Below are positions 1 through 64,000 of a stretch of 64,000 nucleotides of DNA, in pieces. Each line of letters starts with the position of its first letter. Positions within the stretch are counted from its first letter, which is position 1. The notes beneath the pieces are model-generated. The model saw nothing but the letters and a program-made list of their open reading frames with translations, did not search any database and had not been told where the DNA came from. The stretch is from Capillimicrobium parvum (GTDB lineage: Bacteria; Actinomycetota; Thermoleophilia; Solirubrobacterales; Solirubrobacteraceae). The position numbers and the translations under genes are program-made. The stretch is taken from the NCBI RefSeq assembly GCF_021172045.1, contig NZ_CP087164.1, forward strand, positions 1,488,001 to 1,552,000, read 5' to 3'.

Positions 1-960
1 CGCCGCGGTGAGGGCCCGGACGCCTACGCCGACCACATCGGCGCGCTCGTCAAGAGCCGTCCGCAGATCACGCTCGACGACGGCGCCGACCTCATCTCGA
101 CGCTGCACGCGGTGGGGGCGGACGCGGGGATGCTCGGCTCGATGGAGGAGACCACGACCGGACTGGTGCGGCTGCGCTCGCTCGACGGCCTGGCCTGCCC
201 CGTCCTCGCCGTCAACGACGCGCGCACCGAGCGCACGATCAACGATCGCTTCGGCACCGGCCAGTCGGCGTTCGACGGCATCCTGCGGGCGACGAACCTG
301 CTGCTGTCCGGGCGGACCGTCGTGGTCCTCGGCTACGGCTGGACCGGCAAGGGCATCGCGCTGCGCGCCCGCGGCGCGGGGGCCGAGGTCATCGTCTGCG
401 AGGTCGACCCGCTGCGCGCGCTGGAGGCGCGGATGGAGGGCTTCGGCGTCATGCCCGCGCTGATCGCCGCCGAGCGCGGGGACGTGTTCATCACCGTGAC
501 GGGCGGGCGCGACGTGCTGCGCGCCGAGCACTTCGAGCGCATGAAGGACGGCGCGGTGCTCGCCAACGCCGGCCACTTCGACGTCGAGATCGACCTCGCG
601 GGGCTGCGGGCGCTCGCCGTGGAGGTGCGCGACGTGCTGCCGCTCGTGGAGCAGTACGACCTCGGCGGCGATCGGCGGCTGAACCTGCTGGCGCGGGGCC
701 GCGTCGTGAACCTGGCGGCGGCGGAGGGCCATCCCGCGGAGGTGATGGACGTGAGCTTCGCGCTGCAGGCGCTGTGCGTCGAGTACCTGGCGCGATCGGA
801 AGGCAAGCTGCCGCCGGGGGTGCAGCCGGTGCCCGACGCCATCGACGACGAGGTCGCCCGGCTCAAGCTCGCCTCGCTCGGCGTGCACATCGACGTGCTG
901 AGCGACGAGCAGCGGGCATACCTGGGCATCTGGGCGCCGGACGCGCCCGTCGAAGGTTGA
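1..960 (+). CDS. ahcY: Adenosylhomocysteinase, 5' end outside window
   Basis: The frame is open from base 1 and the true start lies upstream. The enzyme hydrolyses S-adenosylhomocysteine to adenosine and homocysteine in the cytosol, clearing the product of SAM methyltransferases. The visible part has the NAD-binding glycine motif GYGWTGKG (about bases 331-354) and the conserved stretch GHFDVEID near base 570. The C-terminus (VARLKLASLGVHID, then YLGIW) matches the shorter archaeal/Thermotoga-type enzymes and lacks the usual bacterial/eukaryotic tail ending in tyrosine. This is recognised by family resemblance. The many methyltransferases later in the window would depend on such an enzyme, but no operon link is visible. 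Confidence 0.93.
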   Translation, partial: RRGEGPDAYADHIGALVKSRPQITLDDGADLISTLHAVGADAGMLGSMEETTTGLVRLRSLDGLACPVLAVNDARTERTINDRFGTGQSAFDGILRATNLLLSGRTVVVLGYGWTGKGIALRARGAGAEVIVCEVDPLRALEARMEGFGVMPALIAAERGDVFITVTGGRDVLRAEHFERMKDGAVLANAGHFDVEIDLAGLRALAVEVRDVLPLVEQYDLGGDRRLNLLARGRVVNLAAAEGHPAEVMDVSFALQALCVEYLARSEGKLPPGVQPVPDAIDDEVARLKLASLGVHIDVLSDEQRAYLGIWAPDAPVEG

Positions 961-975
961 GACTCGGCTGACACT

Positions 976-995
976 GCGCGCGCGAGGGCGCGCGC
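976..995 (+). terminator. GC-only hairpin after ahcY
   Basis: An 8-bp perfect GCGCGCGC stem with a four-base GAGG loop begins 15 bases after the ahcY stop. There is no T-tract. It could end ahcY transcription or insulate the next promoter. Confidence 0.4.
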
Positions 996-1075
996 GTAGC
1001 GTCGGCGCTGCGATTCCTGGCGGGGCGGGACGGCGTCGCGGGAACCCGTCCCGTCCCCGTCGGATCGCGTCTGGC

Positions 1076-1081
1076 TAGCAT
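1076..1081 (+). promoter_or_regulatory. -10 box (TAGCAT) for the UDP-glucose pyrophosphorylase gene
   Basis: TAGCAT ends 8 bases before the GTG start, so transcription would begin at or next to the start codon (leaderless). No convincing -35 is seen. Confidence 0.45.
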
Positions 1082-1089
1082 CGCGCGGC

Positions 1090-2475
1090 GTGACTGCTGA
1101 CGCCGCCGGACTGGACGAGAGCATCGAGAAGATGCGCGCCGAGGGGGTCGCCGACACGGCGATCGCCACGTTCGCCGACCTCTACGAGCGTCTGCGCTCG
1201 GGCGACTCGGGGCTGATCGCGGAGGCCGGCATCGAGCCGGTGACCGCGCTGCCCGACGCCGACGAGCTCGGTCCCGGCGGCGACGACGTGCTCGACCGCG
1301 CGGTGGTGCTCAAGCTCAACGGCGGGCTGGGGACGAGCATGGGGCTGGACGGCCCGAAGTCGCTGCTGGAGGTCAAGGATGGGCAGACGTTCCTCGACAT
1401 CACGGCGCGCCAGGTTCTGGCCCTGCGGCAGCGGACGGGCGCGCGGCTGCCGCTGGTGCTGATGAACAGCTTCTCGACGCGCGAGCCGTCGCTGGAGGTC
1501 CTCGCGCGCCATGCCGGGTTGGCCGCCGACGTGCCGCCCGACTTCGTCCAGAACAAGGAGCCGAAGCTCGAGGCGCAGTCGCTGCGGCCGGTCTCGTGGC
1601 CGGCCGACCCGGCGCTCGAGTGGGCGCCGCCGGGCCACGGCGACCTGTACCCGGCGCTGGTGAGCTCGGGCATGCTGGCTGCGCTGCTGGAGGCGGGCTA
1701 TCGGTACGCGTTCGTGGCGAACGTCGACAACCTCGGAGCGGTGCTCGATCCGCGGATCCTCGGCTGGTTCGCGGCGCAGGACATCCCGTTCCTCATGGAG
1801 GTCGCCGACCGGACGGAGGCGGACCGCAAGGGCGGGCATCTGGCGCGGCGGCGCGACGGAGGCGGGCTGGTGCTGCGCGAGATCGCGCAGACGCCGGACT
1901 CCGACGTCGACGCCTTCCAGGACGTCGAGCGCCATCGGTTCTTCAACACGAACAACCTGTGGCTCGACCTGCGCGCCCTGGACTCGGTGATGCGGGCGCG
2001 CGAGGGGGTTCTCGGGCTGCCGATGATCGTCAACCGCAAGACGGTCGACCCGCGCGACCCCTCCTCGCCGGCGGCCATCCAGCTCGAGACGGCGATGGGC
2101 GCGGCGATCGGCGTGTTCGAGGGCGCGCGGGCTCTGCGGGTGCCGCGCACGCGGTTCGCGCCGGTCAAGACCACGGACGACCTGCTGGCGCTGCGGTCCG
2201 ATGCCTACGTGCTCACGGAGGAGATGCACGTGACGCTCGCGCCGTCGCGCGCGCGGCCGCCGTTCATCGACCTCGACGACCGGTTCTACAAGCGGGTCGG
2301 GGACTTCGAGGCGCGGTTCGCTGCCGGCGCGCCATCCCTGCTCGAGTGCGAATCGCTGCGGGTGGCGGGCGACGTCGCGTTCGGCGCGGGCGTCGTCGTG
2401 CGGGGGTCGGTGCAGCTCGCCGCCTCGGGGGAGGCGCAGGAGCGGGTGGACGACGGGGCCGTGCTGGAGGGCTGA
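1090..2475 (+). CDS. UTP--glucose-1-phosphate uridylyltransferase (eukaryote-type UGPase)
   Basis: A 461-residue member of the UDPGP family, not of the bacterial GalU family. It makes UDP-glucose from UTP and glucose-1-phosphate, a precursor for glycans and trehalose. The diagnostic nucleotide-binding motif KLNGGLGTSMG lies at about residues 75-85. NKEPKL, the VANVDNLGA sugar-nucleotide region and the FNTNNLW stretch follow in family order. Similar eukaryote-type enzymes are known in other actinobacteria such as bifidobacteria. The GTG start is supported by the adjacent TAGCAT box and by the N-terminal helix. It stands alone; the next gene is on the opposite strand. Confidence 0.92.
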   Translation: MTADAAGLDESIEKMRAEGVADTAIATFADLYERLRSGDSGLIAEAGIEPVTALPDADELGPGGDDVLDRAVVLKLNGGLGTSMGLDGPKSLLEVKDGQTFLDITARQVLALRQRTGARLPLVLMNSFSTREPSLEVLARHAGLAADVPPDFVQNKEPKLEAQSLRPVSWPADPALEWAPPGHGDLYPALVSSGMLAALLEAGYRYAFVANVDNLGAVLDPRILGWFAAQDIPFLMEVADRTEADRKGGHLARRRDGGGLVLREIAQTPDSDVDAFQDVERHRFFNTNNLWLDLRALDSVMRAREGVLGLPMIVNRKTVDPRDPSSPAAIQLETAMGAAIGVFEGARALRVPRTRFAPVKTTDDLLALRSDAYVLTEEMHVTLAPSRARPPFIDLDDRFYKRVGDFEARFAAGAPSLLECESLRVAGDVAFGAGVVVRGSVQLAASGEAQERVDDGAVLEG

Positions 2476-2486
2476 GCCGGGTCGGC

Positions 2487-3446
2487 TCAGACGCGGCGGA
2501 TGCGCGTCGGCTGGTTCTTCTTGCGGCGGCTCGGCTTGGCGGCGGCGGCGGCGGCGCGGGCCGGTGGTGTGCTCGGCTCGGGCTCGGCGGCGGTCGCGGT
2601 GGCGGTCGCGAGGGCGGGCGCGGGGACGCGGAGTTCGCGCTCGCGGTCGGCATACAGCTCGGCGCGCTGCTCCTCGCGCTCGGACTCGCTGAGCATCCGG
2701 CTGAACAGCCAGGCCAGCGCGATCCCCATGATGATCGACTGCTCGAGCGCCATGATCAGCCCGGCGACCGCCTGGTCGGCCTGCGGCGTCAGGCCCCAGT
2801 AGTCCGGCTGGTCCTTGTAGAAGGCGTAGAGGGCCTCGGGGGCGAAGGTGAGCACGATGCCGAGCAGGCCGACGAAGAACTTCGTCGAGAGCATGTAGGC
2901 GACGGGCTGCATGCCGCTCGCGCGCAGGCGCGAACGCAGCGGGCCGACGAGGTGCCACCAGTACAGGAGCCCCGCGCTCATGAACGCGACGTGCTCGAGG
3001 ACGTGGATCGAGGCGTGCTGGGCCGCGGCGTCGTAGAGCGCAGGGATGTGCCAGACGCACATCGCGCCGATGTAGAGCAGGACCGCGACGACGGGGTGGC
3101 CGAGCGGGCCGGCGGCGTTCTCGATCGGCTGCAGCCGGCGGGTGATGGGCCGCAGGATCGCCTTCGTCAGCCCGAGGATGAGCAGGATCGGGACGAAGTC
3201 GAGCAGGATCACGTGCTGGACCATGTGCATGGCGAGGATCTGCTCGGCGAGCCGGTCGATCGGCGAGATCAGCGCGACGAGGATCCCGAGGAGGCCGGCG
3301 AGGAACGAGAGCAGCCGCCAGCCGCCGGCGCCCCGCGGTCCGTCGTGGGCGCGGACGGCGCGCCACCGCTGGACGTACGCGGCGCCCACGATGAGCACCA
3401 GCGCGATCACACCGGGCTCGAAGGTCCAGGAGGCGTCGGGCGACAT
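2487..3446 (-). CDS. ctaG: CtaG-like cytochrome c oxidase assembly membrane protein
   Basis: A 319-residue polytopic membrane protein of the caa3-type CtaG family, thought to help copper insertion into cytochrome c oxidase. About seven hydrophobic segments run from residue 12 to 250. Conserved histidines typical of the family appear in HMVQHVILL, CVWHIPALYD and HVLEHVAFM. The last ~60 residues are an Ala/Pro-rich tail ending in a very basic KPSRRKKNQPTRIRR stretch, probably cytoplasmic and not part of the core family. It is convergent with the UGPase gene (11 bases between stops). No oxidase subunit genes are in the window. Confidence 0.85.
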   Translation of the reverse strand: MSPDASWTFEPGVIALVLIVGAAYVQRWRAVRAHDGPRGAGGWRLLSFLAGLLGILVALISPIDRLAEQILAMHMVQHVILLDFVPILLILGLTKAILRPITRRLQPIENAAGPLGHPVVAVLLYIGAMCVWHIPALYDAAAQHASIHVLEHVAFMSAGLLYWWHLVGPLRSRLRASGMQPVAYMLSTKFFVGLLGIVLTFAPEALYAFYKDQPDYWGLTPQADQAVAGLIMALEQSIIMGIALAWLFSRMLSESEREEQRAELYADRERELRVPAPALATATATAAEPEPSTPPARAAAAAAKPSRRKKNQPTRIRRV

Positions 3447-3570
3447 GCCCGGCTGATTGTCGCAGCGTCGGGCGGCGGGGCCCGGCCCGTCACATTTCCG
3501 CGCGCCTGCCGTGACGCTTTCGTGACGGCCGCGTGTTGTTCCGTCACACGGATCCCGGGAGTCTGCGGGA

Positions 3571-4254
3571 GTGCTCGGAACCGGCTCCTACCGCTTGCTT
3601 CTGGCGACCTTGGCGCCGCCCCGATGTCCAGCATGCCTCGACCCGCTGCCGGGCACGCGCGACGCCCTGTGCGCCCCGTGCGCCCGGGAGCTCGACTGGC
3701 TCGGTCCCAGGACCTGCCCGCGCTGCGCGCTGCCGCCCCCGTGCGCGCCCTGCCCCGGCCGGCGGCGGGCCTGGGATCGCTCCTGGTCGCCGCTGGCGCA
3801 CGACGGTCCCGCGCGGGCCCTGGTCGCGGCGCTGAAGTTCCGCGGGATCCTCGTCGCCGCCGACCTGCTGGCCGCGCCGCTCGCCGCGGGGGCAGCCGAT
3901 CTCATCGCCGACGGCTCGCTCGTTCCCGTCCCGCCCGATCCGCGCCGCCGCCGTCGCCGCGGGTTCGATCACGCCGCGCTGCTCGCCGACGCCCTCTCCC
4001 GGCGAACCGGGGCGCCGGTGGCCGCCTGCCTGCGCCGCGGCCCGGCGCCGCGCCAGCTCGGTGCGGGGCGCAGCCGGCGCCTCGCGTCCGCGGGCCGGTT
4101 CGCGCCCACCCTCGCCGGGAGCGCGCCGGAGCGCGCCGTCCTCGTCGACGACGTCCACACGACCGGCGCCACGCTCGACGCCTGCGCCCGGGCGCTGCGC
4201 GTGGGCGGCGCGAAGACCGTCATCGCCCTCAGCGCGACGCGAGCCCTGGGCTGA
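3571..4254 (+). CDS. comF: ComF family phosphoribosyltransferase-like protein
   Basis: A 227-residue ComF homologue. Two pairs of cysteines near the N-terminus (CPAC, CAPC and further CxxC pairs up to residue 65) form the zinc-finger-like region. The C-terminal half carries the phosphoribosyl-pyrophosphate loop VLVDDVHTTGATL at about residues 190-202. ComF proteins take part in DNA uptake in competent bacteria, but the biochemical role is not settled and many non-competent bacteria keep one. No other com genes are nearby. The GTG start gives the usual short segment before the first cysteine pair. Confidence 0.88.
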   Translation: MLGTGSYRLLLATLAPPRCPACLDPLPGTRDALCAPCARELDWLGPRTCPRCALPPPCAPCPGRRRAWDRSWSPLAHDGPARALVAALKFRGILVAADLLAAPLAAGAADLIADGSLVPVPPDPRRRRRRGFDHAALLADALSRRTGAPVAACLRRGPAPRQLGAGRSRRLASAGRFAPTLAGSAPERAVLVDDVHTTGATLDACARALRVGGAKTVIALSATRALG

Positions 4255-4346
4255 GGGCGTGGCCGCTTGACTCCGCCACCCCCGTCCGTACTCTTCAAGA
4301 CGCGTACGCGACGTCCATCATCCGACCCAGCAAGGGAGGGCCGACG

Positions 4347-4685
4347 ATGCAGATCGCAATCAAGGGCCGCGGAGTTCCGGTCAGCGACGAGCTGCGGGAG
4401 CGCATCACGAAGCGGTTCGCCAAGGTCGACAAGCAGGTGTCCGACCTGGCGAAGCTGGAGATCGAGCTCCGGCGCGAGCGCATCACGTCCGGTGCCGAGA
4501 TGGACGTCGCCGACGTCACCCTGCACCTCAAGGGCGTGTCTCTGCGTGCCTGCGAGAGCGCCGGCGATCCGCAATCGGCGGTCAACCTCTGTGCCGATGA
4601 CCTGGCCCGCCAGGTCAAGCGCCACCGCGACAAGCGGCGCAAGCGCCGCGAGGCCCGCGCAGCCGCCCTGCGCCCGGCGGTCTAG
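4347..4685 (+). CDS. raiA: Ribosome hibernation/translation-inhibition factor, RaiA/HPF type
   Basis: A 112-residue protein with the S30AE fold (MQIAIKGRGVPVSDELRERI, and a basic tail RHRDKRRKRREAR). It binds the small ribosomal subunit and silences ribosomes in stationary phase or stress. Only the N-terminal domain is present, so it is the short form; many actinobacteria have a long form with a C-terminal dimerisation domain. The ATG is preceded by a strong GGGAGGG ribosome-binding site 5 bases away. It sits directly upstream of secA, a common order in Gram-positive bacteria. Confidence 0.88.
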   Translation: MQIAIKGRGVPVSDELRERITKRFAKVDKQVSDLAKLEIELRRERITSGAEMDVADVTLHLKGVSLRACESAGDPQSAVNLCADDLARQVKRHRDKRRKRREARAAALRPAV

Positions 4686-4758
4686 GGCCCCTCACCACCG
4701 GGCAAAGCCCCCGCTCGACCGGCGCGCGCAGCCGGTCGGCCGGGGTGGTCGCCGTTGG

Positions 4759-4764
4759 TACGCT
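4759..4764 (+). promoter_or_regulatory. -10 box (TACGCT) for secA
   Basis: TACGCT ends 6 bases before the ATG. No Shine-Dalgarno sequence lies between, so a leaderless secA mRNA is likely. Confidence 0.5.
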
Positions 4765-4770
4765 GGACGC

Positions 4771-7647
4771 ATGTCGCTGTTGGATCGCGCCCTGCGCGCC
4801 GGGGAGAGCAAGCAGTTCAAGGCCTACGAGAAGCGCGTCGCGCGGATCAACGCCTTCGAGCCCGAGCTCGAGCTCGAGACCGACGAGGAGCTCCGGGCCC
4901 GGATGGACGTGCTGCGCGAGCGCGCCCGCGACGGCGAGGATCTCGACGAGCTGCTGCCCGAGTGCTTCGCGCTCGTCCGGGAGGTCGGCAAGCGGACGAT
5001 GGGCATGCGCCACTTCGACGTCCAGCTCATCGGCGGCATGGTCCTCCACGACGGCTCCATCGCCGAGATGCGCACCGGCGAGGGCAAGACCCTCACGGCG
5101 ACCCTGCCCGTCGTCCTGAACTGCCTGCCCGGCACCGGCGTCCACCTCGTCACCGTCAACGACTACCTGGCCCGCCGCGACGCCGAGTGGATGTCGCCGA
5201 TCTACGACGCGCTCGGCGTGACCTGGGGCGTGCTGCAGAACATGCAGCCCTACGAGGAGAAGCGCAGCGCCTACGCGTGCGACGTCACGTACGGCACGAA
5301 CTCCGAGTTCGGCTTCGACTATCTGCGCGACAACATGGCGACGTCGCTGGAGGAGAAGGTCCAGCACGGCGGCCGCTACGACGACGACGGCAAGCCGCTC
5401 ACCAGCCACCCGTTCGCGATCGTGGACGAGGTCGACAACATCCTCATCGACGAGGCGCGCACGCCGCTCATCATCTCCGGCGCGCCCGAGCAGGCCGCGG
5501 ACTTCTACCTCCGCTTCGCCAAGCTCGCCCGCCAGATGACGCCAGGCAAGAAGCCGGAGGGCCTGGACCCGCGGCAGAAGAAGGAGTTCGTCGCGGAATA
5601 CGACTTCGAGTTCGACGAGAAGCACAAGACGATCTCGGTGACCGAGCTGGGCGTGGCCAAGGCCGAGCGCTTCCTCGGCATCGACCACCTCTACCGCGCC
5701 GAGAACGGGCATCTCGTCAACCACCTGCACCAGTCGCTGAAGGCCGAGTCGCTCTACAAGCGCGACGTCGACTACGCCGTGATCGACGGCGAGGTGAAGA
5801 TCATCGACGAGTTCACCGGCCGCATCATGGAGGGCCGGCGCTGGTCGGAGGGCCTGCACCAGGCGATCGAGGCCAAGGAGGGGGTGCGCGTCCAGGAGGA
5901 GAACCAGACGCTCGCCACCATCACGCTGCAGAACTACTTCCGGATGTACGACAAGCTCGCCGGGATGACGGGGACCGCCCTCACCGAGGCGACGGAGTTC
6001 ATGAAGATCTACAAGCTCCCCGTCGTGCAGATCCCGACGAACCAGCCGATGGTCCGCATGGACCAGAACGATCAGGTCTACAAGACGCGGGACGGCAAGT
6101 GGTCGGCGGTCGTCCGGGAGATCGTCGGCCGCCACGAGAAGGGCCAGCCGGTGCTCGTCGGCACGATCTCCGTCGAGGTCTCCGAGCTGCTGTCCGGCCA
6201 GCTGCGCCAGCGCGGCATCCAGCACACGGTCCTCAACGCCAAGCCCGAGTACGCCGAGCACGAGGGCGAGATCATCGCCGAGGCCGGTGCGCCGGGAGCC
6301 GTGACCATCGCCACGAACATGGCGGGCCGCGGCGTGGACATCAAGCTCGGCGGCAACCCCGAGCACCTCACCCGGCTCGAGCTGGCCAAGCTCGGCATCC
6401 GCCCTGGCGACGACGACTACGACGCCCGCTTCGTGGACGTCCTGCCGAAGATCGAGGAGCGCGTCACCGAGGCGGCCGAGCAGGTCCGCGATGCCGGCGG
6501 CCTGTTCATCGTCGGCACCGAGCGCCACGAGTCGCGCCGGATCGACAACCAGCTCCGCGGCCGTTCCGGCCGGCAGGGCGACCCGGGCGAGTCGCGCTTC
6601 TTCCTCTCCGCCGAGGACGACCTCGTGCGCCTGTTCGCCGGCGACCGCATCTACAAGATCCTCGACCGTCTCGGGACCACCGACGACGAGGGCAACGAGG
6701 AGCCCATCGAGGCGAAGATGCTGAGCAAGCAGATCGAGAAGGCTCAGCGCCGCGTCGAGGAGCAGAACTTCCTCATCCGCAAGCGCGTCCTCGAGTACGA
6801 CGACGTGATGAACGAGCAGCGGCGGATCGTCTACGCCTACCGCGACGAGGTCCTCGAGGGCCGCGACATGGGCGGCCCCGCGCGCGACGAGATCGCCCAG
6901 GTCATCGGCCGCGTCGTCGACCAGTACTGCGCCGGGGACTTCATCGAGGACTGGGACGTCGAGGGCATGTACACGGCCCTGGGAGACATCTTCCCGGTCG
7001 ACCCGGGCGCCGAGGACCTTCAGGACGAGGGCATGGACCGCGCCGAGCTCGCGAGCCGGCTCGCCGCCCACGCCGTCGCCCAGTACGACCGCCGCGAGGA
7101 GGAGCTCGGCGCCGAGCTCATGCGCGCGCTCGAGCGCTACCTGCTGCTGCAGATCATCGACGAGCGCTGGCGCGAGCACCTCTACGACATGGACTACCTG
7201 CGCGAGGGCATCCACCTGCGCGGGTTCGCCCAGATCGAGCCGATCGTCGCCTACAAGAACGAGGCGTTCGAGCTGTTCTCCGACCTGATGAACACCATCT
7301 GGTCGGACTTCGCCCGGATGATCTACCACGTCCAGGTCGAGGTGCAGGCGCCCGACGGCGGCGAGCAGGAGGCCGCCGCGCAGCAGTACCAGCCGTCCGG
7401 CAGCTCCACCCGCTCCGGCCGCGTCTCGTACTCGGGCGGCGCCGGCGCGCCCGCGGGCGCGATCGCCGCGGCGGCGGCCGAGGCCGGCCCCGGCGCCGCG
7501 CTCATCGAGCCCGACGACGAGGACGAGGCCGGCATCCTGCCCGCGCCCGTCCAGCAGCGGCGCGTCGACGAGGTCGACCAGATCGGCCGCAACGACCCCT
7601 GCTGGTGCGGGTCGGGCAAGAAGTACAAGAAGTGCCATGGCGCCTGA
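4771..7647 (+). CDS. secA: Preprotein translocase ATPase SecA
   Basis: A 958-residue SecA, the motor that pushes unfolded preproteins through SecYEG. The order is complete: Walker A (GEGKT, about 103-107), DEVD helicase motif (about 219), preprotein cross-linking region, second nucleotide-binding fold (TNMAGRGVDIKLGGNP), helical scaffold and wing domains, a Gly/Ala-rich linker, and a zinc-binding SEC-C tail CWCGSGKKYKKCHG at the extreme C-terminus. The SEC-C tail usually contacts SecB or ribosomes. The reading frame is open further upstream, but homology begins at MSLLDRALRAGE. Its stop codon lies inside the first unit of an 8-bp repeat. Confidence 0.97.
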   Translation: MSLLDRALRAGESKQFKAYEKRVARINAFEPELELETDEELRARMDVLRERARDGEDLDELLPECFALVREVGKRTMGMRHFDVQLIGGMVLHDGSIAEMRTGEGKTLTATLPVVLNCLPGTGVHLVTVNDYLARRDAEWMSPIYDALGVTWGVLQNMQPYEEKRSAYACDVTYGTNSEFGFDYLRDNMATSLEEKVQHGGRYDDDGKPLTSHPFAIVDEVDNILIDEARTPLIISGAPEQAADFYLRFAKLARQMTPGKKPEGLDPRQKKEFVAEYDFEFDEKHKTISVTELGVAKAERFLGIDHLYRAENGHLVNHLHQSLKAESLYKRDVDYAVIDGEVKIIDEFTGRIMEGRRWSEGLHQAIEAKEGVRVQEENQTLATITLQNYFRMYDKLAGMTGTALTEATEFMKIYKLPVVQIPTNQPMVRMDQNDQVYKTRDGKWSAVVREIVGRHEKGQPVLVGTISVEVSELLSGQLRQRGIQHTVLNAKPEYAEHEGEIIAEAGAPGAVTIATNMAGRGVDIKLGGNPEHLTRLELAKLGIRPGDDDYDARFVDVLPKIEERVTEAAEQVRDAGGLFIVGTERHESRRIDNQLRGRSGRQGDPGESRFFLSAEDDLVRLFAGDRIYKILDRLGTTDDEGNEEPIEAKMLSKQIEKAQRRVEEQNFLIRKRVLEYDDVMNEQRRIVYAYRDEVLEGRDMGGPARDEIAQVIGRVVDQYCAGDFIEDWDVEGMYTALGDIFPVDPGAEDLQDEGMDRAELASRLAAHAVAQYDRREEELGAELMRALERYLLLQIIDERWREHLYDMDYLREGIHLRGFAQIEPIVAYKNEAFELFSDLMNTIWSDFARMIYHVQVEVQAPDGGEQEAAAQQYQPSGSSTRSGRVSYSGGAGAPAGAIAAAAAEAGPGAALIEPDDEDEAGILPAPVQQRRVDEVDQIGRNDPCWCGSGKKYKKCHGA

Positions 7648-7716
7648 CCGCCTGACCGCCTGAGCGCCTGACCGCCTGAGCGCCTGACCGGCTGAGCGCC
7701 TGAGCGCCTGACCGCC
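7641..7716 (+). repeat. Octamer tandem repeat CGCCTGA(C/G), nine copies
   Basis: Nine consecutive 8-bp units run from 7641 to 7712, differing only at the last base (C or G), with one CGGCTGAG variant. The first unit contains the secA stop codon. The sequence carries TGA in all three forward frames, so slippage cannot extend SecA much. Confidence 0.9.
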
Positions 7717-7720
7717 CATA

Positions 7721-7748
7721 CGTCGGGCCGGGGGGCCGCAGGCCGACG
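7721..7748 (+). terminator. Possible secA terminator hairpin
   Basis: Inverted arms CGTCGG(G)CC and GGCCGACG surround a G-rich loop just after the octamer repeat. No T-tract is present, so the terminator call is tentative. Confidence 0.3.
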
Positions 7749-7750
7749 TC

Positions 7751-7819
7751 AGCGTGAGTGACGCCGCAGCAGCGGGTACGTCGCGGTGGTCAGCCCGAGT
7801 CCGGCGAACACGGACTTCG
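7751..7819 (-). pseudogene. Short remnant of a P-type ATPase gene
   Basis: These 69 bases match 33001-33085 inside the CtpE-like ATPase gene, with about two substitutions, one 1-base gap and one 15-base deletion. The minus strand reads FAGLGLTTATYPLLRRH, matching the ATPase membrane segment FAGFLIVALGLTTATYPLLPRH. Nothing else of the ATPase remains here. It looks like a duplicated or decayed gene scrap. Confidence 0.7.
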
Positions 7820-7836
7820 GCGTGCGCCGGATCGAG

Positions 7837-7892
7837 CCCGCCGCGCGGGGCGGTACGGTCCCCGCCGCGCGGGGCGGTACGGTCCCCGCCGC
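7837..7892 (+). repeat. 24-bp tandem duplication carrying a -10 box
   Basis: Two exact 24-bp copies (7837-7860, 7861-7884) are followed by an 8-base partial third copy ending at the ATG of the exporter gene. Each copy contains TACGGT (7854-7859 and 7878-7883). The proximal box ends 9 bases before the ATG and is probably the active -10 of a leaderless transcript. Confidence 0.8.
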
Positions 7893-9503
7893 ATGGAGGG
7901 CGCCGCCACACCCGTCAGGGAGCCGCTGGACCGCGGCACCGTGATGGCGCTCGTCGCCCTGGCGCTCGCGGTGTTCGTCGTGGCCAACGACTTCACCGCC
8001 CTGAGCGTCGCGCTGCCGAACATGGAGCACGATCTCGACGCCGACGTCGGGACGATCCAGTGGGTCATCAACGCGTACGCGCTCGTCTTCGGCGTGCTCA
8101 TCATCACCGGCGGGCGCCTGGCCGACATGCTCGGCCGGCGGCGCATCTTCTTCGCCGGCGCCGCGATCTTCGCCGTCTTCTCGCTCGTCGCCGGAGCCGC
8201 GCCGACGGCCCAGGTCCTGATCGCCGCCCGCGCGCTCATGGGCATCGGCGGGGCGATGATGTGGCCCGCGGTGCTCGGGCTCACGTACCAGGTGCTCCCC
8301 GAGTCGCGCCAGGGCCTCGCCGGCCCGCTCGTCCTCGGCACCGCGGGCATCGGCAACGCGTTCGGGCCGCTGCTCGGGGGCGTCCTGACCGACGAGCTCA
8401 CGTGGCGCTGGGTGCTGTTCCTGAACCTGCCCATCGCCGCGATCGCCTGCGGAGTGGTCTACGCCAAGGTGAAGGCCGTTCCCGGCGACCCGGGCGACGG
8501 CAAGCTCGACTACTCCGGCGTGGCGGCGCTCTCGGTCGGGCTCATCGCCCTGCTCGTCGCGCTCGACCAGGCCACCGACTGGGGCTGGGGCGATCCGCGC
8601 ATCATCGCCCTCATCGCCATCTGCGTCCTCTCGCTCGCCGCATTCATGGCGATCGAGCGGCGGGCGGGTGGCCGCGCGCTGATCCCCTCCGACGTCGCGC
8701 GCAACCGCACCTTCGCCTCGGCCTGCCTCGCCGTCCTGTTCATGTCGGCGACCTTCTTCGCGATCCTGCTCTACGCCCCGCAGATCATGCAGAAGATCAT
8801 GGGCTTCAGCGCGCTGCAGTCGGGCGTCGGCTTCCTGCCGATGATGGCGACCTTCTCGATCGTGTCGTTCATCGCCGCCCCGCTGTACGAGCGCTTCGGC
8901 GGCAAGCTCCTGCTCACCATCGGCTCCGCCTGCCTGCCGATCGGCGTCTTCCTGGTCTCGCTCGTCGAGGTCGACTCGCCGTACGGCGTCCTCGTCCCCG
9001 GCCTCGTCATCACGGGCATCGGCGTCGGTCTCTTCTACTCCACCATCACGACGGTGGCCGTCACGGCGCTGGATCCGAGCCGGGCGAGCCTGGCCGGCGG
9101 GATCATCTACATGTTCCAGGTCGCCGGCGGCTCTGTCGGCCTCGGCCTGACGACGACGATCTTCACATCCGCGGCGACCTCGCACGTCGACCAGGCCGCG
9201 GTGGCCGGCGGCCTGAACGAGTCCCAGGAGCACGCCGTCGGCCAGCTCCTGTCGGGCAACGAGACCGCCCAGCAGCTCCTGGACACGTTCCCGCGGCTCG
9301 CCGCCGAGCTCGAGCACCTGGCCGGCGATGCGTTCATCGCCGGCGTCCACGCCGCGCTGCGCGTGGACGCGGCCATCGCCGTGCTCGGCTTCGTGGTCAC
9401 GCTGTTCTTCGTCGGGGGCCGGCTGCACCGGCGCGGCGCGCCCGCCGACCGCGCCGAGCCGCCCGTCGCGCAGGCGCCCGCCGGCTCGGGTCCCGCGGGC
9501 TGA
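7893..9503 (+). CDS. DHA2-family (14-TM) major facilitator drug/solute exporter
   Basis: A 536-residue multidrug-resistance-type MFS protein of the EmrB/QacA group, driven by the proton gradient. Visible landmarks are the motif A region GGRLADMLGRRR after TM2, ALMGIGGAMMWPAVLGL in TM4, and antiporter motif C (GNAFGPLLGGVL) in TM5. It has 14 predicted membrane spans plus a ~70-residue loop near 440-490 and a Pro/Ala-rich C-tail. The upstream frame is open but contains the duplicated promoter repeat, so the ATG at 7893 is chosen. The substrate cannot be told. prfB follows 18 bases later. Confidence 0.85.
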   Translation: MEGAATPVREPLDRGTVMALVALALAVFVVANDFTALSVALPNMEHDLDADVGTIQWVINAYALVFGVLIITGGRLADMLGRRRIFFAGAAIFAVFSLVAGAAPTAQVLIAARALMGIGGAMMWPAVLGLTYQVLPESRQGLAGPLVLGTAGIGNAFGPLLGGVLTDELTWRWVLFLNLPIAAIACGVVYAKVKAVPGDPGDGKLDYSGVAALSVGLIALLVALDQATDWGWGDPRIIALIAICVLSLAAFMAIERRAGGRALIPSDVARNRTFASACLAVLFMSATFFAILLYAPQIMQKIMGFSALQSGVGFLPMMATFSIVSFIAAPLYERFGGKLLLTIGSACLPIGVFLVSLVEVDSPYGVLVPGLVITGIGVGLFYSTITTVAVTALDPSRASLAGGIIYMFQVAGGSVGLGLTTTIFTSAATSHVDQAAVAGGLNESQEHAVGQLLSGNETAQQLLDTFPRLAAELEHLAGDAFIAGVHAALRVDAAIAVLGFVVTLFFVGGRLHRRGAPADRAEPPVAQAPAGSGPAG

Positions 9504-9508
9504 GGAGA

Positions 9509-9514
9509 TACCTT
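9509..9514 (+). promoter_or_regulatory. -10 box (TACCTT) for prfB
   Basis: TACCTT ends 7 bases before the GTG start of prfB, which suggests prfB has its own leaderless transcript although the exporter gene ends just upstream. Confidence 0.5.
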
Positions 9515-9521
9515 CAGGGGC

Positions 9522-10637
9522 GTGCCCCAGCCATCGACCACCCGGCAGAGCGCCGCGCAGCGCGTGGCGGCGATCCAGGAGGCGCTCGGGCCGCTGCGCG
9601 CGAGCCTGGACCCCGACGCCCTCGCCGAGCGGGTCAGCTCGCTCGAGGCCGAGATGCAGGAGCCGGGCTTCTGGGACGACAACGACCGCGCGAGCCGCAC
9701 CTCCAGCGAGCACTCGCGGGCCAGCCGCCGGCTGGAGACCTTCCGCTCGCTCGCGACCGACGTCGAGGATCTCGAGGGCCTCGTCGAGCTCGCCGACGAG
9801 GACGAGTCGATGGCCGCGGAGCTCGACACGCAGATCGCGTCGGCCGAGGAGCGCGTCCAGGCGCTCGAGATGGAGCGCCTGTTCTCCGGCCGCTACGACG
9901 CGGGCGACGCGCTCGTCACCGTGAACGCCGGCGCGGGCGGCACCGACGCCCAGGACTGGGCCGAGATGGTCCTGCGCATGGAGATGCGCTGGGCCGAGAA
10001 GCGGGGCTTCGACGTCGAGCTGCTCGAGGTCAGCCCGGGGGAGGAGGCCGGCATCAAGTCCGCGACGTTCCTCGCGAAGGGCGAGAACGCCTACGGCCTC
10101 TACAAGGCCGAGCGCGGCGTGCACCGGCTCGTGCGCCTCAGCCCGTTCGACGCGGCCAACCGCCGGCAGACGAGCTTCGCCGGCCTCGAGGTCGCGCCGG
10201 TCGTCGAGGACGCCGCCGAGGTCGTCATCGACGACGACGATCTCCAGGTCGACACGTACCGCGCGTCGGGCGCCGGGGGCCAGCACGTCAACAAGACGGA
10301 CTCGGCGGTGCGCATCACGCACCGGCCGACCGGGATCGTCGTCCAGTGCCAGAACGAGCGCTCGCAGTCGGCGAACCGTCAGACCGCGATGGGGATGCTG
10401 CGCTCCAAGCTCGCCGAGCTCGAGGAGCGCAAGCGCCAGGAGGAGATCGCCCGCGAGAAGGGCGACGCGCAGGACGTCAACTTCGGTTCGCAGATCCGCT
10501 CCTACGTGCTGCACCCGTACACGATGGTCAAGGACCACCGCACGAACGTGGAGGCCGGCAACGCGCAGGGCGTCCTCGACGGCGACCTCGACCCGTTCGT
10601 GCGCGCCGAACTGCTGCGCGAAGCCGGCGCCACGTAG
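9522..10637 (+). CDS. prfB: Peptide chain release factor 2
   Basis: A 371-residue RF2, which reads UGA and UAA stop codons. The stop-codon-recognising SPF tripeptide is at about 207-209 and the catalytic GGQ at 252-254, with the usual spacing. The N-terminal coiled-coil domain is complete. Unlike prfB of many bacteria, the frame is continuous, so there is no internal UGA frameshift site and no such autoregulation. The GTG start fits the -10 box. Together with SmpB, tmRNA, RNase R and RaiA it makes this window rich in translation-quality genes, though they are not one operon. Confidence 0.96.
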   Translation: MPQPSTTRQSAAQRVAAIQEALGPLRASLDPDALAERVSSLEAEMQEPGFWDDNDRASRTSSEHSRASRRLETFRSLATDVEDLEGLVELADEDESMAAELDTQIASAEERVQALEMERLFSGRYDAGDALVTVNAGAGGTDAQDWAEMVLRMEMRWAEKRGFDVELLEVSPGEEAGIKSATFLAKGENAYGLYKAERGVHRLVRLSPFDAANRRQTSFAGLEVAPVVEDAAEVVIDDDDLQVDTYRASGAGGQHVNKTDSAVRITHRPTGIVVQCQNERSQSANRQTAMGMLRSKLAELEERKRQEEIAREKGDAQDVNFGSQIRSYVLHPYTMVKDHRTNVEAGNAQGVLDGDLDPFVRAELLREAGAT

Positions 10638-10640
10638 GCG

Positions 10641-12122
10641 ATGAGCGGGCCGGGCGAGCAGCCCACCGCGCCGTACCTCGACGCGGTCGTCGCGTACGGG
10701 TTCCGCGGCTCGGGCCGCTTCCACGTGCCGGGCCACAAGGGCGGCGCGGGCGCGGACCCGGGGCTGCGCCACGCGCTCGGCGACGACGCGCTGATGGTCG
10801 ACGTCCCGCAGGACATCCGCGGGATCGACGTGGGCCCGTCGCCGACGCCGTACGAGCGCGCGGAGGCGCTCGCAGCGGAGGCCTACGGGGCGCGGCGGAC
10901 GTGGTTCCTGACGAACGGGGCGACGCAGGGCAACCACGCGCTGGCGCTGGCGCTGGCGCCGTTGGGCGCGGTCGTCGTCGCGCAGCGCAACGCCCACGCC
11001 TCGCTGGTGGACGGGTTGGTGCTGTCGGGCGGGATGCCGCAGTTCGTGGCGCCCGCATACGACGAGGAGCTCGGGATGGCGCACGGCGTCGAGCCCGCCA
11101 CGCTGCGGGCGGCGATCGCCGGCGCCGAGGGCCCGCAGGCGGCGTTCATCGTCTCGCCGACGTACTACGGGATGGTCGCCGACGTCGCCGGATGCGCCGA
11201 GGTCGCGCACGCCGCGGGCATCCCGCTCGTCGTCGACCAGGCCTGGGGCCCGCACTTCGGCTTCCACCCGGACCTGCCCGCCGGCGCACTGCAGCAGGGC
11301 GCCGACGCCGTGCTGACGAGCACCCACAAGATCGTCGGCTCCCTCACCCAGTCGGCGATGCTGCACGTCGCCCCGACCGGCCGGATCGACGTCGACCGCG
11401 TCGCGCGCGCCATCCGGCTCGTGCGCTCGACCTCGCCGAGCTCGCTGCTGCTCGCCTCGCTGGACGCGGCGCGCCGCCAGCTCGCCGTCCACGGCGAGGC
11501 GCTGCTGCACGAGACGCTCGCCGGCAGCCGGCGCCTGCGCGACAAGCTCGCCACCGTGCCCGGCCTCGCCGTCGTCGGCGCCGAGCAGGTCGGCCGGCCG
11601 GGGGTCGCCGACTGGGACCCGCTGCGCGTCGTGCTCGACCTTCGCGCGACCGGCCGCACCGGCTACGAGGTCTCCGACGCGCTGCGCCGGAGCTACGACG
11701 TGCAGGTCGAGCTCGCCACGCAGGCGACCGTCGTCCTCGTGCTCGGCATGGGCCAGCCCGAGGCCGACCTGGTCCGGGTCGGCGGCGACATCGAGGAGAC
11801 GATCAAGCGCATCGCCCGTCCGCCCGGCGCCAGGCCGACCGACGCGATCCGCCGCCCGACGACCGCCCTGCGCTACGAGGTGGCGATCGCGCCGCGCGAC
11901 GCCTTCCTCGGGGCGTCGGAGGTCGTCGCGGTCGACGACGCGATCGGCCGCATCTCCTGCGAGTCGATCGCCGGCTACCCGCCGGGCATCCCCGCGCTGC
12001 TGCCCGGCGAGCGGATCACCGGCGAGGTGGTCGCGTACCTGCGCGAGCTCACCGCCGCCGGCGCCCGCCTGCACGGCGCCAGCGACCCCGCGTTCGGCAC
12101 GATCAACGTGCTGGCGCACTGA
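10641..12122 (+). CDS. Orn/Lys/Arg decarboxylase-family PLP enzyme
   Basis: A 493-residue fold-type I PLP enzyme of the Orn/Lys/Arg decarboxylase major-domain family. The PLP-binding lysine is K230 in STHKIVGSLTQS, and HVPGHKGG near residue 30 is the typical N-terminal motif. The C-terminal subdomain (IAGYPPGIPALLPGE) is also diagnostic. There is no wing domain, as in the short Gram-positive forms such as YaaO/SpeA-like proteins. The substrate may be lysine, ornithine or arginine and cannot be set from sequence alone. It begins 3 bases after prfB and is probably co-transcribed with it. Confidence 0.88.
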   Translation: MSGPGEQPTAPYLDAVVAYGFRGSGRFHVPGHKGGAGADPGLRHALGDDALMVDVPQDIRGIDVGPSPTPYERAEALAAEAYGARRTWFLTNGATQGNHALALALAPLGAVVVAQRNAHASLVDGLVLSGGMPQFVAPAYDEELGMAHGVEPATLRAAIAGAEGPQAAFIVSPTYYGMVADVAGCAEVAHAAGIPLVVDQAWGPHFGFHPDLPAGALQQGADAVLTSTHKIVGSLTQSAMLHVAPTGRIDVDRVARAIRLVRSTSPSSLLLASLDAARRQLAVHGEALLHETLAGSRRLRDKLATVPGLAVVGAEQVGRPGVADWDPLRVVLDLRATGRTGYEVSDALRRSYDVQVELATQATVVLVLGMGQPEADLVRVGGDIEETIKRIARPPGARPTDAIRRPTTALRYEVAIAPRDAFLGASEVVAVDDAIGRISCESIAGYPPGIPALLPGERITGEVVAYLRELTAAGARLHGASDPAFGTINVLAH

Positions 12123-12226
12123 GCCGGATCACCCGTCCACCCGGCCTCGACCCGCACGCCGCCCGGCCGATCTCGGGGGCGGGCGGCGGCGTCCGGGGCG
12201 CGCGCGGCGCCGCCGGCGCCAGCAGC

Positions 12227-12232
12227 TAGCCT
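12227..12232 (+). promoter_or_regulatory. -10 box (TAGCCT) for nadC
   Basis: TAGCCT ends 9 bases before the nadC ATG, and no ribosome-binding site intervenes. The 119-base gap before nadC contains no other recognisable feature. Confidence 0.4.
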
Positions 12233-12241
12233 GCTGCGCTC

Positions 12242-13066
12242 ATGGACCTTCGCGCCACCGTGGCCCAGGCGCTGGCGGAGGACGTCGGCAGCGGCGACGT
12301 GACCACCCAGGCCACCGTCCCCGAGGGCGCCCGCGCCCGCGCCACGATCACCCAGAAGCAGCCCGGCGTCATCTTCGGCCTCGACGCGGCCGAGGAGGCG
12401 TTCCGCCAGCTCGATCCCGGTGTCATATTCGAGCGCCTCGTCGCCGAGGGCCAATGGCGCGACGGCGGACCGGTCGCGCGCATCGAGGGCTCGGCCCGCG
12501 CGCTGCTGACCGGCGAGCGCACCGCGCTGAACTTCCTCGGCCGCCTGAGCGGCGTGGCGACGGCCGCGGCCGGAGCGGTCCGCGCCGTGCAGGGCACCGG
12601 CGCGACCGTGCTCGACACCCGCAAGACGACGCCCGGCCTGCGCGCGCTCGAGAAGCAGGCGGTGAAGGCCGGCGGCGCCGCGAACCATCGCTTCGGCCTG
12701 CACGACGCAATTCTCGTCAAGGAGAACCACATCGCCGCGGCCGGCGGGATCGCCGCCGCCGTCGATGCGGCGCGCAAGGCGGCGCCCGGGCTCCTGCTCG
12801 AGGTCGAGGTCCGCGACCCCCAGGAGATCGACGAGGCGCTGGCGGCCGGGGCCCCGCGCCTGCTGCTCGACAACATGACGCCCGCCGAGCTGCGCGCCGC
12901 GGTCGCGCAGGTCGCCGGGCGCGCGGAGCTCGAGGCCAGCGGCGGCGTCACGCAGGAGACGCTGCGCGACGTCGCGGCCAGCGGCGTGGACTTCGTCTCG
13001 CTCGGCGCGCTCACGCACTCCGCGCCGACGCTCGACGTCTCCATGCTGCTCGAGACCGCCACCTGA
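12242..13066 (+). CDS. nadC: Nicotinate-nucleotide pyrophosphorylase (quinolinate phosphoribosyltransferase)
   Basis: A 274-residue QPRTase that joins quinolinate and PRPP to give nicotinate mononucleotide, releasing CO2, in de novo NAD synthesis. Family landmarks are ERTALNFLGRLSG, DTRKTTPGLRALEK (catalytic and phosphate-binding Arg/Lys residues), VKENHI, EVEV, LLDNMTP and ASGGV. The length is normal. Its partner nadA is 1.9 kb downstream, separated by a chemoreceptor gene; nadB is not in the window. Confidence 0.95.
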   Translation: MDLRATVAQALAEDVGSGDVTTQATVPEGARARATITQKQPGVIFGLDAAEEAFRQLDPGVIFERLVAEGQWRDGGPVARIEGSARALLTGERTALNFLGRLSGVATAAAGAVRAVQGTGATVLDTRKTTPGLRALEKQAVKAGGAANHRFGLHDAILVKENHIAAAGGIAAAVDAARKAAPGLLLEVEVRDPQEIDEALAAGAPRLLLDNMTPAELRAAVAQVAGRAELEASGGVTQETLRDVAASGVDFVSLGALTHSAPTLDVSMLLETAT

Positions 13067-13138
13067 CGCGCGCTCAACTCGGCCCGTGCGCGGCCGACCA
13101 ACCGGGTGTCGAACGTCAACCAGCGCAAGGAAGCGCCC

Positions 13139-14887
13139 ATGCCTCGTCTGTCGATCCGCGCCAAGCTCTTCGGGGGCTACGCGGTCATCATCGCCGTGAT
13201 GGCGATCCTCACCGTCATCTCGGTGAACCATCTGTCCGGGAGCGCCGACCGCACCCGGACGGTCGCGACCGACACGTTGCCCGCGACGAGGATCGTCGCC
13301 AGCCTGCGCGGCGCGCAGGCCGAGTACCGGATGATGGAGTACGCGCTCATCCTCAACGCGTCGAACCCGAGGGTCGTCAAGCAGATCCAGCCGATCCTCA
13401 GGGCGAACAAGGCGACCCTCGACGGCCTGGTGGGCGAGTACGCGAAGTACGCCGCGACCCCGCGTGACAAGGAGTTCCTGAGCCGGTTCCGTGCCGGCCT
13501 GGCGACGTACCTGCAGCGCTCCGCCCCTGCCGCCGGCCTGGCCGCCGACGGGGACCTGCAGGGCGCCATCGGGGTCATGGAGAGCCAGGCCGAGGACGGC
13601 GCGGTGACCGCGCTGCTGGCGAACCAGGCGCTGCTCGGCAAGTGGGAGAGGTACCGCGAGCAGTTCGCCGACCAGCAGCAGGCGGCCGACCACTCCGCCA
13701 CGACGTCGGCGGAGCGCGAGATCCTCATCCTGCTCGGCGTCGCGATCCTGCTCGCCGCCGCCCTCGCGTTCCTCATCGGCCGCGGCATCGGCCGCAGCGT
13801 CAAGGACATCCTCTCGACGCTGCGCCAGCTGCGCGACCACTGCACGGTGATGCTGCGAGGCGGCGTGCAGGCGGTCGCCGAGGGCGACCTGACCCGTCAG
13901 GTGGAGATGACCACGCCGCCGATCGAGCGCATCGCCAAGGACGAGCTCGGCGACGTCGCCCGGGCCGTCAACGAGATCCGCGAGAACATCGCGGCCTCGG
14001 TGGACGCCTACAACGACACCCGAAGCGGGCTGTCGCGCATGATCGGCGAGGTCCAGAGCACCGCCAACGCGGTCGCCGGCACCTCCCACGAGGTCGCCCA
14101 GACCTCCGAGGAGGCCGGCCGGGCGGTCAACGAGATCGCCACGGCCGTCGGTGAGGTCGCCAAGGGCGCCGAGGACCAGGTCCGCATGGTGGACGCCGCC
14201 CGGACCTCGGCCGAGGAGACCAGCCGCGCCGCCGACGAGGCCCGCACGGTCGCCGAGGAGGGCGCCGGGGCCGCGGCCCAGGCCACCGAGGCCATGGGCG
14301 CCGTCCGCGAGTCGACCGTCGAGGTCACCCAGGCGATCCGCGCCCTCGCCGCCAAGAGCGACGAGATCGGCGGCATCGTCGCGACGATCACCGGCATCTC
14401 GGAGCAGACGAACCTGCTCGCGCTGAACGCCGCGATCGAGGCGGCCCGCGCCGGCGAGTCCGGCCGCGGCTTCGCCGTCGTCGCCGAGGAGGTCCGCAAG
14501 CTGGCCGAGGAGTCCCAGCAGGCGGCCGCGGCGATCGGCCAGCTCATCGAGCAGGTCCAGTCCGAGACGGATCGCGCCGTGCACGTCGTCGAGGCGGGCG
14601 CGCAGCGCTCCGACGAGGGCGCCGCGGTCGTCGAGCAGGCGCGGGCCTCGTTCGAGCGCATCGCCGAGGCGGTCCGCGACATGGGCGGGCGCATCGGCGA
14701 CATCGCGACCGCCACGACCGAGGTCGCCTCGGTCGCCGAGCAGTCGTCGGCCTCGACGCAGCAGGTGTCGGCGTCGACCCAGGAGACCTCGGCCTCGACG
14801 CAGCAGATCGCCGCGTCGGCGCAACAGCTGTCGCGCAGCGCCGAGGAGCTCGAGCGGATGGTGGCGCGCTTCACCATCGCCGCGTAG
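13139..14887 (+). CDS. Methyl-accepting chemotaxis protein
   Basis: A 582-residue transmembrane chemoreceptor. TM1 is at about 10-30, a helical extracellular sensor of the four-helix-bundle type follows to about 190, TM2 is at about 200-220, then a HAMP domain, then a long coiled-coil signalling domain. The hairpin tip is the classic [24 protein letters not shown] (only the ends given here define it: EQTNLLA and GRGFAVVA). Near the C-terminus a SAST(Q)-type repeat ([20 protein letters not shown]) resembles the variable ends of other MCPs. The ATG at 13139 is preferred over the GTG at 13106 because AAGGAAG lies just before it. No che genes are nearby. Confidence 0.92.
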
Positions 14888-14905
14888 CACCCGCCGGATC
14901 GGGAC

Positions 14906-14938
14906 GAGGGCCTCCTTTACCTAGAATGGGAGGCCCTC
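14906..14938 (+). promoter_or_regulatory. nadA promoter inside a 10-bp inverted repeat
   Basis: Perfect arms GAGGGCCTCC (14906-14915) and GGAGGCCCTC (14929-14938) flank a 13-base spacer holding the -10 box TAGAAT (14922-14927). A binding protein at this palindrome would cover the promoter. As RNA from an upstream start it could also be the terminator of the chemoreceptor gene. A GGAG ribosome-binding site precedes the nadA GTG. Confidence 0.5.
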
Positions 14939-14960
14939 CCCGATTTCCCGGAGATCCCCC

Positions 14961-15941
14961 GTGAGCCTCCTGTCGCTCGAGAACATCCCCGCCCTGCAGG
15001 ACGAGGTCCGCGCCCTGGCCGCCGAGCGCGACGCCGTGATCCTCGCCCACAACTACCAGGTGCCCGAGGTCCAGGACGTCGCGCACTACGTCGGCGACTC
15101 GCTCGGCCTCTCCCAGCACGCGGCGAAGGCGCCGGAGTCGGTCATCGCCTTCTGCGGCGTGCACTTCATGGCCGAGACGGCCTCGATCCTCTGTCCCGAC
15201 AAGACGGTCCTGATCCCGGACCTCGACGCCGGCTGCTCCCTCGCCGACTCCATCACGCCCGAGCAGCTGACCGCCTGGCAGGCCAAGCACCCCGGCGCGG
15301 TCACCGTCATGTACGTCAACACGACCGCCGAGATCAAGGCGCTCACCGACTACTGCGTGACCTCGTCGAACGCCGTGAAGGTCGTCGAGCACATCCTGCG
15401 CGAGCACGGGGCGGACACCGAGATCCTCTTCGGGCCCGACATGTTCCTCGGCGCCTACGTCGAGAAGCAGGTCGGCCGGCCGATGCACGTGTGGGACGGC
15501 GAGTGCCACGTCCACGCCGGCATCCGCCCGTCGGACATCGCCGAGGTGCGCGCCGCCCATCCCGGCGCCGACTTCCTCATCCACCCCGAGTGCGGCTGCT
15601 CGACGTCGGTGATGGAGTACGTGGCCGCCGGCGACGTCGACTCCGAGGGCGTGCACATGCTCTCGACCGGCGGGATGCTGAAGTACGCCGCGGAGCACAA
15701 GGGCAGCGGCAGCACGGCGATCATGGCGACCGAGATCGGCATGCTGCACCCGCTCCAGATGGCCGCACCCGACGTGGACTTCATCGCCGCCAACGAGCGC
15801 GCCAGCTGCAAGTTCATGAAGATGATCACGCTCAGCGGCCTGCGCGACGCGCTGCGCGACCTCAAGTACGAGGTCAAGGTCGCTCCGGAGATCGCCGAGC
15901 GCGCGCGGCTGCCGATCGAGCGCATGGTGGCGATCAGCTGA
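14961..15941 (+). CDS. nadA: Quinolinate synthase
   Basis: A 326-residue NadA that condenses iminoaspartate with dihydroxyacetone phosphate to quinolinate, using a [4Fe-4S] cluster. The start LAHNYQVPEVQDVAHYVGDS is typical. Cysteines in FCGVHFMAETA, HPECGCSTS and near ASCKFMK fit the three conserved cluster ligands. The GTG start has a GGAG site a few bases upstream. The gene ends in CTGA that appears to overlap the next gene's start. Confidence 0.95.
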   Translation: MSLLSLENIPALQDEVRALAAERDAVILAHNYQVPEVQDVAHYVGDSLGLSQHAAKAPESVIAFCGVHFMAETASILCPDKTVLIPDLDAGCSLADSITPEQLTAWQAKHPGAVTVMYVNTTAEIKALTDYCVTSSNAVKVVEHILREHGADTEILFGPDMFLGAYVEKQVGRPMHVWDGECHVHAGIRPSDIAEVRAAHPGADFLIHPECGCSTSVMEYVAAGDVDSEGVHMLSTGGMLKYAAEHKGSGSTAIMATEIGMLHPLQMAAPDVDFIAANERASCKFMKMITLSGLRDALRDLKYEVKVAPEIAERARLPIERMVAIS

Positions 15942-16891
15942 TCTCGCTCGACGACGTCCGCCGGGCGGCGCGGCGCCTGGACGGCGTCGCGCACCGCACG
16001 CCGGCGGTGCGCTCGCGCACGCTCGACGAGCGCGTGGGGGCGCGGGTGGTGCTCAAGGCCGAGAACCTGCAGCGCGTCGGCGCGTTCAAGTTCCGGGGCG
16101 CCTACAACGCGGTGGCGGCGATGGACCCGAAGCAGCGGGCCCGGGGCGTGGTCACCGCGTCGTCGGGCAACCACGCGCAGGCGCTCGCGCTCGCTGCGCG
16201 GCTCCACGACGTTCCGGCGCTGATCCTCATGCCCGGGGATGCGCCCGGGTCGAAGGTGCAGGCCACGATCGGCTACGGCGCGGAGATCGTGCCGTTCGAC
16301 CGCTACGCCGAGGACCGCGAGGAGCTGCTGGCCGCTCTTGCCGCCGAACGCGGGATGACGCCCGTTCACCCCTACGACGACGACCGCGTCATGGCCGGCC
16401 AGGGCACGGCGGCGCTCGAGCTCATCGAGGACGCCGGCCCGCTCGACGCCCTGCTCGTATGCATCGGCGGGGGCGGGCTGATCGCCGGGTGCGCGACCGC
16501 GGCCAAGGGCCTCGACGACGGGACTCGCGTGGTCGGCGTCGAGCCGGAGGCCGGCGACGACGTGCGCCGGTCGCTCGCTGCCGGCGACCGCGTGCGGATC
16601 GCGGTCCCCGACACGATCGCCGACGGCCAGCAGATCCCGGTCCCGGGCGAGCGCACCTGGCCGGTGATCCGCGAGCGGGTGGACGCGGTCGCCGTCGCCT
16701 CGGACGCCGAGATCGTGGCGGCGATGCGCTTCCTCTTCGAGCGCTGCAAGCTCGTCGTGGAGCCGAGCGGCGCCTGCGCGCTCGCCGCGCTGCTCGCCGG
16801 GCGCGTCGAGCTCGACGGGGCGCAGCGCATCGGCGTGACGCTGTCGGGCGGCAACGTCGACGCCGCCCGTTTCGCGCGCCTGCTCAGCTGA
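15938..16891 (+). CDS. Threonine dehydratase / serine-threonine ammonia-lyase
   Basis: A 317-residue fold-type II PLP enzyme. The PLP lysine lies in GAFKFRGAYNA; SSGNHAQALA and the glycine loop CIGGGGLIAG bind the cofactor phosphate. It converts threonine to 2-oxobutyrate and ammonia (serine to pyruvate). There is no C-terminal ACT regulatory domain, so it is the short, probably catabolic type. No ATG, GTG or TTG precedes the conserved N-terminus (ISLDDVRRAARRL); the CTG at 15938, overlapping the nadA stop as CTGA, is the best start. The next in-frame GTG (16007) would remove 23 conserved residues. Confidence 0.88.
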   Translation: MISLDDVRRAARRLDGVAHRTPAVRSRTLDERVGARVVLKAENLQRVGAFKFRGAYNAVAAMDPKQRARGVVTASSGNHAQALALAARLHDVPALILMPGDAPGSKVQATIGYGAEIVPFDRYAEDREELLAALAAERGMTPVHPYDDDRVMAGQGTAALELIEDAGPLDALLVCIGGGGLIAGCATAAKGLDDGTRVVGVEPEAGDDVRRSLAAGDRVRIAVPDTIADGQQIPVPGERTWPVIRERVDAVAVASDAEIVAAMRFLFERCKLVVEPSGACALAALLAGRVELDGAQRIGVTLSGGNVDAARFARLLS

Positions 16892-16903
16892 GAAGCTCTG
16901 CCC

Positions 16904-17584
16904 GTGGTGCTGAGCCTCGAGCACGTCGACCTGGAGCGCGGCGGTCGCGCGGTGCTCCGCGACGTGACGATCTCCGCGGCCGCCGGCTCGATCACCGCGC
17001 TGCTCGGGCCGTCGGGCGCCGGCAAGTCCAGCGTCCTGCGCTGCCTCGTGCGCCTGGAGGAGCCGCACGCGGGCCGCGTGCTCGTCGACGGCGCGGACGT
17101 GCGCAGCCTCGATCCCTGTGGCCTGCGCCGGCGCGTCGGCCTCGTCGCCCAGGCGCCGGTGATGCTCCCGGGCGACGTGCGCGCCAACCTCACGTACGCC
17201 GCCGAGGACCTCTCCGAGGCCCAGGTGCGCGCCGCGCTCGACCAGGCCGAGCTCGCCCAGGCGTTCCTCGCCCGTCCCGCGGCCGAGCTCTCCGGCGGCG
17301 AGCGCGCGCGGGTGGCGATCGCCCGGGCGCTCGTCCGCGGCCCGGAGGCGCTGCTCTTCGACGAGCCCACGGCCGCGCTGGACCCGGCTCGCGCCGCCGC
17401 CATCGCCGAGCTGATCCGCCGGCTCGCGGCGGTGGGGCTGACCATCGTCGTCACCGCACACGACGTCGCGCTCGTCCAGCGGCTCGCCGATCGCGCCGTC
17501 CTGCTCGTCGACGGCGCGGTGGTCAGCGCCGGGGCGCCCGCCGAGGTCGTCGCCGGGTGGGAGGCCGAGCCCGCGTGGCGCTAG
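16904..17584 (+). CDS. ABC transporter ATP-binding protein, FetA-like
   Basis: A 226-residue ABC ATPase: Walker A LGPSGAGKSS (about 34-43), Q-loop, signature LSGGERARV, Walker B LLFDEPT, and switch histidine in VTAHDVA. It overlaps by 10 bases a membrane subunit of the UPF0014/FetB family. In E. coli FetAB exports iron and protects from oxidative stress; other members of the family carry different or unknown substrates. The start is GTG, 12 bases after the dehydratase gene. Confidence 0.87.
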   Translation: MVLSLEHVDLERGGRAVLRDVTISAAAGSITALLGPSGAGKSSVLRCLVRLEEPHAGRVLVDGADVRSLDPCGLRRRVGLVAQAPVMLPGDVRANLTYAAEDLSEAQVRAALDQAELAQAFLARPAAELSGGERARVAIARALVRGPEALLFDEPTAALDPARAAAIAELIRRLAAVGLTIVVTAHDVALVQRLADRAVLLVDGAVVSAGAPAEVVAGWEAEPAWR

Positions 17585-18351
17585 CCGTCAGCCAGGCCGC
17601 CGTCAGCCAGATCGCCGTGGCCGTCGGCCTCGTGCTCGCCGCGATCGCCCTCTCCGCGGCCACCCGCATGGGCCTCGAGCGCGAGCTCGGGATCGTCGCG
17701 CTGCGGTCGATCGTGCAGCTCACCGCCGTCGGCCTGCTCGTCACGCTGGTCTTCAAGCACATCGGGCTGGCCGCCGCGTTCATCGTCGTCATGCTCGGCG
17801 CCGCGAGCGTCACCTCGGCACGGCGGGTGCGGGGCGTCCGGCGGCCGGTGCTCGTGTCCGCGGTGGCGATCGGGGCGCCCGCGCTCACCGCGCTGGGGCT
17901 GCTGCTGGCCGCCGGGGCGTTTCCCGCCACCCCGCGCGGGATCATCCCGGTCGCCGGGATCCTGATCGGCGGCGCGATGGCCGCCGTCTCGCTCGCCGGC
18001 CGGCGGCTGCTCGAGGAGCTCCAGGACCGCATCGACGAGATCGAGGCGCGCCTCGCCCTGGGCGCGCCCGCGCGCACCGCGCTGTTCCCGGCCGTCCGGC
18101 GGGCGGTCGGCACGGCGCTCGTGCCGGTCATGGACCAGACCCGGAACGTCGGGCTCGTCACCTTGCCGGGAACGTTCGTCGGCCTCGTCCTCGGAGGCGC
18201 CTCGCCGGGGGAGGCCGCCCGCGTCCAGCTGACCGTGCTGCTCTCGCTGCTGGCCGTCGAGCTCGCCGCCGCGCTGCTGCTCGCGCGGCTGGTGACCGCG
18301 GCGGCCGTCGCGCCCGGCGAGCGCGTGATCGCCCCGCGCGCGCCCGGCTGA
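17575..18351 (+). CDS. ABC transporter permease, FetB/UPF0014 family
   Basis: A 258-residue integral membrane protein with about seven hydrophobic segments. The family-specific ATRMGLERELGIVALRSIVQL region, the MLGAASVTSARR loop and RNVGLVTLPGTFVGLVLGG are present. It would form the export channel energised by the preceding ATPase. The GTG at 17575 overlaps the ATPase end. Its stop abuts that of the convergent gene at 18352. Confidence 0.88.
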   Translation: MALAVSQAAVSQIAVAVGLVLAAIALSAATRMGLERELGIVALRSIVQLTAVGLLVTLVFKHIGLAAAFIVVMLGAASVTSARRVRGVRRPVLVSAVAIGAPALTALGLLLAAGAFPATPRGIIPVAGILIGGAMAAVSLAGRRLLEELQDRIDEIEARLALGAPARTALFPAVRRAVGTALVPVMDQTRNVGLVTLPGTFVGLVLGGASPGEAARVQLTVLLSLLAVELAAALLLARLVTAAAVAPGERVIAPRAPG

Positions 18352-18747
18352 TCACGCCGAGGGCTGGGCCTTCGATCCGAGCCCCGCCTCGCCCGGCGGC
18401 GGTGGCGGGGCCAGCAGGTCGATTCCGTTCTCCACCGCCCGCTGCACCCGCTTGAGCGTCTGCTCCTTGCGGGCCATCTCCTCCGGCGTGTAGCAGTGGA
18501 CGTCGGCGTAATCGCCCATCTCGGACGCGTCCCAGAGGTTGCCGGCGACGTAGACGCGCTCGAGCCACGGCGTGCCCGCGAAGCCCTCCGAGACGAGCAC
18601 GATCACGTATTCCGGCCCGCGCTCGCGCTGAAGGCCGAGGCCGCGCTCGTCATCGACCCGCGCGCCCCCGAGGTAGGCCCGCTCGATCGGCCAGCGGTCT
18701 CCCACGCGGGCCAGATAGCGCTCGAGCTCGCGGTGGTTGATCGCCAT
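18352..18747 (-). CDS. Uncharacterised small protein, possibly degenerate nucleotidyltransferase-like
   Basis: A 131-residue soluble protein that I do not recognise with certainty. The C-terminal half (YADVHCYTPEEMARKEQTL, then VENGIDLL) resembles the end of MNT-type nucleotidyltransferase domains, which often read DVVVYTPEEFERK. The usual GSRARG active-site motif is absent from the N-terminus, so catalysis is doubtful. An ATG 12 bases further upstream (18759) is an alternative start. The tail is proline-rich. It follows the M16 peptidase gene on the same strand by about 47 bases and may be co-transcribed. Confidence 0.65.
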   Translation of the reverse strand: MAINHRELERYLARVGDRWPIERAYLGGARVDDERGLGLQRERGPEYVIVLVSEGFAGTPWLERVYVAGNLWDASEMGDYADVHCYTPEEMARKEQTLKRVQRAVENGIDLLAPPPPPGEAGLGSKAQPSA

Positions 18748-18794
18748 CCCGCCGCCCATCCTGCCATCGCCCGCGGCGTCACGCCAACGCGGGA

Positions 18795-20066
18795 CTACGC
18801 GAACTCGCCTGCCTCGTGCGGCCCGACACAGGCGACGGCCAGCCGCTGGGGATCGATCGCGGCCGCGACCTCGCGCACCTCGTCGAAGGTCACGGCGTCC
18901 AGGGCGGCGATCGCCGCGTCGGGGTCGATGTCCTCGTCGAAGACGATCCGCTGCGTGGCGGCGTAGCGGGCCACGGCGTTCGTGTTCTCGAAGGCGAGGA
19001 CCCGGCGGCCGGCCGCATAGGCCTGGGCGCGGGCCACCTCGTCCTCCGTCGGCCCGTCGTCGTGCAGCTCGGCCACGATCTCGCGCATTCGCGTGTAGGC
19101 CTCGATGCACTTGCTCGAGTCGAGGCCCGCGCCGAGCTGCAGGACCGGCGCATCCGCGAACGAGTGGTCGATCGACCAGACCGAGTAGCACAGCCCGCGC
19201 TGCTCGCGGATCTCGTCGAACAGCCGCGAGCCCATCGAGCCGCCCAGCAGCGTCGAGTAGATCGCCAGCGCCGCGCGCTGGCGCACGTCGCCCACGTCGA
19301 CCTGCGGCGCGTACATCATCCGCAGGTGCGACTGGTTCGTGTCGCGCTGCTCGACGGCCCGCTCGGTCTTCAGCGTGGGGGCGGGGTCGTAGCCCTCCGG
19401 CGCGGGGAGGTCGGGGAAGCGGCCGAGCAGCTCGCCCACCGCACCCGACCCGCTGTCGTGTGGGCCCACGGGGACGTGCTCGACGTTGCCGACGATGAAC
19501 GCGCCGCCGCGGCGACCGGACCAGCGCCGCTCGCGGAAGCCGACGATCGCGTCGCGCGTGAACGTCCGCAGGTGATCCTCGGGCCCGAGCACGGGCCGCC
19601 CCAGCGGGTGCTCGCCGAACGCGGTGCGGTCGATCAGGTACTCGGCGACGGTCGAGGGCTGGTCGAAGGAGCGGTTGATCTCCTGGATGACGACGCCGCG
19701 CTCGCGGTCGAGCTCCTCGGCGTCGATGCGGGGGCGCCCGACGAAGTCGGTGAGCAGGTCGAGCGCCTCCATCGTGCGCTCGGCGCGGCAGGTGATGTGG
19801 AAGGCGACGAGGTCGTGCGACGTGTAGGCGTTGAGCATCGCGCCCATCCGCTCCGCCGTCTCGTTGACCTTGCGGTAGTCGTCGAAGAGCTCGCCGCCCT
19901 TGAAGACGAGGTGCTCGAGGAAGTGCGCCGCGCCGTTCTCCTCCGTGCGCTCGGTGCGCGCGCCCGCGTCGAAGGCCACGAGGATGGTCGTCGACCGCGT
20001 GCCGGGCAGCCCCACCCGATACAGCGGCAGGCCGTTGGGGAGCTCTTCCTGGGTGATCTGCGCCAT
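18795..20066 (-). CDS. M16 family zinc metallopeptidase
   Basis: A 423-residue insulinase/processing-peptidase-like protein. The inverted zinc motif HFLEH is at residues 48-52 and the distal glutamate lies in ERGVVIQEI near 129. The second half-domain contains the conserved GGSMGSRLFDEIREQRGLCYSV region, so both lobes of the clam-shell are present. The family degrades or trims small peptides in the cytosol; in Gram-positives a similar gene (mlpA) lies near RNA-processing genes. The ATG start is preceded by a -10 box. Confidence 0.9.
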   Translation of the reverse strand: MAQITQEELPNGLPLYRVGLPGTRSTTILVAFDAGARTERTEENGAAHFLEHLVFKGGELFDDYRKVNETAERMGAMLNAYTSHDLVAFHITCRAERTMEALDLLTDFVGRPRIDAEELDRERGVVIQEINRSFDQPSTVAEYLIDRTAFGEHPLGRPVLGPEDHLRTFTRDAIVGFRERRWSGRRGGAFIVGNVEHVPVGPHDSGSGAVGELLGRFPDLPAPEGYDPAPTLKTERAVEQRDTNQSHLRMMYAPQVDVGDVRQRAALAIYSTLLGGSMGSRLFDEIREQRGLCYSVWSIDHSFADAPVLQLGAGLDSSKCIEAYTRMREIVAELHDDGPTEDEVARAQAYAAGRRVLAFENTNAVARYAATQRIVFDEDIDPDAAIAALDAVTFDEVREVAAAIDPQRLAVACVGPHEAGEFA

Positions 20067-20073
20067 GCGGCTC

Positions 20074-20079
20074 AGGGTA
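20074..20079 (-). promoter_or_regulatory. -10 box (TACCCT) for the M16 peptidase gene
   Basis: On the minus strand TACCCT ends 7 bases before the ATG, giving a likely leaderless transcript. Confidence 0.45.
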
Positions 20080-20112
20080 CGCTGCCGGCGCCGCGCCCCG
20101 AGGAGAGCCGCC

Positions 20113-20628
20113 GTGCCCCGCCGTCCCGTCGCCGTCGCCATCGCCGCCCTGGTCGTCACGCTGGGATGTTCGGCGTCCGCGCCGGCCGCGGCGCGCGACC
20201 TCGAGTCGCTCGTCTTCATCGACGGCGTCAGCGGCCTCGGCTCGGCCCCGACCGCCGCGCAGGCGGGCGCCTCGCTGGACCAGCTCGCGACGAGCTCGCC
20301 GTTCCTCGACCTGACCGGCCTCGGCCTGCCCTGGTCGGCCGGCGTGTTCAACGCGGTCGGCTCCACGACCACGCTGCTGGCCCCCGACGAGCCGTCGATC
20401 CTGCAGGCCTGGCCGCTGCTGCCCGCCAACCTCAAGGCGCCGGTCGCCGCCACGAACCTGGCCGGCTACGGCTACGCCCTCGACGTCAAGACCGGCCCGC
20501 CGAGCCTCGCGCTCGTCCAGTCGCACATCGGCCGCCTGGCCGACAGCGGCGACCTGCGCCTGCCGATCCTCCCGGGCCGCAACGCGTTCCTGCAGACCGT
20601 CGTCCCGTTCCTGAGGAAACTGCGCTGA
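20113..20628 (+). CDS. Secreted protein of unknown function
   Basis: A 171-residue protein I cannot assign. It starts with a classic signal peptide (basic PRRP, then a hydrophobic VAVAIAALVVTLG core, then an Ala-rich cleavage zone about residues 22-28). A single cysteine sits at the end of the core, but the residues before it do not make a proper lipobox, so a lipoprotein is unlikely. The mature part is Gly/Ala/Leu-rich without known motifs. The GTG has a GAGGAGAG ribosome-binding site 7 bases upstream. It is divergent from the M16 gene with a 46-base gap. Confidence 0.65.
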   Translation: MPRRPVAVAIAALVVTLGCSASAPAAARDLESLVFIDGVSGLGSAPTAAQAGASLDQLATSSPFLDLTGLGLPWSAGVFNAVGSTTTLLAPDEPSILQAWPLLPANLKAPVAATNLAGYGYALDVKTGPPSLALVQSHIGRLADSGDLRLPILPGRNAFLQTVVPFLRKLR

Positions 20629-20683
20629 GGTGCAAGGCGGATTGCGTGCACGGCGTCCTGCACGTGAGCGCGGGGGCGGGTCC

Positions 20684-20689
20684 TACCTT
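20684..20689 (+). promoter_or_regulatory. -10 box (TACCTT) for ftsE
   Basis: TACCTT ends 11 bases before the ftsE ATG. Just upstream, 6-bp arms CGTGCA (20645-20650) and TGCACG (20659-20664) form an inverted repeat near where a -35 would be, a possible operator. Confidence 0.4.
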
Positions 20690-20700
20690 GTGCGCTCCTC

Positions 20701-21501
20701 ATGGCCGCAACCGAACAGCCAGCACGCACCATCGCGCCCCCGCCGCGGGCGCCCCGGACCCCCGCCGTCATCGAGCTGCGCAACGTCACGAAGCGCTACG
20801 ACAGCGGCGACATCGGTCTCGACGACGTCACCCTGACGATCAACCGCGGGGAGTTCGTCTTCATCGTCGGGCAGTCCGGCTCGGGCAAGTCGACGCTCAT
20901 GCGCCTGCTCATCAAGGAGCTCGACATCACCGACGGGCGCCTGCGCGTCGCCGGCAAGGACCTGTCGGAGCTCGGGCGCCGCAAGGTGCCGTACTACCGC
21001 CGCAACATCGGCATGGTCTTCCAGGACTTCAAGCTGCTGCCCAACCGCACGGTCCACGACAACGTCGCCTACGCGATCCAGGTGACGGGCGGCCGGCGCA
21101 AGGAGATCCGCCAGAAGGTGCCGGACATCCTGCGCCTGACGGGCCTTGCGACGAAGCTGCACAACATGCCCGACCAGCTGTCGGGCGGCGAGCAGCAGCG
21201 CGTGGCGATCGCGCGCGCGTTCGTCAACCACCCGCCGCTGCTGCTGGCCGACGAGCCGACCGGCAACCTCGATCCCGAGACGTCCATCGGGATCATGCAG
21301 CTGCTGTACCGGATCAACCGCACCGGCACCACGGTGGTCGTCGCCACGCACGACGTGACGATGGTCGACCGCATGCGCCGCCGCGTGATCGAGCTGCAGC
21401 GCGGCCGCGTCATCCGCGACCAGGCCGCCGCGCGCTACAGCGGCAACGAGCCGAACACCGCCGAGCTCGGCGCGATCCTCCAGGAGCACCTCGAGACGTG
21501 A
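20701..21501 (+). CDS. ftsE: Cell division ATP-binding protein FtsE
   Basis: A 266-residue ABC ATPase that with FtsX transmits a cytoplasmic division signal to cell-wall hydrolases outside. Walker A is GQSGSGKST, the signature is LSGGEQQRVAIARA, Walker B is LLLADEPTGNLDPE and the H-loop VVATHD. About 22 extra residues, Pro/Ala-rich, precede the usual start (VIELRNVTKRY), and about 20 follow the domain. The stop overlaps the ftsX start as GTGA, indicating translational coupling. Confidence 0.94.
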   Translation: MAATEQPARTIAPPPRAPRTPAVIELRNVTKRYDSGDIGLDDVTLTINRGEFVFIVGQSGSGKSTLMRLLIKELDITDGRLRVAGKDLSELGRRKVPYYRRNIGMVFQDFKLLPNRTVHDNVAYAIQVTGGRRKEIRQKVPDILRLTGLATKLHNMPDQLSGGEQQRVAIARAFVNHPPLLLADEPTGNLDPETSIGIMQLLYRINRTGTTVVVATHDVTMVDRMRRRVIELQRGRVIRDQAAARYSGNEPNTAELGAILQEHLET

Positions 21502-22394
21502 AGCTCGGGTTCTTCTTCAAGGAGTCGGTGCGGTCGATGCGCCGCAACCCGATTCCGTCCTTCGCCGCGATGGCGTCGGTGCTCGTGACGCTCCTCGTCC
21601 TCGGCGTGTTCATCCCCGTCGTCCAGGCGACCACGGGCGCCGCCAACGAGGTGCGCTCGAAGGTCCTGCTCGACGTGTACCTCACCACGGGGGCCACGGA
21701 CGCCCAGGTGCAGCGCGTGCGCCAGTTGCTCATCGACCGCACCGACCACGTCAAGTCGGTCCAGTACGTCTCCAAGGAGCAGGCGTACAAGGAGCAGAAG
21801 AAGCGCAACCCCGAGGCCTACGAGCTGCTGGGGTCCAACCCGCTGCCCGACACGTTCCGCGTCACGCCCGACAAGCCCGAGAACGTCGAGGCGATCCGCA
21901 ACGCCCTGTCGCCCCAGACCCCGGGCGGCGGCCGCACCGTCATCGACCCGGCGATCGACGAGGTCAAGAACCGCAAGGACGAGACGGACAAGATCCTCTC
22001 GGCCACGAAGGTCGTCAAGCTCGCCATGGCCTTGCTGTGCGGCCTGCTGATCATCGCCTCGGCGCTGCTGGTCTCCAACACCATCCGCCTGTCGCTGTTC
22101 TCGCGCCGGCGGGAGGTCGAGGTCATGAAGCTCGTCGGCGCCACCGACTGGTTCATCCGCTGGCCGTTCGTCATCGAGGGCGTGATCCTCGGCTCGATCG
22201 GCGGGGTGCTCGCGATCCTCCTGCTGCTCGTCGGCAAGGTCGCCTTCGTCGATCCCCTCGCGTCGGACTTCGCGCTGATCTCGGCGCCCCAGACGCTGGC
22301 ACTGCCGGTGCTCGCGCTGCTGCTGATGCTCGCGGCGGTGGGCGTGTCCGCGCTCGGCTCGGGCCTCTCGCTGCGCCGTTTCTTGAAGGTCTAG
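21498..22394 (+). CDS. ftsX: Cell division protein FtsX
   Basis: A 298-residue membrane partner of FtsE. TM1 (about 24-45) is followed by an extracellular domain of ~130 residues (the part that contacts peptidoglycan hydrolases or their activators), then three TM segments in the C-terminal half with the EVMKLVGATDWFIRWPF coupling region. The extracellular loop carries charged KNRKDETDKI just before TM2. A secreted S41 peptidase gene follows 48 bases later. Confidence 0.93.
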   Translation: MKLGFFFKESVRSMRRNPIPSFAAMASVLVTLLVLGVFIPVVQATTGAANEVRSKVLLDVYLTTGATDAQVQRVRQLLIDRTDHVKSVQYVSKEQAYKEQKKRNPEAYELLGSNPLPDTFRVTPDKPENVEAIRNALSPQTPGGGRTVIDPAIDEVKNRKDETDKILSATKVVKLAMALLCGLLIIASALLVSNTIRLSLFSRRREVEVMKLVGATDWFIRWPFVIEGVILGSIGGVLAILLLLVGKVAFVDPLASDFALISAPQTLALPVLALLLMLAAVGVSALGSGLSLRRFLKV

Positions 22395-22430
22395 ACAGCC
22401 CGGCTTGAGCCGGCTGTTACAGGGTGCGCG

Positions 22431-22436
22431 TAACCT
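22431..22436 (+). promoter_or_regulatory. -10 box (TAACCT) for the S41 peptidase gene
   Basis: TAACCT ends 6 bases before the GTG start, suggesting a leaderless transcript separate from ftsEX. Confidence 0.45.
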
Positions 22437-22442
22437 GACCGG

Positions 22443-23639
22443 GTGCGTCGCCCGCTGCTGTACGTCCTGCCCGCGCTCGCCGGGCTGGTGCTCCTCGCGC
22501 TCGGCATCTGGCTGGGCGGTCACCCCGACCGCCTTCCGGACCCGGTCCGCGACGCGCTCGTCCGCGACCAGAAGGCGCAGCTGTTCGACGAGGCGCTCGA
22601 CGACGTCGCGGGCAAGTACTACCGCAAGGTCGATGAGAGCAGGCTGACCGACGACGCCATCGCGGGCATGGTGGCCAAGCTCAACGACCGCTACTCGCAC
22701 TACTTCACGCCGAAGGACTACAGCCAGTACGTCCACTCCTCCAACGCGCAGTTCGTCGGCGTCGGCATCACGGTGACCGAGGACGACAAGGGGCTCAAGG
22801 TCGCGCACGTCTACGACGGCTCGCCCGCCCAGCGCGCGGGCGTCAAGCCGGGCGACCTGATCGTCGAGGCCGCCGGCCAGGACCTCGCCGGGCTCTCGTC
22901 GAAGCAGTCCAGCGCGCGCATCCGCGGTCCCGAGGGGACGAAGGTCAAGCTCGCCCTCGTGCGCGACGGCCGGCGGATCACCCGCGACGTCGAGCGGGCC
23001 GTCGTCTCCGTCCCGGTCGTCGCATCGCGGATGCGCAGGACCGCGGACGGCACGAAGGTCGCGCAGGTCGCCCTGTCGACGTTCAGCCGCGGCGCGCACG
23101 GCGAGCTGCGCCAGGAGATCGACAAGCGCCTCAAGCAGGGCGCGAAGGGCATCCTGCTCGACCTGCGCCACAACGGCGGTGGCCTCCTCGACGAGGCGCG
23201 GCTCGTCTCGTCGATCTTCGTGCCCGACGGCAAGATCGTCACGATCCGCGGGCGCAACCAGCCGACGAAGACGCTCGACGCGGTCGGCGGGGCGATCTCG
23301 ACGAAGATCCCGGTCGCCGTCCTGGTCGACGGCGACACGGCCTCGGCCGCCGAGATCGTGTCCGGCGCGATCCAGGATCACCACCGCGGCGAGGTGGTCG
23401 GCACGCGCACGTTCGGCAAGGGCGTCTTCCAGGAGGTCATGCGCCTGTCCAACGGCGGCGCGCTCGATCTGACGGTCGGCGAGTACTTCCTGCCGAGCGG
23501 GCGCAACCTCGGTGGGGGTGGAGTCAAGCGCGGGCGGGGTATCCAGCCTGATGTGAAGGCCCCCGACAACCCGAAGACGAAGCCGGACGAGACGGTCGAC
23601 GCGGGCGTGAAGGTCCTCGCGGGGCAGCTCGGGCAGTGA
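22443..23639 (+). CDS. C-terminal processing protease, S41 family
   Basis: A 398-residue secreted or membrane-anchored serine protease. One N-terminal hydrophobic segment (residues 4-24) exports it. A PDZ domain follows at about 95-180 (GVGITV, AGVKPGDLI). The catalytic Ser301 (GDTASAAEI) and Lys326 (FGKGVFQ) are 25 residues apart, as in CtpA/Prc enzymes. It likely trims envelope proteins; its place after ftsEX fits a role in cell-wall remodelling, which is inference. The stop overlaps the rnr start as GTGA. Confidence 0.92.
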   Translation: MRRPLLYVLPALAGLVLLALGIWLGGHPDRLPDPVRDALVRDQKAQLFDEALDDVAGKYYRKVDESRLTDDAIAGMVAKLNDRYSHYFTPKDYSQYVHSSNAQFVGVGITVTEDDKGLKVAHVYDGSPAQRAGVKPGDLIVEAAGQDLAGLSSKQSSARIRGPEGTKVKLALVRDGRRITRDVERAVVSVPVVASRMRRTADGTKVAQVALSTFSRGAHGELRQEIDKRLKQGAKGILLDLRHNGGGLLDEARLVSSIFVPDGKIVTIRGRNQPTKTLDAVGGAISTKIPVAVLVDGDTASAAEIVSGAIQDHHRGEVVGTRTFGKGVFQEVMRLSNGGALDLTVGEYFLPSGRNLGGGGVKRGRGIQPDVKAPDNPKTKPDETVDAGVKVLAGQLGQ

Positions 23640-25366
23640 GCGGCGGGCCGGCCGGCCTCGTCGGCGAGCTGGTCAAGCGCGGTCGCTACCTCACGGTGGC
23701 GCCGTTCTTCGCGCCGGGGCGCGGCGTCCCGGTGGAGTCCTCCCGAGAGGCGCGGGTCGGCGATCTCGTGCTCGTGCGGCCGGGGCGCGGCCCGAAGCAG
23801 CGGGCGAAGGTGCTGCGGGTCCTCGGACGCCCGGACAACGCGCGGGCGCTCATCGAGGCGTTCATGCTCGACCGGGGCCTGCCGCGCCGGTTCGATCCGG
23901 CCGTCGAGCGGGCGGCCCGGGAGGCCCGCGACGCGGGCGGCGAGGCCGGCGCCTCCCGGCGCGACCTGCGCGACCTGACGACGTTCACGATCGACCCGGT
24001 CACGGCGAAGGACTTCGACGACGCCATCTCGGCCGACGGCAGCCGGATCTGGGTGCACATCGCCGACGTCGGCGCGTTCGTGCGGCCCGGCTCGCTCGTC
24101 GACCGCGAGGCCGCCCGGCGCGGCACGTCGGTCTATGTGCCGGGCGCGGTCGAGCCGATGCTCCCCGAGGCGCTGTCCAACGACGCGTGCTCGCTGCGCC
24201 CGAACCAGGACCGCCTGGCGGTGACGGTCGAGATGGACTTCGACGGCGCGCGCGTGACGCGCGCGGCGTTCTACCGCTCGGTGATCCGCTCCGACGAGCG
24301 GCTCGACTACGACCGCGTGGACCGCGTCTTCGCGGGCGCCGAGCCCTGGGCGCAGCCGTGGGGCGAGCCGCTGCGCGCGGCGCGGGCGGTCGCGGCGGCG
24401 CTGCAGGCGGCGCGCGAGCGCCACGGCGCCCTGGCGGTCGAGAGCGCCGAGCCGGACTTCGCGTTCGACCCGCGCGGCAACGTCACGGGCGCGGAACGCA
24501 GCGTGCAGACCGAGTCGCACCGGCTCATCGAGCATCTGATGATCGCCGCCAACGAGCAGGTCGCGACGCTGCTCGAGCAGCGCCACGTGCCCGCGCTCTA
24601 CCGCGTCCACGAGCGTCCGGAGCCGCTGCGCGTGCAGCGCCTGGTCGACCAGCTGGCGTCGCTGAGCGTCCCGACGCCGCCGGTGCCCGAGCCCATGTCG
24701 CCCTCGCAGGCGGCGGAGATCGTCGCCGAGTGCTCGCACCGCGTCGACGAGCACGTCCGGCGGGTCGGCCACGGCCGTCAGGGGCTCACGTCGCTCGTCC
24801 TGCGCGCGCTCAAGCAGGCGTACTACTCACCGCGCAACCTGGGCCACGCCGGCCTCAGCTCCGCCGCGTACTGCCACTTCACGTCGCCGATCCGCCGCTA
24901 CCCGGACCTCGTCTGCCATCGCGCGCTGCTGAGCGCCGTCGGCGGCGGGGAGGAGGCGCCGAACGCGTCGAAGCTGCCGTCGGTGGCGGAGTGGTCGTCG
25001 GCGCGCGAGCGCGACGCGATGGACGTCGAGCGCACCGCCGACGACATCGCGCGCTGCCTGCTGCTCGAGCGCGAGCTCTTCGAGAACGGCTTCGACCGCG
25101 AGTTCGCCGGCGAGGTGACCGGGGTGATCGGCGCGGGCGCGTTCGTGGCGTTCGGCGACGGCTACGAGGGCATGCTGCCGGTCCGGCGGCTGCGGGGCGA
25201 CTGGTGGGAGCTCAACGAGCCGGGCACGATCCTCGAGGGGACGCGGTCGGGCGGGTCTCTCCGTGTGGGCGACGAGGTGGCGGTGCGCGTCGAGCGCGTC
25301 GACTCGCCGCGGGGTCGGGTCGACCTCGGGCCCCTGGAGGACGAGTTCGGCTCGGCTACGGTCTGA
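23636..25366 (+). CDS. rnr: RNase R/RNase II family 3'-5' exoribonuclease
   Basis: A 576-residue RNB-domain exonuclease. The metal-binding aspartates are in DPVTAKDFDDAIS (about 120-132), and the family landmarks LIEHLMIAANEQVA, HFTSPIRRYPDLVCHRAL and a short C-terminal S1-like region are visible. The protein is shorter than E. coli RNase R (about 813), with only a reduced N-terminal cold-shock region. RNase R degrades structured and faulty mRNAs and works with SmpB-tmRNA; here smpB starts 2 bases after its stop. The GTG start overlaps the protease stop. Confidence 0.93.
   Translation: MSGGPAGLVGELVKRGRYLTVAPFFAPGRGVPVESSREARVGDLVLVRPGRGPKQRAKVLRVLGRPDNARALIEAFMLDRGLPRRFDPAVERAAREARDAGGEAGASRRDLRDLTTFTIDPVTAKDFDDAISADGSRIWVHIADVGAFVRPGSLVDREAARRGTSVYVPGAVEPMLPEALSNDACSLRPNQDRLAVTVEMDFDGARVTRAAFYRSVIRSDERLDYDRVDRVFAGAEPWAQPWGEPLRAARAVAAALQAARERHGALAVESAEPDFAFDPRGNVTGAERSVQTESHRLIEHLMIAANEQVATLLEQRHVPALYRVHERPEPLRVQRLVDQLASLSVPTPPVPEPMSPSQAAEIVAECSHRVDEHVRRVGHGRQGLTSLVLRALKQAYYSPRNLGHAGLSSAAYCHFTSPIRRYPDLVCHRALLSAVGGGEEAPNASKLPSVAEWSSARERDAMDVERTADDIARCLLLERELFENGFDREFAGEVTGVIGAGAFVAFGDGYEGMLPVRRLRGDWWELNEPGTILEGTRSGGSLRVGDEVAVRVERVDSPRGRVDLGPLEDEFGSATV
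25357..25362 (+). promoter_or_regulatory. -10 box (TACGGT) for smpB
   Basis: TACGGT lies in the last codons of rnr and ends 6 bases before the smpB ATG, so smpB may also be made from a leaderless transcript. Confidence 0.4.
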
Positions 25367-25368
25367 GT

Positions 25369-25848
25369 ATGGCCAAGGGCGGCAAGAAGAAGGCGGCGCC
25401 GGGCGACGTCGCGAGCAACCGGCAGGCGAGCTTCCGGTTCGAGTTCCTCGACAAGGTCGAGGCGGGGATGGTGCTGCTCGGCACCGAGGTCAAGGCCCTG
25501 CGCACGACGGGCGCCCAGCTGAAGGACGGCTACGCCGCGATCCACGACGGCGAGCTGTGGCTGCACAACGTCCACATCCCGCCGTACGCGCCGGCCTCGC
25601 GCGACAACCACGATCCCGAGCGCGCGCGCAAGCTGCTCGTCAGCCGGCGTGAGCTCGACCGGCTCGGCGGGCGCATCCAGGAAAAGGGCCTGACGCTCGT
25701 GCCGACGCGGGTGTACTTCCGCGGCCCGTTCGCGAAGGTGGAGATCGCGCTCGCGCGCGGCAAGGACCGCTTCGACAAGCGAGAGTCGATCCGCGAGCGC
25801 GAGACGAAGCGCGACATGCAGCGCGCATTGCGCGAAGCCAACCGCTGA
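25369..25848 (+). CDS. smpB: SsrA-binding protein SmpB
   Basis: A 159-residue SmpB, which binds tmRNA and mimics an anticodon arm in the A site during rescue of stalled ribosomes. FEAG-type core residues (FEFLDKVEAGMVLLGTEVKALR), HIPPYAPAS and the basic C-terminal tail that enters the mRNA channel (KRESIRERETKRDMQRAL) are all present. The tmRNA gene is 2.8 kb downstream, with a transporter gene between. Confidence 0.97.
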   Translation: MAKGGKKKAAPGDVASNRQASFRFEFLDKVEAGMVLLGTEVKALRTTGAQLKDGYAAIHDGELWLHNVHIPPYAPASRDNHDPERARKLLVSRRELDRLGGRIQEKGLTLVPTRVYFRGPFAKVEIALARGKDRFDKRESIRERETKRDMQRALREANR

Positions 25849-25881
25849 ACCGCCCATTCTGCGGTAAATGCGATATCGCAC

Positions 25882-25911
25882 TTGACGCGGGGTCGTTCGG
25901 GGGCGTACCTT
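25882..25911 (+). promoter_or_regulatory. Sigma70-type promoter upstream of a candidate RNA
   Basis: TTGACG (25882-25887) and TACCTT (25906-25911) are 18 bases apart. This is the best -35/-10 pair in the window. Transcription would start near 25918, over 200 bases before the next ORF. Confidence 0.65.
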
Positions 25912-25917
25912 CTCCGC

Positions 25918-26046
25918 AGACGCGGATACCGAGCCGCGACAAGAGCGAGGCCACCGGGATGGAAGGCCGCGCCACCTGAGCCGGGCGCCGTCCGACAGGG
26001 CGATTGCGACAGGCGGAAGGTTCCCAGACACGGCTCGGGTCCGCGT
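25918..26046 (+). ncRNA. Candidate structured RNA or 5' leader
   Basis: The predicted transcript begins with CGCGGATACCGAGCC (25921-25935), which pairs with GGCTCGGGTCCGCG (26033-26046): two helical blocks of six and seven base pairs separated by a small internal loop. About 97 bases are enclosed, with smaller local stems such as CGCC/GGCG. A long closing helix just after a strong promoter suggests a riboswitch-like leader of the MMPL gene or a free-standing sRNA. I compared it by eye with cobalamin, TPP, ydaO, ykkC, SAM/SAH, c-di-GMP, Moco and SRP RNAs and found no match. The rest of the 283-base gap (26047-26131) holds no clear feature. Confidence 0.45.
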
Positions 26047-26131
26047 CCCTTTCGTTGCCCGGGGTAGCCGCCGTACGGTTGATGACAAACCGTCGATTGG
26101 CGCAACGCGATGTGATAGGCATAGCGCCCGC

Positions 26132-28570
26132 ATGACGCGACCCCTCTACTGGCTGGGGGGCTTCTGCGGGAGGCGCCACTGGATCGTGCTCGCGATCTGG
26201 GCCGTCATCCTCGCCGGCATCGTCTTCTGGGCGCAGTCGGCGGGTCAGGAGCTCAACAACGACCTGACGCTCCCGGGCACCGGCAGCCAGTCCGCCACGG
26301 ACCTGCTCACGAAGCGGTTCCCGGCCCAGGCGAACGGGACGAACCCGGTCGTGCTCGTCGCGCCCGACGGCAAGAAGCTCACGGGGAGCAAGTTCAAGGA
26401 CCCGATCGACAACACGGTCAAGACGCTGCGCGACGACTCGATCGTGCGCAGCGCTACCGATCCACTGTCGGTCTCGTCGCAGCTGTCGAAGGACGACACG
26501 ATCGGCTACATCTCGCTGAACCTGAAGGTGGGCGCCGGCGAGCTCACCGAGGATCAGGCGGCGACGCTCCGCGACGAGACCAAACAGGCCAGCGACGCCG
26601 GCCTGGCGGTGTCGTTCGGCGGCTACGTCGGCGACGAGCTCTCCAAGCCGGCGGTCGAGTCCAGCGAGGTCGTCGGCATGGCGATGGCGATCATCGTGCT
26701 GCTGTTCACGTTCGGCACGGTCGTCGCGATGGGCATGCCGATCATCACGGCGATCATCGGCCTCGGGGCCGGCATATCGATCATCACGCTGCTCGGGCAC
26801 GTCGTCGAGGTGCCCACCGTCGCCCCGACGCTGGCGACGATGATCGGTCTCGGGGTCGGCATCGACTACGCGCTGTTCATCGTCACCCGATACCGCGAGC
26901 ACCTGCACGGCGGGATGGGAGCCGACGAGTCCATCGCCCGATCGGTGGCCAGCTCCGGCGGCGCGGTGGTGTTCGCCGGCAGCACGGTGATCGTCGCGCT
27001 CGTGTCGCTGGCGGTCGTGCGGATCCCGCTCGTCAGCACGCTCGGGTACACGGCGGCGATCATGGTCGCGGTCGCGGTGTTGGCGGCGATCACACTGCTG
27101 CCGGCGCTGCTGGGCGTGATCGGGCGCCACATCGACAGTCTGCGCATGCCGTGGGCACACAAGCTCAAGGGCGACGCCAAACCGCACGGATGGATGGCGT
27201 GGGGCCGCTTCGTCGCCCACCGGCCGATTCCGTCGGCGCTCGTCGCGCTCGTCGTGCTCGGTGTCCTCGCGGCGCCGATCCTCGACCTGTACCTCGGTCA
27301 GCAGGACGACGGCTCGCTGCCGAAGGAGATGACCGCGCGCCAGTCCTTCGATGCGCTGTCGAAGGGCTTCGGGCCAGGGGCCAACGGGCCGTTCCTCATC
27401 AGCGTCGACATGTCGAAGAAGCCGGCGAAGGCCGACCAGGACCAGATCGACCAGATCAACCAGCAGGAGAAGCAGCAGAAGCAGAAGGCGCAGGATCAGG
27501 CCGACCAGCAGGAGCAGCAGCTCGAGGCCCAGGGGCTGCCGCCCGATCAGGCGCAGGCCCAGGTCCAGCCGCAGCTCAACAAGCAGCTCGACCAGATCTC
27601 CCAGCAGGCCGACGACCAGAAGCAGCAGGCCGAGAACCCGGCGACCGATCCTCGCCTGCAGACGCTGCGCGACGACCTCAAGAAGACCGACGGCGTGCAC
27701 TCGGTCACGCAGCCGGACGTCAACAACAAGGGCACCGCGGCGGTCATGTCGCTGCAGCCGACGACCGCGCCGGCCGACCAATCGACCGCCGACCTCGTCA
27801 CGACGCTGCGCGACGACGTCATCCCGAAGGCCGACAAGGGCGCCGACATGAAGACGTACGTCGGCGGCACGACGGCGGGCTACGTCGACCTCGCCGCCGA
27901 GATCTCCTCGCGGCTCGTCCTGACGATCGTGGTGGTCATCGCGCTGAGCTTCCTGCTGCTGATGCTCGCGTTCCGCTCGATCGTCATCCCGGCGACCGCA
28001 GGGATCATGAACCTGCTCTCGATCGGCGCCGCGTTCGGCGTCGTGACCGCGGTGTTCGAGAAGGGCTGGGGGGCGTCCCTGGTCGGGCTCGATGGGCCCG
28101 TGGCGATCGTCAGCTATGTGCCGCTGATGATGTTCGCCGTGCTGTTCGGGCTCTCGATGGACTACGAGGTGTTCCTCATGAGCCACGTCCGCGAGGCGTG
28201 GCAGCGCACGCGCGACAACCGTACGGCGGTCATCGAGGGCATCGGCACGACGGGCCGCGTGATCACGTCGGCCGCGCTGATCATGGTGAGCGTCTTCTTC
28301 GCCTTCATCCTCAACGGCGACCCGACCGTCAAGCAGTTCGGGGTCGGCATGGGCGTGGCGGTGGCGGTCGACGCGACGCTCGTGCGCTGCCTGCTCGTGC
28401 CCGCGGTGATGGTGCTGCTCGGGCGCGCCAACTGGTGGTTCCCGAGGTGGCTGGACCGGATCATGCCCAACTTCTCGATCGAGGGCGAGGAGTGGTTTCG
28501 CAAGCGCGACGAGGAGGCCGCGGCGGCGGCGGAGCGCCGGCGGCCGGATCCCGTCCCGGCCGGCGACTGA
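26132..28570 (+). CDS. MMPL/RND family transporter
   Basis: An 812-residue RND-superfamily membrane protein of the MMPL (mycobacterial membrane protein large) type, expected to export lipids or hydrophobic compounds with proton motive force. TM1 is at about 16-36; two sets of about five TM segments are near 175-370 and 590-790. GIDYALFIVTRYREHL and its second-half counterpart SMDYEVFLMSHVREAW are the paired proton-relay motifs. Residues about 430-505, in the second external domain, form an unusual Gln/Asp-rich helical stretch. The C-tail is basic. It lies between smpB and tmRNA; a promoter and candidate RNA precede it. Confidence 0.9.
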   Translation: MTRPLYWLGGFCGRRHWIVLAIWAVILAGIVFWAQSAGQELNNDLTLPGTGSQSATDLLTKRFPAQANGTNPVVLVAPDGKKLTGSKFKDPIDNTVKTLRDDSIVRSATDPLSVSSQLSKDDTIGYISLNLKVGAGELTEDQAATLRDETKQASDAGLAVSFGGYVGDELSKPAVESSEVVGMAMAIIVLLFTFGTVVAMGMPIITAIIGLGAGISIITLLGHVVEVPTVAPTLATMIGLGVGIDYALFIVTRYREHLHGGMGADESIARSVASSGGAVVFAGSTVIVALVSLAVVRIPLVSTLGYTAAIMVAVAVLAAITLLPALLGVIGRHIDSLRMPWAHKLKGDAKPHGWMAWGRFVAHRPIPSALVALVVLGVLAAPILDLYLGQQDDGSLPKEMTARQSFDALSKGFGPGANGPFLISVDMSKKPAKADQDQIDQINQQEKQQKQKAQDQADQQEQQLEAQGLPPDQAQAQVQPQLNKQLDQISQQADDQKQQAENPATDPRLQTLRDDLKKTDGVHSVTQPDVNNKGTAAVMSLQPTTAPADQSTADLVTTLRDDVIPKADKGADMKTYVGGTTAGYVDLAAEISSRLVLTIVVVIALSFLLLMLAFRSIVIPATAGIMNLLSIGAAFGVVTAVFEKGWGASLVGLDGPVAIVSYVPLMMFAVLFGLSMDYEVFLMSHVREAWQRTRDNRTAVIEGIGTTGRVITSAALIMVSVFFAFILNGDPTVKQFGVGMGVAVAVDATLVRCLLVPAVMVLLGRANWWFPRWLDRIMPNFSIEGEEWFRKRDEEAAAAAERRRPDPVPAGD

Positions 28571-28584
28571 TGCCCTCGCCGCGC

Positions 28585-28590
28585 TAGACT
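28585..28590 (+). promoter_or_regulatory. ssrA: -10 box (TAGACT) for tmRNA
   Basis: TAGACT lies 20 bases before the mature tmRNA 5' end, fitting a short precursor leader removed by RNase P. Confidence 0.45.
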
Positions 28591-28610
28591 CGGAACCACA
28601 AGCATCACAC

Positions 28611-28975
28611 GGGGACGACAGGCTTCGACGCGGTCGGTTTCGTTGTGATGGTTGCGAGCCGAGGTCCCGGAGGCCTCGTAAAACACCGGGAAACCAATAC
28701 GTGCGGACTCTCACGAGTACGCCCTCGCCGCTTAGTCACTAGCTAAGCGTGGTGAGGTCTGGCCCCCAGCCTGCCTGCCGCTGGGCTCGCCGGATCAGAT
28801 ATGCAGGCTTCACCCCCGGCGGTCCGCCTCCGCCAAAGGGGGGACATCTTCAGGAGGCTGGCTCCCTGGAACCCCGCCGGCGAGGCGACCAGGGAGCGAG
28901 ATCAGAGCGCCGGATACGCTCGTAGAAGCCATCATCGCGCGATTGCGGACGTGGGTTCGATTCCCACCGTCTCCA
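28611..28975 (+). ncRNA. ssrA: Transfer-messenger RNA
   Basis: A one-piece tmRNA of about 365 bases. The 5' end GGGGACGACAGGCTTCGAC is diagnostic; GGGGACG pairs with CGTCTCC at the 3' end to form the acceptor stem, with one G-U pair. GGTTCGATTCC is the T-loop. The 3' CCA is not encoded (the DNA reads A then CTG). The tag reading frame starts at 28703 and encodes ADSHEYALAA followed by TAG at 28733-28735. The tag resembles the mycobacterial ADSHQRDYALAA and ends in the degradation signal ALAA. Confidence 0.96.
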
Positions 28976-28977
28976 CT

Positions 28978-28999
28978 GGGAGAGTGCCCGAACTCTCCC
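28978..28999 (+). terminator. First hairpin after tmRNA
   Basis: GGGAGAGT and ACTCTCCC form an 8-bp perfect stem with a six-base loop, starting 3 bases after the tmRNA end. Confidence 0.55.
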
Positions 29000-29009
29000 C
29001 CAAAGAACC

Positions 29010-29033
29010 GAGGCCCGCCACCAGGCGGGCCTC
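29010..29033 (+). terminator. Second hairpin after tmRNA
   Basis: GAGGCCCGCC and GGCGGGCCTC form a perfect 10-bp stem with an ACCA loop. Together with the preceding hairpin it probably ends tmRNA transcription, although only a short T run follows. The remaining bases up to 29295 hold no gene; 29180-29260 is unusually AT-rich for this genome. Confidence 0.65.
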
Positions 29034-29295
29034 AGCCGTTCGAGGCCGTGGGCGCCGTGATCACCACCGGCCCCTACGCGTATCGCCGAAACGACGACAT
29101 CGCCGTCGTTCCGCTGGCTCTCCTGGGCCCCTGACCGGTCAGGTGAGCTCGGCGCGGCGCGATCGCGGCCCACGCAGCGAATCGCAAGAAAATCCGAACA
29201 TGAATTCTACATCGATTCTGAACGATCAAGAGTTATTTGCGAATCGGGCGCGAGGTGTATACGGTGGAGCCCCCGCGTGAAAAGGAGAGGCTCGC

Positions 29296-29430
29296 GTGTC
29301 AGTTAGTCGGAGGGATCAAAGCTGGCCCGCTGGTCGGGAGTCGACCGGCGCCAACTTCGTGGCGGCGATCGTCGCCGCCGGCTGCATCGTCGTGCTGCTC
29401 ACCCCGATCTTCGCCTGGTTGGTGACGTGA
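29296..29430 (+). CDS. 44-residue single-span membrane protein
   Basis: A small gene starting at GTG with an AAAGGAGAGG ribosome-binding site 6 bases upstream. A polar N-terminus (MSVSRRDQSWPAGRESTG) is followed by one hydrophobic helix of about 24 residues (FVAAIVAAGCIVVLL, then TPIFAWLVT). The AT-rich upstream segment with GTATAC at about 29254-29259 may be its promoter. No function can be given; it could be a small membrane regulator. The strong ribosome-binding site and the well-formed TM helix support it being real. Confidence 0.55.
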   Translation: MSVSRRDQSWPAGRESTGANFVAAIVAAGCIVVLLTPIFAWLVT

Positions 29431-29561
29431 TCTGAGCCGACGGTCGCATGGGGTGGCGCCCCGCCCCTGACGGCTTGATCCGTTTTCTGGACGGACGTTC
29501 CATTCATCGTCGTTCGCCGTAGGCCGAAGGTACGTGCGTTGCCCCAACCCGAAGGGACGCC

Positions 29562-32477
29562 GTGCCTCAGTTCGTCCGTCGCGCCCGCGTTCGCCTGCTC
29601 GGCGTCGCCGGCGGTCTTGCCGTCTGCCTCATGCTCGTCGCGGTGCCCCAGGCCTTCGCGGGCCAGATCCTGTTCACGCGCGGGGGTGACATCTGGACCA
29701 TGAAGGACGACGGGACCGGCGCGCGGCTGCTCATCGCCAAGACCGACACGCCGTCGTTCGTCGACGAGCCCGGTGGACCCCTCGAGCAGGTCGACTCGCT
29801 GAGCCAGCCGAACGTCGACGAGCCCACGGGCACGGTGCTCCTCGACGGCTACCACGACTCGAACACGGACTCCAACTGCGGCCTGCGCTGTACCGGCGTC
29901 TACAAGTGGGTCAACGGCAACGTCACCCGGATGAGCCTCGATCCGTTCAAGTTCGCCGGCGCCTCGCACTTCGAGAGCGAGCCCGAGTCGATGGGCGACG
30001 GCCGGTTCGTCTTCAACAACTGGGCCTGCCTCGACGGCGGCTACGTCACCTGCTCGATCGACAACGAGATCCAGGCTCTGGACGACGTACCCGACCACGC
30101 GCAGGAGGGCGGCGGCCTGAACCGCACGAAGCTCGTCAGCAAGTGCAACGACCGGTTCGGCCTCGACGACCCGACGCCGAACCCGCAGAACCCGAACGAG
30201 ATCGCCTACGTCTGCGAGACGTACTCCAGCGGCTACGTCTACGAGATCGTCGCCGGCGTCAACGGCGCCGAGCGCGTCATCGGCAGCGACGACTACAGCC
30301 AGGACGAGCCGAGCTGGCGGTCGGACGGCGCGAAGATCGTCGCGATCGAGGAGGGCACGAACCCGGGCATCTACGAGTTCAATCCGGCCGCCAAGAACGA
30401 CAAGCGGCGCATCGTCGCGGCGGGCTCGAACTACATCCTCGGCACGCCGCGCTACATCGGCACCTCGAAGATCGTGTTCGACGGCCGCACGCTCGAGGAT
30501 CTCGACGGCGACGGCCAGGCCGACGACTACGCCTACAACCTCTACACCGCGCCCACGACCTGCAACGCCTGCGCCTTCCCCGGCGGCGTGACGAAGCTCA
30601 CCACCGACGGCGACAGCGCGACGCCGGCCTGGACGCCGCGCGACAGCTTCGACAACCTCGGCGCCGGAGCGGTCAACGACGGCGCGCTCGACTTCAAGGC
30701 CCGCGCCGGCGAGAACAACGCGATCGCGGTCGCCGCGCAGGCGCCCGGCCTCACCGCCGACGCGGGCCCCGCCACCGTCACGGTCAGCGACGCCCGCGGC
30801 ATCTCGCCGGGACCCGGGTGCACGAAGCTCACGGCGACGAAGATCCAGTGCGCCAACGTCCAGTCGGTGACGCTGGACGCGGGGGACGGGGCCGACACCG
30901 TCACCGTCGAGGGCTCCGTGCCCGCCACCGTGAACGGCGGCGAGGGCGCCGACACGCTCACCGGGGGCGACGGCAACGACGCGCTGAACGGCGGGCCCGG
31001 CAACGACCTGCTCGACGGGCGCCAGGGCACCGACGTCCTCGACGGCGGGGCCGACGTGGACACCATCAGCTACGCGTCGCGCCAGACGCCCGTCGCCATC
31101 ACCCTCGACGGGCAGGCCGGCGACGGGGCCGACCCGAACCTCGACGGCGTCTCGACGGCGGCCGAGGAGGGCGACCAGGACGTCGCGATCGAGAACGCGA
31201 CCGGCGGTGGCGGGAACGACCGCCTCGGCGCCGGTCCCGGCGCGAACGTCCTGAAGGGCGGCGACGGCGCCGACGTGCTGGACGGCGGCCTGGGCCCGGA
31301 CACGCTCGACGGCGGCCCCGGCACCGACACGCTGAGCTATGCCGCCCGGACCACCCCCGTGGCGATCCGGCTCGACGGCAAGGCGAACGACGGCTCCGAC
31401 CCGAACCGCAACAGCAGCTCGACCGCCACCGAGGAGGGCGATCGCGACATCGCGATCGAGAACGCGGTGGGCGGCAGCGGGCCGGACTGGCTGATCGCCG
31501 CCGGCTCGGCCACCAACCAGCTGCGGGGCGCCGGCGGCGACGATACGCTCGACGGCGGTCTCGGCACCGACGTCCTCGACGGCGGGCAGGGGGTCGACAC
31601 GATCACCTACGCGGCCCGGACCACCCCTGTGGCGGTCCGGCTCGACGGCACGGCGAACGACGGCGCCGACCCGGACCTCGACGGCACCTCGACCGCGGCC
31701 GAGGAGGGCGATCGCGACATCGCGATCGAGAACGCCGAGGGCGGCAAGGGCAACGACCAGCTGAGCGCCACGGGCACGACCGCCAACGTGCTCAAGGGCG
31801 GCAACGGCGACGACGTCCTCGACGGCGGCCTCGGCGCGGACACGCACCACGGCGGCGCCGGTGTCGACACCGTCAGCTACGCGTCGCGCAGCACCCCCGT
31901 GGCCGTTCGCCTCGACGACAAGGCCAACGACGGCGCCGACCCGAACCTGAACGGCGCCTCGTCGTCCACGGAGGAGGGCGATCGTGACATCGCGATCGAG
32001 AACGCCATCGGCGGCAGCGGCAACGACCAGCTGCGCGCCGCGCGCTCGCTGCCGAACACGCTGCAGGGGCGGGGCGGCGACGACCTGCTCGACGGCGGCC
32101 TCGGCGCCGACGTGCTCGACGGCGGCGGGGGCTTCGACACGGTCACGTACGACCAGCGGACGACGCCGGTGGCCGTGACGCTCGACGGCCAGGCCAACGA
32201 CGGTGCGGACCCCAACCGCAACGGGCTCTCCACGGCGGCCGAGGAGGGCGATCGCGACATCGCCGTCGAGAACGCGACCGGCGGCAAGGGCAGCGACATC
32301 CTGCGCGCGATCAAGGCGTCCCTCATCAACGTCCTGACCGGCGGGGCAGGCGACGACCGGCTCTACACGCGCGACGGCTCGTCCGACGTCGACAAGCTCG
32401 TCTGCGGGACCGGCGCCGACTCCTACCAGTCCGACGCGAGCGACACCCGCTCGGCCTGCGAGACCGCCATCCCCTGA
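29562..32477 (+). CDS. Large secreted protein: TolB-like propeller plus RTX-type glycine-aspartate repeats
   Basis: A 971-residue exported protein. A signal peptide ends near AFA (residue 33). Residues about 35-370 look like a TolB/WD40-type beta-propeller (LFTRGGDIWTMKDDGTGARLL is a typical blade; PSWRSDGAKIV and TPAWTPRD repeat that pattern). From about 445 on, RTX-like nonapeptides (GGEGADTLTGGDGNDAL and similar) that bind calcium begin, then five 90-residue repeats follow. These combine an RTX part with TPVAVRLDGxANDGADP and EEGDRDIAIENA. A cysteine pair occurs near the C-terminus. No type I secretion genes are near; in a Gram-positive it probably leaves by Sec. The role is unknown, perhaps a surface or matrix protein. 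The start is GTG. Confidence 0.85.
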   Translation: MPQFVRRARVRLLGVAGGLAVCLMLVAVPQAFAGQILFTRGGDIWTMKDDGTGARLLIAKTDTPSFVDEPGGPLEQVDSLSQPNVDEPTGTVLLDGYHDSNTDSNCGLRCTGVYKWVNGNVTRMSLDPFKFAGASHFESEPESMGDGRFVFNNWACLDGGYVTCSIDNEIQALDDVPDHAQEGGGLNRTKLVSKCNDRFGLDDPTPNPQNPNEIAYVCETYSSGYVYEIVAGVNGAERVIGSDDYSQDEPSWRSDGAKIVAIEEGTNPGIYEFNPAAKNDKRRIVAAGSNYILGTPRYIGTSKIVFDGRTLEDLDGDGQADDYAYNLYTAPTTCNACAFPGGVTKLTTDGDSATPAWTPRDSFDNLGAGAVNDGALDFKARAGENNAIAVAAQAPGLTADAGPATVTVSDARGISPGPGCTKLTATKIQCANVQSVTLDAGDGADTVTVEGSVPATVNGGEGADTLTGGDGNDALNGGPGNDLLDGRQGTDVLDGGADVDTISYASRQTPVAITLDGQAGDGADPNLDGVSTAAEEGDQDVAIENATGGGGNDRLGAGPGANVLKGGDGADVLDGGLGPDTLDGGPGTDTLSYAARTTPVAIRLDGKANDGSDPNRNSSSTATEEGDRDIAIENAVGGSGPDWLIAAGSATNQLRGAGGDDTLDGGLGTDVLDGGQGVDTITYAARTTPVAVRLDGTANDGADPDLDGTSTAAEEGDRDIAIENAEGGKGNDQLSATGTTANVLKGGNGDDVLDGGLGADTHHGGAGVDTVSYASRSTPVAVRLDDKANDGADPNLNGASSSTEEGDRDIAIENAIGGSGNDQLRAARSLPNTLQGRGGDDLLDGGLGADVLDGGGGFDTVTYDQRTTPVAVTLDGQANDGADPNRNGLSTAAEEGDRDIAVENATGGKGSDILRAIKASLINVLTGGAGDDRLYTRDGSSDVDKLVCGTGADSYQSDASDTRSACETAIP
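31059..32340 (+). repeat. Five in-frame 270-bp repeats in the RTX-like protein gene
   Basis: Units begin with a GAC codon at 31059, 31326, 31596, 31866 and 32136; the spacing is 267 bases once and 270 three times. Each encodes (S/T)YxxRxTPVAxxLDG, a GDRDIAIENA block and a GGDGADVLDGG block. Copies share long near-identical stretches, so recombination between them is likely. Confidence 0.9.
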
Positions 32478-32479
32478 GG

Positions 32480-32521
32480 TCCGACCCGACCCGACCCGTG
32501 ATCAGCCGGTGTCGGGTCGGA
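32480..32521. terminator. Possible bidirectional terminator between convergent genes
   Basis: TCCGACCCGAC and GTCGGGTCGGA are inverted repeats across the junction between the RTX-like gene and the P-type ATPase gene. CCGAC is tandemly repeated on the left, so the loop length can shift. The right arm lies within the ATPase C-terminal codons. Confidence 0.4.
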
Positions 32522-34895
32522 GCGCGCCGGTGAGCCGGATGCCGACGAGCGCCAGCCCGATGCCGATGGCCGCCCCCGCCGCCGTGGCCGCGAGCATGTC
32601 GCCGTCCGGCACCGTGAGGATGTAGAAGTCGCGCAGGAACGGGATGGCGATCGCCAGCACGAGGACGGCGAGCATCAGCGCACACAGGCCGTACACCGCG
32701 AGGCGCCGCTTGCGCCCGAGCGGCGTGTCCTCGGCGTTGGCGCCGGACTCGAGCATGAGGACGGTCGCCAGGCCCCCGAGGACGACGACGATCGTCGAGA
32801 CCGTCCGCGCGTCGTCGAGGCTCACGCCGAACGCGTAGCGGGCGAGCAGGTACCCGGCGAGGATGCCGATCCCGATGCCCAGGCCGGCGGGCACCGAGAA
32901 GCGCAGCACGTTCGGCAGGAAGCGGTCCGGCCGCCAGGGCCCGGAGCTCGGCATCAGCGCGAGCACGAACGCGGGGATGCCGATCGTCAGCGACGACGCC
33001 AGCGTGAAGTGACGCGGCAGCAGCGGATACGTCGCGGTGGTCAGCCCGAGCGCGACGATGAGGAAGCCGGCGAACACGGACTTCGTCACGAAGAGCCGGG
33101 CGACCCGCTGGAGGTTGCGCAGGATCTGGCGCCCTTCGCGGACCATGGTCGGGACGGCGGCGAAGTCGCCGCGGACGAGCACGACGTCCGCGACGCTCTT
33201 GGCCATCTGCGTCCCGCTACCCTGCGCGATCGCCAGCCGCGCCGCCTTGAGCGCGGGGACGTCGTTGACGCCGTCGCCGATCATCCCGACGTAGCGGCCG
33301 GCGTCGGCGAGTGCGGTGACGACGCGGCGCTTGCCCTCCGGCGAGATGCGCCCGACCACCGCCGTCTCCAGCAGCCGCTCGCGCAGCTGGGCCTCGTCCT
33401 CGGGCAGCGCGCCGCCGTTGAGCGGCGGCCCCGCGCTCGGGATGCCGGCGTCCCGGGCGATCGCGGCGACCGTCGGCGGGGCGTCGCCCGAGAGCACGCG
33501 CAGCTCGACGCCCTCCTCGGCGAAGAACGCGACCGTCTGCTCGGTGTCGGGGCGCAGGCGCTCGGCGAGCACGACGAGGCCCAGCGGCCGCACGCCCGGC
33601 GGGGGCGGGGCGTCGGGGGTGATCTCCGGCAGCGGCTCCTCGGTCGCGCCGATCGCCAGGACCCGGCGGCCGCGCTCGCTGTGGCGGGCGGCGGGCTCGG
33701 CCAGATCGGCGAGGTCGAAGCGCTCCGGCGCGCCGAGCACGAGCGTCTCGCCGCCGAGCACGAGCGCGCTCCAGCGCCGCGCGGACGAGAACGGCACCTG
33801 GGCCTCGACGGGCTCGGCCTCCCCGTCGGCGGCGCCGAGGCGCGCGGCGGCGATCGCCTCGAGCGTCCCGTTGCGCGCGGGGGCGCTGGCCGCGTAGCGC
33901 CCGAGCGCGCGGGCGAGCTCCTCCTCGCTGACGCCCGCCGCGGGTACGAGCGCCTCGATGCGCAGCGTGGCCTCGGTCAGCGTCCCCGTCTTGTCGGTGC
34001 ACAGCAGATCCACCGAGGCGAGGGACTCGACCGCGTTGAGCTGCTGGGTCAGCGCGCCGCGCGAGGCCATCCGGGTCGCGGCGACCACCGCGGTGAGGCT
34101 GGCGAGCAGGATCAGCCCCTCGGGAACCATGTTGACGATGCCGGCGGTGGCGGTCTGCACGGAGTCGCCGATGCTCTTGTCGCGGACCAGGAGCGAGACG
34201 ACGAGCGCGACGGCGAGCGGCGCCATCACCCCGACGAGGACGAGCAGCACCCTGTCCATGGCGCGCTCGAGCGGCGAGCGCGGGTGGCGGAAGGCGCGCG
34301 CCTCGCCGGCGACGCGCTCCGCATGGCTGTCGGCGCCGACCGCCGTGACCTCGTAGGCGCCGGCGCCCTCGACCGCGAACGACCCGGACAGCGCCGGGTC
34401 GCCCGCGACCCGGGGAACCGGCTCGGACTCGCCGGTGAGCATCGACTCGTCGAGCGCGAGCCCGTCGGCGGTGGTCAGCGTGCCGTCGGCGACGATCTGG
34501 TCGCCCGCCTTGACCCGGACGAGGTCGCCGACCACGACGTCCGCGACGCGTATGTCGCGCGCCACGCCGCTGCGCACGACCGTCGCGGCCGGGGCCACGA
34601 GCGCGGCGAGGCGGTCGAGCGCGCGCTTGGCCCGCACCTCCTGGCCGATGCCGATCCCCGTGTTCGCCACGAGCACCCCGAGGAACAGGGCGTCCTTCCA
34701 TTCGCCGAAGACGAGCGTGAGCACGCCGAAGACCGCGAGGATCGCGTTGAACACCGTCAGCGTGTTGGCGCGGACGATGCTGGCGTAGGAGCGGCTCGTG
34801 GGCGGCTTGGGCAGCGGGCCGCGCGCTGCGAGCCGGCGCGCCGCCTCCTCCTCGGTGAGCCCGGGGACCGGCAGGGGCGGGGTGGCGACGGTCAT
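32502..34895 (-). CDS. P-type cation ATPase, CtpE-like
   Basis: A 797-residue P-type ATPase, the same length as mycobacterial CtpE, which is linked to calcium uptake. The phosphorylated Asp301 lies in CTDKTGTLT; the actuator motif LTGESEP, the hinge GDGVNDVPALK and the membrane motif VNMVPEGL (where ion-binding residues sit) are all visible. About ten TM segments are predicted. There is no N-terminal metal-binding domain, which argues against copper or zinc. The ATG is 55 bases from the divergent acetate kinase start. A 69-base copy of its coding sequence lies at 7751-7819. Confidence 0.9.
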   Translation of the reverse strand: MTVATPPLPVPGLTEEEAARRLAARGPLPKPPTSRSYASIVRANTLTVFNAILAVFGVLTLVFGEWKDALFLGVLVANTGIGIGQEVRAKRALDRLAALVAPAATVVRSGVARDIRVADVVVGDLVRVKAGDQIVADGTLTTADGLALDESMLTGESEPVPRVAGDPALSGSFAVEGAGAYEVTAVGADSHAERVAGEARAFRHPRSPLERAMDRVLLVLVGVMAPLAVALVVSLLVRDKSIGDSVQTATAGIVNMVPEGLILLASLTAVVAATRMASRGALTQQLNAVESLASVDLLCTDKTGTLTEATLRIEALVPAAGVSEEELARALGRYAASAPARNGTLEAIAAARLGAADGEAEPVEAQVPFSSARRWSALVLGGETLVLGAPERFDLADLAEPAARHSERGRRVLAIGATEEPLPEITPDAPPPPGVRPLGLVVLAERLRPDTEQTVAFFAEEGVELRVLSGDAPPTVAAIARDAGIPSAGPPLNGGALPEDEAQLRERLLETAVVGRISPEGKRRVVTALADAGRYVGMIGDGVNDVPALKAARLAIAQGSGTQMAKSVADVVLVRGDFAAVPTMVREGRQILRNLQRVARLFVTKSVFAGFLIVALGLTTATYPLLPRHFTLASSLTIGIPAFVLALMPSSGPWRPDRFLPNVLRFSVPAGLGIGIGILAGYLLARYAFGVSLDDARTVSTIVVVLGGLATVLMLESGANAEDTPLGRKRRLAVYGLCALMLAVLVLAIAIPFLRDFYILTVPDGDMLAATAAGAAIGIGLALVGIRLTGALRPDTG

Positions 34896-34936
34896 TGAAG
34901 ATCAGTGTCTATCCGATCCGCACGGACCGCGGTCGG

Positions 34937-34942
34937 TACCGT
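34937..34942 (+). promoter_or_regulatory. -10 box (TACCGT) for acetate kinase gene
   Basis: TACCGT ends 8 bases before the GTG start. It lies in the 55-base gap shared with the divergent ATPase gene. Confidence 0.45.
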
Positions 34943-34950
34943 CGGCGGTC

Positions 34951-36048
34951 GTGCTGAGCGTCCTGACCGTCAACGCGGGCTCGAGCTCTCTGAAGCTGCG
35001 CCTGCTCGACGGCGACGACCGGCTCGCCGGCGAGGAGGAGCTCGACGCCACCCGCGGGCACGCGGACGCCGGCGAGCTCGCCGCGGCGCTGGGCCGGCTG
35101 GGGGGCGCCGACGCGGTCGGCCACCGCATCGTGCACGGGGGCATGCGGTTCACGCGGGCGGTGCGCCTGGACGGCGGGGTGGTCGAGGAGCTGCGCGCGC
35201 TCACGCCGCTCGCGCCGCTGCACCAGCCGGCGGCGCTCGACGCGCTGGCGGCGGTCACGGCGGCGCTGCCCCACCTACCGGCGGTGGCGTGCCCCGACAC
35301 CGCGTTCCACGCCGGGCTGCCGCCCGCCGCCGCGACGTACGCGCTGCCGGCCGAGTGGCGCGAGCGCCACGGTCTGCGGCGCTTCGGCTTCCACGGGCTC
35401 TCCCACGCCTATGCGGCGCGACGCGCGGCCGAGCTGCTGGGCCGGCCCGAGGACGGGCTGCGGCTCGTCACCTGCCACCTGGGCGCCGGGGCGTCGCTGG
35501 CCGCCGTCCGCAGCGGGCGGTCGGTCGACACGACGATGGGGTTCACGCCGGTCGAGGGCCTCGTCATGGCCACCCGGTCGGGCAGCGTCGACCCGGGCCT
35601 GCTGCTGTGGCTCGTGCAGCAGGGCGGACACGACGTCGACGAGGTGTCCGACGCGCTCGAGCACGGCTCCGGTCTGCTCGGCCTCGCCGGGACCGCCGAC
35701 ATGCGGGAGGTGCTGTGCCGGGCGGGGGAGGGCGACCAGGCGGCCGCGCTCGCGCGCGACGTCTACGTGCATCGCCTGCGCGCGCTGATCGCCGGCATGG
35801 CGGCGGCGATGGACGGCCTGCACGCCCTCGTCTTCACGGGCGGGGTGGGGGAGGCGTCGGCGCCGATCCGCGCCGCCGCGGCGGACGGTCTCGGCTTCCT
35901 CGGCGTGGCGGTCGACGAGGCGGCCAACGCCGCCGCCGCCCCGGACGCGGAGATCAGCGCGGACGGTGCGTCCGTGCGGGCGCTCGTCGTCCGCGCCCGC
36001 GAGGACCTCGAGATGGCGCGCCAGGTCCGGGCCGTCCTGGCCGGTTGA
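34951..36048 (+). CDS. ackA: Acetate kinase
   Basis: A 365-residue acetate kinase interconverting acetyl phosphate plus ADP with acetate plus ATP. Family signatures are LTVNAGSSSLKLRLL at the N-terminus and FGFHGLSHAYAARRAAELL in the middle; TCHLGAGASLAAV, TMGFTPVEGLVMATRSG and VFTGGVGEASAPIR complete the ASKHA fold. It is about 30 residues shorter than usual, from small deletions between motifs rather than loss of a domain. It converges on phosphoketolase (7 bases between stops), which makes its substrate. GTG is supported by the motif position and the -10 box. Confidence 0.95.
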   Translation: MLSVLTVNAGSSSLKLRLLDGDDRLAGEEELDATRGHADAGELAAALGRLGGADAVGHRIVHGGMRFTRAVRLDGGVVEELRALTPLAPLHQPAALDALAAVTAALPHLPAVACPDTAFHAGLPPAAATYALPAEWRERHGLRRFGFHGLSHAYAARRAAELLGRPEDGLRLVTCHLGAGASLAAVRSGRSVDTTMGFTPVEGLVMATRSGSVDPGLLLWLVQQGGHDVDEVSDALEHGSGLLGLAGTADMREVLCRAGEGDQAAALARDVYVHRLRALIAGMAAAMDGLHALVFTGGVGEASAPIRAAAADGLGFLGVAVDEAANAAAAPDAEISADGASVRALVVRAREDLEMARQVRAVLAG

Positions 36049-36055
36049 GCCCGCT

Positions 36056-38476
36056 TCAGGCCGGAGACCCGCGCTGCGCGTCCGTCGAGGCCGAGGCGGG
36101 CGGCGGCGCGTCCGGCCACACCCAGTCGCGCACGTCGGGCATGTCGTCGCCGTGCTCGCGCGTGTACTGCCGGTGGCGCAGCCGCTCGTTCACCATCCGC
36201 TGGCGCAGCCCCGCCGCCCGCTCGCCCAGCCCGGGCACCCGGTCGATGACGTCCATCACGAGATGGAAGCGGTCGAGGTCGTTGAGCATGACCATGTCGA
36301 ACGGCGTCGTCGTCGTGCCCTCCTCCTTGTAGCCGCGCACGTGCAGGCCGTGGTGGTTCGTGCGCCGGTACGTGAGCCGGTGGATGAGCCATGGGTAGCC
36401 GTGGTAGGCGAAGATCACCGGCCGGCTCGCCGTGAACAGCGCGTCGAACTCGGCGTCGCCCAGCCCATGTGGGTGCTCGGACGGTGGCTGCAGGCGCATG
36501 AGATCGACCACGTTGACCACCCGGACCTTCAGGCCGGGCAGGTGCTCGCGCAGGATCGCCGCGGCCGCGACCGTCTCGAGCGTCGGCGTGTCGCCCGCGC
36601 ACGCCAGCACCACGTCGGGCTCGCCGCCCTGGTCGGTGCCCGCCCACTCCCAGATCCCGATCCCGCGCGTGCAGTGGGCGACCGCCTCGTCCATCGACAG
36701 ATACTGCAGCGCCGGTTGCTTGCCCGCGACGATCACGTTGACGTAGTCGCGCGAGCGCAGGCAGTGGTCGGCCACCGACAGCAGGCAGTTGGCGTCGGGC
36801 GGCAGGTACACCCGCACGACGCCGGCCTTCTTGTTGACGACGTGGTCGATGAACCCGGGATCCTGGTGGCTGAAGCCGTTGTGGTCCTGGCGCCACACGT
36901 GCGAGCTGAGCAGGTAGTTCAGCGAGGCGATCGGCCGGCGCCACGGGATGTCGCGCGTCACCTTCAGCCACTTGGCGTGCTGGTTGAACATCGCATCGAC
37001 GATGTGGATGAACGCCTCGTAGCAGTTGAACAGCCCGTGGCGGCCGGTCAGCAGGTAGCCCTCCAGCCAGCCCTGGCACAGGTGCTCGCTGAGGACCTCC
37101 ATGACGCGGCCGTCCGGCGCGAGGTGGTCGTCGGTCGGCTCGATCTCGGCCATCCATGCGCGGTCGGTCACCTCGAACACCGCGTCCAGGCGGTTCGAGC
37201 GCGTCTCGTCGGGGCCCATGATCCGGAAGCGGTCCGCGTTGAGGCGCATGACGTCGCGCAGCCAGGTGCCGAGCACGCGGGTCGCCTCGGCCGACGTGCG
37301 CGCCGGCTCCGGCACGTCGACCGCGTAGTCGCGGAAGTCCGGCAGCTCGAGCCCGCGCAGCAGGATGCCGCCGTTGGCGTGCGGGTTGGCGCCCATGCGC
37401 CGCTCGCCCTCCGGCGCCAGCGCCGCGAGCTCCGGCCGCAGCGCGCCGCTCTCGTCGAAGAGCTCCTCAGGTTCGTAGGAACGCAGCCACGCCTCGAGCT
37501 GGGCGAGGTGCTCGGGGTTCTCGGCGAGGTGCGCGAGCGGCACCTGGTGCGAGCGGAACGAGCCCTCGGCCGGCAGCCCGTCGACCTCCTTCGGCCCGGT
37601 CCAGCCCTTCGGCGTGCGCAGGACGATCATCGGCCACCGCGGCCGCGCGGCGCTCCCGCCGCTGCGGGCCTCGTGCTGCAGCTCGGCGATCTCCGCCACG
37701 ACCTCGTCGAGCACCGCCGCCATCTGCTGGTGCATCTCGAGGGGGTCGTCGCCCTCGACGAAGCGCGGCGCGTGGCCGTAGCCCTCGAGCAGCATCCGCA
37801 GCTCATCCCGCGGGATCCGCGCGAGCACGGTCGGGTTGGCGATCTTGTAGCCGTTGAGGTGCAGGATCGGCAGCACCGCGCCGTCGCGCACCGGGTCGAC
37901 GAACTTGTTCGAGTGCCAGCTGGCGGCCAGCGGGCCGGTCTCCGCCTCGCCGTCGCCGACGACGCAGCACGCCAGGAGATCCGGGTTGTCGAAGACGGCG
38001 CCGTACGCGTGCACGAGCGCGTAGCCGAGCTCGCCGCCCTCGTGGATCGAGCCGGGCGTCTCCGGTGCGACGTGCGACGGGATCCCGCCCGGGAACGAGA
38101 ACTGGCGGCACAGCCGCCGCAGGCCCTCCTCGTCGTGACCGATGTGCGGGTAGACCTCGGTGTACGTGCCCTCCAGGTACGTGTTCGCGACGACTCCCGG
38201 CCCACCGTGGCCCGGGCCGGTGACGAAGATCGCGTCGAGGTCGCGCGCCCGGATCACCCGGTTGAGATGCGCGTAGACGAAGTTCAGCCCGGGGGTCGTG
38301 CCCCAGTGGCCGAGCAGCCGCGGCTTGACGTGCTCGAGGCGCAGCGGCTCGCGCAGCAGCGGGTTAGCGAGGAGGTAGATCTGGCCCACCGAGAGGTAGT
38401 TGGCGGCGCGCCAGTACGCGTGCAGCGCGGCCAGCTCCCGTTCGTCGAGTGGACCGTGAGCAGCGGTGGTCGTCAC
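36056..38476 (-). CDS. xfp: Xylulose-5-phosphate/fructose-6-phosphate phosphoketolase
   Basis: An 806-residue thiamine-diphosphate enzyme that cleaves xylulose-5-phosphate or fructose-6-phosphate with phosphate to acetyl phosphate plus a shorter sugar phosphate. Conserved parts include [38 protein letters not shown] and the ThDP-binding region [34 protein letters not shown] is the catalytic-loop region. Length is typical (about 800). Start is GTG with a -10 box. Acetate kinase next to it would make ATP from acetyl phosphate, a bypass of lower glycolysis. Confidence 0.96.
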
Positions 38477-38483
38477 CCGGGCG

Positions 38484-38489
38484 AACCTA
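38484..38489 (-). promoter_or_regulatory. -10 box (TAGGTT) for phosphoketolase gene
   Basis: On the minus strand TAGGTT ends 7 bases before the GTG start, giving a likely leaderless transcript. Confidence 0.45.
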
Positions 38490-38569
38490 CCCGCTCGCGC
38501 GATGCCCAGCCGCCGGCGGTCACGCCCTGTGCCGGCCCTGCCCGACTGAGCGCCGCGATTCGCATGCGT

Positions 38570-39709
38570 TCAGCGAACGGTCCGGAAGAAGGCGCGGACC
38601 TCGTCGACGAACACGGCGGGCTGCTCGAGCGCGGCGAAGTGGCCGCCGCGGTCAAGCTCGCGGAAGTGGCGCAGGTCGCGGAAGCGCGTGCGCGCCCAGC
38701 GCTCGGACAGCCGGAAGATCTCCTTCGGGAAGATCGAGCAGCCCGTCGGCACGTCGATCGGCGGGAACTCGCGGTTGCGGAAGCTCTCCCAGTACAGGCG
38801 GGCGGACGAGGCGCCGGCCGCGGGCAGCCAGTAGAGCATCACGTTGTCGAGCAGCACGTCGCGGGCGACGGCGTTCTCGGGGTGCCCGTCGCAGTCGGTC
38901 CACGTGAAGAACTTCTCGACGATCCACGCGCACTGGGCGGCGGGGGAGTCGACGAGGCCGTAGCCGAGCGTCTGCGGCCGCGTCGCCTGCTGGATCGAGT
39001 AGCCCGCCTCGACGCGGCGGTAGTGGGCGAGTGCGTCGAGCGCCGCCTGCTCGCGGTCGGTGAGCTCGCCGAGCGCCCGCAGCGCGGAGGGATCGGCGCG
39101 CGGCATGTTGAGGTGGATGCCGGCGAGATGCCCGGCGTCGACCTGCGCGAGCGCCATCGTCACGATCGCCCCCCAGTCGCCGCCCTGCGCGCCGTAGCGG
39201 TCGTAGCCGAGCCGCGCCATCAGCTGCGCCCAGGCGGCGGCGATGTGCTCCTCGCCCCAGCCGGTGCGGGTCGGCTTGTCGCTGAACCCGTAGCCGGGCA
39301 GCGATGGCGCGACGACGTGGAACGCGTCGGCCGCGTCGCCGCCGTGCGCGGGCGGGTCGACGAGCGGCCCGATGACGTCGAGGAACTCGACCACGGAGCC
39401 CGGCCAGCCGTGCGTCATGAGCAGCGGCAGCGCGCCGGCGTGCGGCGAGCGGGCATGCAGGAGGTGCACGCCGAGCCCGTCGATCTCCGTGCGGAACTGC
39501 GGGACCGCGTTGAGCCTCGCCTCCGCGCGGCGCCAGTCGTAGGCGTCGCGCCAGTACGCGCACAGCTCCTGCACGTAGCCGAGCGGGATGCCCTGCGACC
39601 AGTCGTCGACCGTCTCGGGCTCGGGCCAGCGCGTCCGCGCGAGCCGCTCGCGCAGGTCGTCGAGCTGCGCATCCGGGATGTCGACGCGAAACGGGGTGAG
39701 CGGGGTCAT
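38570..39709 (-). CDS. Epoxide hydrolase (alpha/beta hydrolase with EHN domain)
   Basis: A 379-residue enzyme of the microsomal epoxide hydrolase type. The N-terminal EHN region starts with PFRVDIPDAQLDDLRERLARTRWPE. The oxyanion motif HGWPGS is near 107 and the nucleophile is Asp178 in GGDWGAIV. A glutamate/histidine near the C-terminus (GGHFAALEQP) completes the triad. It adds water to an epoxide to give a diol; physiological substrates in this organism are unknown. The gene stands alone with its own -10 box. Confidence 0.9.
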   Translation of the reverse strand: MTPLTPFRVDIPDAQLDDLRERLARTRWPEPETVDDWSQGIPLGYVQELCAYWRDAYDWRRAEARLNAVPQFRTEIDGLGVHLLHARSPHAGALPLLMTHGWPGSVVEFLDVIGPLVDPPAHGGDAADAFHVVAPSLPGYGFSDKPTRTGWGEEHIAAAWAQLMARLGYDRYGAQGGDWGAIVTMALAQVDAGHLAGIHLNMPRADPSALRALGELTDREQAALDALAHYRRVEAGYSIQQATRPQTLGYGLVDSPAAQCAWIVEKFFTWTDCDGHPENAVARDVLLDNVMLYWLPAAGASSARLYWESFRNREFPPIDVPTGCSIFPKEIFRLSERWARTRFRDLRHFRELDRGGHFAALEQPAVFVDEVRAFFRTVR

Positions 39710-39715
39710 GCCCCG

Positions 39716-39721
39716 ACCTTA
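39716..39721 (-). promoter_or_regulatory. -10 box (TAAGGT) for epoxide hydrolase gene
   Basis: On the minus strand TAAGGT ends 6 bases before the ATG. Confidence 0.45.
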
Positions 39722-39733
39722 CGGCGAGCGCCG

Positions 39734-40378
39734 TCAGCGCGACAGGTACCGCACCACCGCGAGCACGCGGCGGTGGTCGTCGGGGCCGGCCGTGAGGCCG
39801 AGCTGACCGTAGATGTGCGCCGCATGCTTGACCACCGCCTGTTCGCTGATGCACAGCCGCTCGCCGATCGCGGCGTTGCTGCGCCCCTCGGCCATCAGGG
39901 CCAGCACCTCGCGGCGGCGCGGCGTGAGACGGTCGAGCGGGTCGTCGTGGCGCGCCCGCGAGAGCATCGTCGAGACGACCTCGGGGTCGAGCACCGTGCC
40001 GCCCGCGCACAGCCGGCGGGCGTCGGCGCAGAAGGCGTCGACGTCCGCGACCCGCTGCTTGAGCAGGTAGCCGACCCCGTCCGCACCGCCGTCGAGCAGA
40101 GCGGCCGCGTAGCGGCGCTGGACGTGCTGGGAGAGCACGAGGACCCCGATTCCGGGCAGCGCGGCCCGGATGCGCAGCGCCGCCTGCAGCCCGTCGTCGG
40201 TGAGGGTCGGCGGCATCTGGATGTCGGCGACGACGAGGTCGGGCCTGTGGGCGAGCGCCTTGCGCTCGAGGTCCTCGGCATCGGCCGCCGATCCCACGAC
40301 GTCGAACCCGCCCTGGTGGAGCAGGAGCGTCAGGCCCTCGCGCATGAGGGTCTGGTCCTCGCCGATCACGACCCGCAT
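39734..40378 (-). CDS. NarL/LuxR-type response regulator
   Basis: A 214-residue two-domain regulator. The receiver domain has acidic residues at 7-8 (GEDQ), the phosphorylated Asp52 (VVADIQMP) and the conserved Lys in YLLKQRV. The C-terminal LuxR-type HTH (LTPRRREVLALMAEGRSNAAIGERLCISEQAVVKH) binds DNA. Its start lies 13 bases inside the end of the kinase gene, so they are translationally coupled. Targets are unknown; neither neighbour gene is an obvious one. Confidence 0.92.
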   Translation of the reverse strand: MRVVIGEDQTLMREGLTLLLHQGGFDVVGSAADAEDLERKALAHRPDLVVADIQMPPTLTDDGLQAALRIRAALPGIGVLVLSQHVQRRYAAALLDGGADGVGYLLKQRVADVDAFCADARRLCAGGTVLDPEVVSTMLSRARHDDPLDRLTPRRREVLALMAEGRSNAAIGERLCISEQAVVKHAAHIYGQLGLTAGPDDHRRVLAVVRYLSR

Positions 40379-42108
40379 GGCACCTCGGCGACGATCCGCG
40401 TGCCGCCGCCGGCCGGGCTGTCGACGGTCAGGCGGCCGTCGTGGGCCTCGACGCGATCGGCCATCCCGCGCAGGCCGGTTCCGCGGTCGACCGCCGCCCC
40501 GCCGACGCCGTCGTCGGCGACCTCGATGCGCAGGCATCCGTCGATCTGACCGAGCGACAGGTACAGCTCCCGCGCCCCGGCATGCTTGACGGCGTTCGTC
40601 ACCGCCTCGGAGAGCACGAACCAGCCGGTGCTCTCGACCGCCGCGGGCAGCCCGTCGGACCCCGGCGACAGGTCCAGCTCGACGGGCACGGGCGCGCGGT
40701 CGGCGAGGTCCTCGGCGGCCGCGTACAGCCCGCCCTGCGTGAGCGCGGCCGGCATGACCCCCTGGACGAGCTCGCGCAGCTCGGCGATCGCCGCCTCCAG
40801 CCCGGCGCGCAGCTCGGTGGTGTCGCCGGCCGCGCGCTGCGCCTCGACCGCGAGCAGCACGAGCCGGGTCTGCAGCCCGTCGTGGAGGTCGCGCGAGATG
40901 CGCCGGCGCTCGCGATCCTCGGCTTCGACGAGCCGGGCTCGCGAGCGGCGCAGGCCCTCGCGGCTGACGCGCAGCTCGGCGGTCAGCCGCTCGCGGTCGA
41001 GCGCGAGCGCGATGACCCGGCCCGCGGCCTCCACGGTGCGGCCGTCGGCGATCAGCGTGGCGTCGTAGACGATCGCGCCGACGCGCCGGCCGGCGGTCGC
41101 CACCTCGACGGCGGCCCGGTCCGAGCCGGCGTCGGGCAGCCGTGCGGGGCGCCCGTCGGCGTCCACGTAGCCGCCCGCCTGCGGCACCCAGAACAGCAGC
41201 GCCACCGAGCGGTCGCCGAGCACGCCGGCGAGCGCGTCGCGCATGTCCGCCCGTCCTCCTTGGCGCGCGCCGAGGCTGGCGCCGAGCTCCTCGATCTCGC
41301 CGGTCCGGGCGAAGCCGCCGCGCAGGACCGCGAAGGCGAACACGACCGGCACGGCCGCGAGCAGGCCGAGCTGGGTCACGGTCAGCGGGACGCCGTCACC
41401 CCACGGGAAGAGCTCGTTGATGCTCCCGGTCAGCGGGACGAACAGCACCGCGATGATCCCGTAGACGTACAGCGGGCCAACCACCCAGCGCTGCGCCCGC
41501 GGCGTCTGGCGCAGCCGCCGGCCGAGGATGATCGCGGTCACCACCATCACCGCGGCGCCCGCGGCGCTCTGCACCCAGAAGCCGGCACGGTCGAGATCGT
41601 GACGGTCGGCGACCTGCAGCGGGTTGGGCGGCCCGAACAGGTACTCCGGCGCCTGGAGCACCAGGCAGACCGCGTAGCCGGCGAGCACCGTCGCCCGGCT
41701 CAGCCGGCCCCGCAGCCGTCCTGACGGGAACACGTGCAGGAGGTGCACGACGACCGCCAGCGGCACGGTTACGGCGATGAGGCCGGCGGCGAGGAGGGCG
41801 GTGACGTCGCTGTTGACGAGGCCGGCGACGAGCCACGCGACCCCGCCGCCGACCATCACCGCGCCGGTGCGGTTGCTCGGCCTCCGCCACCACGCGAGCA
41901 GCCCGGCGGCGGCGTAGATCCAGCCGACGAGCGGGAAGAGCAGCACGGCCCACGTCGGCGTCGCCGGACCGGCTTCGAGCAGGGCGATCTCCACCGCGCC
42001 CAGCAGCAGCAGGGTGGCGCCGAGCGCCGCGAGCGCCAGCGGCAGCGTGCGGGGGACCGCGCGCGATCGCGCCGGCCGGACCACGCGGGGTGAGGCGGGA
42101 AGGAGCAT
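40366..42108 (-). CDS. Membrane sensor histidine kinase, HisKA_3 type
   Basis: A 580-residue NarX/DesK-like kinase. About eight hydrophobic segments fill residues 20-275, a degenerate GAF-like region follows, then the dimerisation helix with His409 (RISRDLHDGLQTR) and a HATPase domain (SEAVTNAVKHAGA, DDGVGGA, GTGLRGMADRV). The large membrane sensor with no extracytoplasmic domain suggests sensing of membrane state or a lipid-soluble signal, which is inference. The ATG at 42108 follows no clear ribosome-binding site. Confidence 0.9.
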   Translation of the reverse strand: MLLPASPRVVRPARSRAVPRTLPLALAALGATLLLLGAVEIALLEAGPATPTWAVLLFPLVGWIYAAAGLLAWWRRPSNRTGAVMVGGGVAWLVAGLVNSDVTALLAAGLIAVTVPLAVVVHLLHVFPSGRLRGRLSRATVLAGYAVCLVLQAPEYLFGPPNPLQVADRHDLDRAGFWVQSAAGAAVMVVTAIILGRRLRQTPRAQRWVVGPLYVYGIIAVLFVPLTGSINELFPWGDGVPLTVTQLGLLAAVPVVFAFAVLRGGFARTGEIEELGASLGARQGGRADMRDALAGVLGDRSVALLFWVPQAGGYVDADGRPARLPDAGSDRAAVEVATAGRRVGAIVYDATLIADGRTVEAAGRVIALALDRERLTAELRVSREGLRRSRARLVEAEDRERRRISRDLHDGLQTRLVLLAVEAQRAAGDTTELRAGLEAAIAELRELVQGVMPAALTQGGLYAAAEDLADRAPVPVELDLSPGSDGLPAAVESTGWFVLSEAVTNAVKHAGARELYLSLGQIDGCLRIEVADDGVGGAAVDRGTGLRGMADRVEAHDGRLTVDSPAGGGTRIVAEVPCGS

Positions 42109-42141
42109 GTCGCCGGCGAGCCGACCGCCGTGGCGAGAGCG

Positions 42142-42235
42142 TAACGGCGTCCAGGGCGCCGGGAGAGCACCTGGCTGCCCCGCCGTGCCGAGGGCCTAAC
42201 GGCGTCCAGGGCGCCGGGAGGGCACCTGGCTGCCC
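42142..42235 (+). repeat. 39-bp direct repeat, two copies
   Basis: Copies at 42142-42180 and 42197-42235 differ at one base. They lie in the divergent region between the sensor kinase and the M23-like gene. Confidence 0.9.
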
Positions 42236-42241
42236 TCCCGG
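42214..42241 (+). promoter_or_regulatory. 11-bp perfect hairpin upstream of the M23-like gene
   Basis: CCGGGAGGGCA and TGCCCTCCCGG flank a CCTGGC loop. Most of it is in the second copy of the direct repeat; the first copy forms only a weak version. It may act as operator, attenuator or terminator 51 bases before the ATG. Confidence 0.5.
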
Positions 42242-42292
42242 ACGGTGCCTGACCCCCTTGCCCCGGCGCCGCGGGGGTGGGAGGTTCGTCTC

Positions 42293-43474
42293 ATGGGACG
42301 ACCTCGAGGACCGCTTGCAATCTTGCTGGCCGTCGCGCTCGGCGCGATCGCGGCCGCTCCGGCCGCCGCCGCGAGCCACGACCAGTTCTCGGCGGTCAAC
42401 CAGTCGGTGGTCGCGCCGCCCAACCCGGTGAAGGGCTCCGACGGCCGCTACCACTTCGTCTACGAGGTCCAGCTGGTCAACCCGACCTCGCTGCCGTGGC
42501 GCGTGAGCAGCATCGCCGTCCACGCGGCGGGCGCGACGCGCCCGGTCCTCGGGCGCTGGTCGGGCGGGCGCGTGGCGAAGGTCATGGTCGGGCTCGGCGA
42601 CCGGGACCCGACGCGCAACATCGCGCCCGGCACGGGCGCGCTGCTGCACCTCACGTTCTCGGTCGCGTCCGAGCGGGCGATCCCGCGCGCGATCGTCCAG
42701 CGCCTCGTGCTCGACAACACGTCGCGCCCGCTCGCCGGGCCGCCGAGCGTCACGCAGACCGGCGGGCGCAGCCGGGTCGCGCGCCGGGCTCCTGTCGCCC
42801 TGGGCGCGCCGCTGGCCGGCGACAACTGGCTGGCCGCCGACGGGTGCTGCACCGCCAAGCGCCATGTGCGCTCGGTCCAGTCGTTCGACGGGCATCTCTT
42901 CGGCGCGCAGCGCTTCGCGATCGACTGGGAGCGCGTGGACGAGCAGGGGCGGCTGTTCGTCGGCGACAAGGCCGTGCTGGCCAACTGGTTCGGCTACGGC
43001 CAGCCGATCTACGCGGTGAGCGACGGGACGATCGTGCACGCCGTCGACGGCGAGCCCGACCAGGTGCCCGGCGCGCTGCCCGTGGGGATCACGGCGGCCA
43101 AGGCCGACGGCAACGGCATCCTGCAGCGCCTGCCCGGCGGCCGGTACGCCCTGTACGGGCACATGATCCCGGGCACGCTGACCGTGCACGTGGGCGACCG
43201 CGTCACGAAGGGTCAGCTGCTCGGCCGCGTCGGCAACTCGGGCAACAGCTCCGCGCCGCATCTGCACCTGCACGTCGTCGACCGCAACGGGCTCTTCGGC
43301 GCCAACGGCGTGCCGTACGTGTTCGACCGCTTCACCGTCACCCGGCGGGTCGCGTCGACGAAGGCGTTCGACCGGGCCGAGGCGACGGGCGAGCCGGCGC
43401 GGATGCGGCCGGTGCGCACCGGTCCGCGCGAGCGCGAGCTGCCGCTCGACCAGGTGATCGTCACCTGGCCATGA
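42293..43474 (+). CDS. Secreted M23/LytM-like protein with incomplete zinc site
   Basis: A 393-residue exported protein: signal peptide at 1-26 (core LAILLAVALGAIAAAPA), a beta-rich middle region, and a C-terminal LytM-like fold (about 200-345). The second metal motif HLHLHVVD and GRVGNSGNSSAPH are intact. The first motif, normally HxxxD, reads QRFAIDW here, so the first zinc ligand is missing. It may be a non-catalytic LytM that activates amidases, as some EnvC/NlpD-type proteins do, or use another ligand. The ATG at 42293 has a GTGGGAGG ribosome-binding site; an earlier in-frame start (42245) lacks one. Its stop overlaps the next gene as ATGA. Confidence 0.82.
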   Translation: MGRPRGPLAILLAVALGAIAAAPAAAASHDQFSAVNQSVVAPPNPVKGSDGRYHFVYEVQLVNPTSLPWRVSSIAVHAAGATRPVLGRWSGGRVAKVMVGLGDRDPTRNIAPGTGALLHLTFSVASERAIPRAIVQRLVLDNTSRPLAGPPSVTQTGGRSRVARRAPVALGAPLAGDNWLAADGCCTAKRHVRSVQSFDGHLFGAQRFAIDWERVDEQGRLFVGDKAVLANWFGYGQPIYAVSDGTIVHAVDGEPDQVPGALPVGITAAKADGNGILQRLPGGRYALYGHMIPGTLTVHVGDRVTKGQLLGRVGNSGNSSAPHLHLHVVDRNGLFGANGVPYVFDRFTVTRRVASTKAFDRAEATGEPARMRPVRTGPRERELPLDQVIVTWP

Positions 43475-43776
43475 CGCCGCCGCTGCGTCACGGCGCCGGC
43501 GGCTCGGTCGTGCGGCTGATGATGCGCCACCCGGTCGCCGACTACGACGCCTGGCGCCGAGCGGACGACGCGCTGGACTCCGAGCGCCGGCGCATGGGCG
43601 CGCTGTCGCATGCCGTCTACCAGTCGCTCGACGATCCGCAGGACATCACCGTGGAGATCGGCTTCGCTACCGCCCACGCCGCGCGGGCCTTCGCCGGTTC
43701 GCCGCACCTGCGCGAGCGCATGGCCGCCGCGGGCGTGGCCGGGCCGCCCGAGATCTGGCTGGTGACCGAGCGATGA
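43471..43776 (+). CDS. Small ABM/cyclase-like protein
   Basis: A 101-residue protein with a pattern of small dimeric alpha-beta barrel (antibiotic-biosynthesis-monooxygenase-like) proteins: MMRHPVADYDAWRRADDA near the N-terminus, then a beta-rich middle and an AHAARAFAGSPHLRERMAAAGV helix. Such proteins may be heme-binding, monooxygenases or have no known activity. It overlaps the M23-like gene by 4 bases (ATGA), so it is co-translated. The link between the two is not obvious. Confidence 0.7.
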   Translation: MTPPLRHGAGGSVVRLMMRHPVADYDAWRRADDALDSERRRMGALSHAVYQSLDDPQDITVEIGFATAHAARAFAGSPHLRERMAAAGVAGPPEIWLVTER

Positions 43777-43807
43777 CACCGCCGCGCCGCGCCGTCTGCG
43801 CGTGGCG

Positions 43808-44077
43808 ATGAGTGGGGCGAACAAGGTGATGCCGGTGCCTCATACTCGTTGGGACCATCAAGACAACTTCGACGACGACTGGTGCAACGTCGCCCTGGCC
43901 GACGGGCGGCCGGTGAACATCGAGCTCATCGATCCAGCCGATCATCTCGACCTCCTCGATCGGGCAGCGGCTCGGTACGAGCTCGACGCCGAATCCTTGC
44001 AAGCCTCCGCGCGGGCGGCCCTCGCCGCGCCGGATCGCATCGTGGAACTCGACGTTCACGCGCGCGAGGTCGCGTAG
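43808..44077 (+). CDS. Hypothetical small acidic protein
   Basis: An 89-residue soluble protein I do not recognise. It has an acidic, aromatic N-terminal part (HTRWDHQDNFDDDWCNVAL) and a helical C-terminal half. Possible starts are GTG 43802, ATG 43808 and ATG 43829; the last has AAGG just upstream. Base composition is less GC-rich than the neighbours. It lies alone between the ABM-like gene and the pyruvate dehydrogenase operon. Confidence 0.5.
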   Translation: MSGANKVMPVPHTRWDHQDNFDDDWCNVALADGRPVNIELIDPADHLDLLDRAAARYELDAESLQASARAALAAPDRIVELDVHAREVA

Positions 44078-44148
44078 CGGCCGGGGACCGGGCGCGGCGA
44101 TCGGATCGCGCCGGCCGCACCGCGAGCGGTCAGCGCAGGGGTGGTCGG

Positions 44149-44154
44149 TACAGT
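44149..44154 (+). promoter_or_regulatory. -10 box (TACAGT) for the pyruvate dehydrogenase operon
   Basis: TACAGT ends 7 bases before the GTG start of aceE, so the operon mRNA may be leaderless. Confidence 0.5.
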
Positions 44155-44161
44155 CCCGCCC

Positions 44162-46837
44162 GTGACGGCGATCCACTCCACCGGCGTCGACGGGGACCGC
44201 GACCCCCAGGAGACGCGGGAGTGGGTCGAGGCGCTCGACGCGGTCGTGGCGCACGAGGGGCCCGAGCGCGCGGGCGAGCTGCTCGACCGGGTCGTCGACC
44301 GGGCGACCCAGGCCGGCGCGCCGCTGACGTTCACGGGGGAGACGCCGTACGTCAACACGATCCCGGTCGACCAGCAGGAGCCGATCCCCGGCGACCAGGA
44401 GATCGAGTGGCGGCTGCGGTCGATCGTGCGCTGGAACGCGATGGCGCTCGTCCTGCAGGCCAACAGGGAGTCCTCCGAGCTCGGCGGCCACATCGCCAGC
44501 TACCAGTCGGCCGCCACGCTCTACGAGGTCGGCTTCAACCACTTCTGGCGCGCGCCGAACGCGGATCACGGAGGCGACCTCGTCTACCTCCAGGGACACT
44601 CGTCGCCCGGCTTCTACGCCCGCGCCTACCTGGAGGGACGGCTCACCGACGAGCAGGTGCGCAACTTCCGCCAGGAGGTCGGCGGCAACGGGCTGAGCAG
44701 CTACCCGCACCCGTGGCTCATGCCGGAGTTCTGGCAGTTCCCGACCGTGTCGATGGGCCTCGGCCCGCTCATGGCGATCTACCAGGCGCGGTTCATGAAG
44801 TACCTCCAGGGCCGCGAGGTCGCCGACACGACCGGCCGTGACGTCTGGGCCTTCATGGGCGACGGCGAGATGGACGAGCCGGAGTCGATGGGCGCGATCT
44901 CGCTCGCCGGCCGCGAGCGCCTCGACAACCTCACGTTCGTCGTCAACTGCAACCTGCAGCGCCTCGACGGCCCGGTTCGCGGCAACGGCAAGATCATCCA
45001 GGAGCTCGAGACGAACTTCCGCGGCGCCGGCTGGAACGTCATCAAGGTCATCTGGGGCGCGCGCTGGGACCCGCTGCTGGCCGCCGACACCGACGGACTG
45101 CTGCGCGCCCGGATGATGGAGTGCGTCGACGGCGACTACCAGACGTTCAAGTCGCGCGACGGCGCGTACGTGCGCGAGTACTTCTTCGGTGCGCGGCCCG
45201 AGCTCGCCGCGATGGTCGCCGACTGGTCCGACGACGAGATCTGGTCGCTGAACCGCGGGGGCCACGACCCGCACAAGGTCTACGCCGCGTACGCGGCCGC
45301 CAAGCGCCACACCGGGCAGCCGACGGTGATCCTCGCCAAGACCATCAAGGGCTACGGGATGGGCGAGGCGGGCGAGGGCCAGAACATCACCCACCAGCAG
45401 AAGAAGATGACCGAGAACGCGCTCCTCGCCTACCGGGACCGCTTCGGCCTGCCGCTCACCGACGACCAGGTCCGCAACGCCGAGTTCTACAAGCCGGCCG
45501 CCGACAGCCCCGAGATGGAGTACCTGCGCGAGCGCCGGGCGCAGCTCGGCGGCAGCCTGCCCGCCCGGCGCCGGCGCGCGGCGCCGCTGCCGATCCCCGA
45601 GGTCACGGCCTTCCAGTCCCAGCTCGACGGCACCGGCGAGCGCGAGGTCTCGACGACGATGGCGTTCGTCCGGGTGCTCGCCGCACTCCTGCGCGACAAG
45701 GCGCTCGCCGCGCGGATCGTCCCGATCGTCCCCGACGAGTCGCGGACGTTCGGCATGGAGGGGATGTTCCGCCAGCTCGGCATCTTCTCCCAGGTCGGCC
45801 AGCTCTACCGGCCCGAGGACGCCGAGCAGCTCATGTTCTACCGCGAGGACCGCCGGGGCCAGATCCTGCAGGAGGGCATCAACGAGGCCGGCGCGATGTC
45901 CTCGTGGATCGCGGCGGCGACGTCGTACGCGAACCACGACACGCCGATGATCCCCGTCTACGTCTTCTATTCGATGTTCGGCTTCCAGCGGGTCGGCGAC
46001 CTCGCCTGGGCGGCGGGCGACAGCCGTGCGCGCGGCTTCCTCGTCGGCGGCACGGCGGGGCGCACGACGCTCAACGGCGAGGGCCTGCAGCACGAGGACG
46101 GCCACAGCCACGTCCTGGCTTCGACCATCCCCAACTGCCGCGCGTACGACCCGGCCTACGCCTACGAGGTCGCGGTGATCGTCCAGGACGGCCTGCGGCG
46201 GATGCTCGCCGAGCAGGAGGACGTCTTCTACTACCTGACGGTGATGAACGAGAACTACGCGCACCCGCCGCTGCCGGAGGGCGCGACGGAGGGCATCCTG
46301 CGCGGCATGTACCTGCTGCGCGAGGCGCCGGCGGGCGACGGCCCGCGCGTGCAGCTGCTCGGCTCGGGCACGATCCTGCGCGAGGTCGAGGCGGCCGCCG
46401 ACCTGCTCGCCGACGAGTTCGGCGTACGGGCGGACATCTGGAGCGTCACGAGCTTCACCGAGCTGCGCCGCGACGGGATCGAGGCCGAGCGCTGGAGCCG
46501 GCTGCACCCGACCGAGGAGCCGCGCCGGTCGTGGGTCGCGCAGGGGCTCGACGGGCGCGAGGGCCCGGTCGTCGCCGCCACCGACTACATCCGCGCGCTG
46601 CCCGACGGCATCCGGGCCTTCGTGCGGGCGCCGTACCGCGTGCTCGGCACCGACGGCTTCGGGCGCAGCGACTACCGCGTCGCGTTGCGGCGCTTCTTCG
46701 AGGTCGACCGCCACCACGTCGCGGTCGCCGCCCTGCAGTCGCTCGCCGAGCAGGCCCAGGTGAAGCCCTCGCTCGTGCAGGGGGCGATCGAGCGCTTCGA
46801 GATCGACGCCGACGCGGAGGCTCCATGGCACAGGTGA
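44162..46837 (+). CDS. aceE: Pyruvate dehydrogenase E1 component, homodimeric type
   Basis: An 891-residue AceE, which decarboxylates pyruvate using thiamine diphosphate and passes the acetyl group to E2. Landmarks include GGHIASYQSAATLYEVGFNHFW at the start, the ThDP motif GDGEMDEPES (to VNCNLQRLDGPVRGNG), the GQNITHQQKKM loop and QEGINEAGAMSSW in the second half. This is the actinobacterial/proteobacterial single-chain E1 rather than the alpha-beta type. The gene ends 13 bases inside the E2 gene. Confidence 0.96.
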   Translation: MTAIHSTGVDGDRDPQETREWVEALDAVVAHEGPERAGELLDRVVDRATQAGAPLTFTGETPYVNTIPVDQQEPIPGDQEIEWRLRSIVRWNAMALVLQANRESSELGGHIASYQSAATLYEVGFNHFWRAPNADHGGDLVYLQGHSSPGFYARAYLEGRLTDEQVRNFRQEVGGNGLSSYPHPWLMPEFWQFPTVSMGLGPLMAIYQARFMKYLQGREVADTTGRDVWAFMGDGEMDEPESMGAISLAGRERLDNLTFVVNCNLQRLDGPVRGNGKIIQELETNFRGAGWNVIKVIWGARWDPLLAADTDGLLRARMMECVDGDYQTFKSRDGAYVREYFFGARPELAAMVADWSDDEIWSLNRGGHDPHKVYAAYAAAKRHTGQPTVILAKTIKGYGMGEAGEGQNITHQQKKMTENALLAYRDRFGLPLTDDQVRNAEFYKPAADSPEMEYLRERRAQLGGSLPARRRRAAPLPIPEVTAFQSQLDGTGEREVSTTMAFVRVLAALLRDKALAARIVPIVPDESRTFGMEGMFRQLGIFSQVGQLYRPEDAEQLMFYREDRRGQILQEGINEAGAMSSWIAAATSYANHDTPMIPVYVFYSMFGFQRVGDLAWAAGDSRARGFLVGGTAGRTTLNGEGLQHEDGHSHVLASTIPNCRAYDPAYAYEVAVIVQDGLRRMLAEQEDVFYYLTVMNENYAHPPLPEGATEGILRGMYLLREAPAGDGPRVQLLGSGTILREVEAAADLLADEFGVRADIWSVTSFTELRRDGIEAERWSRLHPTEEPRRSWVAQGLDGREGPVVAATDYIRALPDGIRAFVRAPYRVLGTDGFGRSDYRVALRRFFEVDRHHVAVAALQSLAEQAQVKPSLVQGAIERFEIDADAEAPWHR

Positions 46838-48123
46838 CGGAGGTCGTCGTCCCGGACATCGGCGACTTCGCCGAGGTGCCGGTCATCGAGGTGCTCGTCG
46901 CGCCCGGCGACACGGTGGCGCCCGAGGACCCGCTCGTCACGCTCGAGTCCGACAAGGCCACGATGGACGTCCCCGCTCCGACGGCGGGCGTGGTGGCCGA
47001 GGTGCTCGTCGCGGTCGGCGACACGGTCTCCGAGGGCTCGCCGGTGCTGACGCTCACGCCGTCCGCGGACGCGGGCGCGCCCGCCGAGGCGGCGGCGCCC
47101 GGGGCGGTCGAGGGCGCGGTGGTGGCCGAGGCGTCGGCGACGGCGCCGGAGGGCGAGGCGGCGCCCGCCGAGCCCGAGCCCGCGGCGCGCCCGCAGCCCG
47201 AGCCGGCGAGCGTCCAGCCGCCCGAGCCCGCCGAGGGCCCGCCGTACGCGAGCCCGTCCGTGCGGCGGCTGGCCCGCGAGCGCGGCGTGGATCTGCAGGG
47301 CGTCGCCGGCACCGGCCGCAAGGGTCGCATCACCGCCGAGGACGTGGAGGGCCTGGCCTCGCCTGCGCCCGCCGCGGCGGCCGCCACGGACCTCGGCCTC
47401 GCGCCCTGGCCGCAGGTGGACTTCGCCAAGCACGGGCCGATCGAGCGCGTGCCGCTCTCGCGCATCAAGCGCATCTCCGGCCCCGTGCTGCACCGCAACT
47501 GGGTGATGATCCCGCACGTCACCCACCACGACGAGGCGGACATCACCGACCTCGAGGCGTTCCGTCGCCGCACGAACGAGGAGATCGCGCGCGACGGGGT
47601 GAAGATCACGATGGTGGCGCTGCTGATGAAAGCCTGCGTCGTCTCGCTGAAGGCGTTCCCCGACTTCAACGCGTCGCTGGACGGCGCCGACCTCGTCCTC
47701 AAGCGCTACCACCACCTGGGGTTCGCGGCCGACACGCCCCAGGGCCTGCTCGTCCCGGTCATCCGCGACGTCGACGCGAAGGGCATCGTCGACATCGCCC
47801 GCGAGCTGACCGAGCTGTCGGGCCGGGCGCGCGAGGGCAAGCTCAGCGCAGCCGAGATGTCGGGCAGCACGTTCACGATCTCCAGCCTCGGCGGCATCGG
47901 CGGCACGGGCTTCACGCCGATCGTCAACGCGCCCGAGGTGGCGATCCTCGGGGTGACGCGCAGCGCCATGAAGCCCGTGTGGGACGGAAGCGAGTTCCGC
48001 CCACGGCTCATGCTGCCGCTCTCGCTCTCCTACGACCACCGGGTGATCGACGGCGCGGCGGCGGCGCGCTTCACCGCGCATCTCGCCGGCGTGCTGTCGG
48101 ATCTGCGGAGGGCGCTGCTCTGA
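46825..48123 (+). CDS. Dihydrolipoamide acetyltransferase (E2 of pyruvate dehydrogenase)
   Basis: A 432-residue E2. One lipoyl domain (1-80, lipoylated Lys44 in ESDKATMD), an Ala/Pro/Glu-rich linker (about 80-135), a peripheral subunit-binding domain (SPSVRRLARERGVDL, about 140-175) and the catalytic core (about 200-432) with active-site YDHRVIDGA follow each other. It moves the acetyl group to CoA. The start lies inside the end of aceE. The final bases CTGA overlap the likely lpd start. Confidence 0.95.
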   Translation: MAQVTEVVVPDIGDFAEVPVIEVLVAPGDTVAPEDPLVTLESDKATMDVPAPTAGVVAEVLVAVGDTVSEGSPVLTLTPSADAGAPAEAAAPGAVEGAVVAEASATAPEGEAAPAEPEPAARPQPEPASVQPPEPAEGPPYASPSVRRLARERGVDLQGVAGTGRKGRITAEDVEGLASPAPAAAAATDLGLAPWPQVDFAKHGPIERVPLSRIKRISGPVLHRNWVMIPHVTHHDEADITDLEAFRRRTNEEIARDGVKITMVALLMKACVVSLKAFPDFNASLDGADLVLKRYHHLGFAADTPQGLLVPVIRDVDAKGIVDIARELTELSGRAREGKLSAAEMSGSTFTISSLGGIGGTGFTPIVNAPEVAILGVTRSAMKPVWDGSEFRPRLMLPLSLSYDHRVIDGAAAARFTAHLAGVLSDLRRALL

Positions 48124-49550
48124 GTCCCGGCGACGGGAATCGCGCGGACGTCGTGGTCCTCGGCTCCGGGCCGGGCGGGTACTCGGCGGCGTTCCACGCC
48201 GCCGACCTCGGGCTGCGCACGGTGCTGATCGAGCGCCACGAGCGGCTCGGCGGCGTCTGCCTGAACGTCGGCTGCATCCCGTCGAAGGCGCTGCTGCACA
48301 CCGCGGGCCTGATCGCGGAGGCCGAGGACGCCGCCGCGCAGGGCCTGCGCTTCGGCGCGCCCGAGATCGACCTCGACGCCGTCCGTGGCTGGAAGGACGA
48401 GGTCGTCGGCAAGCTCACCGGCGGCCTGGACGGCCTCGCGCGGGGGCGCAAGGTGCAGGTCGTGCGCGGGACCGGACGGTTCACCGGGCCGCACGAGATC
48501 GCGGTCGAGGGACCCGAGGGGACGACCCCGGTCGGCTTCGAGCACTGCATCGTCGCCGCCGGCTCCAGCGCGGTGCGCCTGCCCGGGCTCCCGTACGACG
48601 ACGAGCGCGTGATGGACTCGACGGGCGCCCTCGCCCTCGCCGACGTGCCCGGCCGGCTGCTCGTCATCGGCGGCGGGATCATCGGGATGGAGATGGCGTC
48701 GGTCTACGACGCTCTCGGTGCCCAGGTGACCGTCGTCGAGCTGCTCGACCAGTTGCTGCCCGGCTGCGACGGTGACCTCGTCCGGCCGCTGGCCAAGCGC
48801 GTCGGCGCGCGCTACGAGGCGATCCACCTCGCCACTCGGGTGACGGCCGTGGAGACGCTCGAGGACGGGCTGTGGGTGTCGTTCGAGGGCGGTTCGGCCC
48901 CCGCGCACGCGATGTTCGACCGGGTGCTCGTCGCCGTCGGCCGGCGCCCGAACGGGCGCGAGATCGGCGCCGACGCCGCCGGCGTCGAGGTCGACGAACG
49001 CGGCTTCGTCCTCGTCGATCCGGTCACGCTGCGCACGAGCGCCCCGCACATCCTCGCGATCGGCGACGTCATCGGCGAGCCGATGCTCGCCCACAAGGCC
49101 TCGCACGAGGGCAAGGTCGCCGCCGAGGTCATCGCCGGTGAGCCGGGCGCCGGCTACGACGCGGTCGCGATCCCGTCGGTCGCCTACACGGACCCCGAGG
49201 TCGCCTGGGTCGGCCTCACCGAGACGCGCGCGAAGGCCGACGGCATCGAGCACGAGGTCGCGAAGTTCCCCTGGGCCGCCTCAGGCCGCGCGCTCACGCT
49301 CGGCCGGCCCGACGGCCTGACGAAGCTCATCCTCGAGCCCGAGACCCGGCGGGTGCTCGGCGCGGGGATCGTCGGCGTGCACGCCGGCGACCTCATCGCC
49401 GAGGCGGTCCTCGCCCTGGAGACGGGCGCGGTCGCCGAGGACGTCGCGCTCACCATCCACCCGCACCCGACGCTCTCGGAGACCGTGATGTTCGCCGCCG
49501 AGGTCGGGGCGGGCACGATCACCGACCTGCCGCCGGCGCGGCGGGCCTAG
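48120..49550 (+). CDS. lpd: Dihydrolipoamide dehydrogenase (E3)
   Basis: A 476-residue flavoprotein that reoxidises the lipoyl group of E2 with NAD. FAD-binding GSGPGGYSAA is at the N-terminus, redox disulfide CLNVGC near 50, the NAD-binding GGGIIGMEMASVY in the middle, and the catalytic His-Glu pair HPHPTLSE near the end. No ATG, GTG or TTG starts before the FAD motif; the only in-frame choice giving a full Rossmann fold is CTG at 48120, overlapping the E2 stop in CTGA. The next GTG would cut into the first strand. Confidence 0.93.
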   Translation: MSPGDGNRADVVVLGSGPGGYSAAFHAADLGLRTVLIERHERLGGVCLNVGCIPSKALLHTAGLIAEAEDAAAQGLRFGAPEIDLDAVRGWKDEVVGKLTGGLDGLARGRKVQVVRGTGRFTGPHEIAVEGPEGTTPVGFEHCIVAAGSSAVRLPGLPYDDERVMDSTGALALADVPGRLLVIGGGIIGMEMASVYDALGAQVTVVELLDQLLPGCDGDLVRPLAKRVGARYEAIHLATRVTAVETLEDGLWVSFEGGSAPAHAMFDRVLVAVGRRPNGREIGADAAGVEVDERGFVLVDPVTLRTSAPHILAIGDVIGEPMLAHKASHEGKVAAEVIAGEPGAGYDAVAIPSVAYTDPEVAWVGLTETRAKADGIEHEVAKFPWAASGRALTLGRPDGLTKLILEPETRRVLGAGIVGVHAGDLIAEAVLALETGAVAEDVALTIHPHPTLSETVMFAAEVGAGTITDLPPARRA

Positions 49551-49553
49551 TCT
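49548..49553 (+). promoter_or_regulatory. -10 box (TAGTCT) overlapping the lpd stop codon
   Basis: TAGTCT includes the TAG stop of lpd and ends 7 bases before the TTG start of the next gene. It may drive the island genes separately from the operon. Confidence 0.4.
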
Positions 49554-49560
49554 CACGGCG

Positions 49561-50685
49561 TTGCTGGATCACTACGAGGACTATCGCCGCGTCGACCGTA
49601 TAGCGGACCTGTTCGGCCCAGGAAACCGGATCTTCGAGCTCCCCGAGGAGGCGCCGCTGGTGACGCCGGACCATGAGGTCGTCCTCGGCACGCCCGGTCG
49701 GGTTCTCGGAATGCATCGCCGGCCGATCCAGCTGCGGATCGTGAAGGTCGACCGGGTCCTGTGCCTGGCGCGCCGGACCCTGGTGAACACCGCCAACGGC
49801 AAGATCCTCTTTGACGGGCTCCGCAAGCCACGCCAGGCCGACGAGGACGTTCCGGAGGCGTATCGCAAGCTCGCTCACCCTCGGCGCGTTCGGCTCATCC
49901 TGCGCCATCCCGACACGCGGCACGTGCAGGGGACCGCGTTCTGTGCGGCGGCGGCCAACCGGGGCTACGGACACGTCCTGCTCGAAGGCATAAGCCAGCT
50001 GTGGCCGGCGGGCGAGATCGACCTGGCCAGGTTGCCGGTCGCCATCAACGGCTCGGCGGGTTCCTCCGACCATCCGTTCGACCTCGCCCGTGCCTTCGGG
50101 GTCCGCCGTCGCAACGCCGTGCGCATCGACGAAGGCAACGTCTTCTTCGAGTCGATCATCCTCGCGACCCAGTCGTACATCCTGCAGAAGCGGATCTCGA
50201 CGCGCTTTTGGACGGTGGCAGGGCGCATCCGCGATCGCTACTCGCCCGGCGCCGCCGACCGCCCCGCGTCCGGGAGGCTCTATGTCTCGCGCCGCCTTGC
50301 CGGGAAGCGCCGCCTCCTCGAGGAGGCGGCGGTAGAGGACCTCTTCCGCGAGCGCGGCTTCGCCGTTCTGCATCCCGAGCACGCGTCGATCGCCGAGCAG
50401 GTGCGCGCGTTCGCGTCCGCCGCGTGGGTGGCGGGGCCGGTGGGGAGCGGGCTCTACAACAGCATCTTCAGCCCGGCCGACGTGCGGCGGATCATCCTGG
50501 CTCCCGCGTGGTTCTACACGCCCAACGACGTTCTGATGAGCCGGGTGCACGGCCCGCGCTATCTGTTCGGGCGCGGCCCCGAGCACCCGAAGCGCGCGAT
50601 GGTCGAGGATTGGTCGATCGACGTCGAGGCCGTGCGACGCGCGCTCGACGAGATCCTCGAAACGGAAGACGGGAACGGCGCATGA
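49561..50685 (+). CDS. Glycosyltransferase family 61-type (DUF563) protein
   Basis: A 374-residue protein like DUF563/GT61 capsular-polysaccharide glycosyltransferases. The C-terminal half has the family pattern: YVSRRLAGKRRLLEEAAVEDLF, then GFAVLHPEHASIAEQVRAFASA, then GPVGSGLYNSIF. There is no signal peptide, so it is cytosolic. The start is TTG. The next gene overlaps it as ATGA. It opens the glycan-modification island and is on the opposite strand to most of it. Confidence 0.75.
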   Translation: MLDHYEDYRRVDRIADLFGPGNRIFELPEEAPLVTPDHEVVLGTPGRVLGMHRRPIQLRIVKVDRVLCLARRTLVNTANGKILFDGLRKPRQADEDVPEAYRKLAHPRRVRLILRHPDTRHVQGTAFCAAAANRGYGHVLLEGISQLWPAGEIDLARLPVAINGSAGSSDHPFDLARAFGVRRRNAVRIDEGNVFFESIILATQSYILQKRISTRFWTVAGRIRDRYSPGAADRPASGRLYVSRRLAGKRRLLEEAAVEDLFRERGFAVLHPEHASIAEQVRAFASAAWVAGPVGSGLYNSIFSPADVRRIILAPAWFYTPNDVLMSRVHGPRYLFGRGPEHPKRAMVEDWSIDVEAVRRALDEILETEDGNGA

Positions 50686-51301
50686 CGCTCGACGAGATCG
50701 GTCTCGAGTACGGCACAGACAAGTCGTCCAAGGGCCACGGGTACCTGCGCCACTACGAGCGGGTCCTCGCGCCGCTGCGCAACGACGAGTTCACGCTCAT
50801 CGAGATCGGCGGGCTCAACGGCGCGTCGCTGCAGATGTGGCAGGAGTTCTTGCCGTCGGCCACCATCGTCTGCGCGGACATCAACCCGAACGTCAAGCAG
50901 TTCGAGGGCGGCCGCGTCCGGGTCGAGATCGGCGACTCGGGCGCACCCGAGTTCCTGGCTCAGCTCGCGGCCAGGTATCCGTCTCCGCGGGTCATCCTCG
51001 ACGACGGCTCGCATCGCTGGGACCACCAGCGCATCGCGTTTCTCAAGCTGTCCCGGTGCTCGAGACCGGCGGCATCTACATCGTCGAGGACCTGCACACG
51101 AGCTACGAGCCGGGGTTCGCCGGCACCGACGACCTGCCGTTCGTGGAGCTCCTGAAGGTGGCGGTCGACCACCTCAACCTTCGCGGCGATCGGGCGAAGG
51201 ACTTTCGCAAGCGCCAGAGCCGGGCGTTCGCCGCGTGCGTCACACAGATCGACACGATGGAGTTCGTCCGCCGGGCCTGCATCATCCGCAAGCGCGGGTG
51301 A
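50682..51301 (+). pseudogene. Class I SAM methyltransferase, frameshifted
   Basis: The N-terminal part (EYGTDKSSKGHGYLRHYE, then LIEIGGLNGASLQMW, VCADINP and VILDDGSHRWDHQ) is in one frame to about 51050; the rest (PVLETGGIYIVEDLHTSYEPGF) continues in another. Restoring one base in CTGTCCCGG near 51051, to give LFPVLETGG, joins them into a ~206-residue methyltransferase. The SAM-binding motif is intact. Similar enzymes are found in antibiotic and surface-glycan loci. It overlaps by 20 bases the convergent sulfotransferase-like gene, itself frameshifted. Confidence 0.75.
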
Positions 51302-52314
51302 CGGCCCGTAGCAGGCGCTCTCCGCGCCGGGCCGCGAAGTCGCCCAGCAGCCCGATGGAGCCCGTGCTCAGCACCTCGTCCTCCGTGACCGGCGCGTAGG
51401 TGTCGGGGATCGAGCTCGGCAGCACGGGCGCGGGGAGGTCCGGGAGGAACGCCTGCCGGAGCCGCTCGTTGTGCGGCCCGTAGTGGGCGGCGACCTCGCG
51501 CAGGAGCTGCGGTGCCACCAGGCGGTGCAGGTCGCGGCGCCCCGCGTCGCCTCGCCGGGTCCGGGCGTGACGCAGGAGCGCGGCGGGATGGAGGATCTCG
51601 CCGGCGGGCAGCGCAATGACGCTGCGAGCGAGCACGGCCTCCTCCGCGGACGCCGAGGCGTTGTCGTGCTGCGGGCCGGGCGCGACGAGGTCCGCCACGT
51701 CGACCCCGGCCACGCCGTACGCGTCGACGCGGGCGTCGCCGCCGGTGAGCGCACGGCGCGTGACGCGCCGCACCACGAGGTGCTCGCGCCCGAAGATCGC
51801 CGCGAGCCGCTCGCAGCGCAGGTCGTAGCGCAGCTTCGTGCTGCGGAAGCCGCGGTCGCGGTGCTCGGCCACGAATGCCTCGAGCGTTTGGCTCCACCCA
51901 TGCTTTCTTCAGGCCCTGCGCCCAGCGCGACACGAGCCACTCGCGCTGCTCGCGCACGTAGAAGATCACGACGGTGCGGATCTCTCGGGCGGCGAGCTCG
52001 TCGGCCAGCAGCCGCAGGCGCTCGTCGCCCGATCCGAGCAGCTGCTCGGCGGACATGAAGAACCGATCCGCGTCGTCGGCCGCGAGATGCGCGGCCATCC
52101 GCCGGACCGCGTCGGCCGGGTCCGGGCTGTAGGCCAGCGCCCGGCCGTTGCCGTCACGCGCCAGATCGGCGTCGAACCCCATCTCCAGCGGCGACGGGTA
52201 CTCGAGGCCGCGGGCACGGAGCTTGGCACGATGGCGGCGGCCGAACGCCTGGATCGACCCGGACCCGCACCGGCCCAGGCCGACGTGCAGGTACAGGGTC
52301 GCCGGGGCGCTCAT
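51282..52314 (-). pseudogene. Sulfotransferase-like protein (GRCG type), frameshifted
   Basis: The start (MSAPATLYLHVGLGRCGSGSIQ) to LVSRWAQGLK is in one frame and the remainder (KHGWSQTLEAFVAEHRDRGF, then RCERLAAIFGREHLVVRR) in another. One extra A in a run at 51904-51906 accounts for the break. Intact it would have about 343 residues and the same plan as the genes at 52311, 55611 and 58206. The P-loop-like GLGRCG replaces the usual HKTGTT of sulfotransferases. Its start overlaps the upstream paralogue's stop as ATGA. Confidence 0.75.
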
Positions 52315-53333
52315 TGCTTCCCCTCGACGCGCCGCCAGGAGCCGTAGCAGAGGAACTCGGTGAGCGCCGTGACCGCGCGGATATCGAGGCAGTCGTCCTC
52401 GGTCAGCGCGTCGTAGTCGTCCGGGAACGCGCAGGGCAGGACCGGGGCGGGCACGTCGGGAAGGAACTCGGCCCGGAACGCCTCGTTGAGGGGCGCGTAG
52501 TGGTCCCCGGCCGCGTGCAGGGTGTCGGGTGACGCGAGGCGGAACAGGTCGTGGCACCGCGGCCAGCCGTTGCGTTCGTAGTTGCGCGCGACGGAGCGCA
52601 GCATCGCCCGGCGTTCTACGACGCCGCGCGTGTCGGCCGCGTTGGTGACGCGCAGCAACACCGCCTCCTGCACCGCCGGCGAGACGTTGCTCGAGGGTTG
52701 CGCGCCGTCGACGAGTCCGGACGGATCGAGCCCGAGGACCTCGAAGAGGTCGAGCCGCACGTCGCCGCCCACCAGCGCGTCCCGGGCGAACCGGCGCACG
52801 ACGAGGTTCTCCGGCCCGAACACGGCGGCCAGCCGCCGGCAGCGCAGGCCGTAGTCGAGCCGCGGCGCCCGGAAGCCCCGCTGCGCGTGCTCGGTCAGGT
52901 ACTCGTCGAGCGGCATGTTCCACGCCTGCGACTTGAGCCCCTGCGCCCAGCGCGACACGAGCCACTCACGCTGCTCGCGCACGTAGACGACCGCGACGGC
53001 GCGGATCCCGTGCGCGCCGAGGCCGTCGACGAGCCGCGCCAGCGTGTCGTCGGTCGCGCCGATGAGCTGCTCGGCGGAGACGAGCGACGCCGGGCAGCCC
53101 GCCGCCGCGACGTGCGCGGCGATGCGATCGGCGACCGCCGGTGGGTCGTCGGCCTGCGCGAGCGCCCGGCCGTTGCCGCCCCGGTCGAACTGCGCGTCGA
53201 GGCCGAGGTCCGACGGGCGCAGGTATAGCAGCCCGCGGCCGCGCAGCTCGTCGCGCCGGGCGGCCGCGAGGTCCTGGATCGCGGTCGTGCCGCAGCGGCC
53301 GTAGCCGACGTGGAGGAAGAGCGTCCGGGTCAC
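52311..53333 (-). CDS. Sulfotransferase-like protein, GRCG type
   Basis: A 340-residue cytosolic protein. LFLHVGYGRCGTTAIQDL is in the place of the PAPS-binding 5'-phosphosulfate loop (normally HIGTHKTGTTSIQ), with the key Lys replaced by Arg and the next Thr by Cys. VREQREWLVSRWAQGLKSQ matches the 3'-phosphate-binding segment of sulfotransferases. Later parts (FGPENLVVRRF, LPDVPAPVLPCAFPDDY) are shared by the three paralogues. Sulfate transfer is expected from the fold but the altered loop leaves it open. GTG start. Confidence 0.75.
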   Translation of the reverse strand: MTRTLFLHVGYGRCGTTAIQDLAAARRDELRGRGLLYLRPSDLGLDAQFDRGGNGRALAQADDPPAVADRIAAHVAAAGCPASLVSAEQLIGATDDTLARLVDGLGAHGIRAVAVVYVREQREWLVSRWAQGLKSQAWNMPLDEYLTEHAQRGFRAPRLDYGLRCRRLAAVFGPENLVVRRFARDALVGGDVRLDLFEVLGLDPSGLVDGAQPSSNVSPAVQEAVLLRVTNAADTRGVVERRAMLRSVARNYERNGWPRCHDLFRLASPDTLHAAGDHYAPLNEAFRAEFLPDVPAPVLPCAFPDDYDALTEDDCLDIRAVTALTEFLCYGSWRRVEGKQ

Positions 53334-53368
53334 CTCCGCGCCAGCCTACGGGCGCGGCCGTTCGCCGG

Positions 53369-55549
53369 TCAGGCCCGCTCGGCGCCCTCGGCGAACTGCG
53401 GGCGGTTGACCGCCTCCCAGCGATCGTCGCCCTCGACGAACGACTCCCGCATCCCGGGCGCGCGCTGCGGCTGGAACGGGACCCGCGCCGGGATCGCGAA
53501 GGTCCGGCGGAAGAAGAGGCTCGTGCACCAGGCGACCTGGTTGTACGGGCCGGGACCGACCAGGTCGACCTGCAGCAGGTCCTGGTCGCGCAGCATCTCG
53601 GTGATCCGCGGGTAGCGCTCCGAGTTGTCGAGGATGAGCAGGCCGTCCGGCGACAGGTGCGGGAGCGCGGCGAGCGTCGAGTCGTAGCGCAGGCGGCCGT
53701 CGACGACGATGACGTCGAAGATCCCGCGGTCGGCGATGGCCTCCACGTACTCCCGGCCCGTGGCGAGGATGATGTCGACGTTCGGCAGATCGAGGCTCGC
53801 GATCTGCTCGTGCCAGTTGCGGTCGTGCTCGACGGAGACGACGTCACGGGCGAGCCCCGACCAGAAGGACGTCGAGGACCCGGAGCCGTACTCGAAGACG
53901 CGGCGGTCGCTGAAGTCCAGCTGGCGCAGGTAGTCGATGGTCGGAAACGTGAACCAGGGCTGCGGACCGGTGTGCTCGGCGTGAAGCGTGATGGGCGGGT
54001 CACCGGAAGCGTCCAGAGATCCCGGCTCGGGCTGGGCCGGGGGCACGCCGCGCCAGTCGCGGATGCGGTTGGGCGACCGCCGCGCGGCCTTGCGTGACTG
54101 GATGGCGCTGACCCGGGCCTTCTCCACCAGCCGTGCCAGCTCGGCGACGTTGGCCGCGTACGTCGGCACGGAGCGCTCGACGATCGCCTGGAACGCCCGC
54201 TGCTGCTCGCGCCGCGCATCGCCCGCCATCTGGTCGACCACCTCGTCGGGCAGGTCACGGTTGGCGCGCAGGTAGTCGCGGTAGCGCTCGGGTAGCCCCG
54301 CGCTGACGAGCGGGCGGGTGACCTCGACGCCGGCCTGCGTGGTGCGCGGGCCCTGGGGCAGGGACTCCGCGCTGACCCGGATGCACAGGTCCCAGAGCGC
54401 CAGCTCCCCGAGATCGGCGTCGAAGCCGCCCACGCGGTCGTAGGCCGCCCGGTCGACCATGAGCGCCATCGGCGTGTAGGGCCGGTGCAGGAGGTGCGCC
54501 ATGCCGAGAGGGACCGGTGTCGTGCGCCGGTCCTCGCCCCGCAGGTGGCTCGCGGGCGCGCAGACGGCGGTGCCGTCGGCCAGGCCGGCGCCGAGCTCGT
54601 CGAGGACGCCCGCGGTGAGCTCGGCCCCGGCCACCAGGATGAGCGCCGCGCCGGCCTCGCCACGGGCGATCGCGTCACGGACCGCGTGGTAGCTGGCCAG
54701 GAAGCTGCCGGGCTGCGCCTGGGCGTAGGTCACCGAGCGCACCGACGGCGCGTGCTCGGCGATCGACGCGCGGGTGGCGTCGAGGTCGGCGTCGCCCGTC
54801 GGGTCGAGCACGACGATGTCGACGTCGGTGAACGGCGGCGGGGCCGCGGGCTCCTCGGGCGCCGGGGGCAGCTCGATCCCCAGCGAACGTGCCAGCACGC
54901 CGTCCAGCTCGCCGTCGTCGAACAGCTCGCCGGCGACCGCCGGGCCGCCCTCGACGTGGCGGATGACGTCGAGGCCGGGCACGTCCGCCAGCAGGTCGGC
55001 ATGGCGCAGGCCGAGCTCGTCCTCGCCGCCGACGTGGACCTCGAACGTCATGCCCGTCGTCGAACGCAACGCGCCGGCGACGTCGGCGAAGCGCGGATCG
55101 AGGCCGCCGTGGACGGCCACCGCCTCCAGCGACAGCGACCAGCGGCGGTCGTCGAGCTCCTCGCGCCGCGCCGGGTCGATGGTGGCCACGGGCGAGAAGA
55201 CGACGCAGTGCTGAGCGCCGATCAGGGGCGTGAAGACCAGCGCGGGCAGCGAGCCGGACGCGACGCCCAGCGTGACGACGCGCTCGGCGTCGCTCTCCCC
55301 GATGAGCGCGCGCAGGCCCTCGGCCAGCTCGTCGATGGTCGAGGCGAAGCCGCGCGCCCCGGTGTGAAACCACGTGGCGTCGGCGTCCAGCACCTTGACG
55401 TGCTTGACCGGCAGGGCACCCAGCGTCCGGTTGACGAACGGCTGGTGGCGCGGCACGAGCGCGCTGAACGACACGCAGAGGACGGGAGACGAGGCGTCGA
55501 GATCGACCTCGACGCACGGCTTGGGCTCAGTCGCCATGAAGCGCGACAT
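53369..55549 (-). CDS. Three-part protein: hydrolase-like, glycosyltransferase-like and methyltransferase domains
   Basis: A 726-residue soluble protein. Residues ~1-230 resemble an alpha/beta-hydrolase-type domain often joined to polysaccharide enzymes: LGVASGSLPALVF sits where the nucleophile elbow would be and VVFSPVATIDPARR follows. Residues ~240-480 look like a GT2 glycosyltransferase whose DxD motif is lost (LILVAGAELTAGVLDEL). Residues ~510-700 are a class I methyltransferase (FEYGSGSSTSFWSG, VSVEHD, FDVIVVDG, LILDN). The start could be at the first or the fifth codon (both ATG). It likely modifies the same glycan as the neighbours; domain calls before the last are tentative. Confidence 0.7.
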   Translation of the reverse strand: MSRFMATEPKPCVEVDLDASSPVLCVSFSALVPRHQPFVNRTLGALPVKHVKVLDADATWFHTGARGFASTIDELAEGLRALIGESDAERVVTLGVASGSLPALVFTPLIGAQHCVVFSPVATIDPARREELDDRRWSLSLEAVAVHGGLDPRFADVAGALRSTTGMTFEVHVGGEDELGLRHADLLADVPGLDVIRHVEGGPAVAGELFDDGELDGVLARSLGIELPPAPEEPAAPPPFTDVDIVVLDPTGDADLDATRASIAEHAPSVRSVTYAQAQPGSFLASYHAVRDAIARGEAGAALILVAGAELTAGVLDELGAGLADGTAVCAPASHLRGEDRRTTPVPLGMAHLLHRPYTPMALMVDRAAYDRVGGFDADLGELALWDLCIRVSAESLPQGPRTTQAGVEVTRPLVSAGLPERYRDYLRANRDLPDEVVDQMAGDARREQQRAFQAIVERSVPTYAANVAELARLVEKARVSAIQSRKAARRSPNRIRDWRGVPPAQPEPGSLDASGDPPITLHAEHTGPQPWFTFPTIDYLRQLDFSDRRVFEYGSGSSTSFWSGLARDVVSVEHDRNWHEQIASLDLPNVDIILATGREYVEAIADRGIFDVIVVDGRLRYDSTLAALPHLSPDGLLILDNSERYPRITEMLRDQDLLQVDLVGPGPYNQVAWCTSLFFRRTFAIPARVPFQPQRAPGMRESFVEGDDRWEAVNRPQFAEGAERA

Positions 55550-55610
55550 CCTTGCAGGATCGTTTTGGGAGCCGGCTGTGTGATGGCCAGATGGTCACGG
55601 TGAACGTCGG

Positions 55611-57341
55611 TCAGCGGACGCGCCGCAAATACCCGCTCGGGTTCCAGGTCACGAGGTAGCGCTCCATGCCGCGGTCGACCTCGAAGCGGTCGTCTTCGCG
55701 CAGGAAGTCCTCGACCGCCAGGAGCGGCCCTTCGGCGAACTTCCTCGGGTGCAGCGGGCTGCCGAGCGGGAACTGGTCGACGCTGCCGTCCTCGACGATG
55801 TAGTACGAGCCGACCGGCACGAGGTCGGCGTACGCGCGCAGCTCGCCCAGGACCACGTCGCGCCGGTGGTCGCTGTCGTGGATCACGATGGCCCGGCGGC
55901 CCGCGCAGCGGCGGCGCACCTCAGCGATCACCTCCGGGTCGAGCGACTCGCCGGTGACCTCGCTGATCCGCGGATGCTCGGCCTCGTAGCGGTCGCGGCG
56001 CACCTCGACGGAGATGACCTCGCCGTGGCCGAGCAGGTCCATGAGGTTCGCGAAGAACAGCGTGCTGCCGCCGACGTAGGACCCGATCTCGACGATCACG
56101 TCCGGTCGGACGGCGTGGAGGATCTCCTGGTAGACCCATGAGTCCAGCGGGTTCTTGCGCATCGGCACGCCCATCCAGTGGGTGGCGTGCATGATCTGCT
56201 CCTGCAGCTGCTCGTAGTACTCGTAGAGCGGCAGCGTGAGCCGCTCGTCGAACCGCGTGGGGGCCAGGGCGGCCGTCTTCTCGTCGAGCACCCCTGGTTC
56301 GGCGGGGTCGAGCCCGCGCAGCACGCGGGCGGTCCGGCGCGCCATGTAGTTGCCGACCATCGTGATCGCCCGGGAGGTCGTCGCCTCGTCCTCGGTGACC
56401 TGCTCGTAGTCGTCGGGGATCGCGCTGGTGAAGACGGGGGCGGGCACCTCGGGCAGGAACTCCCGGCGGAAGTCCTCGTTCAGAGGCCCGAAGTACTCGG
56501 CCGCCGCGCGCATCGTCTCCGGCGACGCCAGCCGGAAGAGCGGCGCCTGCATCCCCCCGTTGCGCTCGTCGGCGGGCTGGGAGTCGAGGTAGCGCAGGAA
56601 GGCCCGGGAGTCGAACGCGGCGCTCTCGGGAAGCGCGTTGACGAGGCGCACCATCACCGACTCCTCCAGCGAGGCCGAGGCGTTCTCGCGCGAATCGCCC
56701 ACGAGGTCCCTCACGTCCAACCCGGCCAGCCCGAAGACGTCGATGCGCGCGTCGGCGCCCTCGAGCGCGTCGCGCTGGAAGCGGCGCACGATCAGGTTCT
56801 CGCGGCCGAAGACGTTCGCGATCTGCGCGCAGCGGACGCCGTAGGTGAGGATCGCCGTCTCGCGCGCTCGCTGAAGCCGGCCGGCGATGTAGTCGTCGAG
56901 TGTCGTGGCCCAGCCCTGCGACTTGAGACCCTGCGCCCACCGCGACACGAGCCACTCGCGCTGCTCGCGCACGTAGAAGACCGCGATCGTGCGGATGCCT
57001 CGCGCTTCGAGCCCTTCCGCCAGGCGCGCGAGGCGGCCGTCCTTCGGCCCGAGCAGCTGCTCGGCCGAGATGAGGAAGCGGTCCGCGTCGCTGTCGTCGA
57101 GGTGCTCGGCGATCCGAGCGATCGCCGCATCCGGATCGTCCGTGGCGGCGAACCCGCGGCCATTGCCGCCGCGCGCCTCATCCGCCGTGAAGCCCATCTC
57201 GACGGCCGACGGGTACAGCACGCCGCGGTGCAGCAGCGTGCCCCGATGCGTCTCGCCGAAGCGCTGGATGGCGCTGGTACCGCACCGGCCCATGCCGACG
57301 TGCAGGTAGAGCGTGCGCTGGCCGCCGTGGGTGTCGCTCAC
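55611..57341 (-). CDS. Fusion of GRCG-type sulfotransferase-like and CmcI-like methyltransferase domains
   Basis: A 576-residue protein. Residues 1-335 match the stand-alone sulfotransferase-like paralogues (YLHVGMGRCGTSAIQRFGE, YVREQREWLVSRWAQGLKSQ). Residues ~345-576 match cephalosporin hydroxylase/CmcI-type methyltransferases (HWMGVPMRKNPLDSWVYQEI, VIVEIGSYVGGSTLFFANL, IVIHDSDH, YIVEDGSVD). The enzyme may carry out a methylation and a sulfation on one substrate. GTG start 1 base after the TylF-like gene's stop, so they are in one operon. Confidence 0.82.
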   Translation of the reverse strand: MSDTHGGQRTLYLHVGMGRCGTSAIQRFGETHRGTLLHRGVLYPSAVEMGFTADEARGGNGRGFAATDDPDAAIARIAEHLDDSDADRFLISAEQLLGPKDGRLARLAEGLEARGIRTIAVFYVREQREWLVSRWAQGLKSQGWATTLDDYIAGRLQRARETAILTYGVRCAQIANVFGRENLIVRRFQRDALEGADARIDVFGLAGLDVRDLVGDSRENASASLEESVMVRLVNALPESAAFDSRAFLRYLDSQPADERNGGMQAPLFRLASPETMRAAAEYFGPLNEDFRREFLPEVPAPVFTSAIPDDYEQVTEDEATTSRAITMVGNYMARRTARVLRGLDPAEPGVLDEKTAALAPTRFDERLTLPLYEYYEQLQEQIMHATHWMGVPMRKNPLDSWVYQEILHAVRPDVIVEIGSYVGGSTLFFANLMDLLGHGEVISVEVRRDRYEAEHPRISEVTGESLDPEVIAEVRRRCAGRRAIVIHDSDHRRDVVLGELRAYADLVPVGSYYIVEDGSVDQFPLGSPLHPRKFAEGPLLAVEDFLREDDRFEVDRGMERYLVTWNPSGYLRRVR

Positions 57342-57342
57342 G

Positions 57343-58170
57343 TCAGCCGTCCTTGCGCCAGTACACGCCGGTCCAGTCGATCTCGTGGATCGGCGCAGTG
57401 ATGCCGTGATCGCGACGGAAGTCCTCCGCCGCCTGACGGCACTGGGTCATGGCGCCCCAGTCGTCGACGATCAGGAAGCCGCCGGGCGAGAGGCGCGGGT
57501 AGAGCTCGTTGAGGCCGATGATGGTCGACTCGTAGAGGTCGCCGTCGAGGCGGACGAGCGACCAGCGCTCCTCGCCGAGCGTCGGCAGCGTGTCGCGGAA
57601 CCACCCGGGCAGGAATCGCACCTGGTCGTCGAGGAGGTCGTAGGAGGCGAAGTTCGCCTGCACCTCCTCCATGCTGATCGCGAGCGGCGTCTGGTTGTGC
57701 AGCCCGTCGCCGGCATCCTGGGGGTAGGTCTCCGGGTCGGGCGGCGGGACGCCGGCGAACGAGTCGGCCACCCACACGCGGCGTCCCGTCTCGCCGTACG
57801 CCTCGAGGGTGGCACGCATGAGGATGCACGAGCCGCCGCGCCAGACGCCGGTCTCGATGAGGTCGCCCGGGATGTCCTCGGCGATGATCGTCTCGACCGC
57901 GCGCTGGACCTGCTCCAGCCGCTGCGTGCCGATCATCGTCAGTCCCGTGACCGGCCACCCGCCGCCCTCGCCGTAGAGCTCGTGATTCGGCGGCTCGAGG
58001 GTCACCAGGTCCATCCCGCGCGCTCGCACCGCGTCGTACAGCCGCCGTTCCTTGTCCTTCTTGGGTCGCTTGACGAGCCGATACGGGTAGCGATCCGCTC
58101 GCCCCGTCAGCTCGCGCCGCAGGCTGGCCAGGTAGCGCTCGCGGAGTTCGGCGGCAGAGAGTTCGCTCAC
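57343..58170 (-). CDS. TylF/MycF-family O-methyltransferase
   Basis: A 275-residue SAM- and metal-dependent methyltransferase of the macrocin O-methyltransferase family. IPGDLIETGVWRGGSCILMRATL is the SAM-binding segment; VWVADSFAGVPPPD and LVRLDGDLYESTIIGL, followed by FLIVDDWG, carry the acidic metal ligands. Such enzymes methylate sugar hydroxyls. GTG at 58170 or 58176; the TATGCT box favours 58170. It is followed closely by the fusion gene. Confidence 0.88.
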   Translation of the reverse strand: MSELSAAELRERYLASLRRELTGRADRYPYRLVKRPKKDKERRLYDAVRARGMDLVTLEPPNHELYGEGGGWPVTGLTMIGTQRLEQVQRAVETIIAEDIPGDLIETGVWRGGSCILMRATLEAYGETGRRVWVADSFAGVPPPDPETYPQDAGDGLHNQTPLAISMEEVQANFASYDLLDDQVRFLPGWFRDTLPTLGEERWSLVRLDGDLYESTIIGLNELYPRLSPGGFLIVDDWGAMTQCRQAAEDFRRDHGITAPIHEIDWTGVYWRKDG

Positions 58171-58179
58171 GGGCACGCG

Positions 58180-58185
58180 AGCATA
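58180..58185 (-). promoter_or_regulatory. -10 box (TATGCT) for the TylF-like gene
   Basis: On the minus strand TATGCT ends 9 bases before the GTG at 58170. Confidence 0.4.
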
Positions 58186-58205
58186 GCCACGGGGTTTTGC
58201 GGGTG

Positions 58206-59246
58206 TCAGCCGGCGGTGTCGGTTGCGGTTGCGCGCTTGAGCACCCTCTCGGCGTACCAGGTGAGGAAGCTCGCAACGAGCGTCATCGAGCGCGTCGTGA
58301 CGACCTCGTCCTCGCTGAGCGGCTCGTACTCGTCGGGCACGGAGCTGGGGAACAGCGGCGACGGCGTGTCCGCCGGGAAGGCGCTGACGCGCAGGTCCTC
58401 GTTGATGGGCGCGTAGTGCTCGGCGATGGCGCGCATCCGCTCGGGTCGGACGAGCCGGTAGAGCTGCCGTTCGCGCGTCCAGCCTTGGAGCCCGGCGTAG
58501 TTCTCGGCGTAGCGCAGGAACGGCCGCGGGTTGAACATCGGCCCGCGCGGAAGTCCGTTGAGGATGCGCATCGCGACGACCTCGTCGATCGAGGCGGATG
58601 CGTTCGCCGTCGGCTCGTCGGCCGCCAGGTCGCTGACGTCGGTGCCGAGCAGCTCGAACAGGTCCAGACGGACGTCGCCGCCGCGCAGCGCGACCTTCGT
58701 GAAGCGCCGCAGGACGAGGTTCTCCGCACCGAAGATCTCGGCCAGTCGCGCACACCGCGGCCGGTAGTCGAGGTGCGGCACCTCGAAACCCTCGGCGATG
58801 TGCGTCGCCACGTAGTCGTCGAGCGGCACGGTCCACCGGTGCGACTTCAGGCCCTGCGCCCAGCGGGAGACGAGCCACTCTCTCTGCTCGCGCAGGTAGA
58901 AGATGCCGACCACCCGCATGCCCTCCTCGCGCAGCGCCGTCACCAGCCCCTCGAGCGCCCCGCCCTCCGCGGTCGTGAACTGCTCGGCGGAGAGCAGGAC
59001 CCGCGGCGCCTCCGTCGCCCCGATGTGCTCGGTATAGAGCGCGACGGCCGCGTCGGTGTCCTCGCTGACGACGAGTGCGCGGCCGTTGCCGGCCCGCGCC
59101 GCCTCGCGCGAGAACCCCATGTCCAGCGGCGACGGATAGAAGACGCCGCGCCCGGCCAGCGCCTCGCGCTGAACGTCGGCGAAGGTCTGGATCGAGCTCG
59201 ATCCGCAGCGACCGTGACCGACGTGGAGGTAGACGGTGCGATCCAT
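58206..59246 (-). CDS. Sulfotransferase-like protein, GRCG type
   Basis: A 346-residue intact paralogue with VYLHVGHGRCGSSSIQTF at the start and YLREQREWLVSRWAQGLKSH near 120. Residues such as FGAENLVLRRF, FELLGTDVSDL and VPDEYEPLSEDEV follow the common plan. It is followed by the TylF-like gene after 35 bases. TAGTCT on the minus strand (59257-59262) ends 10 bases before the ATG and may be its promoter. Confidence 0.75.
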   Translation of the reverse strand: MDRTVYLHVGHGRCGSSSIQTFADVQREALAGRGVFYPSPLDMGFSREAARAGNGRALVVSEDTDAAVALYTEHIGATEAPRVLLSAEQFTTAEGGALEGLVTALREEGMRVVGIFYLREQREWLVSRWAQGLKSHRWTVPLDDYVATHIAEGFEVPHLDYRPRCARLAEIFGAENLVLRRFTKVALRGGDVRLDLFELLGTDVSDLAADEPTANASASIDEVVAMRILNGLPRGPMFNPRPFLRYAENYAGLQGWTRERQLYRLVRPERMRAIAEHYAPINEDLRVSAFPADTPSPLFPSSVPDEYEPLSEDEVVTTRSMTLVASFLTWYAERVLKRATATDTAG

Positions 59247-59301
59247 CGGAGCGACGAGACTAATCCCACGGGTCCTCGGCGCCGATAACGCCGGAAGCCC
59301 T

Positions 59302-59460
59302 ATGGCACCTCCCGCTGTGAACGCTGCCTCTCCCTACCGCGACCTCCCGCCTCGCCAGTTCTGGAGAACCGGCGTGCGTCCAGCAGGGGGCATCGAGGAG
59401 CTCTATGTGCCGAAGGTCGAGCCGCTGTTACCCGTGGGTCACCATGGACGGTTCGGGTAG
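59302..59460 (+). pseudogene. Truncated N-terminus of a GSCFA-type protein
   Basis: The frame encodes AASPYRDLPPRQFWRTGV and EELYVPKVEP, the usual opening of GSCFA-domain proteins (SPYxxLPPRAFWRTGV, then LYxPKF). It stops after about 52 residues without the GSCFA catalytic region and runs into the sulfotransferase gene on the other strand. Most of the gene seems to have been lost. The identification rests on memory of the family opening. Confidence 0.4.
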
Positions 59461-60329
59461 TCCGCAAGCCACGGCACGTCTCGCATCCAGGCCGCGATCT
59501 TGCGGACCTCGCCCGACCGCCACTGCCGGGTCATCCGGCTCGGGTTCGGCTTGTCATCCACGATCGACGCACACGCAGAAACGAGATTGGCGGGGGCATC
59601 GAGACCGAACCACCCAAACAGCCGCCGCGTCTCGCTCTCGGGGTCGGCCACGACGTCTTCGTGACGGATGTCGAGCATCGGCCACCGCCCTAACGCTTTG
59701 ATGTCCGCGATCAGCCGCACACGGCTGAAGTACCGTTGCGGAGCCTTATCGCCGGCCGCACGACCCATGGAGGCGATGTTGTCCCACGGGTTGCGGTAGA
59801 CGTGCACGAGGCGAACGGGCGCCCGAACAAGCGTCTCCAGGTCATCGAAGATCGCGGGGTTCGTCTGCCAGGCAACGGGCGTCTCCTGGCCGCGTTTCGT
59901 GCCGATCACCCGCAGTTGGGTGTAGGTGCCCTGGAACCCGCCGGGCACCTTGTAGCTGGTCATCGACGGCTGCCCGTCGGGGGAGAGCCGCCATCCGGGG
60001 CGGCCAAGTTCGGCCTGGGTCTCTGACACGCGGATCAGGTCTCGAAGCAGCGCCTCGCGTTGACGGGTCTGGAGATGCCCCGTTGGGCCTCGCACTCCGT
60101 TCATCGCAAGCTTGATCTCCCTTCGGGTCGCGCGCTTCACGTGCCCAAACAGCTCGAGCTGGCGTCCAGCGCGTGCTCGGAGCGCCGGAAGCGACGCGAC
60201 GACCTGAAAGACCTGCTCCTCGTGTGCGATGACCGCTTCGTGGTGGGCGTCGAGCAGCGAGCCGACGAGGCTGTGACCGCTGCGGGTATGGCCGATGAAG
60301 ACGCAGAACGCCTCGACGTCGTCGAACAT
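59439..60329 (-). CDS. Sulfotransferase
   Basis: A 296-residue P-loop sulfotransferase. FIGHTRSGHSLVGSLLDAH is the PAPS 5'-phosphosulfate loop and VHVYRNPWDNIASM the 3'-phosphate segment. GTKRGQETPVAW is shared with the gene at 60431, its closest relative here. The substrate is unknown. The start may be ATG 60329 or the adjacent GTG 60332; no ribosome-binding site or -10 box is evident. Base composition is slightly less GC-rich than in the neighbours. Confidence 0.8.
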   Translation of the reverse strand: MFDDVEAFCVFIGHTRSGHSLVGSLLDAHHEAVIAHEEQVFQVVASLPALRARAGRQLELFGHVKRATRREIKLAMNGVRGPTGHLQTRQREALLRDLIRVSETQAELGRPGWRLSPDGQPSMTSYKVPGGFQGTYTQLRVIGTKRGQETPVAWQTNPAIFDDLETLVRAPVRLVHVYRNPWDNIASMGRAAGDKAPQRYFSRVRLIADIKALGRWPMLDIRHEDVVADPESETRRLFGWFGLDAPANLVSACASIVDDKPNPSRMTRQWRSGEVRKIAAWMRDVPWLADYPNRPW

Positions 60330-60430
60330 CACGCCATCATGCCGCGAGTCGGGCCGGGCCGGCGCGTGGGCGCTCCCGGATGGGGCCGCCCAGGCCGCGT
60401 CGCAGACTCCGGACGTGGCTGTGACGGCAC

Positions 60431-61210
60431 CTACTCCGCCGGCGAGTCCGGGAACCGAGCGAGCCAGGGGATCTCGCGCTTGGCGGTCACCACGCGCTCG
60501 ATCTCCTGTTCGGTCCACTCACGCTCGCGGCGGCTGGCCTGCGCCTCGGGATCCACGACGGCCGCGCACGCCTCGACCCACTCGTCGGCGGCCTCGAGGT
60601 CGTAGAACGCGGCGAGCCGGCGGATCTCCTCGCGCGGGTCGGCGGTGAGGTCCTCGAGCGCGAGGTCGTGCATGGCCGTCGTGCCCTCCTCCTTGAAGCG
60701 CTTGATGATGCCGGCGCGCTTGAAGTACTTGCGGATGGCCCGCCCGGGGGCGATCCCCCGGCTCATCGAGGAGATGTTGTCCCACGGGTTGCGGTAGACG
60801 TGCAGGAGCTTCACCCGCGCCCCGGTCATCTCGGCGAGGTCGTCGAAGACCCGGGGGTTCGCGTTCCAGGCGATCGGCGTCTCCTGGCCCCGCTTGGTGC
60901 CGACGACCCGGAGCGTCGTGTAGGTCCCGTTGGAGGCGCCCTCGATGAGCTTGTTCGGCTCGCTGCGCCGGTAGCCGCGCTTGCCGTACACGCTGCTCCG
61001 CTCCGAGGTCGCGACGAACGCCCGGAACATCTCGTCGCGGTCCTCGAACAGCGGGTGTCCGTCGATCGTGTCGCCGCGGTCGACCTTGAACACCGCTCGC
61101 TCGTGGGCGATCACGGCCTGCGGATGGGCGTCGAGGATCGTCCCGACCAGGCTGTGGCCGCTGCGCGTGTAGCCCATGAACAGGCAGACGCTCTCGACCT
61201 CGTCGTACAT
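60431..61210 (-). CDS. Sulfotransferase
   Basis: A 259-residue sulfotransferase related to the preceding one: LFMGYTRSGHSLVGTILDAH, TKRGQETPIAW, LLHVYRNPWDNISSM. A shorter central region than its neighbour accounts for the length difference. It heads the minus-strand part of the island. The ATG start is at the P-loop end, as in the paralogue. Confidence 0.82.
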   Translation of the reverse strand: MYDEVESVCLFMGYTRSGHSLVGTILDAHPQAVIAHERAVFKVDRGDTIDGHPLFEDRDEMFRAFVATSERSSVYGKRGYRRSEPNKLIEGASNGTYTTLRVVGTKRGQETPIAWNANPRVFDDLAEMTGARVKLLHVYRNPWDNISSMSRGIAPGRAIRKYFKRAGIIKRFKEEGTTAMHDLALEDLTADPREEIRRLAAFYDLEAADEWVEACAAVVDPEAQASRREREWTEQEIERVVTAKREIPWLARFPDSPAE

Positions 61211-61343
61211 CGACCCGCTCCACGCTCGAGATGCGCACCCGATTCCGCTCCAGGGCGCGAAGTCCCAGGATGGTAACGAGCTTGGTCGCGCGGGCGGTCC
61301 GCGCGGCGGTGAGCGAGTCGCGCTGAGGGCCATACTCCAGCTC

Positions 61344-61874
61344 ATGCCCCAGCGCGCGCCCAACCCGATCGACCCCGGCATCACCATCGGCCACGTCCAC
61401 CTGCGCACCGCCGACATCGACCGCGTCCGCGACTTCTACGTCGGCGTGCTCGGCTTCGACGTGATGGCCGAGGAGCGCGACGTGCCCGGATGGGGGACGA
61501 CCGGCGACATCCTCTTCCTGTCGGCCGGCGGCTACCACCACCGCCTCGGCTTCAACACGTGGAAGTCGGCCGGCGGCGGCCCGCAGCCCGACGGCGTCGC
61601 GGGCCTGCACCACGTCGCGATCAACTACCCGACGCGGGCCGGCCTGGCCGACGCGGTGCGCCGGCTGCAGGCGGTCGGCTGGCCGCTGCGCCAGCTCTCC
61701 GACCACGGCACGCACGAGGCGGTCTACCTGTCGGATCCGGACGGCAACGACCTCGAGCTCGCCTGGGACCGGCCGCCCGACCAGTGGCCGCGCGACGAGC
61801 GGGGCGAGATCACGATGAGCTTCGGCGACCTCGACCTCGACGACCTGCTGCGCGAGCCGCCGCCCGCGGTGTAG
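61344..61874 (+). CDS. VOC/glyoxalase-family protein
   Basis: A 176-residue two-module VOC (vicinal oxygen chelate) protein. GHVHLRTADIDRVRDFYVGVLGF is module one, GLHHVAINYPTRAGLADAVRRL module two; His residues at H18/H20, the mid-protein HHVAI and Glu in LELAWDR fit the metal site of ring-cleaving or isomerase members. This looks like a CatE-type catechol-2,3-dioxygenase-like half protein, but the substrate cannot be told. CATACT ends 7 bases before the ATG. Confidence 0.8.
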   Translation: MPQRAPNPIDPGITIGHVHLRTADIDRVRDFYVGVLGFDVMAEERDVPGWGTTGDILFLSAGGYHHRLGFNTWKSAGGGPQPDGVAGLHHVAINYPTRAGLADAVRRLQAVGWPLRQLSDHGTHEAVYLSDPDGNDLELAWDRPPDQWPRDERGEITMSFGDLDLDDLLREPPPAV

Positions 61875-61875
61875 G

Positions 61876-63120
61876 TCATCCTGGCTCGACGGCGAGCCGC
61901 TGCTCCAGGAACTCCCGCTCGGCCGCGTTGTCGGTCAGCGCAAGCGCCGCGCGGTAGGCGCCGGCGGCCTCGGCGTCGCGGCCGAGCCGGTGCAGGAGAT
62001 CCGCCTTGGTGGACGGCAGGTAGCTGTAGCCGGCGAGTCGGTCGTCACGCTCGAGTGCCTCGACGGCGTCGAGGGCGGCCTCGGGCCCCTCGACCATCGA
62101 CAGGGCGACCGCACGGTTGAGCGCGACGACCGGCGACGGCCAGATGCGCAGCAGCTCGTCGTAGAGGGTGAGGATCTGCGGCCAGTCGGTCTCCTCGTAC
62201 GTGGGGGCTTGAGCATGGAGCGCGGCGATCGCCGCCTGGAGGACGAACCGCGCGGGCGGCCCCGCTCGCAGCGCCGCGGTGAGCAGGCGGTCGGCCTCGG
62301 CGATGGGCTCGCGGTCCCACGCGGCGCGATCCTGGTCGGCGAGGCGAACCAGCGCTCCCGCGGGATCCGTGCGGGTCGCTTGGCGCGCCTGGTGGACAAG
62401 CAGCAGGGCGAGCAGTCCGGCCGTCTCGGGCTCGGCCGGCATGAGGCGATGCAGCAGCCGTGCCAGGTCGAGCGCGCGGCCGGTCAGCCCGCCACGCACG
62501 AGTTCGTCGCCAGTGCGCGCCGTGTGCCCGGCGGTGTAGAGCAGGTACACGACGGTCAGCACCGCGTCGAGTCGCTCGGGCAGCGCGCCGGCCGCCGGCA
62601 TCTCATACGGGATGCCGGCTGCCGCGATCTTCTTCTTGGCGCGCGTGATGCGGGCGGCCATCGTGGGTTCCGAGACGAGGAACGCGTGGGCGACGTCGGG
62701 CGTCGCGACCCCGCACACGAGGCGCAGCGTGAGCGCCACCTGCGCCTGCCGGGAGAGCGCCGGATGGCAGCAGGTGAAGATCAGCCGCAGGCGGTCGTCG
62801 GGGATCACGGCGGTCTCGGGGTCGGGGTCCGCTTCAGGTCCCTCGGTGCCCGCCGGCTCGACCAGCAGCGGAAGCTTGGCCTCGAGCGTGCGAATCCTCC
62901 GCAGGAGGTTCAGCGCCCGCCGCCGAGCGACGGTCGTCAGCCACGCGCCCGGGTTGGCCGGCACGCCGTCGCGCGTCCAGGTCTGCAGCGCCTGGACATA
63001 GGCGTCCTGCACCGCCTCCTCGGCGGTGTCGAGGTCGCGCGTGACCCGCACCGTCGCGGCGAGCACGAACGCCCACTCGTGCCGGTGCGCGTCGGCGACG
63101 GCCTGCTCGATCCCTGTCAG
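61876..63120 (-). CDS. ECF sigma factor, ECF42 type with C-terminal helical extension
   Basis: A 414-residue protein. Region 2 of an ECF sigma factor (DLDTAEEAVQDAYVQALQTW, then PGAWLTTVARRRALNLLRR) and region 4 (ALTLRLVCGVATPDVAHAFLVSEPTMAARITRAKKKI) are followed by a long TPR-like domain (~190-414), which is the mark of ECF42. These factors have no anti-sigma and are typically encoded beside a DGPF/YCII protein, as here. No normal start precedes region 2; CTG at 63120, in a CTGA overlap with the YCII gene stop, gives the right N-terminus. Confidence 0.9.
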   Translation of the reverse strand: MTGIEQAVADAHRHEWAFVLAATVRVTRDLDTAEEAVQDAYVQALQTWTRDGVPANPGAWLTTVARRRALNLLRRIRTLEAKLPLLVEPAGTEGPEADPDPETAVIPDDRLRLIFTCCHPALSRQAQVALTLRLVCGVATPDVAHAFLVSEPTMAARITRAKKKIAAAGIPYEMPAAGALPERLDAVLTVVYLLYTAGHTARTGDELVRGGLTGRALDLARLLHRLMPAEPETAGLLALLLVHQARQATRTDPAGALVRLADQDRAAWDREPIAEADRLLTAALRAGPPARFVLQAAIAALHAQAPTYEETDWPQILTLYDELLRIWPSPVVALNRAVALSMVEGPEAALDAVEALERDDRLAGYSYLPSTKADLLHRLGRDAEAAGAYRAALALTDNAAEREFLEQRLAVEPG

Positions 63121-63458
63121 TCGTCCTCCAGGACCTGGAAGTCGACGAGCGCCCGGACTTCGACGCCGCCGTCCACGATGGGCGTCAGCTTCGCGAGCGC
63201 GAGCGCGTGCTCGCGGTCGCGGGCTTCGATCACGAAGACGCCGCCGAGCACCTCCTTGGTCTCGATGAACGGCCCGTCGGTCACCTCGCCGCCGCGGATC
63301 GTGCCGGCCGTCTCCGGTGGCTCGAGCGCGAGGCCGGCGACGACGCGGCCACCCGCTTGCGCGATGCGGCCGGGTAGGTCCATGTGCGCCTGCATGACCT
63401 CCGACGGCAGGTCCGCCGGGGCCACGCGCTCGAAGATCAGCACCGCGTATTGCGCCAT
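63117..63458 (-). CDS. YCII/DGPF-domain protein, ECF42 partner
   Basis: A 113-residue DGPF protein with a motif TDGPFIETKEVLGGVFVIEARD diagnostic of the family. YCII-fold proteins are small and often dimeric; in ECF42 systems they lie beside the sigma gene and may be targets or modulators. Start is ATG 63458 or GTG 63461; both overlap the previous stop. The stop is shared with the sigma gene start. Confidence 0.9.
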   Translation of the reverse strand: MAQYAVLIFERVAPADLPSEVMQAHMDLPGRIAQAGGRVVAGLALEPPETAGTIRGGEVTDGPFIETKEVLGGVFVIEARDREHALALAKLTPIVDGGVEVRALVDFQVLEDD

Positions 63459-64000
63459 CACGCCACCTTCTCATGCGCGAAGACCTCGGCGACCCAATCG
63501 CCCCACGCCCGTTCGCTGCGCGCCTGGTCGACGCCATCGGCGAACAGATGGTGCGCGATGCCGGCCGGCCAGCCCCACGCGTCGCGCCCGTAGATGCGGT
63601 ACAGGGCATCGGCGCTGCGCACGCCGAGAAACGAGCCCGCCGCGTGGTCCACCACCCCGTCGATCGACTCCATCCCGGACGGTGTCAGGCGGACGGGGTC
63701 GCCGGCCACGACGTCGTCGGCCAGACCGAGCGCCCGGCGCAGCGCGACGAACCCGCCGCCCACGGACGACTCGGGCGCGTCGACGCTCACATAGGTCGCC
63801 CGGCGACCGGCGAAGTGGCACGCGTACTGGCCCAGCGAGTGCTGGTAGAACGTCGTGTGCCGGCGACACGCGTCGAGCTGGCGATCGAAGTCGTCGGCGG
63901 GCACCTCGCAACGGTGCGTGTAGTGCAGGTAGGTGATGGCGCCGAGCGGCTCCAGGACGTAGTCGAGCTCGTTCACGCCGTCGCGCTCGGTCTCCGGCCG
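63458..64000 (-). CDS. Unknown protein, 5' end outside window
   Basis: At least 180 codons with no stop up to the window edge. A GTG at 63976 could begin a 172-residue protein, but the frame stays open beyond it (RPETERDG), so a longer gene is likely. No known domain was recognised. The sequence has a conserved-looking core (YTHRCEVPADDFDRQL; GGGFVALRRALGLADD). Its stop overlaps the YCII gene start (GTGATG), putting it in one operon with the ECF42 system. Confidence 0.7.
   Translation of the reverse strand, partial: RPETERDGVNELDYVLEPLGAITYLHYTHRCEVPADDFDRQLDACRRHTTFYQHSLGQYACHFAGRRATYVSVDAPESSVGGGFVALRRALGLADDVVAGDPVRLTPSGMESIDGVVDHAAGSFLGVRSADALYRIYGRDAWGWPAGIAHHLFADGVDQARSERAWGDWVAEVFAHEKVA

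What the first reader, a model, noticed from the sequence alone, without database searches (positions are those of the whole stretch)
25882..26046. Promoter plus long closing helix: candidate new structured RNA between smpB and an MMPL gene
A well-spaced -35/-10 pair is followed within 10 bases by a sequence whose ends pair over 13 positions in two helical blocks across 126 bases. No ORF explains it, and no common riboswitch class fits by eye. It may be a leader controlling the transporter or a small RNA.
Basis: partly seen in the sequence, partly recalled or inferred. Interest (0 to 1): 0.65.

Follow-up and report, generated by a model that had tools for sequence, protein, structure and literature searches.

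The report
New small RNA family near tmRNA
The stretch next to smpB is very probably a gene for a roughly 130-letter folded RNA, belonging to a previously unlisted family that so far appears only in one order of actinobacteria, often right beside the tmRNA (ribosome-rescue RNA) gene; what it does is not yet known.

Summary
Window 25919-26047 is one member of an RNA family; I worked with 81 sites. The family has a 7-bp closing helix (P1), a second helix (P2), a hairpin (P3) whose loop forms a pseudoknot with the strand before P2', and a P4/P5 arm of variable length.

Covariation supports the fold: 97% of cells are paired and 13 pairs show two-sided changes. The pseudoknot forms in 58 of 58 native loop/strand combinations, against about 37 when partners are swapped. 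A -35/-10 promoter ends 6-9 nt before P1 in 66 of 80 upstream regions (0.2 expected), and a CUUU-GUU-like tail follows P1'. Nothing in Rfam 15 matches.

The conserved neighbours are smpB (upstream) and ssrA/tmRNA (downstream). ssrA has its own -10 element, and some copies are in tandem or beside unrelated genes. So this is a stand-alone small RNA gene, found only in two families of the window's order (Solirubrobacterales, judged from two named contigs).

Function is unproven. The invariant bases sit in the structured core, which favours a protein-binding, trans-acting RNA over an antisense RNA. No expression data were available.

The parts
25882..25887 (+). -35 element TTGACG
   Evidence: A TTGnnn -35 lies at the same place before P1 in relatives; 66 of 80 upstream regions carry the promoter
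25906..25911 (+). -10 element TACCTT; transcription start expected near 25918
   Evidence: TAnnnT ends 6-9 nt before P1 in 66 of 80 upstream regions, 0.21 expected by shuffling, 0 of 397 control stretches
25919..26047 (+). structured small RNA, P1 to P1' (129 nt)
   Evidence: Covariance-model hits; covariation
25919..25925 (+). P1 5' strand GACGCGG
   Evidence: 99.6% of cells paired in 73 distinct sequences, 2 pairs with two-sided changes
26041..26047 (+). P1 3' strand CCGCGTC
   Evidence: as above
25929..25936 (+). P2 5' strand CCGAGCCG
   Evidence: All six P2 pairs in the model have two-sided changes
26031..26038 (+). P2 3' strand CGGCTCGG
   Evidence: as above
25937..25944 (+). J2/3, with the conserved AAGA before GCGA
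   Evidence: AAGAGCGA is near-invariant in relatives
25945..25972 (+). P3 hairpin: GCG-A-GGCC / GGCC-G-CGC
   Evidence: GGCC/GGCC, AGCC/GGCT, GATC/GATC and GACC/GGTC variants
25956..25959 (+). pseudoknot 5' strand GGGA in the P3 loop
   Evidence: 58 of 58 distinct native loop/strand combinations pair, mean 37 and maximum 47 when swapped
25960..25964 (+). UGGAA, matching the common UGNRA after the pseudoknot strand (T-loop-like; inference)
   Evidence: loop sequences
25974..25977 (+). P4 5' strand ACCT
   Evidence: two of three modelled P4 pairs show two-sided changes, 97% of cells paired
25978..26017 (+). P5 arm, variable in length and sequence
   Evidence: alignment; local fold
26018..26021 (+). 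P4 3' strand AGGT
26022..26025 (+). pseudoknot 3' strand TCCC
26048..26056 (+). U-rich tail CCTTTCGTT, probable end of the transcript
   Evidence: T at tail position +5 in 93% of members; T at +3, +4, +8 and +9 enriched; termination itself not shown
25369..25848 (+). smpB, conserved upstream neighbour
   Evidence: PF01668; upstream on the same strand in 36 other loci
28611..28976 (+). ssrA (tmRNA), conserved downstream neighbour; here beyond the MMPL gene
   Evidence: ARAGORN and RF00023; synteny

Best explanation
This is a stand-alone gene for a small structured RNA of about 125-140 nt. A vegetative-type promoter (25882-25911) starts transcription at about 25918, so P1 seals the 5' end, and P1/P2 plus a short U-rich tail seal the 3' end. 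The RNA folds into P1-P2, a P3 hairpin whose loop pairs with the strand before P2' (pseudoknot), and a variable P4/P5 arm. Shown by comparison: the fold, the promoter position, the tail, the strand, several copies in some genomes, the smpB/ssrA location. Inferred: that it is transcribed, and that it acts in trans by presenting the invariant P3/loop/J2-3 core to a protein partner, as 6S or SRP RNA do, rather than by antisense pairing. My estimates: about 0.85 that it is a stand-alone structured small RNA, about 0.4 for the protein-binding mechanism.
For: Homologues found with a covariance model in 69 of 232 genomes of the order. Covariation: 13 of 23 pairs with two-sided changes against 5.2 in shuffles, covariation score 0.186 against 0.086; sliding the partners by one to three columns drops paired cells from 97% to 35-42%. 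Pseudoknot 58/58 against a mean of 37 swapped. Promoter 66/80 against 0.21 expected and 0/397 controls. Conserved tail. Tandem copies, with promoter-like elements of their own: two in L086, three in L110, two in L128. Downstream genes vary and are often opposite. ssrA has its own -10. Not coding: lengths 104-191 nt in all three phases and no frame open in all members. Plus strand favoured: G-U 46 against A-C 25, 19 of these at one P2 pair. Invariant bases sit in the folded core.
Against: No expression data exist here. The U-tract is weak for an intrinsic terminator. No protein partner is identified and no conserved protein gene accompanies all copies. Most genomes of the class lack it, so it is not a universal housekeeping RNA.
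Confidence: 0.7

Rival explanations
1. A trans-acting antisense small RNA that regulates mRNAs by base pairing, with an unpaired conserved stretch (AAAGAG in J2/3 or UGNRA in the P3 loop) as seed.
For: Stand-alone gene with its own promoter and tail; J2/3 is near-invariant.
Against: The most conserved letters lie in helices, the pseudoknot and short joints; the pseudoknot masks the purine-rich loop. Targets were not searched for across genomes.
Confidence: 0.2
2. A 6S-like RNA that binds RNA polymerase.
For: Stand-alone, vegetative-type promoter, sealed ends; Rfam's 6S model finds nothing in this genome, so the role could be open.
Against: 6S RNA is a long helix with a central bubble (established knowledge); this RNA has a multi-way junction and pseudoknot. 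No 6S match in Rfam scans. Patchy distribution within the class.
Confidence: 0.12
3. A leader co-transcribed with ssrA and released when RNase P trims pre-tmRNA.
For: ssrA lies downstream on the same strand in 46 of 81 copies, 20 of them within 200 nt and as close as 32 nt; never found on the opposite strand.
Against: ssrA has a TAnAnT-like -10 close to its mature 5' end whether or not the RNA is near. The other 35 copies show no ssrA downstream in the fetched stretch (some are cut by contig ends), and in the window 2.5 kb with a whole gene lies between. No co-evolving pairing with tmRNA.
Confidence: 0.08
4. A leader or riboswitch that controls the MMPL transporter.
For: In the window the MMPL start codon lies 85 nt beyond P1', on the same strand.
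Against: No homologue of this MMPL protein in any other locus with a copy; tandem copies; opposite-strand downstream genes in many loci.
Confidence: 0.03
5. A DNA-level repeat or mobile element with no RNA function.
For: Several copies in some genomes.
Against: G-U-compatible covariation, pseudoknot and promoter conservation; copies tend to group by genomic position in a tree; none in phage, plasmid or viral collections.
Confidence: 0.02

Closest known systems
tmRNA (RF00023)
   Same: Frequent genomic neighbour; pseudoknots and paired ends
   Different: No tRNA-like ends, no tag frame; no Rfam match; separate promoter; pairing with tmRNA does not co-evolve
6S RNA (RF00013) and the mycobacterial Ms1 RNA
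   Same: Stand-alone small RNA, vegetative-type promoter, helix joining both ends
   Different: Compact pseudoknotted junction instead of a long bubbled helix; no 6S match in this genome. Ms1 compared from general knowledge only
Bacterial Y RNA (YrlA)
   Same: Ends joined by a helix, extra copies possible
   Different: The partner Ro60/TROVE is absent from the own genome and nearly all carriers; no Rfam match
Bacterial SRP RNA (RF00169)
   Same: Similar size, protein-scaffold type
   Different: A separate SRP RNA gene exists elsewhere in this genome
Orphan structured bacterial RNAs found by comparative genomics (such as the sets in PMC2864571 and PMC6429828; seen as search results, not read through)
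   Same: Family defined by covariation, function unknown
   Different: No match among the 4227 Rfam 15 families

Membership tests
Any Rfam 15 family | Covariance-model match at the RNA | tested here: not met
   No match at gathering threshold, none over the RNA up to E 10 in the window, none at the RNA in 18 loci of relatives up to E 5
6S RNA | Match to RF00013 | tested here: not met
6S RNA | Binds RNA polymerase and templates product RNAs | not testable with these tools
   needs biochemistry
Y RNA | Ro60/TROVE protein encoded in the genome | tested here: not met
   PF05731 in 7 of 146 family genomes, not in the own genome
SRP RNA | Is the genome's RF00169 locus | tested here: not met
   SRP RNA lies at 935021-935120 of the genome, far from the window
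Riboswitch or leader RNA | Conserved downstream gene class in cis on the same strand | tested here: not met
Stand-alone small RNA | Own promoter at the 5' end of the structure | tested here: met
   66 of 80 upstream regions; by sequence conservation, not by experiment
Stand-alone small RNA | Own 3' end | tested here: inconclusive
   Conserved but weak U-rich tail
Stand-alone small RNA | Detected transcript | not testable with these tools
   No RNA-seq available

The most novel reading that the evidence does not exclude
A new class of pseudoknotted regulatory RNA in one actinobacterial order, placed beside ssrA because it works with trans-translation or ribosome rescue, or with a global partner such as RNA polymerase, through a protein-RNA complex not yet described.
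Probability: 0.2. Interest if true: 0.85.

Novelty: new variant of a known kind. Interest (0 to 1): 0.62.

Why it matters
It is a well-supported RNA family absent from Rfam 15, in a lineage for which my library searches surfaced no small-RNA study. A structure model, a covariance-model alignment, a predicted start site and a conserved location beside ssrA make it directly testable. If its link to ssrA/smpB is functional, it would point to an RNA partner of ribosome rescue; if not, it is still a new conserved structured RNA with a probable protein partner to find. The rating 'new variant of a known kind' means: a new RNA family, of the known general kind of stand-alone structured bacterial small RNA.

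Tried and rejected
MMPL leader. Protein-coding reading: no frame open in all members, lengths in all phases. Y RNA, SRP, 6S by model. Shared leader with ssrA. Base pairing with tmRNA: native -116.5 against swapped -116.2 kcal/mol, no signal. GACGCGG in tmRNA: 31 of 44 carriers against 14 of 28 without the RNA nearby, not specific. Mobile or phage origin. The literature searches listed no paper on this RNA; most subscription papers are not held. Genomes without hits may hold divergent members: over 40 genomes the search uses strict filters. A filter-free search beside ssrA in 29 loci confirmed one member already known (L171, G173) and added no convincing new one.

Full report
WHAT IS THERE. The intergenic stretch 25849-26131 lies between smpB (25369-25848, PF01668) and an MMPL gene (26132-28570, PF03176). 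It holds TTGACG-18-TACCTT and then, seven bases later, a sequence whose ends pair: P1 25919-25925/26041-26047 and P2 25929-25936/26031-26038. Folding the single sequence gives a z-score of only -2.3. The case therefore rests on relatives.

A FAMILY OF RNAs. Blastn with the intergenic region against 101 related genomes gave matches that begin at or near the predicted start, at roughly 70-87% identity among the strong ones, with several copies in some genomes. An alignment and a covariance model (R1) found members in 60 of 146 genomes of the family. A second model (R2) found 69 of 232 genomes of the order. I worked with 81 sites: 73 from the R1 search of fetched loci plus the window, and 8 further members of a second family, f2. 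A 27-29-base core pattern hit 30 of 399 genomes of the class, every one in families f1 or f2 of the same order, with none for the reversed control pattern. In 336 genomes sampled across the phylum it hit only two, both family f1. Two members lie in named contigs of Solirubrobacterales MAGs, which is the only name evidence for the order. None was seen in viral, phage or plasmid collections.

STRUCTURE. On 73 distinct sequences, 97.3% of cells in the modelled helices pair, 13 of 23 pairs show two-sided changes (5.2 in shuffles), and the covariation score is 0.186 against 0.086. Sliding the partners by one to three columns leaves 35-42% paired. That alignment was fitted to the structure, so part of the excess is expected; the independent MAFFT alignment of 11 sequences points the same way. 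The P3 loop and the strand before P2' form a pseudoknot that was not part of the model, so this test does not depend on it: 58 of 58 distinct native loop/strand combinations share at least 4 Watson-Crick pairs in a row, against a mean of 37 and a maximum of 47 over 1000 swaps. The variants include GAGG/CCTC, GGGA/TCCC, GGGG/CCCC, GAGA/TCTC and CGAG/CTCG. I first noticed the pseudoknot by eye in a subset of the same sequences, so the permutation test, not the first sighting, is the evidence. One member carries an insertion of about 60 nt in this loop and still reads GACGG/CCGTC (L131).

TRANSCRIPTION UNIT. A TTGnnn-N16-18-TAnnnT promoter ends 6-9 nt before P1 in 66 of 80 non-redundant upstream regions (0.21 expected after shuffling, 0 of 397 control stretches), although the spacers diverge. 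After P1' a tail like CUUUcGUU is conserved, with T at position +5 in 93%. Both place the RNA on the plus strand, as do G-U pairs (46 against 25 A-C, 19 of which are at a single P2 pair). Lengths of 104-191 nt in all three phases and interrupted frames argue against coding.

LOCATION. A frequent order is rnr - smpB - (opposite-strand peptidase genes) - RNA - ssrA. smpB lies upstream on the same strand in 36 other loci. ssrA lies downstream on the same strand in 46 of 81 copies, 20 of them within 200 nt, and was never seen on the opposite strand. ssrA has a -10-like TAnAnT close to its 5' end with or without the RNA, so the two read as separate units. Other copies sit in tandem (L086, L110, L128) or beside unrelated genes such as a response-regulator/kinase pair. 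A rough tree tends to group copies by position, so extra copies look old rather than recently mobile. The window's MMPL protein has no homologue near any other copy.

WHAT IT PROBABLY DOES. The RNA is best read as a stand-alone small RNA gene. Riboswitch or leader roles are contradicted by the varied and opposite-strand downstream genes. SRP, Y RNA and 6S membership were tested and not met. The invariant letters lie in P3, its loop (UGNRA after the pseudoknot, T-loop-like by inference), J2/3 and P1, which suggests recognition of shape by a protein rather than antisense pairing; this step is inference. The location beside ssrA suggests, but does not show, a link with trans-translation, and a direct pairing with tmRNA found no support.

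LIMITS. There are no expression data. Genome searches over many genomes used strict filters, so absence is not proven. The set of loci is biased to well-scoring members. Gene calls in the fetched loci are my own simple ORF selection, not a gene finder. The 35 copies without ssrA include some cut by contig ends. The 3' end is the weakest structural claim.

Noticed in passing
L122, L124, L127 (tmRNA genes): tmRNA tag peptides there are unusually long and different (ADTNPALVADEAHEYALV, ANDRTAVATSHDFQLIA, ADSNPALVADEAHEYALV) compared with ADSHEYALAA in most others.
   Followed up: no
window 28536-28610 and the same place in other loci: ssrA carries a conserved TAGACT/TACACT-like -10 without an evident -35, whether or not the small RNA is near.
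   Followed up: partly
L131:6061-6251: A member with an insertion of about 60 nt inside the P3 loop that looks hairpin-rich, with the pseudoknot kept by different bases.
   Followed up: partly
L086, L110, L128: Tandem runs of two or three copies, most with promoter-like elements of their own and diverged spacers.
   Followed up: partly
A4 columns 15/271 (P2): One P2 pair is A-C in 19 sequences but A-U or G-C in others, a possible conserved A-C wobble.
   Followed up: no
L133, L134, L146, L147, L150: In the second family (f2) several copies sit apart from ssrA, convergent with a HAD-like hydrolase gene (gene named by eye).
   Followed up: partly
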